A stretch of 44,784 nt of DNA from Terriglobia bacterium (GTDB lineage Bacteria; Acidobacteriota; Terriglobia; UBA7540), in the NCBI GenBank assembly GCA_020073545.1, contig JAIQEZ010000027.1, forward strand, positions 1 to 44,784, read 5' to 3'. Under the pieces are notes generated by a model. That model saw only the letters and a program-made list of their open reading frames with translations. It was not told the DNA's origin and did not search any database. Shown here one piece after another: positions 1 to 44,784 of this stretch (position 1 is its first letter; every line of letters starts with the position of its first letter). Position numbers and translations under genes: made by a program.

Positions 1-213
1 GCCATCGGCAACCTGAAGCAATGGCTGCTCGGAACCCATCACGGCGTGGGCCGCCATCAGCTCCAGGCTTATCTTGATGAATTCGTCTTTCGCCATAATC
101 GGCGCAAGCAACCTATGGCGGCGTTCCAAACCCTGCTGGGACTCGGGACCAAGCACAAGTCCACGACCTATAAGGAGATGCGAACCAGGCGGACCGTTCC
201 AAGCCAAGACTGA
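1..213 (+). CDS. IS1595-family transposase, C-terminal fragment (cut by window edge)
   Basis: The first 70 codons read in frame 1 as the end of an ISXO2-like transposase domain. Visible hallmarks are IGNLKQWLLGTHHGV followed by LQAYLDEFVFRHNRR, the closing motif of IS1595 transposases; the frame ends with TGA. In the family this DDE-type enzyme moves the element by cut and paste. The 5' part lies outside the window, so I cannot say whether the gene is intact. It sits at the left end of an island of defence-like genes and is the only recognisable transposase in the window. Family assignment rests on sequence pattern recognition. Confidence 0.85.
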   Translation, partial: AIGNLKQWLLGTHHGVGRHQLQAYLDEFVFRHNRRKQPMAAFQTLLGLGTKHKSTTYKEMRTRRTVPSQD

Positions 214-229
214 CCCCAACATATTGGGG
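214..229 (+). terminator. Hairpin directly after the transposase stop codon
   Basis: CCCCAA (214-219) pairs with TTGGGG (224-229) around a 4-base loop, beginning at the base after the transposase stop. There is no clear T-run, so it may be a weak terminator or part of the insertion sequence end. The remainder, up to the next gene at 380, shows nothing I can name. Confidence 0.4.
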
Positions 230-379
230 CTTGCTGAAACAACCGGATAAGCATGAGGCGCCTACACAACCAAGTGAAGAGAAGAAATGACGGGCGGAAT
301 TTTGTTAGAGCATTTTCGCCCGTCATCTTGCCGGCTGGGCAGGGCCGGGGCACCGGTCAGAAGCGTACAGTTCAAGAAA

Positions 380-1948
380 TCATATGAAAGCTGGCGGGGT
401 CGTGTAACCTAGTTCTTTTATAGTTGTCGATGATTGGACTCTGTCAATTTTATACTGACCTCTCCAGGACACGTTGGTCGGAGAGTATGTGCCGGCATAA
501 CCGATCTCACGAAAAATAATCCTCTTACAAATGTCGTGAAGGTGCCGTGAAAGTTCAAACCAGCTCAGGAGTTCAGAGGGATTCTGGATGTGGATTGCAC
601 CGGAATGAATTACCTGTCCCCTGACAGATGACAGTGAACCTTCCCATGTAACTTGCTTCGGCAGCGTCGCGTAGTAGCTATTCATAGCGTCGCAGTCATG
701 GAGGTTAAACTTGCGCAGTAGCTTGGATACCGCGATGCCAAAGTCGAGGTCTTCCGAAGCGACATTCGCCTGCCGACTGATTATTTTGTCGAGAATGGGT
801 AACTGAGCCAGATCGTTTTTTGCCTTCCAGAGTCGACGAAGACTCTTGAGGCGTTCGCGAGCTTCACTCAGTATCTCATCTACTTCAGTACACTTTGCTG
901 CGTCTAGCCCCGCCATCAAATTGCACCGCGCCAGCCCGTGTCGCTTGCATAGTCCATCGAGAGCCTGGACAAGGGTGGCAATGCTTTTGTCGACCGTTCC
1001 AGTTCCAGGTGTGCCATCTGAGGTAAGGTTCATCGACACAACAAGCGACATGCGATCCGACCGGTGAAGCTGAAAAAACTGACAAAGAAACGCTCCTACG
1101 CCCGAATCGGGGTTGGTGGTGTCGAAACGACTTAGTGCAGCGAAATTGCTTCCTTGACTTCCGCCGCCAAATCGAAGATGGAGGCGCCGCGCCAACCGGC
1201 CTTGGAAGCTTCGAATCTCCAAGAATGGGACAGCAATATCGCTCCCGCTCACAAACTTCACTGCTGCCACGAGTCCTGCTGGCAACAGGTTTTTGATGTC
1301 CTCGACGGTCTCGTGGGGCTGAGCCCCAATGACTCCAAATGCCGCGCCGGAAAAGTTGGACGGCGGGGTGCTGGCAGGCTCATTTATCACCAAGCCGCAC
1401 TCAGCGCCCTCAGACCTAAAAGCAATGTAGGGCAATCGGTCCTCCAACGCGAAGGCCGTCTCGGTGCCAATTAGTTCACTCAGGTTGCCCAACAACGGCA
1501 TGCACCAAACGTCCTGATCTGCGGTTTCTTTCGGAGCGAACTCGAGATCGTTCGGGACTACCTCTATTGATGTATCCCCCGTCATGCCCATGCTGAAATG
1601 GGAACTTGTTACGAGGGCTCGCTCTGACCGAAATTTTCCAACACTGGTGCTAACTTCCACTTGCTTGATTTCCTGACCCCCGGCGTTGCGAAATAATGTT
1701 CCGCCGGCTGATGTCGGACCCGGCACATCACCTTGCAGAAAAGGCATCAAGAAGCCGTGATACTCGGAAGGAATCGCATACTGCTGAATTGTGACAGCAA
1801 TGGTCACCCGGCCCTCCGGCGCGATGGTTACTGTAGCTGGACCCGATACCTCACCATCCGGTGTACAAAACGCTATCGCGGCGTCGCCGGAGTAGGTGGC
1901 GTTCGGCGGTGCAAACTCAGAGCTCCAAGTCGTCCAAGACCTCATCAT
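380..1948 (-). CDS. Large protein with a C-terminal HEPN-type R-x4-H motif; possible defence RNase
   Basis: About 522 residues. I do not recognise a named family over the whole length. The N-terminal ~200 residues look beta-rich, with many short V/I/T runs and glycines. The C-terminal third is helical and contains SSVRGQVIHSG, giving Arg443 and His448 in the R-x4-H spacing that forms the RNase site of HEPN domains; this is followed by a helix with SRHLHDICKR. That layout (beta-rich sensor, C-terminal HEPN) recalls ApeA-like abortive-infection proteins, but this is inference. I chose the ATG at 1948 because GGGAG lies 8 bases before it; TTG at 1963 and GTG at 1957 are in frame. It lies on the same strand as, and downstream of, the Argonaute operon, separated by a 350-base repeat-bearing gap, so it is probably transcribed independently. 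Confidence 0.6.
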   Translation of the reverse strand: MMRSWTTWSSEFAPPNATYSGDAAIAFCTPDGEVSGPATVTIAPEGRVTIAVTIQQYAIPSEYHGFLMPFLQGDVPGPTSAGGTLFRNAGGQEIKQVEVSTSVGKFRSERALVTSSHFSMGMTGDTSIEVVPNDLEFAPKETADQDVWCMPLLGNLSELIGTETAFALEDRLPYIAFRSEGAECGLVINEPASTPPSNFSGAAFGVIGAQPHETVEDIKNLLPAGLVAAVKFVSGSDIAVPFLEIRSFQGRLARRLHLRFGGGSQGSNFAALSRFDTTNPDSGVGAFLCQFFQLHRSDRMSLVVSMNLTSDGTPGTGTVDKSIATLVQALDGLCKRHGLARCNLMAGLDAAKCTEVDEILSEARERLKSLRRLWKAKNDLAQLPILDKIISRQANVASEDLDFGIAVSKLLRKFNLHDCDAMNSYYATLPKQVTWEGSLSSVRGQVIHSGAIHIQNPSELLSWFELSRHLHDICKRIIFREIGYAGTYSPTNVSWRGQYKIDRVQSSTTIKELGYTTPPAFI

Positions 1949-2000
1949 TCGTTTCACTCCCAAAAACGGTAAGCCATTCCCTTAATAGGGACCGCCTTTG

Positions 2001-2153
2001 AGCAGGGTAGCGCGTCTATAACGGCATCGGGGGTGCGCGCCGTTTGCCCTCCTCCGCGGCTTTTGACCCATTTCGAATTCACATGTTTATTAACGCGAAA
2101 TGGCGAAGAGCCGCAGAGGAACGTAAAAAACGCGTACACCGCGCTACCCTGCT
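2001..2153. repeat. Long imperfect palindrome with 14-bp terminal inverted repeats (hairpin repeat copy 1)
   Basis: AGCAGGGTAGCGCG at 2001-2014 is exactly the reverse complement of CGCGCTACCCTGCT at 2140-2153. Inside, CTCCGCGGCT (about 2053-2062) pairs with AGCCGCAGAG (about 2109-2118) and CATTTCG pairs with CGAAATG, so nearly the whole 150 bases can fold as one long hairpin. The inner arms resemble those at 7789-7857 and 8423-8491. It fills most of the 350-base gap between the HEPN-like gene and the Argonaute gene. A MITE or REP-like element is the simplest reading; it may also separate the two transcripts. Confidence 0.65.
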
Positions 2154-2305
2154 GACGATGGATCGGTTGCCGTGAATGCTGGGCGTGCGCGGCGGCAACT
2201 TGGGGTCGCGGACATCCGCACCAATGTATGCGCCACCCGCGATACCCACCTGAAAGACGCGAATAATCAATTTGAATCCGACTCTGGTCGTCCAGTCCAC
2301 GTGAA

Positions 2306-3760
2306 TTACATATAGTAGCTATACCTTGGTTGAATTCTTTTTCCTTCGGGGACATATTTGAGAATCCTTCCAACTTGGCGTGAGCCCCGCAAGTCGATCG
2401 GTTCGAACCCGTCAAATTGAGTATTGTTCCAGTTCATTTTGGTCAGTGCCAAGATCTCCTCGGCCAGAAACAGAGCAGTCTGCTCGGTGGCCTGAAGCCG
2501 GACGCCTAGGGCTTGGGGAGCGTACAAACCAGGATAAGTTGAAAAGAAGTCGACACTTCCTCGGGTGTAGAGTGCCAGCGATTCATCATCCAAGGTGAGC
2601 AATGTTCCTCGTAGCGATGGGTAAAAGCTCGTTCGGAATAGCTTTGCATCGGATTGATGCAGCGTCAAAAAGTCAGCGGAGTATATCCGCCTGGCTTTAA
2701 GCACTTTCGCAAACCCGGAACATTCGTTCTCATCGAATAGCGAACTCTTGTGAAGGACCAGCCTTGCTGGTGTGGTGCGATGCTCCCGTTCATAGGCGTC
2801 CAGAGCGCTGGCTAAGAGATCGTGCGCCCCTTGTTCCGCCAGGTGGGGTTGCCTATCATCCTTCGCTAACTGCGCAGCTCCACCTCTAACGACCACGCCA
2901 TCACCCCGTTCGTTGAATACCTGTGCGAGACTTGTTAGAAGACGTGTTTTGTCTAGGCTCTCATAAAAGCTCACTCCAACGTAGCAGGTTGTTAGAGCTC
3001 GTGGGTCACGTACAAGTCTCCATGGTGTTCCGCCAGCCTTATAATAAAGCGCGACGTGCAAGTTCCATGCTCTTGTGGCTTCATCTTGCATGGTTTTAAG
3101 CATGATAGTGCTCCGCTTTTGGCTTAGCCTTTTGGAGGGGTCGTAGGTCATCGGCAACACTATCTGGATTGGCACCCCTAGGTCCATCGCCTTTGCTTTG
3201 AGTAAGTGATGGAAGTCAAGGGTGAAACGATTTTCCTCGGCCCCGTCAGAGTGTTGTTCTGCGATCGCCGGGTCGTGCTTAATGAGCCGATTCTGTTTGA
3301 TGAGCTGCATTGGGACCGCGCAAAGTACAACGTGAGGTTTCGTTCTTTCGGTTAGGATCTGGATTTCGGAACGGAATAATTCCACGGAACGTTCTACCGC
3401 CAGGTCTGTCCCGCTGAGGGGCTTGAGCTTGTCGAATTCACGATCAAGTATGGTGCGTTGGAGCTGGCTGTCCAACACAAGAGTTGTGTTCAAATTGTTA
3501 TCGAGGCGGAACCCGGGAAAATGCGGAAAGAGGTTCGGCTGGCTGCTTTCTTTTGCAGGAATTCCATTCCGGCATTTTTCCAACCATTCCAAGAGACGTT
3601 CGACTGTTTCTGGAGTTCCTACCACCCCTGTGTTTATTTGTCGCGGAGAAAGAGGATTCGCGAAATCGAGGGGGCCATAATTCGCGAGCCCATACCTGAT
3701 GTCAATGTGGCGACCGGTTCCAAATTCGAGTTCAGGTTCTTCGATAAAATCAATCTTCAT
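2306..3760 (-). CDS. Short prokaryotic Argonaute (MID-PIWI), catalytically inactive type, SPARDA-like partner
   Basis: The protein of 484 residues has only MID and PIWI domains, the usual size for short pAgos. In the family it binds a guide and target nucleic acid and, with its APAZ-bearing partner, switches on the partner's effector. Visible hallmarks are PIQIVLPMTYD, then K210, Q214 and K215 and QDEATRAWNLH (225-235) in the 5'-guide-phosphate region; then CYVGVSFY and VLHKSSLF, and TKMNWNNTQFDG (441-452) near the C-terminus. At the two places where slicing Argonautes carry catalytic Asp, this protein reads G-V-S and H-K-S, so target cleavage by PIWI is not expected. The ATG at 3760 is chosen because GAGGG precedes it by about 6 bases and homologues begin at this point; it overlaps the end of the APAZ frame by 11 bases, implying translational coupling. 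The gene is intact although its partner has an in-frame stop. Confidence 0.9.
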   Translation of the reverse strand: MKIDFIEEPELEFGTGRHIDIRYGLANYGPLDFANPLSPRQINTGVVGTPETVERLLEWLEKCRNGIPAKESSQPNLFPHFPGFRLDNNLNTTLVLDSQLQRTILDREFDKLKPLSGTDLAVERSVELFRSEIQILTERTKPHVVLCAVPMQLIKQNRLIKHDPAIAEQHSDGAEENRFTLDFHHLLKAKAMDLGVPIQIVLPMTYDPSKRLSQKRSTIMLKTMQDEATRAWNLHVALYYKAGGTPWRLVRDPRALTTCYVGVSFYESLDKTRLLTSLAQVFNERGDGVVVRGGAAQLAKDDRQPHLAEQGAHDLLASALDAYEREHRTTPARLVLHKSSLFDENECSGFAKVLKARRIYSADFLTLHQSDAKLFRTSFYPSLRGTLLTLDDESLALYTRGSVDFFSTYPGLYAPQALGVRLQATEQTALFLAEEILALTKMNWNNTQFDGFEPIDLRGSRQVGRILKYVPEGKRIQPRYSYYM

Positions 3761-4313
3761 CTTTACCCTCTTTGTCCTCAAATAACAACGATTCACCTCC
3801 TTCCTGCCGTTTCCATGATTCCCCGGAGTCGTGTTCTCTCGGAAGCCATTTGTGATCATTTATGCCCCGGTCCACGTCAAATCGCAGCAATTCACCAAAA
3901 CTAAGGAGAGAGTAGTGTGAGCGAAAAAGGTCTGGTTCAGCAGCCAAGAAATCGGCCCACATGATAACTTGCCCGAGCACTGCAGCATTTCTCTCCAGCC
4001 GCTTAATGCCCTTAAGTTTTTCCTCTGCGTAATGATGCCGGCGAATTCCATCTCGGGTAAATGCATAGGTTGGAGTGATTTCAAGGTACCATTTTCCTCC
4101 ATAAGCCCTGAACGCCGTGTGGAAGGCAGAATGCCTGTAGTAGGAATGTTTCTTTCCCTCTTCGAGGACTTTTGGGTAGCCCTGAAATACTGTCCGCTTG
4201 GTTCTTTGCTTAAGAGAGTTGTAACTCAATTCTACGGGTGAAAGATCAGGCTTAGCCCTGACGAAGAAATACTCCCAGCGCTCATTGTAATCTATGTCCC
4301 GAAGGTAGAGCAT
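3750..4313 (-). pseudogene. APAZ module of the DREN-APAZ effector, separated from its nuclease half by an in-frame TAG
   Basis: This frame encodes the APAZ domain that pairs with short Argonautes. Recognisable stretches are HSAFHTAFRAYGGKWYLEI, PTYAFTRDG, LKGIKRLERNAAVLGQV and a C-terminal SFGELLRF. It is in the same reading frame as the nuclease ORF ending at 4350: after that TAG the codons at 4349-4314 read IFVSLLNRALRQ and then run without a break into MLYLRDIDYNE. No Shine-Dalgarno-like sequence precedes the ATG at 4313, so independent translation is doubtful. Counting the stop as one codon, the whole gene would be 452 codons, the usual size of DUF4365-APAZ proteins. The 3' end overlaps the Argonaute start by 11 bases. 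I read it as the 3' half of a recently interrupted gene; a sequencing error or TAG readthrough would give the same picture. Confidence 0.8.
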
Positions 4314-4349
4314 TTGACGAAGCGCTCGGTTGAGCAGCGAAACGAAAAT

Positions 4350-5108
4350 CTACCTAAGTTCGTCAATCTCGGAGGAGGCCCATTCACTAGACCCGAAGCA
4401 CTCGATTGTGCCCACGTCGCAAACGCACTCCCAATGCTTTGCGTTTAGGTCGTCGAAAGAATAAATCTTCTTGCTCCGTAATTCGAACACGCTGCTCGTA
4501 TTAAAGCCTCTTCTTCTTTGTTCTTTGAACACTTGCCATGCACGGCGAAACGGCGAATCCGCCACGTAGATACTGGGGGCAAAGGAGTTCAACTCCAGGA
4601 GGTTGGAATAAAGTGTCTCTTGCCTTCGCTGCGGAGAAAGGTATATGCCCGATTCTACAGGGAGACCGATTCGAAGAAGCTGATCCTTGGACTCCGCGGT
4701 GAGCCGGGTTTTCTTCTTGTCGAAATATACCTTACGTGACTTTCGCCGGGAGAGATCCGAAAAGTAACCCTTGATTGATATCCAGTAAGCTTCTGCCGAA
4801 CTAGGGCGGGAAACGACTAAAATCACGGGAGCATTGCCTAGCAGCCAGTAGTCCAGGTCTTTGTCCCTGCAAATATATTCGAATGAGTCTTTGGTTTCGG
4901 CGTCGAACTGGGAAGTTGCCTTGCTCTGAACTTGAATGATGGAATTGTGTACCTGACCTGTCGTCGTATCGCGTATTTCGATCGTTCCGTCAATCCCAGC
5001 CTCGATCGGGCCAGAAGGGTACCAGAGAAAACCCATTTCCAGAACGATCTTCTCGATGAGGTTGACACCTTGCTGTCCAAGCAGGACATTGTCGGGTATT
5101 ACTTTCAT
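4350..5108 (-). CDS. DUF4365 (DREN) nuclease domain, N-terminal half of a SPARDA-type effector, truncated by TAG
   Basis: 252 residues with a PD-(D/E)XK-type fold signature: Glu19 in an N-terminal helix, Asp40 in AGIDGTIEI, and Gln61-x-Lys63 in IIQVQSKAT. LDYWLLGNAPVILVVSRP and EAYWISIKGYF are typical DUF4365 stretches. In characterised SPARDA systems this domain is fused to APAZ and becomes an indiscriminate DNA/RNA nuclease when the short Argonaute recognises invader nucleic acid. Here the frame stops at TAG (4350-4352), yet the APAZ half follows in the same frame. If translation stops here the product keeps the active-site residues but lacks the domain that docks on Argonaute. The ATG at 5108 has GGGA 6 bases upstream and a promoter-like pair at 5127-5154. 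Confidence 0.85.
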   Translation of the reverse strand: MKVIPDNVLLGQQGVNLIEKIVLEMGFLWYPSGPIEAGIDGTIEIRDTTTGQVHNSIIQVQSKATSQFDAETKDSFEYICRDKDLDYWLLGNAPVILVVSRPSSAEAYWISIKGYFSDLSRRKSRKVYFDKKKTRLTAESKDQLLRIGLPVESGIYLSPQRRQETLYSNLLELNSFAPSIYVADSPFRRAWQVFKEQRRRGFNTSSVFELRSKKIYSFDDLNAKHWECVCDVGTIECFGSSEWASSEIDELR

Positions 5109-5126
5109 CGCAATCCCAGTGACATG

Positions 5127-5154
5127 ATTCTAACCCTTACTTTCCAATGTTCAA
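5127..5154 (-). promoter_or_regulatory. Putative sigma-70 promoter of the Argonaute operon
   Basis: Read on the minus strand, TTGAAC (5154-5149) is followed after 16 bases by TAGAAT (5132-5127), placing a start near 5120, about 12 bases before the ATG at 5108. This would give the operon its own transcript, separate from the gene ending at 5323. Assigned by consensus matching only. Confidence 0.5.
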
Positions 5155-5322
5155 AGCGGATAGGCATCCGTGAAAGCACGATGCCGCGCGTGGCGCATAC
5201 GTCGAGGTTGACGTATGCGATGAACCAAGTTCGAGATATAGGGAACCGCAGCGCAGAACTCCGCCAGTGAAGTCTTCGCTTATTCCTAAAGAAGAGCAGG
5301 TAGCGCTGTGCTGCGTGGCTCC

Positions 5323-6069
5323 TCACGGCATAATCCGGAATCGCCATTGTGCCTTGTATACACCAACCTTTTGGTCCACCGCATTGCGCTGTCCCACCCA
5401 CTGCTGTTTGGTTTGAGCTATGGCCTCCGAGAATAACCTCTCGAAGACTCTGACGATTCCAAAATGGGTGTCGACGATCCACAAGAACGTTCGAAATGGT
5501 TCGGATGGGTCTTTTGGCTTGATGTCAAAATAACCAAAGTCAATGTTGAAGATCTTCTCGGTGGACTGGACAGTGATGTGTCGACTCACCGAGAAAATCG
5601 ATGGATGGGCCATCTTTGAGCATTGGTCGTATCGTTTGCTGAGTTGGCCAAGGATGGCGTCGTCCTGAGGGAACAGCTTTCCGGGCGAGAATTTCTCCCG
5701 GTAGTCCTTGTAAGTTTTCTCGTCAGTTGCAGCATTCAGCCACACCATTGCAAGGTGTGGGTGCTTTTTCACCCTGCCAGCAAATGCGCAATACTCGATA
5801 GCTTTTCGGACAGAATAAAATGAGTCAGTGAGATGGCAACGCAGGACAGCCAGAGAGCCCATCACGAGCTGATACCGGCAAGCGAGCAGGAATTGAGAGG
5901 AAACCACGATTTCGTCACGAGGGCCGGTTTTAGATGTCTTGATACAATCCGCTAGTGCCGTGTACAGGTTTATCAAATCTTGAACCAACGTAACAGCTTC
6001 TCCCAGCACCCTACGCGATTCCACACAATTTGCGTCTTCATATGTATACACTTGGTCGATTTCGTCCAT
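5323..6069 (-). CDS. Hypothetical helical protein upstream of the Argonaute operon
   Basis: 248 residues, not assigned to a named family. It is predicted mostly helical, without membrane segments or signal peptide. The best defined block is CHLTDSFYSVRKAIEYCAF followed by KKHPHLAMVWLNA and later KMAHPSIFS; helices with an R-x-A-x-E and a downstream H-P-S resemble uncharacterised four-helix proteins often found near defence genes, but I cannot see a clean HEPN R-x4-6-H site. The start has a strong AGAGGTGA about 4 bases before ATG. It is co-directional with the Argonaute operon and 214 bases upstream of it, with a separate promoter between, so a functional link is only suggested by position. 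Confidence 0.6.
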   Translation of the reverse strand: MDEIDQVYTYEDANCVESRRVLGEAVTLVQDLINLYTALADCIKTSKTGPRDEIVVSSQFLLACRYQLVMGSLAVLRCHLTDSFYSVRKAIEYCAFAGRVKKHPHLAMVWLNAATDEKTYKDYREKFSPGKLFPQDDAILGQLSKRYDQCSKMAHPSIFSVSRHITVQSTEKIFNIDFGYFDIKPKDPSEPFRTFLWIVDTHFGIVRVFERLFSEAIAQTKQQWVGQRNAVDQKVGVYKAQWRFRIMP

Positions 6070-6592
6070 TTGTCACCTCTGCAGGAAGCTCTTCCCACCT
6101 AAAGATAATAACAGTCTTGCCAAACGTTCCGCCGGCCGCTACGAATTGCTTCGGAAGATCGCAGACGCCATAAAGCAACCGTCTGCGCCAGCTCGCCCTG
6201 CCCGTGCCTAGACCACGGTGCACCAGTAAACAATCCACTTTGCTGTAAAACGGCCTATCCGTACAAGTGCCGCGCAACTGGGCGGAACCGCAGTAGATGA
6301 ACCTGTCCTCGACGATTACCCGCGATCAACGCCGTAATGTTTATCGACGGTGTCGGCTGCCGATTACTAGCAGAAAATCCCCATCCCACAAGCAATATTG
6401 ATCCACGTTCATCCTTCAGGTGCGGTAATCTGGGTGAGACCTCCTGAATTCTAAACAGGAGATAGACATATCGTTTTCTGTTCTTTCGCTTCCGGCCTAA
6501 TTTCCTGGTTTTCTTCACAAAAGGGCCGACGAATGTGGCAGGAAGGTAGTGACCTCTGAGACAGAATTCGCGGAGAAAGGAACCTCACTCCA
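6070..6592. other. Intergenic region, divergent genes
   Basis: A 523-base gap between two divergently transcribed genes. It holds a 20-bp sequence repeated at 7466-7485 (see separate entry) and a small hairpin CTCCTG/CAGGAG (6441-6446 with 6456-6461). I see no coding frame with domain-like sequence and no clear promoter pair. Confidence 0.4.
6317..6336 (+). repeat. 20-bp direct repeat, left copy
   Basis: TACCCGCGATCAACGCCGTA occurs here and, identical, at 7466-7485. The two copies lie on either side of the putative nuclease gene at 6593-7441 and may mark the edges of a small inserted segment. Confidence 0.6.
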
Positions 6593-7441
6593 ATGAACAA
6601 GGCGGGCGATATTCGCGAAACTGCGGTCAAAGCCCTGGAAGAACACGGATTTCTTTTCCAGAAGAGATGTGTGGATGAAGTCAGGTCTCTGGGTGGCCGC
6701 TATCGGGTTGAATCCGAAGAATATCCTGTTTCAATCGGACTGGAAGATACTGTCATCGATTTCGTGTTGAGAATGCTCGACACTGGGCGCACCTATGTTG
6801 TCTTCGAATGTAAGCGTGCCAACCCTGAATATGTCTTCTGGGTCTTCCCTGCGAGTTCATTGACGCCCGCGCCACGGCGACAATTCTTGATGACAACGGT
6901 CGGGCATCTGGTTCACGCTCCGACGAAGGCAGTTGTTCAGACACATGAGTGCCATATCTTCGGGGGTGATCCGCCCCATTTTGTGGACATGGGACTTGAA
7001 GTTTCACGCGGCAAACGCACACAGGGCAAATCGGGCAGGACTGAGAACATCTATGCTGCATGCACGCAGGTGCTGACGGGAGTCGGCGGCCTCGCGAACG
7101 AGCGGAAAAAGCGAATGGACCCGAATGCGCCGCAGACCTATTTCTACATTCCGGTGGTGATTACCTCAGCGGATCTCTTCGTAACCAGATACAAGCCTAT
7201 CGATGTCGACTTGAAGACAGGGAGCATTCCTTTGGAGAAGGCGGAGACGCAGGCTGTTGACTGGGTGATTTATGATTTTCCGGTGCCCGAGCCGCTGCAA
7301 GTGACCCCACGAGAAGACTCCATGTCGACTTTGGTTGGTCCTGATGACGGTTACAGGCGGCTGTTCAAGTTAAAATCGATTGCAATTGTCCGGTCCACCA
7401 GTGTCGCTCAGTTTCTTCAGCAGTTGAAGTCGCCAGATTAA
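6593..7441 (+). CDS. Possible PD-(D/E)XK-superfamily nuclease of unknown specificity
   Basis: 282 residues, no named family recognised. The N-terminal 80 residues are laid out like a restriction-endonuclease fold: an early helix (RETAVKALEEHGF), then Asp in VIDFVLRML (residues about 56-64), a turn, and the strand YVVFECKRAN with Glu and Lys in E-x-K spacing. Asp plus E-x-K is the catalytic pattern of this superfamily. The C-terminal half contains FYIPVVITSADLFV, a strand-rich stretch seen in uncharacterised restriction-like proteins. AAAGGA lies 11 or so bases before the ATG. It is divergent from the 5323-6069 gene and flanked by an identical 20-bp direct repeat, suggesting arrival as a unit. 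Nuclease activity is inference from the motif. Confidence 0.6.
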   Translation: MNKAGDIRETAVKALEEHGFLFQKRCVDEVRSLGGRYRVESEEYPVSIGLEDTVIDFVLRMLDTGRTYVVFECKRANPEYVFWVFPASSLTPAPRRQFLMTTVGHLVHAPTKAVVQTHECHIFGGDPPHFVDMGLEVSRGKRTQGKSGRTENIYAACTQVLTGVGGLANERKKRMDPNAPQTYFYIPVVITSADLFVTRYKPIDVDLKTGSIPLEKAETQAVDWVIYDFPVPEPLQVTPREDSMSTLVGPDDGYRRLFKLKSIAIVRSTSVAQFLQQLKSPD

Positions 7442-7465
7442 GATGTCTCCTTGCTGTTAGCACCC

Positions 7466-7485
7466 TACCCGCGATCAACGCCGTA
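7466..7485 (+). repeat. 20-bp direct repeat, right copy
   Basis: Identical to 6317-6336. It begins 25 bases after the stop codon of the putative nuclease gene. The rest of the gap (7486-7756) shows no gene or recognisable site. Confidence 0.6.
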
Positions 7486-7756
7486 CGGTAGAGCGATATC
7501 GCTCAACTCGTGTATCGCCCCGCGCACGGAAAGTACGGCTAGGTCGGGGCTCAGATCCAGCGCACAGCAATATGGATGTCGGCTAACCGTAGATGTGGTC
7601 TGAGCTGTCATTTCTGACGGTCGCGCTTCGATGACGGGGGACTCAGAAACTTCCGCAGCATTACTGCCGACGATAACCAGTGCCTACCATTTGTCGCTCG
7701 TAATATGTGCCCAAACCCCGAAAATCATGTACTACGCGATCGCGTGGTGGTTCTGC

Positions 7757-7857
7757 ACGGCCCACTTCGTGTAGCCAGAGCGGGTAGCGCGGAGTTGGGC
7801 GCATTCTGCACTACTCCGCGGCTCGAAATACGACAAGAACGAAAAGCCGCAGAGTAA
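7757..7857. repeat. Composite repeat: 22-bp word plus hairpin repeat copy 2
   Basis: The 22 bases at 7757-7778 recur exactly at 8667-8688. Directly after it, 7789-7857 matches 8423-8491 at about 59 of 69 positions by eye. ACTCCGCGGCT (7813-7823) pairs with AGCCGCAGAGT (7845-7855) with one mismatch, giving a stem-loop. The GAGCGGGTAGCGCG at its left edge resembles the terminal repeat of the element at 2001-2153. Confidence 0.65.
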
Positions 7858-7882
7858 CGCAAACTACGCCTACGTCTGCGCT

Positions 7883-8140
7883 TTACCGGTACACCTCGCG
7901 CCGGTGTGCCACCTTTACTACCAGGACCGTCTTCTCGGCGTCCGAAATGGAGTAAACCACGCGGTAGCGTCCCTGCCGCACTCGGTATTCTTCTTGCGCG
8001 GAAAGCTTTTCGCCGCCCGGTGGCCGAGGATTTCCTGCACGGGTGGCTATCTTTGTGGCAAGGCGAGCACGGTCTTTATTGGGAATCGCCTCAAGCTCTT
8101 TTGCCGCCGATGGCTTGATCAAAACCCTATAGCTTTCCAC
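7883..8140 (-). CDS. RelE/ParE-superfamily toxin
   Basis: 85 residues, the normal size for this family. SYRVLIKPSAAKELEAIP begins the first strand and helix; the central YRVRQGRYRVVYSI and C-terminal VAHRREVYR are the basic patches used by RelE-type toxins on ribosome-bound mRNA or, in ParE, against gyrase. Which of the two targets applies cannot be told from sequence. The gene is second in the pair: its ATG overlaps the antitoxin end by 14 bases, the usual way of keeping toxin below antitoxin. The pair sits between two hairpin repeats at the edge of the accessory island. Confidence 0.85.
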   Translation of the reverse strand: MESYRVLIKPSAAKELEAIPNKDRARLATKIATRAGNPRPPGGEKLSAQEEYRVRQGRYRVVYSISDAEKTVLVVKVAHRREVYR

Positions 8141-8360
8141 GCTGCCGCAAGTCCTTCAGCACCACTTCGAATGCCAGGTTGGGTTCATTCGCTCGGTCTT
8201 TAAAGGCAGCCAAGTCTTCCGCATCTTCGGCCATGCTCTGCTTCACGGCAGCGTTGACAATTTCCGAAAGGCTTCGCTCCGTCACCGCAGCTTTAACTCG
8301 CAAGGCTCGATGGAGGGAGGCATCGAAATATACGGTGGCGCGCTTGTGTGAGGTTTTCAT
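8127..8360 (-). CDS. Ribbon-helix-helix (CopG-like) antitoxin
   Basis: 77 residues. The N-terminal KRATVYFDASLHRALRVKA and RSLSEIVNAAV form the strand-helix-helix of a CopG/MetJ-type DNA-binding domain; the acidic C-terminal part (AEDAEDLAAFKDR) would wrap the toxin. It neutralises the RelE/ParE-type toxin encoded immediately downstream and, with it, should repress their promoter. A palindrome overlapping the promoter (8367-8403) fits that autoregulation. Confidence 0.85.
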   Translation of the reverse strand: MKTSHKRATVYFDASLHRALRVKAAVTERSLSEIVNAAVKQSMAEDAEDLAAFKDRANEPNLAFEVVLKDLRQRGKL

Positions 8361-8366
8361 ACCGCC

Positions 8367-8403
8367 ATCATGACGTTTTGACGTGATAACGTCAAGACGT
8401 TTT
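8367..8403 (-). promoter_or_regulatory. Promoter and likely operator of the toxin-antitoxin pair
   Basis: On the minus strand TTGACG (8395-8390) and CATGAT (8372-8367) are 17 bases apart. The -35 lies inside a perfect inverted repeat, TTGACGT / ACGTCAA around GATA (8378-8395), and further AACGTC words flank it at both sides. A start 6-8 bases past the -10 would fall at or next to the ATG at 8360, so the transcript may be leaderless. The palindrome fits a ribbon-helix-helix operator. Confidence 0.65.
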
Positions 8404-8422
8404 TAATTGCACTCTTCGCAGT

Positions 8423-8491
8423 GCGGAGTTGTGCGTATTCCGCACTACTCCGCGACCCTAGAAACGACAAGAACGGAATGCCGCAGAGTAA
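8423..8491. repeat. Hairpin repeat copy 3
   Basis: Direct repeat of 7789-7857, differing at about 10 of 69 positions. It shares the core ACTACTCCGCG and CCGCAGAGTAA. It lies just upstream of the toxin-antitoxin promoter. Confidence 0.65.
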
Positions 8492-8635
8492 TCCGTCGGC
8501 TGACGGATAACTCTGCGCTACGGTGCTCGAAAATGGCGGGGGCCGATCTGATCGGGATAAATCCCCCCCGCCGCTACGGGTGCTTGTATCGTGAAGGGCA
8601 TTCGCTGCATCCCTACTGAAAAGAGGTGGGAAATT

Positions 8636-8671
8636 ATGGCGCGGGTATTCATTACAGGTTCTTCCGACGGC
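8636..8671 (+). pseudogene. First 12 codons of a short-chain dehydrogenase, cut off at a repeat
   Basis: GAGGTGG precedes an ATG whose frame reads MARVFITGSSDG, the N-terminal Rossmann strand and nucleotide loop of SDR-family enzymes (normally continued by L-G). At 8667 the sequence enters the 22-bp repeat word also found at 7757-7778, and the frame after it shows no further SDR sequence. I read this as a gene truncated by insertion or deletion at the repeat. The rest of 8689-8822 holds nothing recognisable. Confidence 0.5.
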
Positions 8672-8822
8672 CCACTTCGTGTAGCCAGCGGTACAGCGAA
8701 TGGCGGGCGCCCGGAGGGTGGCGTCACGCACGCACGGTACTCGAAACTCGGTCGGCAGGCGATCGAGATACAGGCAGACGCGGTCGAAGTTGCTGTCGGA
8801 GGCGCAGCGTGCCGGGGAGGAT

Positions 8823-10097
8823 TCAGCGCCAGTCCCGGGTATACGGTTTGAGTTCGCCGACGATGAACCAATAGGCCAGCAGGCCGGCAACCAGAACCAC
8901 CGCGGCGAGCGCAAAGCCCGGAAGGTAAGTTCCGGTGCGGGCGATAAGAAAGCCTGTGGCGAGAGGCGCGAGGATCCCGCCCAAGTTCCCGGCAAAATTC
9001 TGAACGCCGGTCCAGATACCGACTTCCTCGGGCGGGGCACAGCATTGCAGGATGACGATCAGGTTCCCGGTGGCAAGCCCCACAAGCGAGCCGCCGATGA
9101 TGAACGCGAGGGCGGTAAGGGCGGTGTCGGCGCGGGCGGCGGGAATGAGCAGTAGTCCGGTAAGGAAAGCGACCGTGACGATGCTTTTCCGGGTGCGGGT
9201 CTCGTCCCAGCCCCAGCGGATAAACCAGTCGGCGACCCAGCCGCCGATCGGTTCACTGGCGCCGAAGACGAAATAGGGCAGGGAAGCGTAGATGCCCGCG
9301 CGCAGCAGGGTGAGCTGGCGGACGGTAACGAGATAGTCGGGGAGCCAGGTGACCAGCAGATACCAGTAGTAGTCGAAGCAGAAGAAACCCAGGCAGATGC
9401 CGAGCAGGTTACGGTTGAGGTGGAGGCGGCGGGCCGGGCGCGGCTTGGCGGCCGCAGAATCGCTCCGCACGCCTCTGAGATTTTTGGGAGCGGTGGCGAG
9501 CCAGGGCCCCAGCCACACGAGCGCCGTGAAGCCCACCAGCGCAAACATGCGACGCCAGCCGTAGAGCACGACGAGCGCGGCAACCAGCGGCGCACCCAAA
9601 GCGAGGCCCGCACGCGTGCCGCTATCGAAAAGCCCGGAAGGCAAGCCGCGCTCCCGGGAAGAGAAGAGTAGGCTCACGATTTTCGTTCCGCCAGGAAGAT
9701 AAATGGACTCGCCAACGCCGAGCAGGATGCGGAGCAGAATCAGGATCAGCAGGCTGCCCGCGAGCCCTGTCAATCCGCAGGCGAGTGACCAAAGCGCAAA
9801 AAGACCCGCGTAGAGCCAGCGGAGGTTAAGGCGGTCCGCGCCCCAGCCGACGGGGATCTGCATCAGGGCGTAAGACCAGAAGAAGGAGGAAAGCAGCAGC
9901 CCTTTGGTCTCGGGGCCGAGATGGAGATCGAGCGAGATGAGCGGCAGGGCCACGGAGAGCGTGGCGCGATCGAGATAGTTGATAAAGGAGGCCGCGAACA
10001 GTAAGCCTATCAGCGCCCAGCGGCGAGGGTTGGAAATGGGCAGGAGGCCGGCGCCGGAGGCGCCCGCGTCCTGGACAGAAATGTTTGTTTTGCTCAC
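8823..10097 (-). CDS. MFS transporter, anion:cation symporter-like (hexuronate/sugar-acid type)
   Basis: 424 residues from the GTG at 10097, which follows GGAG closely; the frame is open further upstream but the added sequence is not protein-like. About twelve membrane segments are visible. INYLDRATLSVALPLI in helix 1 and the loop motif GWGADRLNLRW are typical of the ACS family (glucarate, galactonate and hexuronate carriers). It acts in the inner membrane; the substrate is not determined, but a second MFS gene, iolB and DUF6807 nearby point to sugar acids. It has no close operon partner: the next gene on its strand ends beyond 12 kb. Confidence 0.8.
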   Translation of the reverse strand: MSKTNISVQDAGASGAGLLPISNPRRWALIGLLFAASFINYLDRATLSVALPLISLDLHLGPETKGLLLSSFFWSYALMQIPVGWGADRLNLRWLYAGLFALWSLACGLTGLAGSLLILILLRILLGVGESIYLPGGTKIVSLLFSSRERGLPSGLFDSGTRAGLALGAPLVAALVVLYGWRRMFALVGFTALVWLGPWLATAPKNLRGVRSDSAAAKPRPARRLHLNRNLLGICLGFFCFDYYWYLLVTWLPDYLVTVRQLTLLRAGIYASLPYFVFGASEPIGGWVADWFIRWGWDETRTRKSIVTVAFLTGLLLIPAARADTALTALAFIIGGSLVGLATGNLIVILQCCAPPEEVGIWTGVQNFAGNLGGILAPLATGFLIARTGTYLPGFALAAVVLVAGLLAYWFIVGELKPYTRDWR

Positions 10098-10840
10098 TCC
10101 GCCATCTCCATGCACGAGGTGGCGGCAGCATATCGCAATCTGCGGGGCGGTCAAGGGGAGAAAGCGAGTACGCACGTGAATGATCTCCCGCGCAGCTACA
10201 CAGACCGGTCTGAGCAGCCCGCACGCAGGCGCATGGAACGTGGCCCCACGAGTACGCGTTGCTTTATGCGAGCTTTTTTGTTGACGCCGCGCGCCCCAGG
10301 CAACGAAGTGAGAGAGTTGCGGCATCACAAACGCCGGGCAAGAAATTCGCATTTCATGATTTCGGGCGGAGTGTCGGCGCCATGCGGGAATATGCACGGC
10401 GAGGATTTTACGTACTGATTCTTCTCGCGGCTTCGGGCGTGGCGGGATGGATCGTGGCGAACTGGGCAGGTCCGGGAGAATTCGTGCCGGACCAGCCCGG
10501 GCAGGTGGCGCGTCTAGGAAAGTCGCGCCTTGCCGCTCGTTCGTCACGCGCCACCGCTGACGACGGCCACCCTTATCTTCCCCCGAGGCTGCAGACAGTC
10601 GATTTCCTTCTCCTTTCTACCTCCCCTCTAACTCTCACCCTCGCGACCCTGATGAGGGCAGAGAAGGACCTCCTCAGCTTGACGCAGCGGCGACGCGAAT
10701 AGAACCACGATGCGCGCTTGCGTGGAACGGCCGGCGTCTTGTTTGCGCCGGTCGAGGGTTCTTCTTTTCTCGCGCGACCCAGGGGGTGTGAACACCCTGC
10801 CGCGCGAGGACCAAGCCGACAAGCAAGAAGGGAGGCGACC
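10098..10840. other. Intergenic region with a possible small membrane ORF
   Basis: A frame from ATG 10382 to 10702 (+) begins MREYARRGFYVLILLAASG and could form one membrane helix, but its second half is low-quality sequence, so I do not call a gene. TTGACG at 10679-10684 with TAGAAC 15 bases on (10700-10705) is a weak candidate promoter for the receiver gene at 10841. Confidence 0.3.
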
Positions 10841-11281
10841 GTGGCAAGATCTGCTGATCTGCAATTCAATCGACCCTGTTCCTTTCTTCCTCGGGGCAGG
10901 GTATTGCTCGTTGATGAAGATGGAAACGATCTTCGGTATTACACGGCGCTGTTGTGGCGTCTGGGTTACGTCGTGCGGCCGTTTGCGAGTTACCAGGAGG
11001 CGGAGAGCTGCCTGCAACGCGAGCCGATTGATTTCATCATGGTGAACCAGGGCAGCCCGGCGTTTGAAGCGCGAGGGCTCGTGGAGCGCGCCCTCGCACG
11101 CAACCGCCGCACGCCGGTCGTGGTGCTGACCCACTGCTTGGATATGAGCTGCTACCTCGAGGCGATGCAACTGGGAGCGGTGGATTATCTCGAGAAGCCT
11201 CTGGCGCCTGCCGACGTGGAGCACTTGGTGACTACGCACGCACAGCCTGGCCTGCTCGAAATGCGCGGGCACAGGGCCTGA
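10841..11281 (+). CDS. Receiver-domain protein lacking the phospho-acceptor Asp (paralogue 1)
   Basis: 146 residues from a GTG preceded by GGGAGG at 4-5 bases. It is a single CheY-like domain without output domain. The acidic cluster is present (LLVDEDGND, Asp25 and Asp27), as are Thr97 (VVVLTHC) and Lys119 (YLEKP), but the position of the phosphorylated Asp is Asn69 in DFIMVNQGS. Ordinary His-Asp phosphotransfer is therefore not expected; such pseudo-receivers usually act through fixed protein contacts. The next gene on this strand, at 12036, is a paralogue with Ser at the same place. Partner and pathway are unknown; no histidine kinase is nearby. Confidence 0.8.
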   Translation: MARSADLQFNRPCSFLPRGRVLLVDEDGNDLRYYTALLWRLGYVVRPFASYQEAESCLQREPIDFIMVNQGSPAFEARGLVERALARNRRTPVVVLTHCLDMSCYLEAMQLGAVDYLEKPLAPADVEHLVTTHAQPGLLEMRGHRA

Positions 11282-11583
11282 AGGCGAGGCAGGTGGAACC
11301 GCAACGAAGTGGCAGGCTCGCGGACAGCGCGGGTTTTGGGCGTTGGCTGTTGCCTTCCCAGCGCCGGGGTATTGCCGGGGAGGTTTCGGACCTGAGCGCA
11401 GAGTTCAGATGGAAGGGCGGCGGCCTTGAACCCTCTGACCGAGACAGCGACAATTGGTCGCCTGCAGGCGCTGGATTGCGCCAGACTCTTTTTCATCTGA
11501 GAGCATGCTCGGCTTGTCGACTCACCATCTGATGTCAACACTCCGTCAACCAGTATTCAGGCATCGGTTAGTTCAGAATGTGC

Positions 11584-11612
11584 TTGACATCAGTTTGCCG
11601 GAAGAGTAGATT
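11584..11612 (+). promoter_or_regulatory. Strong sigma-70-like promoter far upstream of the second receiver gene
   Basis: TTGACA (11584-11589), 17-base spacer, TAGATT (11607-11612). It is the best promoter match in the 750-base gap and would start transcription near 11619, leaving a leader of more than 400 bases before the ATG at 12036. Confidence 0.6.
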
Positions 11613-12035
11613 CCCGGAGGGTTTTGGGCTTTGCGGAGGAAACTTCCGTTCGGAATTCTCATGGTGGTTTGGGCACCGTGCGTGGGGTCACGGCCGAGAC
11701 CACCCAACCCAACGAGCCCCCATGGGCGCCTCGCGAGTTGACCCGTGAGTGAACGGCAGGAGTGTTTGGATGCCTCTCCTGGGGATGTTGAACTTTCCAC
11801 TTCCGAAGTACAGTGCGGACATTCGTCCCTTCACAATGACCGTATCCCCGGCGAACCCCCAAGGGGGTGCTGAGAATCCCCTCGTACCAAAAAGAGCATA
11901 GGGAGCCACATAAGTTTCAACTGATTTCCCGTCGCCGCGGTCGTGGGGGGCATGGGTGTTTCTCTCCGCAAAGCGCGATGGCACTCCAACTCGACTTGGA
12001 AAAGGGGTCAAGCAACGACGAAATGGAGAACTCCC
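11613..12035 (+). other. Long untranslated leader of the second receiver gene
   Basis: No convincing coding frame is visible. Short inverted repeats are present, for example GGAGGAAACTTCC near 11635, GGTGGT/ACCACC (about 11661 and 11700) and CCCCCAAGGGGG near 11860. I do not recognise a known riboswitch class. It may be a structured 5' leader or simply intergenic sequence. Confidence 0.35.
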
Positions 12036-12479
12036 ATGTCAAGCGACACTCTCACTCAGCGAGGAATCGAGTTTGGACGTCGATTGGGGAAAGGGAAAGT
12101 CCTGCTGGTGGATGAGGACACAGGCGACTTGAAACTTTATTGCTTGGTTCTCGAGGGGCAGGGTTTCGAGCTTTTCACCTGCACTTCATACGAAGCCGGC
12201 GTCCAATGCCTGGAGACGGAGCCTTTCGACTTTGTGCTGGTGAGCCAGGGCAGCCAGGCCTTCGAAGGTCGGAGGGTGCTGGACCGTGCGATACAGTTGG
12301 ACCGTCGCCGGGCCGTGCTGGTGGTGACGCGCTGCATCGATATGGGTTGCTACCTGGAAGCCATGCAAATGGGTGCGGCGGATTACGTGGAGAAACCGGT
12401 CCCACCCGCGGAGCTGCTGCGGTTCGTGCAGGCGCACATCCAGGTCGACAGGCTCAGCATGCAGGGAAGCGCTGCCTGA
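12036..12479 (+). CDS. Receiver-domain protein lacking the phospho-acceptor Asp (paralogue 2)
   Basis: 147 residues from the ATG at 12036, with GGAG 7 bases upstream. It aligns end to end with the 10841-11281 product: LLVDEDTGD (Asp26, Asp28), CYLEAMQMGAADYVEKP with Lys120, and Thr98. The phosphorylation site is Ser70 (DFVLVSQGS). Both paralogues thus lost the Asp but to different residues, and both keep the Q-G-S that follows. As no output domain is attached, it probably works by binding another protein. It ends 17 bases before the convergent MFS gene. Confidence 0.8.
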   Translation: MSSDTLTQRGIEFGRRLGKGKVLLVDEDTGDLKLYCLVLEGQGFELFTCTSYEAGVQCLETEPFDFVLVSQGSQAFEGRRVLDRAIQLDRRRAVLVVTRCIDMGCYLEAMQMGAADYVEKPVPPAELLRFVQAHIQVDRLSMQGSAA

Positions 12480-12496
12480 AGCGGCGGACGCGTTTT

Positions 12497-13807
12497 CTAC
12501 CCGCCGGCCGCAGCAGGCGGCACGGCATTCTCGATGCGCGGAATGAGCCAGTGAACGAGCCCCATCGCCAGGGGGTGCATGACTCCGGCGATGAGGAAGA
12601 GCGGGACATACGAGTGGAACCATTGCAGGGTGTAGCCTGCCACGGGCGCAATAATCATTCCCCCGAGGGCGCCGGCCGCGCCGCCCAGTCCAACCACTGA
12701 GCCCACGTCCTTCTTCGGGAACATATCTGAAGCCAACGTGTACACGTTGGCTGACCACCCTTGGTGTGCTGCGGTCGCAACGGAGATGAAGGCGAGCGCC
12801 CACCAGGGGCTGCGGGAGAACACGGCCAGGATGCCCGCAGGCATCAGTAAGGCGCAGGCCAGCAGGGTGGTCTTGCGCGCAAAGTTAACGGAACGTCCGC
12901 GGCGAAGCAGGAAGCCGGAAAGCCACCCGCTGACGATCGAGCCCGGTACCGCTGCCACCCAGGGAATTGTTCCGAAAAGCGCTAGCCCGGCGATCGAGAA
13001 ATGGCGCACCTCGATCAGGTACTTGGGCAGCCAGAAAATGTAGAACCACCAGATGGGATCGGTCAGGAACTTGGCCAGCGTGAAACCCCAGGCCTGGCGG
13101 TAGCGGAAAATCTCCAGCCACGACAGACCTTTCCCGGGCGAGTCGGACCCCTCGCCATCCGTGGTCTCGATCTGCTGGAGCTCAGCCGGCGTGAGCCAAC
13201 CGTGCTGCCGTGGAAGACGGTAGAGAAGCAGCCAGGCGGCAAGACAGACGAAGCCCAGGGCGCCCGTGCCGATAAAGGCCGCCTTCCAACCCCATTTGAG
13301 GAACAACCACCCCACGACTGGGTAGGCTACCACCGTGCCTACGGATGTCCCAGAGTTGAAGATCGCGGTGGCCAAGGCACGCTCGCGCTTGGGGAACCAT
13401 TCCGCCACCGCCTTGATAGAGGCGGGAAAATTGCCGGCCTCTCCCGCCCCCAGCAGGAAGCGGGCCGCGGCAAATGACATCACGCCGCGCGCCAGGGCGT
13501 GTCCCATCGCCGCGAGCGACCACCAGGTCAGTGCCAGCGCGTAGCCGATTCGCGTTCCTAGCCGGTCGACGCCGCCGCCGAAGACCAACATCATGATCGC
13601 GTAGGCCAACTGGAAGGCAAAGACGATCCAGCCGTAGTCACTCTCCGTCCAATCAAAGAGCTGCTGCAGATGATGGGCGAGAATGGCGATGGTGCCGCGG
13701 TCGATGTAGTTGACGAGCGTGCCGCAGAATAACAACCCGCAGATCAGCCAGCGCAGGTGAGGGATTCGGGCCGGGTTCGCCAGGGCTGGAGGTGTGGCCC
13801 GGGGCAT
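12497..13807 (-). CDS. MFS transporter, ExuT-like hexuronate carrier
   Basis: About 436 residues from the ATG at 13807; an in-frame ATG at 13861 adds 18 residues and cannot be excluded, and neither has a good ribosome site. The ExuT-type hallmarks are visible: LVNYIDRGTIAILAHHLQ in helix 1, LGAGEAGNFPASIKAVAEW, and NSGTSVGTVVAYPVVGW with KWGWKAAFI. Homologues import glucuronate and galacturonate by proton symport at the inner membrane. Downstream neighbours on the other side, iolB and a DUF6807 protein on the same strand, suggest a sugar-acid catabolic set, with this gene last. Confidence 0.8.
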   Translation of the reverse strand: MPRATPPALANPARIPHLRWLICGLLFCGTLVNYIDRGTIAILAHHLQQLFDWTESDYGWIVFAFQLAYAIMMLVFGGGVDRLGTRIGYALALTWWSLAAMGHALARGVMSFAAARFLLGAGEAGNFPASIKAVAEWFPKRERALATAIFNSGTSVGTVVAYPVVGWLFLKWGWKAAFIGTGALGFVCLAAWLLLYRLPRQHGWLTPAELQQIETTDGEGSDSPGKGLSWLEIFRYRQAWGFTLAKFLTDPIWWFYIFWLPKYLIEVRHFSIAGLALFGTIPWVAAVPGSIVSGWLSGFLLRRGRSVNFARKTTLLACALLMPAGILAVFSRSPWWALAFISVATAAHQGWSANVYTLASDMFPKKDVGSVVGLGGAAGALGGMIIAPVAGYTLQWFHSYVPLFLIAGVMHPLAMGLVHWLIPRIENAVPPAAAGG

Positions 13808-13934
13808 AGCAGGTTCGGAATCCGAGAATGGGGTGCGCACGAATGTCCTTCCGCCGGGCATTCTATGATGAGGCCATGCGCCTGTCCAGGGCGTGACGGG
13901 AAGCCTTCTTCCCCAGACGTGGTGGACGCTGCGG

Positions 13935-14753
13935 TCAGGGATTCATCACCCAGGCGTGGCGCGGGTCGTCAGCCCACGCGCCATAGCGCCGCTCTTCGCC
14001 CGCGAGCACCCAGGTGTAGTGGAGTTCGTAACCGGGCGCGGCCACCACGGGATGGTAGCCTTTTGGCAACAGCACCGTGTCACCGTCTTCGACGACGAAC
14101 ACGCTGGAGAAACCTTCCGGGTCATCCGGCGCGGTGTAAGTCCAGATGAAGCCGAAACCCTGCGCGGGCTTGACGCGGAAGAAATAGATCTCTTCGAGCA
14201 CGGCTTCTTGCGGCGGGTTGGAGTGGTCGTGCTTGTGAGGCGGAAAACTCGACCAATTGCCGGGGGGGTTCAGGGTTTCGCCCGCCAACAGACGCTCCGC
14301 CGGCACATTTTCGCCCAGCGCCGAGTACACCGTACGCTGCCAGTTGGCGCGACCGACTTGCTTGGCGACAACGGTCGAACCTTCCAGCAGCGCCGCCGGG
14401 GCTGGTGAGCTTGACGGAGCGGAGAAGAGCCCCATTTCTACTGGCGACTCCGCCTTGATCTCCACCTGCGAGTTGGGCGGGATATAGCTCATCACTGGTG
14501 GCCCGGAGAAGACGTCCGCACGTTTTCCGATCTGCCTGTAAAGCTCCTTACTTCTCCCGGCCGTACTGATGGTCAGGGTTACAGCGCCGGAGAAGAGGTC
14601 GAGCACGTACTCGCGCCCGCCGCTACGCAGCGAGTGGCGGTCACCTGTTTCCAGTCGCAGGGTGGCGAAGTCGAGGAAACGCATCGTGCCGGGGGCGACG
14701 ATCTGCTGGCACTTTCCATCCTTGCGAGCTTTGATGAGCCGGTCCATGAACAC
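13935..14753 (-). CDS. iolB: 5-deoxy-glucuronate isomerase
   Basis: 272 residues, the normal IolB length. In the inositol pathway this cupin converts 5-deoxy-D-glucuronate to 2-deoxy-5-keto-D-gluconate. Signature stretches are ETLNPPGNWSSFPPHKHD with the two metal-binding His, LEEIYFFRVKPAQGFG, and DTVLLPKGYHPVVAAPGY. It lies between the ExuT-like transporter and the DUF6807 gene, all on the minus strand with short gaps. No other iol gene is in the window, so the pathway is either encoded elsewhere or this homologue serves a related uronate. Confidence 0.88.
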   Translation of the reverse strand: MFMDRLIKARKDGKCQQIVAPGTMRFLDFATLRLETGDRHSLRSGGREYVLDLFSGAVTLTISTAGRSKELYRQIGKRADVFSGPPVMSYIPPNSQVEIKAESPVEMGLFSAPSSSPAPAALLEGSTVVAKQVGRANWQRTVYSALGENVPAERLLAGETLNPPGNWSSFPPHKHDHSNPPQEAVLEEIYFFRVKPAQGFGFIWTYTAPDDPEGFSSVFVVEDGDTVLLPKGYHPVVAAPGYELHYTWVLAGEERRYGAWADDPRHAWVMNP

Positions 14754-14804
14754 CTCGAAGGGATTTTGGGGGTACCGCCTCTTCCCACGCGGCCCCGCTT
14801 GCTC

Positions 14805-15803
14805 TTACTTGCTTTCGGCGTAGCGGCGGTAAGCTTCGGCGACCTGGGCCTCCGCAGCGTCGCCGTGGTGGATCAGCACGCGGTAACGCAACGTAAGCGA
14901 CTGGCCTGCGGAAATCGTGACGCTGCCGTCGCGCTTGGGGTCCCTGTAAAAGTCGTGCTCGCCGAAGGGGTTAACCGCGAACAGCCCGTATTCGCGGGCG
15001 TGCCAGTAGGTCGGGTGCTTGATATTCGCAGGGTTATCCAATATAGCAATACCAAGCGTTTCTCCCGCCACCACGCCTGAGTAATCTACCCAGTCGGCAC
15101 GCTTGCCCCAGATTTCTTTCTCACCCACCTTGCCTTCCGAGTTCAACATCTCGACGTTGGGGGCTTCGAGCGCTTTCACCAAGCGAATGGCCAAGGTGCC
15201 TTCCTTGGTATCGCCCAGCTTCAGAGGCACACCTTGGTTGGCGTCGAGGGTAAAGGCGCAGTCGATGACGCGCGTGGAGGCGTCGCCGTGGAAGGTATAT
15301 TGCTGCGTTTCGCTGCCGATTGCCTTGCCATCGGGGCCGACCAGGTCGAACGTCGCTCGCAGCATGCCGCCCTTCGCCACATCGAGCTTGCGGAAGACGG
15401 TCCGGCCCTTCGGCAGCTCTTCACTCGAGTAATACACGCCCTTGGCCGATTGTTCCTGCTTGGTCGGCTGGCCTTCGCCCCAGAAATCGATGCCATTAAT
15501 ATCGCCGTGCGCAAAGAATAGGGCGCGATGGTGCGGGTGGTCGCGGCTCTCGCCGGGAACGTCGGTGCGCATGGGGAATCCGCGCGTTACGATGGTGCCT
15601 TCCGCCGAGCGCAAGGGGTGCAGATAAGGCTTGGGTGAATGGGCGCCATAGTAATAAGTCGTGAAGGGCTTCCCCGCCATGAGCACCTCGATGGAATCGG
15701 GATGCTGTTGGAACTTCACCGGCTGGTCGACGCCCGCCAGGAAGGCACAGGAAGGGAGGATGGCGAAAGCCAGCAAACATGCGGTCTTTAGGAAGCACGT
15801 CAT
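14805..15803 (-). CDS. Exported DUF6807 (PmoA-like) family protein
   Basis: 332 residues from the ATG at 15803, chosen because it places a signal peptide at the N-terminus (MTCFLKTACLLAFAILPSC; the Cys could be a lipoprotein site). The mature part has SRDHPHHRALFFAHGDING, typical of this beta-rich family, and a C-terminal EYGLFAVNPFGEHDF. The family is abundant in Acidobacteriota and Planctomycetota beside carbohydrate genes; the name 'methane oxygenase PmoA' on some members is misleading, and the true reaction is unknown. The stop is about 50 bases from the iolB start, so the two are likely one operon. Confidence 0.8.
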   Translation of the reverse strand: MTCFLKTACLLAFAILPSCAFLAGVDQPVKFQQHPDSIEVLMAGKPFTTYYYGAHSPKPYLHPLRSAEGTIVTRGFPMRTDVPGESRDHPHHRALFFAHGDINGIDFWGEGQPTKQEQSAKGVYYSSEELPKGRTVFRKLDVAKGGMLRATFDLVGPDGKAIGSETQQYTFHGDASTRVIDCAFTLDANQGVPLKLGDTKEGTLAIRLVKALEAPNVEMLNSEGKVGEKEIWGKRADWVDYSGVVAGETLGIAILDNPANIKHPTYWHAREYGLFAVNPFGEHDFYRDPKRDGSVTISAGQSLTLRYRVLIHHGDAAEAQVAEAYRRYAESK

Positions 15804-16220
15804 CAGAAGACGCCTCGCGTATCTAGGATTGCAGATCGTGCTTGTCTGCAAATTCGGCCACATCCCCTGCGGAGTTCCTGGTGCTGCCCCAGGAGATTTT
15901 TGTCCGCCCCCAAACCGCGGCACTGAAACGCTCGAAAATCGCGTGCAACTCTGGGATTATCGGCAGCCTTGAACGACCCTGTCAAGTAACCCGGCCGGAC
16001 CCGCTCGGCGCGAAAAGGTGCAATCCTCAACAGGTCTCGGCCGAGGGTTTATGCCGCGATTCATCCGGCAGGATTGTCACGCCCCCCCTGACACTATAGT
16101 ACAATAGCTGCGGGCTATCGACTTGGCCGGAGACTTCGCGCGAGCCCTTTGCTCCGATTAGGTTGCATCCCGGGGGTCGGAGCGCGGGAGCATTACCTTC
16201 ACGAAACACCGACGCGGGAT
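15804..16220. promoter_or_regulatory. Divergent intergenic region with promoter-like AT-rich core
   Basis: The 417 bases separate the leftward sugar-acid genes from the rightward XRE regulator. At 16074-16105 there is TTGTCA followed by TATAGT (15-base spacer) and overlapping TACAAT (20-base spacer), the only AT-rich spot in the gap. It could serve the regulator gene. Spacing is not ideal, so this is tentative. Confidence 0.35.
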
Positions 16221-17030
16221 ATGCCTCAACCGTTTCCCACTGCACCACAGACAACTACCGTTGCCCTCAGCGAGCAAGCCGGGTTCAGGCTTAAGCAGAT
16301 CCGCGAACGACTGGGGCTCACCCTGCGCCTAGTCGAGGAGGCCAGCCTGGAAATCGCCGACGCCGAGCGGAACTCGGAGTATGTGGTTTCAACGGCGCGC
16401 CTCAACCAGATTGAGAACGACGGCTCACTCCCCAGCATTTACAAATTCTACAGCCTGACGGTGATCTACCGGCTGAGCATCGAAGAAATGATGGGCCTGT
16501 ACGGGATCAGCCTGGGAAAGATGGAGCAACACCGGCATGCCACGCTGCAGACCTCGACCCATCTTTTCACTGTAGAGGTCGGCGACCCCACGCGGCCAAT
16601 CCGTTTTCCGGTCCGCTTCGACCCGGGTTTCCAGCCGGAGAAGACCATCTTCCTCTCCCGATTGATCAACCTCTGGGGTGAGGTCCCCGCCGGACTGCTG
16701 GCGCAGCTCGACCTGAAGAAATATCGTTACGGTTACATCGGCCTGGAGGACCGGATGATGGTGCCGCTCTTGAGGCCGGGGTCGATCGTGCAGGTGGACG
16801 ACGCGCGGCACAGGATTGTGAACTCCGGGTGGCTAACCGAGTACGACCGACCCATTTACTTTCTGGAGCTTCGCTACAGTTACGAGTGCTGCTGGTGTTA
16901 CCAGCGCGGCAAGGAAGTGACCATGCTTCCGCATCCGCTCTCTCCCTGCGGGCCGAGGACCATCCGGATTCCTGACGATGGGGAAGTACTAGGACAGGTC
17001 GTCGGCGTTGCGATGCGGATCGTGCAATAA
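16221..17030 (+). CDS. XRE-family transcriptional regulator with a C-terminal peptidase-S24-like domain
   Basis: 269 residues from the ATG at 16221. The first ~90 residues form a helix-turn-helix: FRLKQIRERLGLTLRLVEEAS and RLNQIENDGSLPSIYKFYSL, with an unusual insertion between helices (IADAERNSEYVVSTA). The C-terminal part (MMVPLLRPGSIVQVDD) resembles the LexA/CI-like sensor fold without an obvious Ser-Lys catalytic pair. It is divergent from the DUF6807/iolB/ExuT-like set and may regulate it. Its last 42 bases overlap the convergent gene at 16989-17516. Confidence 0.75.
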   Translation: MPQPFPTAPQTTTVALSEQAGFRLKQIRERLGLTLRLVEEASLEIADAERNSEYVVSTARLNQIENDGSLPSIYKFYSLTVIYRLSIEEMMGLYGISLGKMEQHRHATLQTSTHLFTVEVGDPTRPIRFPVRFDPGFQPEKTIFLSRLINLWGEVPAGLLAQLDLKKYRYGYIGLEDRMMVPLLRPGSIVQVDDARHRIVNSGWLTEYDRPIYFLELRYSYECCWCYQRGKEVTMLPHPLSPCGPRTIRIPDDGEVLGQVVGVAMRIVQ

Positions 17031-17516
17031 GGGCCAGAGATCGGTTTCGCGCAGGATTCTCAGCATAATTTCAATGTTCTTGTCGAAAAGCTCCCGCGCC
17101 AGGGGATGACAGTCCTCCGGCGGGAGAACTTGATAAGACCTCAGCCGCTGCCACGCTTCCACCAGCCGCGCTTTCTCTTCCTTCAAGGACTCGAAGAAAT
17201 CCAACAAGTCTTCAGTCTGTTCTTTCAAGCGTAGCGCGACAAGCCCTTCAAAAACCCGAATGTGGCATTGGCGCAGGCCCTCGTCTACGACGTCCGCCGC
17301 ATAGCGCGACTCCAGTCCGTAGTGGCGATAGCGGCCCGTGTTGTAGTCGCGCAAAGAGGCAAGATAAACCAGCCGGCCGAAATGGCCCTGCAGCGGCGCC
17401 AAAGTGCGCTCCTCGAAATCTCGAACCAAGCGGTCCACCTCTCGCCCAAAGACTTCTCCTTCTTGGTCGCGTCGCTGCTGGTTGGGCATACCCTGCGGCC
17501 GCGGGTGCATACCCAC
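16989..17516 (-). CDS. Hypothetical helical protein, convergent overlap with the XRE gene
   Basis: 175 residues, charged and almost entirely helical, with likely coiled-coil character around DLLDFFESLKEEKARLVEA. No signal peptide, membrane segment or known motif. Its 3' end overlaps the 3' end of the XRE-type gene by 42 bases on the opposite strand. The composition (coherent heptads, few rare residues) argues for a real gene, but function is unknown. GTG or internal ATG starts after Gly2 are possible. Confidence 0.55.
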   Translation of the reverse strand: MGMHPRPQGMPNQQRRDQEGEVFGREVDRLVRDFEERTLAPLQGHFGRLVYLASLRDYNTGRYRHYGLESRYAADVVDEGLRQCHIRVFEGLVALRLKEQTEDLLDFFESLKEEKARLVEAWQRLRSYQVLPPEDCHPLARELFDKNIEIMLRILRETDLWPLLHDPHRNADDLS

Positions 17517-17646
17517 CCCCCGCTGCCTGAACCTCCACAGGTCTAGGGAGGATTATACACGTTGATAGGCGCGACGGTGCACACTCGCACCTACGCGGCA
17601 CGGCGACTTCCGCTCCCGCCGTTTTGAAACTGCAAGAGAACGGCCA

Positions 17647-17730
17647 CCTTTACCGCAGAGACGCCGAGACAAAGAGAAACCGCCTTTGGTCCTCAAATCT
17701 CTGAGCCGCCGCGTCTCCGCGGTGAAAAGG
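17647..17730. repeat. Intergenic hairpin of the CCGCAGAGACGC type
   Basis: ACCGCAGAGACGC (17652-17664) pairs with GCGTCTCCGCGGT (17711-17723) with one mismatch; flanking CCTTT and AAAAGG extend the stem. Elements of this kind are scattered between genes in acidobacterial genomes (general knowledge). It occupies the gap between two minus-strand genes. Confidence 0.6.
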
Positions 17731-17810
17731 TTCTCTGGGGATTATTTCACAGCTTTTTCGTGTCGGGACCTGTCCTGGTGTCCTGTATCGGGATGACTGG
17801 GTGCGGAGAG

Positions 17811-18848
17811 CTACTTCGGGAACGAGAACTTGAGCTCCTGCCCCATTTCGAACACCGGCTTCTTGCGGCGGCGGATGAGCGCAGTATTCTCCGAGAGCGC
17901 GGAGACCAGGATGGGCATGGCGATGGTCGAATCGCAGTGCACGGTCACCATGCTGGCGTCGGGCGCGATCTTCCCCCAGCTCTGAGCTTCTTCCAGCGTG
18001 CAGCCGGAAAGCCCCCCCCAGTGCGGCGCGTCGGTCACGACCTGCAGCGCGTACTGGTGCCCTTCGGTGGTGTTGCGGATGAACGTGGCGGTGACTTCGG
18101 TTTGCTGGACAAAGTTCTTCGGCGTGCCACCTCCAAAATAGACCACGCCGCTCGCGGGAGAGTCGCTGGCCAGATGCGCGGTCTCGAGCACGTCACCGAT
18201 CACATCAAAGGTGAACTGGTTTTTGCCCAGGTGGCGGTTCTCCGCGATCCCAATGCCGATAGACGAATCGCCAATGGCCGGGCAGTAGAGGGGAATACCC
18301 GCCTTGTAGGCGGCAGTCACGATGCCATCTTCCTGGGCGCGCCGGGAGAGGTCTTTCCCGAGGAGGTTCAAGAACTCACGCGTTGTGTAAGGCCGCGACT
18401 GATCGAGTGACGCCGCGAAGCGCCCGAGCATGGCGTCGGCTTTGCGGAATTCCTCTTCGTCCGCCAGCGTGTCGTACATGCGGTCGATCAAGTGTTTCTG
18501 CAAATGCACATCGTCAATGTTGGGCGAGCACTGGAAGTGCAGCCGGCCGAGAGTCTCATGAATATCGTGGAAAAAGTTGGCGCCAGTGGAGACCAGGCAA
18601 TCGATCAGACGATTCTTGATCAGATAGACGACCAGCCGCCGCATGCCGGCGGGCACCATTGCGCCCGACATGCCCATCATGATCATCACGCGGTCGCCCA
18701 GCATCTTCTTCCAGACTTGAAAGGCGATGCCCAGGTTGCGCCCTTGGAAAGAGATGCCCTGCATCTTTTCCAGCAACGCTGCGACGCTTTTGCCGGCATC
18801 GATTTTCAAGGGCCGGGTGGGCGTGGAGAGGATTTCGTGTTTGCGCAT
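17811..18848 (-). CDS. Deoxyhypusine-synthase-like enzyme, probable bacterial (homo)spermidine synthase
   Basis: 345 residues. The DHS fold is shown by the N-terminal half with MIMMGMSGAMVPAGMRR and STGANFFHDIHETLG, and by the active-site loop FGGGTPKNF with Lys244 at the place of the lysine that forms the covalent aminobutyl intermediate in eukaryotic DHS. Bacteria have no eIF5A, and related bacterial proteins make homospermidine or spermidine from putrescine; which one is made here cannot be read from sequence. AGGGGGTG lies 3 bases before the ATG. The upstream neighbour, 277 bases away on the same strand, is pyruvoyl arginine decarboxylase, which supplies agmatine, so the two make a polyamine pair. 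Confidence 0.85.
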   Translation of the reverse strand: MRKHEILSTPTRPLKIDAGKSVAALLEKMQGISFQGRNLGIAFQVWKKMLGDRVMIMMGMSGAMVPAGMRRLVVYLIKNRLIDCLVSTGANFFHDIHETLGRLHFQCSPNIDDVHLQKHLIDRMYDTLADEEEFRKADAMLGRFAASLDQSRPYTTREFLNLLGKDLSRRAQEDGIVTAAYKAGIPLYCPAIGDSSIGIGIAENRHLGKNQFTFDVIGDVLETAHLASDSPASGVVYFGGGTPKNFVQQTEVTATFIRNTTEGHQYALQVVTDAPHWGGLSGCTLEEAQSWGKIAPDASMVTVHCDSTIAMPILVSALSENTALIRRRKKPVFEMGQELKFSFPK

Positions 18849-19125
18849 GTCACCCCCTATACTGCTAAGGCTGAGGTTCCTCGCTGCGCGCGAAGATTTC
18901 TCCTCCTGTCAGTAGTACCTCCGTGCCCAGCAGAACCTTAACACCGAGGTCCCTGAGATGCTGCGTGCCCTCGAGGTTGAGGCTTGAGAAGCACGGAGTC
19001 CACGGGGAGCTTCGTTTTGGTTGTGGCCAACGGCCGCGCCAGGGAATCCGGAGCCGTCGCCCTTACCGTTAGAGCTTCGAGCAGTGGTCAGGAGGGTGGA
19101 CGGGAGAGCCAGGCTCGCCGACAGA

Positions 19126-19680
19126 TCACTCGTCGATCCCCAGCAGGATGGCGGCTGAAAGCACCGTGCTCCAGAGGCCCCGTTTGTCGCCGATGGCAGA
19201 TTGCGTGATGTGCATGGTCCGGACGATCTTGTTGGAAATCTGGTAAATCTCTTTCTTCTCATTCCAGCTCCGGTCCGGATCGAACTCGACCCCGAGTGTG
19301 GTGGCGAGCATTTCGGCGGCCAGCTCTTCGGCGTATTCCCCCGCCACCTCTTCCGTTTCTCCGAACGAATGGTGCTCGGAAAGGTAGCCGAAGGTGTTGC
19401 GGTCGGTGGGGAGGGCGATGCCGACGGAAGCGGCCACCAGGCGGTGGGGTTCGCGCGTGGAGTTCTCGCTCATCACCACGAAAGTCACCTGGCCGGGCCT
19501 CAATTCCTTTACGCCCTCGGAGCGCGGAATCAATTTGCAGCGGGGAGGAAAAATGCTGGAGACCCTTACCAAGTTGCAGGCGGCAATTCCCGCGGAGCGC
19601 AACGCCAGCTCGAAGCTCGTCAGCTTTTCGCGGTGCTTTCCTACACCTTTAGTCAGGAACATCCGTTTGGCTACGAACAT
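19126..19680 (-). CDS. pdaD: Pyruvoyl-dependent arginine decarboxylase
   Basis: 184 residues. The proenzyme cleaves itself between two serines; here LVRVSSIFPP gives Ser41-Ser42, so Ser42 would become the pyruvoyl group. GQVTFVVMSENST and FGYLSEHHSFGE are further conserved stretches of the family. The enzyme converts arginine to agmatine, the first step to putrescine. GGAAG lies a few bases before the ATG at 19680. Transcribed in the same direction as the deoxyhypusine-synthase-like gene, probably as part of one polyamine unit. Confidence 0.88.
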   Translation of the reverse strand: MFVAKRMFLTKGVGKHREKLTSFELALRSAGIAACNLVRVSSIFPPRCKLIPRSEGVKELRPGQVTFVVMSENSTREPHRLVAASVGIALPTDRNTFGYLSEHHSFGETEEVAGEYAEELAAEMLATTLGVEFDPDRSWNEKKEIYQISNKIVRTMHITQSAIGDKRGLWSTVLSAAILLGIDE

Positions 19681-20027
19681 TCCACTTCCTGCCTTCTCCT
19701 GGAGGTTCCGGGTCTAGCTGCTGCATCCCAAAGCCATCAAATCCGGTCTCCGGAAGTTGTTTTCCGTTCTCTGACGGGAGGGTTGTACCGTAACAAAAAC
19801 CTCAGAAAAGTGTCAACGGAATTTTGGACACGCGCAGGATCGCAATTTGGGCCACAGAGTTCGCTCTGTCATCCTGAGCCCGCCATCAAAATCGGCGGGC
19901 CTTCAGCCGTGCCGGCCGGAGAGTCCGCAGGGGATTTCTCCGCTCGCACGACGACAATCCTTGTAAGGGGTCGGCCGTTCGCTGGGCAAGTCCCCCGGAC
20001 CCGCTAACAATGCGGGTCTGATGGGGC
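19681..20027. repeat. Intergenic region with a GC-rich inverted repeat
   Basis: GCCCGCC (19878-19884) pairs with GGCGGGC (19894-19900), within a stretch starting TCTGTCATCCTGAGC that resembles a dispersed intergenic repeat of this bacterial group. No gene is visible in this part of the divergent gap upstream of glnA. Confidence 0.45.
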
Positions 20028-20056
20028 TTGACTAAAATCCGGGTGCGGGATATGTT
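20028..20056 (+). promoter_or_regulatory. Putative sigma-70 promoter of glnA
   Basis: TTGACT (20028-20033), 17-base spacer, TATGTT (20051-20056), giving a start near 20063 and a 65-base leader ending in GGAGGGAGT before the ATG. I looked for a sigma-54 TGGCAC-N5-TTGC site in the gap and saw none. Confidence 0.6.
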
Positions 20057-20128
20057 GACGAGCTTGATCCAATGCAGCCTGCATAAGGTCCCTTAATCAG
20101 AGGGAAAAATCTTTTTTATGGAGGGAGT

Positions 20129-21538
20129 ATGAACCCGAAGGCGGTCCTCGAATTTGCCGCTACCAATAACGCTAAGATGGTGGACATTCGCTTCACAGAC
20201 CTACCCGGCCTGTGGCACCATGTTTCGTTTCCAATCCATGAGTTGGGAGAGAAATCCTTCGAAGAGGGCTTCGGGATGGACGGATCCAGCATCCGAGGCT
20301 GGGCGGCGATCCATGAGAGCGACATGCTCTTGGTCCCCGACCCGACTTGGCACGTGCTCGATCCCTTCACCGACACCCCCACCCTGGTCATGATCGGTGA
20401 CATCGTCGATCCTGTAACCAAGCAACACTACCTGAAAGACCCACGCCACATTGCGAAGAAAGCCGAAACTTACCTCGTCTACACAGGCATTGCCGACACC
20501 GCATATTTCGGTGCGGAAGCCGAGTTCTTCATCTTCGACAACGTGCGCTTCGACCAGGCGCAGCAACACGGCTATTACTTCATCGACGCCGAGGAAGGAC
20601 GCTGGAACTCGGGCCGCGAGAAGGACAACCTTGGCTACCGGCCACGTTACAAGGAAGGTTACTTCCCGGTCCCGCCCACCGATCATTACCAGGATTTGCG
20701 CAGTGAGATGGTCATGGTGATGGAAAAAGCGGGGTTGGACATCGAGTGCCATCACCACGAGGTGGCGACGGGCGGTCAAGCGGAAATCGACCAGCGCTTC
20801 AACTCGTTGGTGAAATCTGCGGACGGGATGATGATTTACAAATACATCATCCGCAACGTGGCGCACCAATATGGCAAAACGGTAACCTTCATGCCCAAGC
20901 CGATCTACCAGGACAACGGCTCCGGCATGCACACTCACCAAAGTCTGTGGAAAGGGGGCAAACCGCTCTTTGCCGGTGACAAGTACGCGGGTCTGAGCCA
21001 GATGGCCCTCTATTACATCGGCGGACTTCTGAAGCACTCGCCGGCGCTCGCTGCGCTGATTGCTCCGACCACGAATTCCTACAAGCGCTTGGTCCCGGGG
21101 TTCGAGGCGCCGGTGAACCTGGCTTACTCGCGTCGCAACCGCAGCGCGGCCTGCCGCATTCCCATGTACTCGGCGAATCCCAAGGCGAAGCGCGTGGAAT
21201 ACCGTCCGCCGGATCCCTCCTGCAATCCCTACTTGGCCTTTGCAGCGATGATGATGGCTGGACTGGATGGAGTCGAAAACAAGATCGATCCCGGAGAGCC
21301 GCTGGACAAGGACATCTACGACCTCGGCCCCGAGGAGATGAAGAACGTTCCCTCCATGCCGGGCTCGCTCGAGGAATCGCTCCGCGCGCTGGAGAAAGAC
21401 CACGACTTCCTGCTCAAGGGCGACGTCTTCAGTGAGGAACTCGTCGAAACCTGGATTGACTACAAGATGAAGAACGAAGTGCAGGCCGTGAACACGCGCC
21501 CGCACCCGTACGAGTTCGCGCTGTATTACGACATTTAG
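20129..21538 (+). CDS. glnA: Type I glutamine synthetase
   Basis: 469 residues, the standard length of the dodecameric bacterial enzyme that makes glutamine from glutamate, ammonia and ATP. Visible are the beta-grasp N-terminus ([13 protein letters not shown]), the Mg/ATP segment [10 protein letters not shown], the glutamate-binding [10 protein letters not shown]-like stretch (here [11 protein letters not shown]) and NRSAACRIP. Tyr397 in [11 protein letters not shown] is the adenylylation site at exactly the enteric position. GGAGGGAG sits right before the start. The adenylyltransferase gene glnE follows 219 bases downstream, so activity control by AMP attachment is expected. Confidence 0.97.
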
Positions 21539-21661
21539 GTAAAGCGGTCAGTTGTCTGTGGTCCGTTGCGTGTCGAGGGCCACGCGGCGGAGCAAGAACT
21601 ACCACGGTGAGACTCTACGCCTGATGGATGGGGGAGGCGGTGAGGGTGGCAGACCGTGCGG

Positions 21662-21700
21662 ACCAGGGAGGTCGGGCGGCTTCCCTGGTTCTCTCCTTTT
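21662..21700 (+). terminator. Terminator between glnA and glnE
   Basis: ACCAGGGA (21662-21669) pairs perfectly with TCCCTGGT (21682-21689), followed by TCTCTCCTTTT. The T-tract is interrupted, so termination may be partial. Confidence 0.55.
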
Positions 21701-21744
21701 CGGAGGGAGTTTCACTCACCCCCGCACAATTCCTAAGGCCAGCG

Positions 21745-21750
21745 TATAAT
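21745..21750 (+). promoter_or_regulatory. Perfect TATAAT seven bases before the glnE start
   Basis: TATAAT (21745-21750) lies so close to the ATG at 21758 that the transcript would begin at or next to the start codon. No good -35 is visible at the right spacing. Together with the terminator upstream this suggests glnE has its own, possibly leaderless, transcript. No Shine-Dalgarno sequence precedes the ATG, which agrees. Confidence 0.5.
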
Positions 21751-21757
21751 CACTCCA

Positions 21758-24733
21758 ATGCAACCGGAGTTTGCGGCAATAGTTTTTGAAGATCCGGGCA
21801 AAGCCGCCGGCAACTTGGAGCGTCTGGAGCGGCAATTGGCACCGACGCTGCTTGCACCGCTGGCTTCGCTGCTTTCCCAGTCGCCGGACCCCGACGGAGC
21901 TTTAAACCTCTTGGAGCGCTATGCCCAGGGTGCGCCGCCACATGTCCTGGCTGAACTGGCGCGTTATCCGGCTGCGCTTTCCTATCTCGTCGCCATTTTT
22001 GGCTACAGCGGGTATCTGGCGGAGACTTTGCTGTCTGAGCCGGAACTGGTGGTGCAGTTCGCGCGCGATCGGAATTTCACCAAGTTGAAATCCAAGGAAG
22101 ACTTGATGCAGGACTTTGCGCGATTCGCAACCACCAATCCGGACCCCTGGCTGGCAGCGTTGCTGGCGCGCTTCAAGCGGCGGAATTACCTGCGCATCGT
22201 GCTGAAGGACGTGCTCGGCCTCTCGACGCTGGGGGAGACGACGCTGGAGCTTTCGACGCTCGCCGATGTGATTCTCTCCGACGCCTACCTTTACTGCGAC
22301 CGCGAGCTTGAAAAGCGCTATGGCCGACCGCAGTACCGCGATGCGCAGGGCCGCATCGTGCGCGCCGGTTTCAGTATCGTCTCGCTCGGCAAGCTGGGCG
22401 GAAATGAGCTGAACTACAACTCCGATATTGACCTGCTCTTTCTCTATTCCCACGACGGTGAGACAGCCGGGGGGAGCGAGCGAGAGTCTGTCACTACGAA
22501 CAAGGAGTATTTCGTTCACTTGGCGCGGGCCATCACGCGCACGATCACCCAGGCAACCTCGCAAGGAGAGGTGTTCCGCGTGGACCTGCGGCTGCGGCCC
22601 GAGGGCGACCAGGGTGACCTGGCGATTTCGTTGAAGTCGGCGCTGGAGTACTACGAGCACCGCGCGCGCGATTGGGAATTGCAGATGCTCATTAAGGCGC
22701 GCCATTCCGCGGGCGAAGCAAAGTTGACACGCGATTTCCTGCGGGGTGTGGAGGAGTACGTTTACCGCTCGCCCGGGGATTTTGTGGCCGTGGAAAGTAT
22801 TCTTTGGGCGCGCGAGAGGATTTCGAAGCAATTGCGCGAAAGCCGCGGACACGCGATGGACGTGAAGCGCCATCGGGGTGGCATCCGCGACATCGAGTTT
22901 CTGGTTCAATGCCTGCAGCGCCTGCACGGCCTGCACGATCACTGGGTGCGGTCGGGAGGAACGCTCTTCGCCCTGCGCAAACTGAACGACAAAGGCTGGC
23001 TTTCCGATCGGGATTACGCCGCGCTGACGACTGCCTACGAGTTCCTCCGCAAGGTGGAGCACCGGGTTCAGATGGAGGTAGGCCAGCAAACGCATCGGCT
23101 CCCGACCGACGCCCGGCCACTTGATCGGTTGGCACGTCGGACCGGCGTGGAGCTGGGGCCGTGCGACCGCTCGGGTGAGGCGCTGCTACGCAAGGTTCGC
23201 CAAGCCTTCGCGCGTGTCGACGAAATCTACCAGCACGTGGTTCATCCCAGCGATGCTGCCGCGCCTGGAACGGCTTTCGAACTAAAACCGGCTCCTACCC
23301 TCTTGCCTGACCCTGGGCACCAGTCCTTCGAGTCGCTGTTGAGTTTTCTGGAGGTCCAGGCTCCGGAGGTAGCGCGCTTGGTGCGCGAAGCGGAACTGCC
23401 GGATCGCGCGCGGAGGAATGCGACTCGCTTGCTCGCGACGATGGTGAGCTCGTCGGAGCGATTTGCCCCGGTGCGCGCGAAGCCGGCCTGCTTGCGGCGC
23501 GCGATCGAAGTGGCAGGCGCCAGCGAATACCTGACGGAACTTCTCGTTCATCATCCTGAGGATCTGGAGATGCTGGATTCCGTTCGACCGGCGCCATCCG
23601 ACGCTGGGGCAGCAGAGCAGTTGGAGATGGGTTTGGAGCGCCGCTCAGCCCCCGAAGCTTATCCCTGGGTCGCGGAATCAGGGCTGGAGTTGCGCGAGAA
23701 GATGGCCATACTGCGACGCCACTACCGTGCCCGAGTTCTGGAGCTGGGCACGACGGACCTGGCTGCGGGCGGCTCTGCATTCCCGATGTTGATGCGTTGG
23801 TCGGACAACGCCGCACGCTCCATTGCGAGTGCCCTGGTGATTGCGCGGATTGGCTTGAGTCGCGACACGGTTGCGAACGAGGCTGCCCGTTGGCCATTCG
23901 TCGTGCTGGGGATGGGCCGGCTGGGGCTGAATGAGTTTGATCTGGCGTCAGACGCCGACCTGGTATTTGTGGCTGGGTCTGAGGCACGAAGAGACGAGCT
24001 GGAACACTGGACGCGCGTAGCGGAAAGAACCATTGAGGTTCTTTCGAGTTACACTCGCGATGGCACCCTGTTCGCGGTAGATACACGCCTGCGGCCGCGC
24101 GGTCAAGAAGGTGAATTGGTAGTTACGGCGGACGCGCTTCTCAACTACGTCGCAGAAAACGCACAAGCCTGGGAATTGCTCACTTACCTGAAGGCCTATC
24201 CCTTGGCGGGAAACCTGCAACTGGGGCAGGAGACAGCGAATCGGCTCCAGGCGACGATCTTCGACCGCTTGGCTGGGTACGGTGATTTTGAAGGCGAGCT
24301 TCACCAGATGCGGCGGCGGCTGGAACGGGAAGTGCAAGTTCCGAGCAGCAACACCAAAACGGCGCCCGGTGGTTATTACGATGTGGATTTTGCCGTTTCC
24401 TACTTGCGGCTGCGAAACCGCGTGGCGACCTTGCCCGGGGCCAACATGGCGGAGCAAATCGTGGCCTTGCGCACTGCGAGCGGTATTTCTCCCGAGGATG
24501 CCGAGATCTTGACGACAGGCGTCGGATTCCTGCGCTCGGTGGACCACATCATTCGGTTGATGACCGGGAAGGCCCCCAACGGGTTGCCCGAACACGTGGG
24601 GCAGGCTGAGGCCGCAGAAAGTGTGGCGCGCCGCTGGAAGTTGATTTCTGACGACCAGACACTCGCCTTGAAACTTTCCGAGACACAGCAACAGGTTCGG
24701 TACGTTTACCGGCGGCTGGTGGGATCCGAATAG
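21758..24733 (+). CDS. glnE: Bifunctional glutamine synthetase adenylyltransferase/adenylyl-removing enzyme
   Basis: 991 residues, slightly above the usual ~950. Two nucleotidyltransferase domains are visible: the N-terminal adenylyl-removing domain with GKLGGNELNYNSDIDLL (from residue 211; Asp223 and Asp225 metal ligands) and the C-terminal adenylylating domain with GMGRLGLNEFDLASDADL (from 718; Asp732 and Asp734). RGGIRDIEF and GGYYDVDF follow them as the second acidic strands. The enzyme adds AMP to, or removes it from, Tyr397 of GlnA according to PII signal state. It lies directly downstream of glnA, with a terminator and a possible leaderless promoter between. Confidence 0.96.
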   Translation: MQPEFAAIVFEDPGKAAGNLERLERQLAPTLLAPLASLLSQSPDPDGALNLLERYAQGAPPHVLAELARYPAALSYLVAIFGYSGYLAETLLSEPELVVQFARDRNFTKLKSKEDLMQDFARFATTNPDPWLAALLARFKRRNYLRIVLKDVLGLSTLGETTLELSTLADVILSDAYLYCDRELEKRYGRPQYRDAQGRIVRAGFSIVSLGKLGGNELNYNSDIDLLFLYSHDGETAGGSERESVTTNKEYFVHLARAITRTITQATSQGEVFRVDLRLRPEGDQGDLAISLKSALEYYEHRARDWELQMLIKARHSAGEAKLTRDFLRGVEEYVYRSPGDFVAVESILWARERISKQLRESRGHAMDVKRHRGGIRDIEFLVQCLQRLHGLHDHWVRSGGTLFALRKLNDKGWLSDRDYAALTTAYEFLRKVEHRVQMEVGQQTHRLPTDARPLDRLARRTGVELGPCDRSGEALLRKVRQAFARVDEIYQHVVHPSDAAAPGTAFELKPAPTLLPDPGHQSFESLLSFLEVQAPEVARLVREAELPDRARRNATRLLATMVSSSERFAPVRAKPACLRRAIEVAGASEYLTELLVHHPEDLEMLDSVRPAPSDAGAAEQLEMGLERRSAPEAYPWVAESGLELREKMAILRRHYRARVLELGTTDLAAGGSAFPMLMRWSDNAARSIASALVIARIGLSRDTVANEAARWPFVVLGMGRLGLNEFDLASDADLVFVAGSEARRDELEHWTRVAERTIEVLSSYTRDGTLFAVDTRLRPRGQEGELVVTADALLNYVAENAQAWELLTYLKAYPLAGNLQLGQETANRLQATIFDRLAGYGDFEGELHQMRRRLEREVQVPSSNTKTAPGGYYDVDFAVSYLRLRNRVATLPGANMAEQIVALRTASGISPEDAEILTTGVGFLRSVDHIIRLMTGKAPNGLPEHVGQAEAAESVARRWKLISDDQTLALKLSETQQQVRYVYRRLVGSE

Positions 24734-24888
24734 GCCAAGAGGGAGAAGATCGAAGGTTATTCACGCCAGGGTCGCGCCCGTTGCAGCGAAGGTCTATGCA
24801 CTGACACAGAAGTCACTCCGCCAGCGACACGACAGCCCTGAAGCGCGAGGGGCGTTTCACGCGCCTGTCGATTTGTACAGATTTAGAA

Positions 24889-25236
24889 TTAGTAGTCTCG
24901 GCGACGACCGCCGCCCGGACGTCCGCGGTGACGGCCAGCGCCGCCGCCACCGCCCCCACCGTGGGGGCGCCCACCGAAGTCGGTGCGCTGCGGACGCGCT
25001 TCGTTAACGGTCAACCGGCGGCCCTGCAACGTTTGCCCGTTGAGGCCAGCGATGGCCCGCTGCAGATCCTCGCCATCAGCCAATTCGACGAACCCGAAGC
25101 CGCGCGATTGGCCTGTCATCTTATCGCGAACGACTACGGCTGAAGTTGCCTGAAAGCCCGCACTACTGACGAACTCGTTGAGTTCGGTATCTGTCACCTC
25201 GTGGGGAAGATTGCCCACGAACAACTTTTGCGGCAT
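24889..25236 (-). CDS. Single-RRM RNA-binding protein with Gly/Arg-rich tail
   Basis: 115 residues from the ATG at 25236, with GGAG 7 bases upstream. One RNA recognition motif: RNP2 is KLFVGNLP (residues 4-11) and RNP1 is SRGFGFVEL. The C-terminal 35 residues are Gly/Arg-rich (PHGGGGGGGAGRHRGRPGG). Such proteins are often cold-induced and bind single-stranded RNA; the exact role is unknown. A degenerate cold-shock-domain reading frame lies 47 bases upstream on the same strand, a pairing that fits joint cold regulation. Confidence 0.88.
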   Translation of the reverse strand: MPQKLFVGNLPHEVTDTELNEFVSSAGFQATSAVVVRDKMTGQSRGFGFVELADGEDLQRAIAGLNGQTLQGRRLTVNEARPQRTDFGGRPHGGGGGGGAGRHRGRPGGGRRRDY

Positions 25237-25283
25237 GAGATTCTCCAGATCGCGAGGCGTCCTCGAGGGGGCGCCTTCGCCTT

Positions 25284-25430
25284 TTAGATGCGCTCGACTT
25301 CTTCTGCTTGCAGACCCTTGGGACCCTCGCGGACCTCGTACCTTGCGTCCGCACACTGCTGAAAAGGGCGAAAAGCGGTGTCCTTGGAAGCGAGAGACCC
25401 CTTCAGTGTTCCTTGTCGCTTCCTGACCAT
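25284..25430 (-). pseudogene. Degenerate or shortened cold-shock-domain (CspA-like) gene
   Basis: AGGAAGG lies close before an ATG at 25430 opening a 48-residue frame. It starts MVRKRQGTLK, like the first strand of CspA proteins, and ends ARYEVREGPKGLQAEEVER, like their last strand. The middle, which should carry the RNA-binding K-G-F/Y-G-F and V-F-V-H-F motifs, is replaced by about 18 unrelated residues, while a shifted frame there reads HRFSPFSAV. I infer an internal deletion or frame changes in a former cold-shock gene. The 5' end and ribosome site remain intact, so the transcript may still matter for the RRM gene downstream. Confidence 0.5.
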
Positions 25431-25669
25431 ATTCCTTCCTAAACGAGCAATTTGCGATACAGAGACGGCGGGTAGGCCCCACAATCCACCGTCATGCCGC
25501 GGGTCGCGAAAGCGAACATCCATCTTGCTCGGATGGCTGATGCGAGACACAGCAGAACTACCGAATTGCCAGGGCATCCTAGCATGTTTTCTTGGTCAAG
25601 ATATTGAAAAAAGAAAAAAAGGTTCGACGCGGGCTTCCGCCGTAATTTCACCTGGTAACCGAGTTTGCG

Positions 25670-25698
25670 TTGACGGCGGCCACCCCTTCAGGCATATT
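25670..25698 (+). promoter_or_regulatory. Putative sigma-70 promoter of hemE
   Basis: TTGACG (25670-25675), 17-base spacer, CATATT (25693-25698). Start would fall near 25705, about 125 bases before the hemE ATG. The rest of the 25431-25824 gap is AT-rich (A-run near 25605-25620) and shows no gene. Confidence 0.55.
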
Positions 25699-25833
25699 TT
25701 GACTCTGTGTTTCCGTGTAGTGTTTTTGCTTGAGTAAATAGCCCGAGAACCGGTATGCGAGTGGGGAGTCGATCCTGCCATCCGCTGGCCGGACCGGGCG
25801 GTTTCTTACCCCTTTGCTGGGAAAGTGATCAAC

Positions 25834-27096
25834 ATGACTGAGCCAACAGCCTCCGACGCCGGGAAGGAAATCCTGCAAGAGAAGTCAACAGTCGGGAGTC
25901 AGAAGTCAGAAGAGCTGCGTTCCCGCCCGATCACCGTGGTGGCAGGGGCAGGTCAACCCGCGAAAGTCGGCCGAGGAGTTGAGCGCGCGGCATGGGAAGA
26001 CTCGCGCTTCATGAAGGCGTGCCGTTTTGACCCGGTCGATGCCACACCCATCTGGCTGATGCGCCAAGCGGGGCGCTACATGAAAGAGTATCGAGATCTG
26101 CGCGCCCGGGTACCCTTCCTGGAACTTTGCAGGAATCCTGGCTTGGTTTCGCAAGTCACCGTCACCGCAGCGGACAAACTCGGCGTGGATGCTGCGATTA
26201 TCTTTGCCGACCTCCTGCTGATTGTTGAGCCGTTGGGATTGCATCTGGAATACGACAAGGGGGAAGGGCCGGTTGTCAGCCCCAGGCTGCGTGAGCCCGT
26301 GGACGTCGGCCGCCTGCACGAGGTGGACCCGGAACAATCGCTGGGCTATCTCTATGATGCTATCCGGCAAACACGCGCGGATCTGGATCGGAAGACTCCG
26401 CTCATCGGATTTGCCGCCTGCCCCTTCACGCTGGCTTCTTACCTTATTGAGGGGGGTGGGTCCAAGAACTACCGGCACACGAAAGCCCTGATGTACCGTG
26501 ACGCGGGCGCGTGGCGCGCGCTGATGGAGCATTTGGCGCGTAGCCTGGCCAAGTACCTTAACGGCCAGATCGACGCCGGTGTGCAAGCCGTCCAGGTCTT
26601 CGACACCTGGGTCGGCTGCCTCGGACCCGCAGACTACCGTGACTACGTCCTTCCCTACACGCGGATGATGCTGCAGGCGGTTAAGCCCGGAACGCCGATT
26701 ATCCACTTTGGAACGGGAACCGCAATGCTCCTCGAAGCCATGCGCGACGCGGGCGGCGACATCATCGGCATCGACTCGCATGTGGAGCTCGACGAGGCTT
26801 GGCAGCGGCTGGGAGACCGTGTGGGCGTGCAGGGGAACCTCGATCCCGTCGTGCTTTGCGCAGACCAGGATTTCATCCGTAGGCGCGCGCAGCGCATCCT
26901 GGATCAGGCTGCGTGCCGCACGGGCCACATCTTCAATCTTGGTCATGGCTTGCTGCCCGATACGCCTTACGAGAACGTGGCGGCGCTCGTCGAGATGGTG
27001 CACGACTTGAGTAGCCAGCAGATCGCCAGGCGCCATAAGCCTTCTGGCGTCTGGAAAGCCCGTCGGAAGACGCGTGACTACGATCTCGAGAAGTAA
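25834..27096 (+). CDS. hemE: Uroporphyrinogen decarboxylase with N-terminal extension
   Basis: 420 residues from the ATG at 25834 (a GTG lies at 25825). It removes the four acetate carboxyls of uroporphyrinogen III to give coproporphyrinogen III in heme synthesis. The signature WLMRQAGRYMKEYR, GFAACPFTLASYLIEG and FNLGHGLLPDTP are clear. The family normally starts some 10 residues before SRFMKACRFDPVD; here about 50 extra residues precede it, encoded partly by a short repeated AGTCAGAAGTCAGAAG stretch near 25890. The extension may not be translated, or be a recent addition; in-frame GTG codons near 25940 offer a later start. No other heme gene is adjacent. Confidence 0.93.
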   Translation: MTEPTASDAGKEILQEKSTVGSQKSEELRSRPITVVAGAGQPAKVGRGVERAAWEDSRFMKACRFDPVDATPIWLMRQAGRYMKEYRDLRARVPFLELCRNPGLVSQVTVTAADKLGVDAAIIFADLLLIVEPLGLHLEYDKGEGPVVSPRLREPVDVGRLHEVDPEQSLGYLYDAIRQTRADLDRKTPLIGFAACPFTLASYLIEGGGSKNYRHTKALMYRDAGAWRALMEHLARSLAKYLNGQIDAGVQAVQVFDTWVGCLGPADYRDYVLPYTRMMLQAVKPGTPIIHFGTGTAMLLEAMRDAGGDIIGIDSHVELDEAWQRLGDRVGVQGNLDPVVLCADQDFIRRRAQRILDQAACRTGHIFNLGHGLLPDTPYENVAALVEMVHDLSSQQIARRHKPSGVWKARRKTRDYDLEK

Positions 27097-27192
27097 GTCT
27101 GGAAGCAAGTGGGGCGCTTGCGGGGGATGCGGCGCAAGGGAAATCAGATTGAAGCCTTGTGTTCTCCCCTGATTCCACTCTGACCTGCCTAC

Positions 27193-27261
27193 CTAAAACC
27201 GAGCGAGGCTTCTCCTCAGACGGACGATCCCGCAGGACGGGCCGAAGGCGCCGGGTTTTAG
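27193..27261. terminator. Possible hairpin between convergent hemE and the sugar transferase
   Basis: CTAAAACC (27193-27200) is perfectly complementary to GGTTTTAG (27254-27261) across 53 GC-rich bases that contain shorter inverted repeats. It sits between two converging genes, where a two-way terminator would be expected. The large loop makes this uncertain. Confidence 0.3.
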
Positions 27262-27309
27262 CCCCGCCCTTCCGGCCCCCGAAAGGACCCCCTTTCTCGC
27301 AGGCGAGCG

Positions 27310-28656
27310 CTAGCGCGAGCCTGAGGCGGAGATGACGGTGGAAATGGTCTTCAACATAATCCGCAGATCGAACAGCAGGGAAGCATTTTGTAGGTAGTAA
27401 AGGTCATATTCGAGCTTGAGAAGGGTGTCTTCTTCGCTGGCGGCGTAGGGGCAGCAGATCTGCGCCCAGCCGGTGATGCCGGGTCGAAGCAGGTGGCGCA
27501 GCGCGTAGACGGCGTACTTGCGCTGGAGGGCGGCGACGAAAGGCGGCCGCTCGGGGCGAGGACCGACGAAGCTCATTTCGCCCTTGAGGACGTTCCACAT
27601 CTGTGGAATCTCATCAATGCGGAGCTTGCGTAGCCAGCGTCCAACGCGGGTGGCGCGCGGGTCGCCAGGCGAAGCCCATACGGGGCCGGTATCCTCCTCA
27701 GCATCGCCCACCATAGTTCGCAGCTTGTGAACGCGGAAGGTTTCTCCCCGCTGGCCGACTCTTTCCTGGGAGTAGATCACCGCGCCGCCGTCCTGGAGTT
27801 TGATGAGGACTGCCACCATGAGGAGGAGAGGCGAAGTCAGGATTAATCCCCCCAAAGCGAGGGTGATATCCACGAGCCGCTTAATGATCTGAAAGCTCTG
27901 TTCGTTGAGGGAGTGGAAACCTTCGGCGGTGGCCAGCCAGCGCTCGTCGAGATACTGCGCGGGGAGGCGCTCCGCGAATTCCGAGAAAAGGCGCAGCAGG
28001 TTCCATACGATCACGCCCTCCACACGATAGGCGGCGGCCTTGCGCATCGTGGCCTGATCCAGAGATGCACCGGCCAGGATGAGAAGATCGAGGTCTTCTG
28101 TGGCGCCGGGAACTCCGTTGGGTGCGAGGCTGGTCGGGGAACCTTGCGAATCAGCTTCTGGGCGCCAAGTGTGGATTCTTGAGGAGGGCGAGAACTGACG
28201 GATCAACTGGCGGGCCGTGTCTGCTTCGGCAGGGTTCCCCATGATGAGGACGGTCAAGCTTCGGCGGCGGAGGCGCAGGAAAAACCAGAGGCGCCATACG
28301 ACCATGAACAGGGCAAAGAGCACGTTGGCGACCGCAAAAATGCCGCGGGCGAACCGATAAGCAGGCGCGAAGTAAAAGAAGAAAGAAGTCGCGATCGCCG
28401 CAAACAATAAACCGAGGAGAGGCCGGCGCAAGTTCTCCGCTGAACTCGCTTCGGGCTGCACCTCGTAGGCGCGGGTGAGATAGAGGCTGAGCGGGTAACC
28501 CATAAGGCAGAGAGCAGTTGCGAGGCTGTTCTCCTCAAAAGAAAACCACAGCTGGCCGATGCGCACGTAGGTGCCGAGCGCCAAAGAGATGGTCAGAAGA
28601 ACCAGGTCTCCCGTCAGGAGCGCCAGCTTGGTCTTGGTCTGCAACGAAGCCTTCAT
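27310..28656 (-). CDS. Polyprenyl-phosphate sugar-1-phosphate transferase (WcaJ/EpsY-like), initiating enzyme of the glycan
   Basis: 448 residues. The N-terminal half has about four to five membrane segments (LALLTGDLVLLTISLALG first) and a nucleotide-fold region; a further segment precedes the catalytic domain. The C-terminal bacterial sugar transferase domain shows KRLVDITLALGG, VHKLRTMV, LRKLRIDEIPQMWNVLKG and MSFVGPRPERP, all hallmark stretches. It places the first sugar phosphate on undecaprenyl phosphate at the inner membrane. It is the last gene of a seven-gene leftward set and starts 19 bases after the preceding stop. Confidence 0.92.
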   Translation of the reverse strand: MKASLQTKTKLALLTGDLVLLTISLALGTYVRIGQLWFSFEENSLATALCLMGYPLSLYLTRAYEVQPEASSAENLRRPLLGLLFAAIATSFFFYFAPAYRFARGIFAVANVLFALFMVVWRLWFFLRLRRRSLTVLIMGNPAEADTARQLIRQFSPSSRIHTWRPEADSQGSPTSLAPNGVPGATEDLDLLILAGASLDQATMRKAAAYRVEGVIVWNLLRLFSEFAERLPAQYLDERWLATAEGFHSLNEQSFQIIKRLVDITLALGGLILTSPLLLMVAVLIKLQDGGAVIYSQERVGQRGETFRVHKLRTMVGDAEEDTGPVWASPGDPRATRVGRWLRKLRIDEIPQMWNVLKGEMSFVGPRPERPPFVAALQRKYAVYALRHLLRPGITGWAQICCPYAASEEDTLLKLEYDLYYLQNASLLFDLRIMLKTISTVISASGSR

Positions 28657-28675
28657 GAGGTTGCGTGGCTCTCCT

Positions 28676-29899
28676 TTAGCAGGCGACCAATCGTTTCAGC
28701 AGCTCGTCGTATTGCTCGACCACGGCATTCGGGGAGTAGTGGTGTTCCAGAAATTCTCTTCCTTTCCGTGCGAGCCGCTCGCGGGTCGAACGGTCGTGGT
28801 ACAGAGTTTCAAGAGCCCGGCAGAATGCTTTGACGTTGCCCGGTTCGGTGATGATGCCAGCGTCCGCCTCGTCCAGCAGCCGTGCCATGTCGGAGTCGCG
28901 GTCAACACTGGCGATGACGGGGCGCGCGGCAAGCAGAAAGCTATAAATGCGGCTGGGAAACGAGGTCTTGCCGACGCCCGGCCTGGTGGTCAGGACGAAT
29001 ACATCGGCACTGGCCAGCATCTCGGGAAGCAACTCACTGGGTTGCGTCGGCAGAAACTGCATGTTGGCTAGGCGACGCTCGCGTGTCAGACGCTCCAAGT
29101 CCGCCTGCTTCGATCCCCCGCCAACGACCAGAAACCGGAGGTCTGCAATAGGCCCCAGCTTCTCCGCGGCTTTCACCAGTAGCTCCGTCCCATGAGTGTA
29201 ACCGATGTTGCCTGCGTACATGACCACAAACTTGTCATCGAGCCCCCAGCGGTGGCTAAAGGAATTGCTGCGGGGCAGGGGCGCGATGGCCGAGGTGTCA
29301 ACGAAATTGGGAATGCTCACGATCTTCCGAGGGTCGATGCCCTTGGCGGCGATGGCCTCGGCAAAAGAACCCGTGATCACGGTGATTCGGTCACAGCGCC
29401 GGAAGATGCGAGTCATCAGGCAGCTCATGGCGTGCGTGAGCCTGCCCGCGCGGACTTCGCCGCTGGCGAGGTAAGCCTCCGGAAAAAGATCCTGGGCGCT
29501 GTAAATCACGGGGCAGCGGCGGAGGGCTTTTAGGAGAAGGGCATTGAATCCCAGCCAGAAGGGCGGCGACACCACAAGCACCGCGCCGGGGCGACCAGTG
29601 AACAGGCTGGCGAGAAAACTGGTCAGCGTGAAGCTGACATAGTTCAGGAGCTTCGAGACTTTACCGTCGGATTTCGGAAAAGCCCAGCACCGCACGATCT
29701 TCACGCCCCCCCGGAATTCGCGCCGGAAAGGCCGGAACAGATAGCCGGCAGGGACGTGAAGAAGCCGGTAGTGGGGCGTGCCCGCGAGTACCGTCACCTG
29801 GTGGCCGCGCACGGCGAGCGCTTGGGCGAGGCCCGTAATCACGGCGGCGTTGCTCGTGATCTCGGGGGCGAACTGAATGCTGAGGATCAAGAGGCGCAA
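28676..29899 (-). CDS. Glycosyltransferase family 4 (WcaI/WbuB-like)
   Basis: 407 residues starting at TTG 29899; the first residues LRLLILSIQFAPEITSNA are typical of WcaI-like GT4 enzymes. The GT-B fold is shown by an N-terminal Rossmann part with GHQVTVLAGTPHY and a C-terminal part with YAGNIGYTHGTELLVKAA and FLPTQPSELLPEML. The nucleotide-sugar contact E-x7-E region is less clear (LDEADAGIITEPGN). It would extend a lipid-linked glycan at the cytoplasmic face of the membrane. Forty-one bases separate it from the preceding gene. The TTG start lacks a good ribosome site. Confidence 0.85.
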   Translation of the reverse strand: MRLLILSIQFAPEITSNAAVITGLAQALAVRGHQVTVLAGTPHYRLLHVPAGYLFRPFRREFRGGVKIVRCWAFPKSDGKVSKLLNYVSFTLTSFLASLFTGRPGAVLVVSPPFWLGFNALLLKALRRCPVIYSAQDLFPEAYLASGEVRAGRLTHAMSCLMTRIFRRCDRITVITGSFAEAIAAKGIDPRKIVSIPNFVDTSAIAPLPRSNSFSHRWGLDDKFVVMYAGNIGYTHGTELLVKAAEKLGPIADLRFLVVGGGSKQADLERLTRERRLANMQFLPTQPSELLPEMLASADVFVLTTRPGVGKTSFPSRIYSFLLAARPVIASVDRDSDMARLLDEADAGIITEPGNVKAFCRALETLYHDRSTRERLARKGREFLEHHYSPNAVVEQYDELLKRLVAC

Positions 29900-29940
29900 A
29901 GGGGATTCTGCTGGCCCGACCCTGGAACGACCGGCCGCGG

Positions 29941-31131
29941 TCAGGTCCTCCTTTCCGGGTGAATGGTCGCGGCACCCTTGTTCGCGGTTTTGGGCAAGGG
30001 GTTGAATTGCTCGAAGACCTCGTGCACTTTTTCCGCGCCTTGGCGCCAGGAGAATTGCGCGGCGCGCGCCACGCCACGACGCGAGAGCACGTCCCGCAGG
30101 GACCGATCCGAAAGCATCTGCGAAATCCTATCGGCAATATCGCCAGGATCTTCCCCGTCAAAGAAAAGCGCGGCGTCGCCACAGATATCGGTCATGGGAC
30201 GGCGCTGGCAACAGAGAGTGGGTGTTCCGCAGGCGAGGGCTTCAATCAGCACGTTGCCGCACGCTTCGAGCAGGGAGGGGAAAACGAAGCACTCCGCGTT
30301 TCCGAAGAGCAAGGGCATATGCTCGTGCGGGACGTAGCCGAGGAATCTCACCTGACCCGCGCAGCCCTCGTGCGCGAGGAGCTCTCTGACCCGGCCGACA
30401 TATCGGGAGTCCCACACGCCGCCGGGAACGACCAGCGGCATCCCTACCTTGCCCTGCTTGACCAGGGAAGCGTAGGCCTTCGCCAGATTCAGCAAGTTGC
30501 CGTAACCCGCCAAGCGCGTCACGCAGAGAATGTAAGGTTGCTCCAGGCCCAGGCGCTCGCGCAACACCGCGGCGGAGTCTTGCGTGGGGGGGTGAAAGCC
30601 CTCCGTCACGCCATGGTAGGCGACCAGGATTTTGCTGTGCGGAAGGTGAAAGCGCTCGACCAGGAAATCTCTTTCCCACTCGGAGACAGCAATGATTTTC
30701 CGGCTCCTGCGAAGCGAGAGGCACGTCAGAAAACGGAGGAGCCAGAGCCGCGGCCGCAGCCGAAGCGCGTTGGGGAATTTGTCCGCGAAGAAGGGCTCAA
30801 CATTCTGAATGGCGATGATGCTGGGAATCGGCGACAGGAGAATGGCCATGTTATGAGCGGTGTAAACAGCATCCGCCCGGTTCGACCATAGAATCCAGGG
30901 TAGAACCAACTGCTCCCACAGAACCCGCAACGCTCCGGAGCGCGGCACGACCCGACTGAGGTGGACACGGAAATTCGGCTGCCGCACCGCCAGGTCACTG
31001 GCGCGCTCAGCCGGAAGAAAGACCTCGTACAGATTGGAGGCATCAAGTTGCGCCAATTGGGGGAGGAAATTCTTCAGGTACGTGAGACTGCCGTAAGACG
31101 TGGCGGTGAACCCGAGAATGGCGATTCTCAT
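29941..31131 (-). CDS. Glycosyltransferase family 4 (GT-B)
   Basis: 396 residues. ILGFTATSYGSLTYLKNFLPQL begins the N-terminal Rossmann domain (first 18 residues after Met are the glycine-poor strand and helix); the C-terminal half has YILCVTRLAGYGNLLNLAKAY, VRFLGYVPHEHMPLL, and FPSLLEACGNVLIEALACG, which is the family E-x7-E donor-sugar motif. The likely donor and acceptor are not predictable. It belongs to the leftward glycan operon. Confidence 0.88.
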   Translation of the reverse strand: MRIAILGFTATSYGSLTYLKNFLPQLAQLDASNLYEVFLPAERASDLAVRQPNFRVHLSRVVPRSGALRVLWEQLVLPWILWSNRADAVYTAHNMAILLSPIPSIIAIQNVEPFFADKFPNALRLRPRLWLLRFLTCLSLRRSRKIIAVSEWERDFLVERFHLPHSKILVAYHGVTEGFHPPTQDSAAVLRERLGLEQPYILCVTRLAGYGNLLNLAKAYASLVKQGKVGMPLVVPGGVWDSRYVGRVRELLAHEGCAGQVRFLGYVPHEHMPLLFGNAECFVFPSLLEACGNVLIEALACGTPTLCCQRRPMTDICGDAALFFDGEDPGDIADRISQMLSDRSLRDVLSRRGVARAAQFSWRQGAEKVHEVFEQFNPLPKTANKGAATIHPERRT

Positions 31132-31281
31132 GCGGCGCCCTTCGGGATGGGGGCGGTCGAGGGTTCGGGCAGAGTCATGCCTGACCCGCCGTGAGAAGCC
31201 GAAAGCGAAGCGCTCGGTTGTAGTTCGTTGGGCATGTCGGGTCGGCCTCAGGTTGCTCCCGCTCGAGCGTGCGGTACCGCG

Positions 31282-31878
31282 TTACTGCACAGGATCGGAG
31301 GGCGCGGCGCCAGGAGCTTCGATTCGCGCGCAGAGGGTTTGCATGGCCACATGGAAGATCGTCAGGTGAACTTCCTCGGCTTTTTGCATGTCGTGCACCG
31401 GCACCACCAGCGGCAGGCGCACCAGGCGCGCGAGCTTCCCACCATCGTAGCCGGAAAGCCCAACCGTGAACGCCCCCTGCCGGTTGGCATAATCAATGGC
31501 CTTTAGGACGTTGGCAGAATTCCCGCTGCCGGAAAGGCCAATCACCACATCGCCTGGGTGAAGGAAGTTCTTCAGCGGTTCGACGAAGATGTCTTCGTAG
31601 GAAACATCATTCGCGTAAGCCATCACAGTCGGAAGGCTATCATTCAGGCAAATCGCGCGAAAACGCTGCTGCCGGCCGAAAGACACCCCTTTGTTCAAAT
31701 CGCAAGCCACGTGGGAGGCGGTGCTGCCGCTTCCCCCATTGCCCATCAGGAACACCTGGCGGCCCTCCCGGCAAGCTCGCTCCAGGAGTTGCACGAACTC
31801 TTCCACGGCGTCGGCGGAGACGGCGTCGAGCGCCTGCTTGAGACCGTGGCAGTAATCGAGAAACCGTTGGCGAATCAC
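31282..31878 (-). CDS. SIS-domain sugar-phosphate isomerase, GmhA-like
   Basis: 198 residues from the GTG at 31878, chosen over TTG 31902 because GGGAGG precedes it by 6 bases. The SIS domain reads FLMGNGGSGSTASHVACD and VVIGLSGSGNSANVLKA, close to sedoheptulose-7-phosphate isomerase (first step of ADP- or GDP-heptose synthesis). Conserved His62-type and Glu residues in AEEVHLTIFH fit a zinc isomerase. No other heptose gene (hldE, gmhB) is in the window, so a role in supplying heptose to the locus glycan is an inference. Confidence 0.8.
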   Translation of the reverse strand: MIRQRFLDYCHGLKQALDAVSADAVEEFVQLLERACREGRQVFLMGNGGSGSTASHVACDLNKGVSFGRQQRFRAICLNDSLPTVMAYANDVSYEDIFVEPLKNFLHPGDVVIGLSGSGNSANVLKAIDYANRQGAFTVGLSGYDGGKLARLVRLPLVVPVHDMQKAEEVHLTIFHVAMQTLCARIEAPGAAPSDPVQ

Positions 31879-32049
31879 GAAGGTCCTCCCACTTCCCAGC
31901 AAGTAGCTACCATTCTAATGGATTTCACAGATCTTTGGGGCCTTGCGATGAACCTTGCTCCGGGACGCGCTCGGCAGAGTCGGGACCGGCGGGAGGTTTT
32001 GGCACGGCCACGTCTGCGCCGCGCCCCAGGTTGCCGCGTGGCGTTCGAA

Positions 32050-32988
32050 TCAGCTCAAAGCCGTACGCAGCCACGCGACCGTGCGGCGCAGGCCGTCTTC
32101 AAGAGAGACGCGAGGTTCATAGCTGAGAGTCGTGCGGGCCAGGGAGATGTCGGCGGTCGAGTGCCGGACGTCTCCCACGCGGGGCGGAGCGTATTGAGGT
32201 GTTACCTGGACGCCGAGGATCTGATTGAGGAAGGCGATGGTCTGATTCAAGGTGGAACCTCTGCCGGTGCCCACGTTGATGACCTTGCCGGGCGCGGCGG
32301 GCGCAAGGCAGGCGCGCAGCGTGGCATCGACGACGTTCGTGACGAAAGTAAAATCGCGGGACTGCTCACCGTCCCCAAAGATGGTGGGTGTCTGCCCGCG
32401 CAGGTAGGCGACGATGAACTTGGACAGCACGCCGGTGTAAGGAGACTGGGGATTTTGCCGGGGACCGAAAATATTGAAATAGCGGAGGGCGACAACTTCC
32501 AGGCCGAAAATCCGGTGAAAAATCTGGCCGTAGTATTCACCCGCCAGTTTGGTGAGCGCATAAGGCGAGAGGGGTTGCGGCATTTGCGTCTCCACTCGCG
32601 GCAAGCTGGGATTATCGCCGTAAGCGGCGGCGGTGGCGGCCATGACCACGCGCTTCGCCTGGACATCGCGGGCGGCAAGTAGAACGTGGAGCGTGCCGTT
32701 CAGATTGACGAGGGTCGTCGAGACCGGATCCTCAATCGATCGCGCCACCGAGGACAACGCGGCGAGGTGAATCACATAATCAACACCTTCAAGAACGGGC
32801 CGGATCGCTTCCAGATCGCGAATATCGCATTCGCGGAGGTCGACCTTGTCCTGGACCGAGGCGAGATTCTCTCTTCGTCCACTCGAAAGGTTGTCGAGCA
32901 CGCGCACGGATTCTCCGCGCTGAACGAGTTCTTCCACAATGTGCGAACCGATGAAACCTGCGCCACCGGTGACGAGATAGAGACCCAA
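32050..32988 (-). CDS. NAD-dependent sugar-nucleotide epimerase (GalE/WbpP-like SDR)
   Basis: 312 residues starting at TTG 32988, with GGAGG 6 bases upstream; an upstream ATG in frame would overlap the next gene and is rejected. The NAD loop is TGGAGFIGSH (residues 7-16), the catalytic pair is Y-x3-K in SPYALTKLAGEYY, and RYFNIFGPRQNP with GDGEQSRDFTFV is typical of UDP-hexose epimerases. The Ser/Thr catalytic position reads ATAAAYG instead of the usual SSAAVYG, so the Thr probably serves. It would supply an epimerised sugar nucleotide to the surrounding glycosyltransferases. Confidence 0.88.
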   Translation of the reverse strand: MGLYLVTGGAGFIGSHIVEELVQRGESVRVLDNLSSGRRENLASVQDKVDLRECDIRDLEAIRPVLEGVDYVIHLAALSSVARSIEDPVSTTLVNLNGTLHVLLAARDVQAKRVVMAATAAAYGDNPSLPRVETQMPQPLSPYALTKLAGEYYGQIFHRIFGLEVVALRYFNIFGPRQNPQSPYTGVLSKFIVAYLRGQTPTIFGDGEQSRDFTFVTNVVDATLRACLAPAAPGKVINVGTGRGSTLNQTIAFLNQILGVQVTPQYAPPRVGDVRHSTADISLARTTLSYEPRVSLEDGLRRTVAWLRTALS

Positions 32989-33119
32989 GATGGTCCTCCG
33001 GGTTGATGCAGCAGGCAGTGTACCACGAGCGGAAACCGCCGAACCAGATTGCGGGCGCGACGAGAGGGCGGGTGCGAATTTCCCGCGCGGACCAGCGGCT
33101 CGGCGCTCACGAAAGGCCG

Positions 33120-34034
33120 CTACTTTTTCCTTGAGAGGAGAAACGCGAGTGGACCGTAGAGGCTGCCGAGGAGGAAAGGAAGGCGCGGAATCCGGGTCTG
33201 GCTGGATATGGGCGATGCCAGCTCTTTGCGGCCCAGGATTCGCAGAGCGGCGTAGCGAAGGATGGAACCGCGCAGGGAAGGTTCCTGCAGGAAATACTTC
33301 ATGAGGATGGCGGTGTGCGCGCAGCCGGATTGAAAAGCCCACCGTCGAAGGGCGCGCCATTCGGTGGGATGACAATGGAAGATGCCGGCTGCCGGCTCGA
33401 CGACGAGTTTGGCTCCGCCGCGCAGCAACCTTAGGAGAAGGTCCGTCTCTTCGCCGGAACCGATTCGCGTTCCCCGGCCGAAGCGACCGTCGAAGTAGCC
33501 GAAGCGCTCGAAGGCCTCGCGGCGGATCGCCATGTTCGATCCGGTGCCGCGCATTGCCAGGCGGATGGGGAAAGGATGCTTCTCGCGCGGGGCGTCGAGC
33601 AGGAGTTGCGATTCCGGCAGGTGGGCGCGATAGAGGCAGTCGAAGGCTTGGCTGACCGGGTCCGCAACTGTCTGGGCCCAGACGCTCCCCACGACGGCGA
33701 GAACCTCCGGGTCGGCAAGAGGGGCCAGCAAGCGAGGGATCCAGTTGGGATCGGCCCGTGCATCATCGTCAAGAAACGCGAGGACGGTCCCTGTCGAAGC
33801 GCGGATGCCCGCGTTACGCGCGCTGCCCAAGCCTCGGCGAGGCTCGTCCACCACTCGCACTTGATGTCGAACACGTATTTCCTCGAGGGCGTGGTTCGCG
33901 GGGCGATTGTAGACAACCACCACTTCCGCGCCTTGGGCCTGGAAGGGTTCGAGAGAACTGACACACGCTTCCAGGGCTTCAGGTCGGCCGATGGTGCAAA
34001 CGATAATGCTGACCTCAGACAGTGAAATCGCCAC
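33120..34034 (-). CDS. Glycosyltransferase family 2
   Basis: 304 residues from GTG 34034. GT-A fold of family 2: VSIIVCTIGRPEALEACV at the N-terminus, AEVVVVYNRP, the first acidic motif in FLDDDARADPNW (metal-binding D-D-D), and RGTRIGSGEETDLLLRLL as the catalytic-base E-D-like region (here GEETD). The C-terminal third is basic and hydrophobic, suggesting membrane association. Part of the leftward glycan operon. Confidence 0.88.
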   Translation of the reverse strand: MAISLSEVSIIVCTIGRPEALEACVSSLEPFQAQGAEVVVVYNRPANHALEEIRVRHQVRVVDEPRRGLGSARNAGIRASTGTVLAFLDDDARADPNWIPRLLAPLADPEVLAVVGSVWAQTVADPVSQAFDCLYRAHLPESQLLLDAPREKHPFPIRLAMRGTGSNMAIRREAFERFGYFDGRFGRGTRIGSGEETDLLLRLLRGGAKLVVEPAAGIFHCHPTEWRALRRWAFQSGCAHTAILMKYFLQEPSLRGSILRYAALRILGRKELASPISSQTRIPRLPFLLGSLYGPLAFLLSRKK

Positions 34035-34097
34035 GCTGCTGTGCCCGTTGGCAGGGTTCTGGATTCCTAATCGTTGTTGACACGAGAACCGGGGTTG

Positions 34098-35165
34098 TCA
34101 TGGCAAGGCAGAAAGGAGATCGTCGTAGATCTTCGCGACGCCCGCGATCATCTGTTCGGCGGTGAAGCATTTCCGAACCCTCGCGTGGCCGGCAATCCCC
34201 ATGACCTCTTGCGCTTCAGGATCTCGCAGGAGTTGGCGCAACCGACCCGCCAGCGCTTCGGGATCTCCTGGAGGGACGAGCCAGCCGGTCCGGCCGTTTT
34301 CGACAAGCTCGGGAATTCCCCCTACCGCGCTCGCGACCACGGGGAGCCCCGCAGCCATGGCCTCAAGTCCCGCTACCGGAAAACCCTCCTCGAGCGAGGG
34401 AAGCGCGAACACTTCCCAGCGGGCCAGCACCGGGGCGAGTTCCTCCACCCAGCCCAAAAACCTCACCGCCTCCGAGAGGCGGAGGGCCTGAGCTTCACGT
34501 TCCAGCCTGGCGAGCTGGGGCCCCGAACCGGCGATCTCCAGAACCAAATTCGGAAACTCAGCGCGAAGCGAGGCAATGGCCCGGAGAAGATACACGAGTC
34601 CTTTCAAAGGAAGGAGCCGCACCGCGGAGCCGACGACTCTCTCCCCGGTGCGCGGAAGTCGCGGACCCGGCATCTCCGGCACTGCAACGCCCGGATACAC
34701 CACTATGGGCCTTGTGTCCACTACGCGCTCGGCGACGCTACGGGAGACTGCAATGACCCTGTCCGCTCCCCGACCTGAATGAGTCACCAGGCCCAATCCA
34801 CGTGGTTCAAGAACGCGGCCGTGGAGGTGCACGACGATTTTCGCCCGCGTGCCGGCCCGAACGAGCCACCGCACGGACCTTCCCCCAAAATGGATGTGGA
34901 CGATCTGGAACTTCTGGGTTCGCAGGCGACGCCAAAATCTCCAGGCTCCGGCGGGATCGCGCGCGCCTCGAGACCAGTCGAGGGCGCTCGCCCGCACGCC
35001 AGCTTGCTCCAGCATGCCCACCAGAGGCCCCTCTCCAGCCAGAAACCAGGCGTGAAAGCGGAACCGTTCCGGGTCGAGCCCGCACGCCAGCGTTCCCACA
35101 ATCCGGGCCATCCCTGTGCCCTCGGGCTGCGCCGTGCCAAGGATATGCAGGACCTCGTGTGCCAT
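34098..35165 (-). CDS. Glycosyltransferase family 4, first gene of the leftward glycan operon
   Basis: 355 residues from the ATG at 35165. GT-B enzyme: VLHILGTAQPEGTGMARI at the N-terminus, VYPGVAVPEMP in the hinge, LLPLKGLVYLLRAIASLR, VRFLGWVEELAPVLAR, and the E-x7-E donor motif in FALPSLEEGFPVAGLEAMA. A decayed copy of its residues ~30-75 lies at 43712-43838, so the gene has been duplicated in the past. The divergent gap to the next rightward gene is about 560 bases. Confidence 0.88.
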   Translation of the reverse strand: MAHEVLHILGTAQPEGTGMARIVGTLACGLDPERFRFHAWFLAGEGPLVGMLEQAGVRASALDWSRGARDPAGAWRFWRRLRTQKFQIVHIHFGGRSVRWLVRAGTRAKIVVHLHGRVLEPRGLGLVTHSGRGADRVIAVSRSVAERVVDTRPIVVYPGVAVPEMPGPRLPRTGERVVGSAVRLLPLKGLVYLLRAIASLRAEFPNLVLEIAGSGPQLARLEREAQALRLSEAVRFLGWVEELAPVLARWEVFALPSLEEGFPVAGLEAMAAGLPVVASAVGGIPELVENGRTGWLVPPGDPEALAGRLRQLLRDPEAQEVMGIAGHARVRKCFTAEQMIAGVAKIYDDLLSALP

Positions 35166-35722
35166 TACATTTCTCGATCGCGGGGCCCCTTCATTAAGCC
35201 ACTCCATCGGAAGTCTACAGAATGCCTGCACAGTGGATAAGCAAGAACTTCAAACTGCCCAGACACCCCCCGCTCTGACCCAGCCCTCGCGGGCTCAGTA
35301 CTGGATGCTTAGCGACAGCACCCATCCGAAGGGCCACACACTAAAGACCGTTTCAGTTCGAACCTGCGCGCGGTCACGACGATTATCGCTGCTGCGGCCT
35401 TCCGGGGCAAGCAGGCCCCTGAACCTGGACCGCGAGCGATCCACCTGCGACGCAGACCGCCCGCGGAGCATCTATTGCGCTATGTGCGAGCCGTGGCCCC
35501 GGGCATCGAGAACCCCAATCTCCCTCCCGCACGCTGGGGCTGCGTTTCGAGACGCGCTCTCCTTGTCTTGGCGTCAGTTGGGCAGCGAGACACACCCCGA
35601 AGTTGCCGACTATCTTCACCTCATATAGAATGGCCTACCTAAGAAGATGAAATCCTGAGCCGCGTTCTGGTTTTCATGCTCCTGGCCATTTCGTCGGGAG
35701 TGCTCGTATCACCGGTGCCGAT
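35166..35722. promoter_or_regulatory. Divergent intergenic region with a rightward promoter
   Basis: TTGCCG (35603-35608), 17-base spacer, TAGAAT (35626-35631) form a promoter-like pair facing the gene at 35723. For the leftward operon I see no clear pair. A 33-codon frame at 35674-35775 overlaps the next gene and is not called. The rest holds nothing recognisable. Confidence 0.45.
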
Positions 35723-37393
35723 ATGGCTCCACATTCATTCTCCGGGCAAGACATCGGGAAAGCTGGTGCTGATCTAGGTGGACCCACACCAGCGAAGAGT
35801 TCGCGGCGATTGACCCTCGGCGAGTGTCTGCGCAAGGTTTATCTCGTGGCGCTTTTCGCGCTGCTATTGTTAGGCGGCGTCACATTCGTGCTCAAGTCGT
35901 TCCATGACGTTCATTACCCGTTCGGATGGGATGACGATGAGGGCGCTGTGTGGTGGGAGATTTCCCATGTGACCAACCTGCGTGTTCTCTATCACCCCCT
36001 TCAGGAGTATCCCTACTTCGTGGTCCCCTATCCGCCCGTTTACCATCTCGTCGCTTGGGGAGCGGGAAAAATCACCGGGGACTTTCTGATAGGGGGCCGG
36101 CTCGTTTGCGTGCTTTCCGCCCTTGGGATCAGCCTGATCCTAGGGCTTCTGGTCTTCCAGGCCTCCCCGCAACGAATCTCCGCCCGGGTCAGGGGCAGCG
36201 GCGCCTTGCTCTCGGCCTTGCTTTGCTTCCGGTTGGACTCGCTGAGCCACTATATCCCGGAAATGGGTGTCGACCTGCTGGCCGTCTTTCTGACTTTTCT
36301 TGGCGCGTTCCTGTTCATCCGCTTCACATCGAAGTCCGCGTGGGCATATGCGGCCTTTGCACTCTTTGCATTGGGAGTGTTGACGAAACAGATAATGGTA
36401 GCAGCGCCGTTGGCCTGTTTCCTCGCGTCCGCCCTCATCAGTCCGAAAAAAGCCATACGGCTCCTGGTGTTTTCGGCAACGCCGGGCTTGGGGATTTTAG
36501 GCTACCTGTCTTGGGCAACTGACGGAGAAGTTCTGCGGCATCTTCTTCTCTACAACACGCGACAACCATTTTCAATCACGCACTGGATTGTGGGCATGCA
36601 ACAGAACCTCATCAGTATGCTTCCGATTGCTGCGATTGCCTGCCTGGCATTCCTTCCTTTTCTTAACCACGGGATGTCAGTAAGGCGCGGTTCCTTCCTC
36701 CGCTGGCTGCGCGGGGGCGTACAATCAAGTCCTTACCGCCGAGCACTTTTTGTTCTCGGTGTGCAACTCTTCTTTGCACTTCTGGTCTCGGTCACTTATG
36801 GGAAGTTGGGCTCGGGCTACCATTATTTTCTGGAGTGGAACCTTGCCTGCTGCCCTTTGGTTGGCTTGTTCTTTGTGCGAGCGTTCGAAAGCTGGCGACC
36901 TTCCTCTCGATACACACTTGGAGGCGCGGCGCTGTTTCTCTTGGTTTTCCTGGCGGCCCTCACAGGTTTTCCGGATTCACTCCGCCGCATCAACAGCGTA
37001 TTCCGTATCACGCCCGGTGAAAGGCGGATCCAAGATGTAAGGTTTTCTAGTGCTGCGGAGGCCCTGAGGATCGTCGAAGAAACGCCCGGCCCGGTACTCT
37101 GCGAGAATATGGTCCTTGTGATGAAAGCTCATAAGGAGATTCCGATTGAACCCGGGATTCAGTGTTTCTTGGGTAAACTCGGCGTATGGGACCAAACCAA
37201 TTTTGTGAAGATGATTTCCTCGCAGAAGTTTGGGGTAATCATCGTGAGGACCTTGGATAACTGCTTCTGGACAGACGCTATTGTTGGAGCTATCGAGAAG
37301 TATTACGTGCTCACCGAACGGCTCGGCGACGTGAGCATCGAGGCGGGCTCTTACGTCGTCTACAGGCCACGGCCCAAGCCCGGTCAACCCTGA
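35723..37393 (+). CDS. GT-C-type membrane glycosyltransferase-like protein
   Basis: 556 residues with roughly ten membrane segments (first at VYLVALFALLLLGGV). The first periplasmic loop after helix 1 has FGWDDDEGAVWWE, the acidic D-E pair typical of GT-C/PMT-like enzymes that use lipid-linked sugars, followed by PYPPVYHLVAWG. The C-terminal ~100 residues are soluble. It would act at the periplasmic side of the inner membrane. Substrate unknown. No Shine-Dalgarno precedes the ATG, so the start is uncertain. Confidence 0.75.
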   Translation: MAPHSFSGQDIGKAGADLGGPTPAKSSRRLTLGECLRKVYLVALFALLLLGGVTFVLKSFHDVHYPFGWDDDEGAVWWEISHVTNLRVLYHPLQEYPYFVVPYPPVYHLVAWGAGKITGDFLIGGRLVCVLSALGISLILGLLVFQASPQRISARVRGSGALLSALLCFRLDSLSHYIPEMGVDLLAVFLTFLGAFLFIRFTSKSAWAYAAFALFALGVLTKQIMVAAPLACFLASALISPKKAIRLLVFSATPGLGILGYLSWATDGEVLRHLLLYNTRQPFSITHWIVGMQQNLISMLPIAAIACLAFLPFLNHGMSVRRGSFLRWLRGGVQSSPYRRALFVLGVQLFFALLVSVTYGKLGSGYHYFLEWNLACCPLVGLFFVRAFESWRPSSRYTLGGAALFLLVFLAALTGFPDSLRRINSVFRITPGERRIQDVRFSSAAEALRIVEETPGPVLCENMVLVMKAHKEIPIEPGIQCFLGKLGVWDQTNFVKMISSQKFGVIIVRTLDNCFWTDAIVGAIEKYYVLTERLGDVSIEAGSYVVYRPRPKPGQP

Positions 37394-37447
37394 AAACGTT
37401 GCTCTACTAAATCACCTTGATATGTTTTTGAGGGAGTGCTGAGAGCG

Positions 37448-38167
37448 ATGTCGGGTGCTAGCCCATCCCTCGAAGTCTTGTTGCCCGTTCATAATGAGGC
37501 GGAAAGTATCGAGGGTACAATCCGGGAAATCTACGAAGCATTGTCGCCACGAGTAGCGCCGCGATTCATCATCTGTGAGGACGGAAGTGTGGACGACACG
37601 AAAAAGGTGCTGATAAATCTCAGCCAATCGTTTCCTATGCAGCTCGTCATGAGTGAGGAGCGCAAGGGTTACTCGCGAGCGGTGATTGATGGAATGAAGT
37701 CTCTCGAGGCAGAGTACCTATTGTGTCTGGACTCGGATGGCCAGTGTGACCCGAAGGACTTTGGGAAATTCTGGGACGCTCGCGACCACCAGGATGTGGC
37801 CATCGGCTGGCGCGTCAAGCGTGCCGACAGCCTGCTGCGAAGGGTGTTGTCGCGGGCATTCTATCTCGTCTATCAACTTTTTTATCGGGTACCGGTGCAT
37901 GATCCGAGCTGTCCTTTCGTTCTTGCGCATCGGCGTGTGATTGAGAGCGTGGTATCCGAATTGGGCGAGATGAACCAAGGCTTCTGGTGGGAATTCACTG
38001 CGCGTGTTCACCGACGCGGTTTTTCTCTTCGGGAGATACCTGCAAACCATCGTGGCCGCTCGGCAGGAAGGACTCAAGTTTACCGGCTGAACCGGCTGCC
38101 CGTTATTGGCTACCAGCACTTCGTGGCTCTGTTTAAGATCTGGCTTCAGACCAGAAGACGGCCGTGA
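37448..38167 (+). CDS. Glycosyltransferase family 2, dolichyl-phosphate-mannose-synthase-like
   Basis: 239 residues from the ATG at 37448; a GTG at 37436 is in frame. VLLPVHNEAESIEGTI and ICEDGSVDDT open the GT-A fold, CLDSDGQCDPKD carries the metal-binding D-x-D, and the C-terminal HRGRSAGRTQVYRLNRLP matches DPM1-like enzymes that charge polyprenyl phosphate with a sugar. Following a GT-C gene, it may make that enzyme's lipid-linked donor. It starts 54 bases after the preceding stop. Confidence 0.85.
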   Translation: MSGASPSLEVLLPVHNEAESIEGTIREIYEALSPRVAPRFIICEDGSVDDTKKVLINLSQSFPMQLVMSEERKGYSRAVIDGMKSLEAEYLLCLDSDGQCDPKDFGKFWDARDHQDVAIGWRVKRADSLLRRVLSRAFYLVYQLFYRVPVHDPSCPFVLAHRRVIESVVSELGEMNQGFWWEFTARVHRRGFSLREIPANHRGRSAGRTQVYRLNRLPVIGYQHFVALFKIWLQTRRRP

Positions 38168-38332
38168 TTGACCCAGCTACTTTCCGGCACAAGAATGATT
38201 GATCCCAACCTGACGGTGGCGCATGCGCTATACGCCGGACCAGGGCCGAATCCTCTGTTTGGGGCTTACCCTGCGCAAGAGGTGGCACGGACACTTGGAT
38301 ACGACTAGCATCGCGGTGCTAGGGGTGTAGCA

Positions 38333-40279
38333 ATGAGCAGCGGAAAAGACAGTGTTCTGAGTCCCCCTGCCAGTGGCCCGCTGTGGTCCGACCGCTGGGT
38401 CACGGGCGCTTTCCTGCTATTTCTTTCCGGCTTATCGGTCGCGGCTGCCTTTTTCCTGTTCCGGGATGGCAAGGGGTGGGTCCTCCTCATTGCCCTTGCT
38501 GCCGGTGCATTGCTGTGGGCTCTGGAGCACCTGGAAACCAGATACCTCGGTGGGTCCGCGAGAGCGTGGAACCTGTTGCCGGGTTACCTCGCGCCAGTGA
38601 TAGTTATTTCGCTGGCCACACTTGCAGTTTGTCTTCCCACCCTCAACAGCTACTTTAGCGGGGACGAGTTTGCCTATATCCCCCTGTTTCGTACTCTATC
38701 GCTGAGTCAGTTTCTGCGACTGTTCCATACGGATCTATCGCAGGGCGTCTTGGGATGGAATCCGCGGGAGCTACGCCCCTTATACGGTCTTTCCTACAAG
38801 CTCAGTTATTCCCTTTGGGGCCTGCACCCGTTGGGCTATCACCTGAGCGGTGTTTTGGTGCACGTCATCAACTCCACGATGGTCTTTCTTATTGCCAAGA
38901 AGTTAGCTCCTGGCGAATCCTGGAGAGCGGGTTTTGCCGGGTTGCTTTTTGCTGTGCAGCCGGTTCATTCGTGGACTATTTCCTGGGCCAACGGTTCGCT
39001 GACGGAAGCCATACCATCCCTGTTCTATATCTCTGCGTTTCTGTGCTTTGCATGCTTTCGACGCACGGGCCTGACCCGATATCTCGTTATGTCCATCGTT
39101 GCCTTTGCAGCTTGTTTACTAAGCAAGGAGACCGCCGTCACTCTACCTATTATGCTGGTCTCCTTTGATCTTTTCCGAAAAGTTGTGGGAGAGAACAAGG
39201 CCTCGACTGGTGCCGGACAAGCTGGAAGCAGGCAATGGTTGCGTTTCATTCTGACCTATTTCCCCTTTGCCGTGTTGCTCCTGGTTTATTTGGGATTACG
39301 CCGGCTAGCTTTCGTGAGTTATCTTCGAGAGGATCAATGGGGGTCGAATATACAGGAGGCGACGTCAAGCTCGGCGGGCTTTTGGCTGCATCTTACGCAC
39401 CTAGGGATACGCTTTGGAGACCTCCAGGTCTTCAACCTTCGCCACTTATTGCTCCCCTTTCCGGCTGCCGTCCTGGGCCTCGTCCTAGGTCTATACCTGG
39501 TTTGGGTTCTCTCCCTTCTGCGGCGGCGATCCGAATACCGCAGGTCCATGGAGGTCATCCTATACTTCGGCTTGGTGTGGTATTTGATTACCAACCTTCC
39601 CCTTTTAGTGGTCTACCAAGACCCCCACCATCTATATCTCCCGGCGGTCGGGCCTTGCATTGCCACCGCTTTCTTGGTCGCGCCGGCTTGCGCAGAACTC
39701 CGCAAGCACGCCGGATATCTGCGGCTGCTGGGCGCTGCGCTTCTGGTAGGCTTTTCCGCCTGCCAGTTGTGGAAGGAGGATACTCAGTGGGCGCGCAAGG
39801 CGGAAGTGTCAGCGAGAGGAACCGCGCAGTTGGCAGCAGCCCTCGGGGATATGCCGAAACAAACCCTGGTCGTAGTTTGGTTTCCGCGGGAGTCTTCAGC
39901 TACCGAATTCTGGGATGAGAATTTGCCCTATTCGTTGCAGGAGCCATTCAGCCCCACGGATCTCTATTCCAGAGCCCACATCATTGAGCTTCCCGACATT
40001 TATTGCTGTCCTCTGCCTCAATGGTGGGAAAAGACCAAGCCGATGCTCGGCGCCGAGTTGGCAGGAGCCCCGGACGAGCAAATTGAAATCCATCTATTCG
40101 CTTGGGACAAGCGGAGCAGCTCCTTCCAAACCAAGACGCGTGTCCTGCCGAGAGAACTCCTTCGAGCCTGTATCACTAAATCGCTGGGAGGGCCATTGGA
40201 GACGGCAGACTCTGTCGGGGAGGCCGAGGCAAATAAGCTTGTGGAAGCGCTGGCGAGACTGGTTTCAGAAGGGCCGTAG
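38333..40279 (+). CDS. Large polytopic membrane protein, GT-C/TMTC-like
   Basis: 648 residues with about a dozen membrane segments. After two N-terminal hydrophobic pairs comes PTLNSYFSGDEFAYIPLFR, the acidic D-E loop in a GT-C position, then LRPLYGLSYKLSYSLWGL and VQPVHSWTISWANG, both seen in bacterial relatives of O-mannosyltransferase-type proteins. The C-terminal ~120 residues are soluble. AGGGGTG lies 5 bases before the ATG. A decayed copy of the first ~36 codons occurs at 40491-40606. Confidence 0.7.
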   Translation: MSSGKDSVLSPPASGPLWSDRWVTGAFLLFLSGLSVAAAFFLFRDGKGWVLLIALAAGALLWALEHLETRYLGGSARAWNLLPGYLAPVIVISLATLAVCLPTLNSYFSGDEFAYIPLFRTLSLSQFLRLFHTDLSQGVLGWNPRELRPLYGLSYKLSYSLWGLHPLGYHLSGVLVHVINSTMVFLIAKKLAPGESWRAGFAGLLFAVQPVHSWTISWANGSLTEAIPSLFYISAFLCFACFRRTGLTRYLVMSIVAFAACLLSKETAVTLPIMLVSFDLFRKVVGENKASTGAGQAGSRQWLRFILTYFPFAVLLLVYLGLRRLAFVSYLREDQWGSNIQEATSSSAGFWLHLTHLGIRFGDLQVFNLRHLLLPFPAAVLGLVLGLYLVWVLSLLRRRSEYRRSMEVILYFGLVWYLITNLPLLVVYQDPHHLYLPAVGPCIATAFLVAPACAELRKHAGYLRLLGAALLVGFSACQLWKEDTQWARKAEVSARGTAQLAAALGDMPKQTLVVVWFPRESSATEFWDENLPYSLQEPFSPTDLYSRAHIIELPDIYCCPLPQWWEKTKPMLGAELAGAPDEQIEIHLFAWDKRSSSFQTKTRVLPRELLRACITKSLGGPLETADSVGEAEANKLVEALARLVSEGP

Positions 40280-40896
40280 CTTTCCAGAATTCAGAAGGTG
40301 TCGGATATGCGTTGCCCCAGAGTTCTTTGGTTGAGGCGCGGGCCGGGCAGGAACGGCTCGGCTTTCGCGTGTCTCGGCGATACAATATTCGCCGCAAGCG
40401 ACCCTCGCCACGGGAGCGGCGTTCCCCTGTGCGCAAAGGCGGCTTCGAGAGCTAGGACAGTGCTCGCGTAGCGGCATGCAGGAGTTGCAGGTGAGCAAAG
40501 GGAGGAAGGCGATTTGGCTCCTCCCGCCGGCGCCCCAGCGTGGTCCGACCGCTGGGGCACGGCAGCATGTGTGCTGCGTCTTTGCAGCTTGAGCGGAGTG
40601 GTCACCTCTAGCTCGAATTCAAGATATTTCCCGATGAGACTCGGAGAATAATCGCCAGCGGGATGGTGCTGACCTGTCCGTCTTCCGTGTTTCTTGTTAG
40701 GGCACGAGGTGTATACTGGGGTCCAGATGTGAGTTCCCCCATACGGGGTTGCCGCAGATAGGCAACTGGCGCAAGCCTGCAATTTTCCGAGAGAATTGGC
40801 GTCAAGGTACGCACTGCCGGCCTTATGCTACTAAGGGAATGTAAAGGAAAGGGTCGGCGCGCCGCTATCTGCACGTCGTAACTGGTAGCAGATCTC
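40280..40896. other. Intergenic region containing a paralogue remnant
   Basis: The 617-base gap holds the fragment at 40491-40606 described separately. Near 40712-40717 there is TATACT without a good -35 box; it could serve the methyltransferase gene at 40897. No other gene is visible. Confidence 0.4.
40491..40606 (+). pseudogene. 5' remnant of a paralogue of the 38333-40279 membrane protein
   Basis: The start GTGAGC and the frame PPAGAPAWSDRWGTAAC match ATGAGC and PPASGPLWSDRWVTGAF at the start of the gene at 38333; TGGTCCGACCGCTGG is identical in both and lies 51 and 50 bases from the respective start codons. One base is missing in the remnant, so start codon and matching frame are out of register. 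Homology fades after about 40606. Confidence 0.6.
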
Positions 40897-41712
40897 ATGC
40901 CACAAAGTCAGACTTTCTCTTTCGGCGCCAACTGGCGAAGATTCCAGAGCAGGATCACCGAGGAGAGGGTGAAGAACGCCGCACGATCCTTGACAGACTT
41001 CCTTGAATTAGAGAACTTCGAAGGTCGGAGTTTTTTGGATGTCGGGTGCGGAAGCGGCTTGTTTTCGCTTGCCGCGTCCAGCCTCGGCGCGAAGCGGGTT
41101 ATAAGTTTCGACCGCGACCCGCTTTCTATTGAATGTTGTCGACGACTTCGGCGGAGAGTGAACGATCCACCCAACTGGGAAATCCACCAAGGCTCAATCC
41201 TCGATCCTGATTTCACTTCGGGCCTGGGAAGCTTTGATATCGTTTACGCCTGGGGAACGCTCCAGCATACTGGAAAGATGTGGGAGGCTCTGAAAAGGTC
41301 TGCTGCGCTGGTCAAGCCGGGAGGATACCTTTACATTGCAGTCTACAACCAGGTTGACGGTTGGTTGGGCTCAAAGTTCTGGCTGAAATTCAAGCGGGCC
41401 TACAACGCGCTGCCGCGACCTGGGCAACTCTTGGTCGACATGGCCGCTATTCCTATTTATTTTGCCGCCCGGTCCCTGCATGCCAAGAGCTTGGTTCCGG
41501 ATGTCCAAAACTACGAATCTTCCAGAGGGATGTACTGGAGAACGGACCTCACTGATTGGCTCGGTGGGCTTCCCTACGAGTGCGCAACTGTCGAACAGGT
41601 CTTCCGATTCGTCAAGGCGAATTGCCGAGGTTTAAGCCTTCATAATCTTAAGACGACGAACAGCCTCGCCAACAATTGGTTTCTCCTCAAGCGCGAAAAC
41701 GCCCCCGGCTAA
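40897..41712 (+). CDS. Class I SAM-dependent methyltransferase
   Basis: 271 residues. The SAM-binding loop FLDVGCGSGLFSLAAS (motif I), acidic VISFDRDPLS (motif II) and FDIVYAWGTLQHTGKMWEAL (motif IV region, Ubie/Coq5-like) are clear; LVKPGGYLYIAVYNQ follows. A C-terminal 110-residue part is specific to this subfamily and may bind the acceptor. By position it could modify a sugar of the locus glycan; the acceptor is unknown. No strong ribosome site precedes the ATG. Confidence 0.85.
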   Translation: MPQSQTFSFGANWRRFQSRITEERVKNAARSLTDFLELENFEGRSFLDVGCGSGLFSLAASSLGAKRVISFDRDPLSIECCRRLRRRVNDPPNWEIHQGSILDPDFTSGLGSFDIVYAWGTLQHTGKMWEALKRSAALVKPGGYLYIAVYNQVDGWLGSKFWLKFKRAYNALPRPGQLLVDMAAIPIYFAARSLHAKSLVPDVQNYESSRGMYWRTDLTDWLGGLPYECATVEQVFRFVKANCRGLSLHNLKTTNSLANNWFLLKRENAPG

Positions 41713-41741
41713 ACAGTCGGCGGATGGGCTTCAAGGCTCGG

Positions 41742-41776
41742 GCCTCCCCCAGCGTTTAACGCAAGGAGGCGGGCTT
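41742..41776. terminator. Hairpin between convergent methyltransferase and GT-C genes
   Basis: GCCTCC (41742-41747) pairs with GGAGGC (41765-41770), with an inner GCGTT/AACGC (41752-41756 and 41758-41762), followed by GGGCTTT. A plausible terminator for the methyltransferase transcript, lying between two converging genes. Confidence 0.5.
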
Positions 41777-41890
41777 TAGACGGTCGACGGTGATTGCGGC
41801 GCGCACGCCGTTCTGTGGCATGCGTGCCCCTTGACCACCAAGCACTAGGAGAGGACCATCGGGTTTCATCGAAAGAATCCGCGGTCTGCC

Positions 41891-43504
41891 TCAGTTCTTT
41901 TTCTCCCAGATTGCATCGGAGTTCCGAAAGACTTTGGCCACCTTGTAGTGGGCATGAAGATAGTCCTGGAGCGGGCCGAGATGGTCGTCAGAGGGATCCT
42001 CCCAATCGGGAATTGAGTCCAGGTCGAGAGTTGACCAGAGGATGTAGCGGACTGGGTTTTGTTCAAGGGCATGAATCACCTCCGCCACTTGCTGGGGAGG
42101 CGTGTAGCCATTGTTTTGTATGAAAGGCAAGGGGGTGGGGTTACGGAGGTCCATGTAGAAGTATACCCCTTGTGCACCCGAACTCGACGGCGCATAGAGA
42201 TACTCCGCTGGCCGGGTGTGCTCTCGCATCCAAACCAGTACCTCGCCCTCCCATGGATCCGTCGCGAGAAGTATGCCAGGGCGCGTCGTGACGATCTGCC
42301 TCACCTTGGATTGCGCTGACAACACGGCGTGAGGCACTAAGAGCAGAACTCCTGCCACCAGCCCCGCCGCAAGCGCCCGAGGGACCTTGCTGGGAGAATC
42401 AATGAACCAAATCAGGAGTATGACACCCGGCAAGGCGTTCGAAAACATCCGGTTAAGGCTCGGAGAGGGAGCGACGCTCACGAACATGAAGGAGCCCACG
42501 ATGGCCAGCAACATCGGGCGCACCCAGAAATCCGTGGGCTTCTTTCCGGACTCCCGCCGGTATCGAACGAAGAACAGGAGGTGAGTAAAGGGAATGACTC
42601 CGTAGAGAAAAAGCCACGGTATGAAGTTGAAGAGGAAAACGCGCAGGGATGTGAAGGGAGGGACAGTGCTCGTCACGACCCCGAAAGTGTTGTCTGGCGT
42701 CTTGGGATAATACTTGATGCCGAAGATCACCGTGCACCAGAGAAAGCGGGCGAGGCCAGCCTTCCAGACGAAATAAGCGTTCAAGGCGATGAGGGTGGCG
42801 AGGAAGCCACCGACCAGCCAGGCCTCTTGCTTGAGCCATTCGCGCCGGCCCTCCCGCCTCTGCCGGGATTCCCACCACAGGAAGACGCAGAAACCCATGA
42901 CAGCAGCCAACCCGCGCGTCTGCGTGAACCAGGCGGTGAGGCCGCAGAAAAACCCGGCCGCCGCAATCCGCGCCGGAGTCCGGCGTTCGACCAGTGCCGC
43001 TATCGCGGCAAGTGCCGTAAGCAGACTGTACCAATGGTGCGTGGGGTCGAGCCGGTTCTTGTACACTCCTGCGAGGAAGATGGCGCTCGGCAACAGAGCG
43101 AGGCCGGGACGCACCAGCTTCCTGGCGATCACTACGCCCAGCCAAGCCAGACCAAGCCCCAGGAACAGGAGCGCCAGATGTGGGATCCATATCCGATGCC
43201 CGAAGAGCTTGAACAGGAAGAAATAGACGAGCACGGTCCCTGGGGTCATGAATTGAAAAAAGTCGCGATACATCATTTGGCCTTCGTACATCCGCTTGCC
43301 GTCAGTTACCAAGGTCAGGCCGTCAATGTTGTAATCGATGGGGATGAAGGGCGGAACGAAGAGGAAGGCATAAAGGAATATCGCCGCGGCCAGTAGGAAT
43401 AGTAGGGTTTGGATATCAAACGTCCGGCACGGGGGTGGGATAACTGCTTCGTCTGCTCGCGGCATTCCTTGTGTCTCCGAATCCGACCGACCTTTTGATC
43501 TCAT
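41891..43504 (-). CDS. Polytopic membrane glycosyltransferase-like protein (GT-C)
   Basis: 537 residues, about eleven membrane segments (first at TLLFLLAAAIFLYAFLFV). The first loop reads DYNIDGLTLVTDGKRMYEGQ with MMYRDFFQFMTPGT right after, a layout of GT39-like enzymes with an acidic residue pair and a conserved Tyr-Arg-Asp. The C-terminal soluble ~100 residues include EYLYAPSSSGAQGVYFYM. It is transcribed leftward, convergent with the methyltransferase, and so is separate from the rightward GT-C genes. Substrate unknown. Confidence 0.75.
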   Translation of the reverse strand: MRSKGRSDSETQGMPRADEAVIPPPCRTFDIQTLLFLLAAAIFLYAFLFVPPFIPIDYNIDGLTLVTDGKRMYEGQMMYRDFFQFMTPGTVLVYFFLFKLFGHRIWIPHLALLFLGLGLAWLGVVIARKLVRPGLALLPSAIFLAGVYKNRLDPTHHWYSLLTALAAIAALVERRTPARIAAAGFFCGLTAWFTQTRGLAAVMGFCVFLWWESRQRREGRREWLKQEAWLVGGFLATLIALNAYFVWKAGLARFLWCTVIFGIKYYPKTPDNTFGVVTSTVPPFTSLRVFLFNFIPWLFLYGVIPFTHLLFFVRYRRESGKKPTDFWVRPMLLAIVGSFMFVSVAPSPSLNRMFSNALPGVILLIWFIDSPSKVPRALAAGLVAGVLLLVPHAVLSAQSKVRQIVTTRPGILLATDPWEGEVLVWMREHTRPAEYLYAPSSSGAQGVYFYMDLRNPTPLPFIQNNGYTPPQQVAEVIHALEQNPVRYILWSTLDLDSIPDWEDPSDDHLGPLQDYLHAHYKVAKVFRNSDAIWEKKN

Positions 43505-44161
43505 GTCAGCGAAGATTGTGGGAATTTTCCTCTAGACCGCGAGATTCCCGCTTCTCAACTTGTGAATAGCCTTCTGTCACTCAATTCCAACAAGAATCCT
43601 TGGACGTGTGATAAGAAAAGGACGCCGTTTCAAAACGTCTTTATCGACGACCAGGGAAAGTCGGAAAGGTACGCACCATCCAATTCGACAACCTTTCGAC
43701 GTGGCCCCTACGCACCAGCCGAGGGCGCTCGCCCGCACGCCAGCCTGCTCCAGCACACCCACCAGAGGTCCCGCCCCAGCCAGAAACCGGGCGTGGACAC
43801 AGTACCGTTCGGGATCGAGCCCCCGCGCGAGCGTGTGGTTTTGTCAACTTGGTTTGGTCCCTTCTTGATCACCTGAATTGGCCCCACCTAACTGATTGAT
43901 TCTCTGTGGCGCTGCAGTGGAAGTTTACTGGATTTTGATGCAGGGCAGGAGCGAAAAGTTCAGAGCGCTAAGGCCACTGCACTCGGGCGCGACCGTTTGC
44001 TCCTGCGATGCCTCAAGGTCTGACAGACAGTGCTCATTTCAAGAACGGAAAACCGGCGAAGCTACCAAAATGCCCAGCTCGAAATGCTGCAGGCTTGCCG
44101 AATAGGCAGGCGTCCCGCGCGGGGCTCTGGCCCAGTTCCCAATCAAGACTCACAACCAGTT
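43505..44161. other. Intergenic region with a glycosyltransferase remnant
   Basis: 657 bases without an intact gene. It holds the fragment at 43712-43838 (separate entry). I see no promoter pair of good quality and no other domain-like frame. Confidence 0.4.
43712..43838 (-). pseudogene. Fragment of a duplicated GT4 glycosyltransferase
   Basis: Reading leftward, the frame gives LARGLDPERYCVHARFLAG followed by AGPLVGVLEQAGVRASALGW, which matches LACGLDPERFRFHAWFLAG and EGPLVGMLEQAGVRASALDW of the gene at 34098-35165. The DNA is also closely similar (34980-35080). The match begins and ends abruptly, with no start and no continuation into the second domain, so it is a non-functional piece of a copied or lost gene. 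Confidence 0.75.
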
Positions 44162-44617
44162 TCAGACCTCGGTAGGGGTAGGCTGGTGAATCTTCGTTGA
44201 GATTGAGGTGATGCACTTCCAGCCCCACGTCAGAACGATGTAGACGATTAGCGGCAGAAAGGGCACAGAGAAGCGATGATTATCTCCAAACTCCGTGAAC
44301 GCCGCGAACACGGAAACCCATAAGGTGATGGCGAAGATCAGATATTCAAATTTCGTGAATACCCTCAAGCGAAAGAGAGCACACGGGAAAGAAAACAAGG
44401 CCAGAACGAGAAAGACAGCCGTAACTTTGTGAATCAGAAACTCTACCAACGGCCCAGCGAATCCCGTTAGTCCCAAGCGGGTGTCCTGCGGCCAATTGAC
44501 CTCCGCCGGGCTGGCCTCTCCCCAGAATTGCATCCAGCCGTCTTCGGCGCGCCGGAGGCACAAAAGGGGATGATGAACTTCCAGATAGAGGGCGAGATAG
44601 GTAAGTTCGCGCGACAC
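44162..44617 (-). pseudogene. C-terminal part of a GT-C-like membrane protein, 5' end missing
   Basis: 151 codons from a GTG at 44617. It carries three membrane segments (TAVFLVLALFSFPCALF, LIFAITLWVSVFAAF, PFLPLIVYIVLTWGW) and EFGDNHRFSVPFLPL, the usual C-terminal segment of GT39-like membrane proteins. The expected ~350 upstream residues are absent; instead, an unrelated glycosyltransferase 3' end in another frame lies directly before it. I read it as a truncated gene at a deletion junction near 44620-44640, although translation from the GTG is possible. Confidence 0.5.
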
Positions 44618-44784
44618 CTGGACTTGCGATTTCCCCGTTCTAGCAGCGCTTGCAGCACGCGCGTTGCCCCCTCGCCATCCACCACCTGGCGGCCGATGTT
44701 CGCCATCTGCTCTCGCAATCTCCTCGATCGTCCCAGTTCGTCGAGTGCTGTCGCCAAGGCAGACCCATCGAAATCCCCGATGGG
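44467..44784 (-). CDS. C-terminal end of a GT-B-like (PseG/MurG-type) protein, cut by window edge
   Basis: The frame open at the window edge reads PIGDFDGSALATALDEL and then LREQMANIGRQVVDGEGA and TRVLQALLE, the C-terminal helices of PseG- or MurG-like GT-B proteins. After about residue 52 the sequence (RGNRKSRCRANL onward) is the shifted translation of the membrane-protein fragment, so the natural stop codon seems lost. Only the end of the gene is in the window; family assignment is tentative. Confidence 0.45.
   Translation of the reverse strand, partial: PIGDFDGSALATALDELGRSRRLREQMANIGRQVVDGEGATRVLQALLERGNRKSRCRANLPISPSIWKFIIPFCASGAPKTAGCNSGERPARRRSIGRRTPAWD

Follow-up and report, generated by a model that had tools for sequence, protein, structure and literature searches.

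Introduction

CheY is the classic phosphate-triggered switch, and the two small proteins described here, A and B, resemble single-domain regulators such as CheY and Spo0F in size and fold, while differing from them in having no acceptor Asp and, across their family, in carrying Arg or His at the position after the conserved Thr (Thr+1). As judged from sequence, A and B are aspartate-less receivers (ALRs), i.e., receiver domains without the acceptor Asp, and also pseudo-receivers (PsRs), i.e., receiver matches without key phosphotransfer residues. The part of PMC4395418 drawn on here gives Glu as the most frequent substitute at the acceptor of ALRs, followed by Asn, Ser, Gly, and Ala, and places the Acidobacteria second in ALRs per genome. 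The corresponding part of PMC12632262 calls the switching of bacterial pseudo-receivers a mystery. A and B share with the ALRs and PsRs described in these parts of the two papers the receiver fold, the PF00072 match, and the replaced acceptor. The cases given in that part of PMC12632262 are components of larger proteins, whereas A and B are single-domain and belong to one bacterial family. To the features shared with ALRs and PsRs, this family adds a near-fixed QG[STG]xxFEGR loop, the Arg or His at Thr+1, and variability of the acceptor even among orthologues.

Two further described systems come close. In the sections of PMC1974792 cited here, the receiver of FrzS from Myxococcus xanthus has no phospho-acceptor, keeps and requires its switch Tyr, and binds neither Mg2+ nor BeF3. 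There, the receiver is part of a larger motility protein, and Gly replaces the Thr and Ser one of the acidic residues, whereas A and B are single-domain and keep both. By these described features, FrzS may be likened to A and B as a precedent for a receiver that lacks an acceptor and needs its switch Tyr. WhiI and BldM of Streptomyces, as treated in the cited part of PMC12632262, are a pair of response regulators that function jointly without being phosphorylated in the usual way. Their dimers control genes, whereas A and B lack a DNA-binding domain and also occur apart.

An open-literature search by title and abstract returned no paper on the pseudo-receiver family of A and B. ALRs are a known kind of protein, and what is new here is the family, its signature, its free acceptor position, and the small gene found upstream of A.

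Results

Two stand-alone receivers without the acceptor aspartate

Both genes lie in the window, by which we mean the whole analysed stretch of 44,784 nucleotides from a Terriglobia bacterium (Table 1). The protein products match Pfam Response_reg (PF00072; A, E = 2.2e-11, 44.3 bits; B, E = 6.4e-11, 42.8 bits) above the curated cut-off of 30.2 bits. This is the sole domain above cut-off in either protein, with no DNA-binding output domain; A has an additional sub-threshold match to a glycosyltransferase family. The two are 46% identical over 146 positions. The Asp acceptor expected at the end of beta3 is absent from both, its place being taken by N69 in A and S70 in B and followed in each case by QGS, while DD1 (D), DD2 (E), T, K, and a switch Tyr at K-3 are all present. 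Thus, the open reading frames, Pfam matches, and alignment agree with the earlier note, which had described two stand-alone paralogous receivers with Asn69 or Ser70 before a shared QGS and with the acidic pair, the Thr, and the Lys retained. Its description of two co-directional genes about 750 bases apart, each with its own ribosome site, is also accurate; the intergenic distance is 754 bases, and the ribosome-site-like motifs are GGGAGG at 10830-10835 for A and GGAG at 12025-12028 for B, the stronger one being that of A. The start region of A is conserved in the G006 orthologue.

Table 1. Genes and signal-like features around A and B, in window coordinates.
Feature	Coordinates	Strand	Description
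MFS transporter 1	8823..10097	-	Pfam MFS_1; divergent from small gene and A; start set by custom gene caller
Small gene	10382..10702	+	106 aa; hydrophobic N-terminal segment; C-terminus DLLSLTQRRRE
Pseudo-receiver A	10841..11281	+	146 aa; GTG start; acceptor Asn69; open reading frame and PF00072
Terminator-like hairpin after A	11467..11492	+	No better than chance (3 in region vs a mean of 2.6 in shuffles)
Sigma-70-type promoter-like site before B	11584..11612	+	TTGACA, 17 nt, TAGATT
Pseudo-receiver B	12036..12479	+	147 aa; ATG start; acceptor Ser70; open reading frame and PF00072
MFS transporter 2	12497..13840	-	Pfam MFS_1; convergent with B

AlphaFold2 predicted confident receiver folds for both proteins (mean pLDDT 87.4 for A and 87.8 for B), with five strands and five helices in the receiver order of a (beta-alpha)5 fold. 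When the B model was compared with solved structures, the best among the matches listed was 3crn, a CheY-like protein (Z 21.0, rmsd 1.8, 127 aligned). FrzS was not among the 50 matches listed for the B model, which is no evidence against kinship. In all 20 orthologue pairs of A or B, pN/pS lay between 0.15 and 0.53, with synonymous sites near saturation in many pairs, and by this measure A and B are under purifying selection.

A family found in one acidobacterial lineage

We searched 61 genomes, i.e., the window's own and 60 relatives, with B as the query and then A. Family matches at E <= 1e-15 occurred in 27 of the 37 genomes of the window's own GTDB family vs 0 of the 24 other genomes of the class. 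A profile search of 39 genomes of the GTDB family retrieved 29 at E <= 1e-20; two further genomes, G012 and G015, gave weak matches in this search. At phylum scale, with 13 candidates scored per genome in a sample of 297 genomes, a single genome reached E <= 1e-30, and this was the window's own. One peptide pattern searched against public genome contigs found 24 loci, 22 of them in close relatives (labelled Acidobacteria, Acidobacteriota, or Terriglobia) and 2 weak. Viral relatives were also considered, and none of the 39 pattern matches in viral contigs was related. On this sequence evidence, A and B belong to a lineage-restricted family of stand-alone pseudo-receivers, found in one acidobacterial family as far as searched.

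The alignment used below holds 58 family rows, namely the 59 tblastn matches of at least 60 bits from the fetched regions minus L131, which has an internal stop; weaker profile matches were left out. The excluded sequence comes from a partial third copy in the window's own genome (G000, contig C62, 13619-13831, minus strand; L003 and L131), which is 41% identical over query residues 71-141 and is apparently a decayed gene.

A free acceptor position beside a nearly invariant loop

Over the 58 rows, the acceptor position is occupied by S in 27, D in 10, G in 9, N in 6, A in 3, E in 2, and C in 1. The loop that follows is the near-invariant QG[STG]xxFEGR, with Q in 58 rows, G in 57, S, T, or G in 58, F at D+6 in 57, E at D+7 in 55, G at D+8 in 50, and R at D+9 in 48. 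The estimated site rate (57 rows) is 0.65 at the acceptor vs 0.11-0.12 at the neighbouring Q, G, F, E, and G, and the acceptor ranks 72 in entropy among 118 core columns. The S, D, N, and most G codons at this position are connected by single-base steps.

The second distinguishing position is Thr+1, which is R in 42 and H in 9 of 57 family rows vs A, G, or S in 33 of 39 control receivers from the same genome. A small residue here lets the phosphorylation site be accessed, according to the part of PMC12632262 drawn on. The control was drawn from the 30 best-scoring of the 74 Response_reg matches in the window's genome, whose loci supplied 41 distinct receiver rows, and it is biased to canonical receivers because the best-scoring loci alone were taken. 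Within it, 39 of 40 rows have Asp at the acceptor position, and its absence from A and B is therefore more than chance; Lys is present in 38 of 38 and Thr or Ser in 37 of 39. The corresponding family figures are 32 of 58 for Lys and 30 of 57 for Thr or Ser, with the Tyr at K-3 present in 57 of 58. Of the five catalytic residues, one or more besides the Asp is missing from seven of the ten Asp-bearing rows; nine of the ten have Arg at Thr+1. All five residues are present in L091, L121, and L124, the last of which also has Gly at Thr+1. A sequence resembling the alpha4-beta5 region of the family was also seen in L005, an ordinary receiver of the window's genome.

Two side observations concern the same position. 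L122 (G006) holds close paralogues at 1668-1997 and 7327-7689 of one contig, with Asp at the acceptor in one and Ser in the other. Separately, a second stand-alone receiver-like protein with an LPDGTW motif is encoded upstream of family members in L091 (4417-4872), L121, and L117, and also in L128 (933-1544). Its acceptor is Glu in L091 and L121 and Asp in L117, a similar protein exists in the window's genome (L010), and the family members downstream of it retain the complete or nearly complete set of five catalytic residues.

Acceptor changes on the tree

A tree was built from 57 family rows and 8 outgroup rows, leaving out L098_6494, which is cut by Ns. The fewest acceptor changes that fit this tree number 19, or 7 when only Asp and not-Asp are distinguished. 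A and B fall in separate clades whose sisterhood is unsupported, and the deep branches are without resolution. In the A clade (8 rows, support 100/98) the acceptor reads N, N, S, S, S, D, N, N, and in the six orthologous A genes it reads N, N, N, N, S, D. In contrast, the B clade (6 rows, support 100/99) is entirely Ser, as is the left-out row, giving 7 of 7. With Ser in all B orthologues and N, S, or D in those of A, the Asn and the Ser of the window are not matched losses, and a reading of the pair suggested in the earlier note as two fixed, complementary states, N and S, is not supported, since B alone is constant.

The Asp-bearing A is at the same locus in G001. The earlier note had reasoned that close homologues with Asp at this position would indicate a recent accidental loss, and such a homologue does exist. 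However, it has Gln at DD2, Ala at Thr, and Arg at Thr+1, and it is grouped with the Asn forms (support 99/79), so it does not point to a recent loss in the window. G001 is rated 8% contaminated, although a single 56.9-kb contig carries both its A and its B.

The locus and its neighbours

Of the nine genus genomes covered by the search, five (G000, G001, G002, G006, and G007) have A and B side by side in the same direction. In G005, B stands at a contig end. B but no A was found in G008 (72% complete), where B adjoins an MFS 1 orthologue; A but no B was found in G003 (85% complete), where the small gene and A lie among other genes; and in G004 (58% complete) neither A nor B was found. G003 and G008, both incomplete genomes, speak against the idea that the two always occur together.

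Orthologues of MFS 1 adjoin a family receiver in seven other genomes from three genera among the loci compared (54-83% identical, two of them partial), and orthologues of MFS 2 lie beside B in G006, G005, G002, G007, and G008 (49-80% identity). Common neighbours had been proposed as a check, and clustering the open reading frames around family members by BLAST gave no neighbour shared by the whole family: the MFS gene is present in 11 loci, and the rest of the neighbours are clade-specific. The custom gene caller left 17 of the 58 family genes uncalled and placed some starts too late, including that of A in the window, and it was used for neighbours only. None of the genome's 39 HATPase_c matches is on the window's contig. 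Several other neighbouring genes were seen. Beyond MFS 2 (window 13935-15803, minus strand) are an IolB/KduI-family isomerase (TIGR04378, just above cut-off) and a DUF6807 protein, which may form a sugar or inositol catabolism cluster; a tie to sugar uptake is possible. In L097 and L115, a gene roughly 600-900 bases upstream of the receiver has an end that by eye resembles sigma-factor region 4. L096, L111, L113, and L120 have a common upstream gene beside receivers of two clades, with a hydrophobic start in L113 and L120.

A promoter scan of 10000-12600 found two promoter-like sites, including the one before B, vs a mean of 0.3 in shuffled sequence. By eye, TTGAYA with its 17-nt spacer is shared by the six B upstream regions that were aligned, and the five other than the window's have a TAC-type second box. 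A search of the entire window against Rfam at gathering scores gave no match, which leaves the long region upstream of B unexplained by any described RNA family.

A small gene upstream of A

The small gene, which is absent from the earlier note, has no Pfam or NCBIfam match. It is found in the same frame and place, with 103-108 codons, in six of the eight A-clade rows, and most changes within its last 12 codons are synonymous. A promoter or RNA element was considered for a conserved block ahead of A and rejected, codon-by-codon reading having identified the block as the end of this gene. All 15 pairs of the small gene have pN/pS of 0.35-0.73 (bootstrap upper limits 0.56-0.95), a weaker constraint than on A and B. 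From hydropathy alone, its product is probably exported or membrane-bound. Because its surroundings in G003 differ, the small gene and A can stay together without the transporter. The small gene was not found in the A-clade rows L109 and L130, both from G001, and L109 is preceded by a gene that by eye resembles Crp/Fnr.

A degenerate pattern for the end of the peptide matched 12 times in 11 of the 61 genomes, and six of the matches are these A loci. Of the others, four end in TGG without a stop, one (G018) is out of frame with a long open frame, and one is in G050. The pattern read backwards as a control likewise gave 12 matches in the 61 genomes, with 0 in the nine genus genomes.

In four loci of the distant clade L125-L129, this place is likewise taken by a small gene whose product begins with a hydrophobic segment. 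Homology between these proteins and those of the A clade is not supported (hhalign probability 0.8%), so we claim a similar layout alone. Small open reading frames with a hydrophobic N-terminus precede family genes in 12 of the 55 cases with enough upstream DNA vs 28 of 3000 random positions (binomial 1.3e-13, with bounds set after viewing the data and related loci treated as independent). The 12 are the six A-clade loci, L089, four loci of the L125-L129 clade, and L117, whose open reading frame is without the shared features.

Discussion

The reading that we favour, with a probability of roughly 0.6, is that A and B are phosphorylation-independent pseudo-receivers whose old active-site face has become a fixed binding surface for a partner or ligand. 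The suggestion in the earlier note of selection for a role without Asp phosphorylation gains support from the purifying selection on both genes, the Arg or His at Thr+1, and the conserved loop beside a free acceptor. The acceptor would have dropped out of use early in the family, and thus would now drift among small or polar residues. Judged by conservation along the sequence, the pocket rim (the beta3-alpha3 loop, Thr+1, and the start of alpha4) and alpha4-beta5 would form the constant surface to which a partner protein or ligand binds. Output would then be set by protein amount or by the state of the partner rather than by a kinase, and the small-gene product is probably a working partner of A. 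Three points go against this reading, namely that at least one branch could still be phosphorylated, given the complete catalytic set of L091, L121, and L124 and the Gly at Thr+1 of L124, that the DD residues, Thr, Lys, and Tyr kept in A and B would be superfluous if the pocket were useless, and that an alpha4-beta5 region like that of the family exists in the ordinary receiver L005.

The retained pocket acids, Thr, and Lys of A and B, together with the three rows that have all five catalytic residues, would also suit weak or alternative phospho-receivers, phosphorylated for instance on Ser or Thr, or a family whose Asp-bearing members act as genuine receivers, with the others as competitors for a kinase. 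Ser/Thr phosphorylation of GlnR and binding competitors, both described in the cited part of PMC12632262, offer precedents. We nevertheless regard phosphorylation of either sort as unlikely given the Arg or His at Thr+1 in 51 of 57 rows, the loss of Lys and of Thr or Ser in so many members, and the absence of any HATPase_c match from the contig.

That A and B form an obligate heterodimer or an opposing pair, each with a different dead acceptor, strikes us as quite improbable. The two are paralogues and lie adjacent and co-directional in five of the nine genus genomes, but B occurs without A in G008 and A with the small gene occurs without B in G003 (72% and 85% complete, respectively), the acceptor of A varies among N, S, and D in orthologues, B has its own promoter-like site, and the two fall in separate clades with unsupported sisterhood. 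Finally, decay of response regulators, with the Asp losses as neutral accidents before gene loss, would fit the patchy presence (27 of 37 genomes), the partial third copy with its internal stop, and the frequent acceptor changes on the tree, but it is highly improbable in view of the intact, selected copies across the genus, the low pN/pS in all 20 pairs of A and B, and a loop with Q in all 58 rows and the next G in 57.

The family is a natural experiment in which one fold, in 58 sequences, carries seven different residues at the acceptor beside a nearly frozen loop, and with it the purpose that a receiver serves without phosphate can be studied. A possible mark of a dead receiver, independent of the Asp, also emerges, namely Arg or His at Thr+1, which is present in nine of the ten Asp-bearing members. 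More speculatively, and in our estimate rather improbably, the small gene and A may constitute an envelope unit without a kinase, in which sensing or marking of the envelope falls to the small protein and the docking face of the pseudo-receiver relays or stores the information. If so, the family would be a signalling system of receivers without phosphate chemistry.
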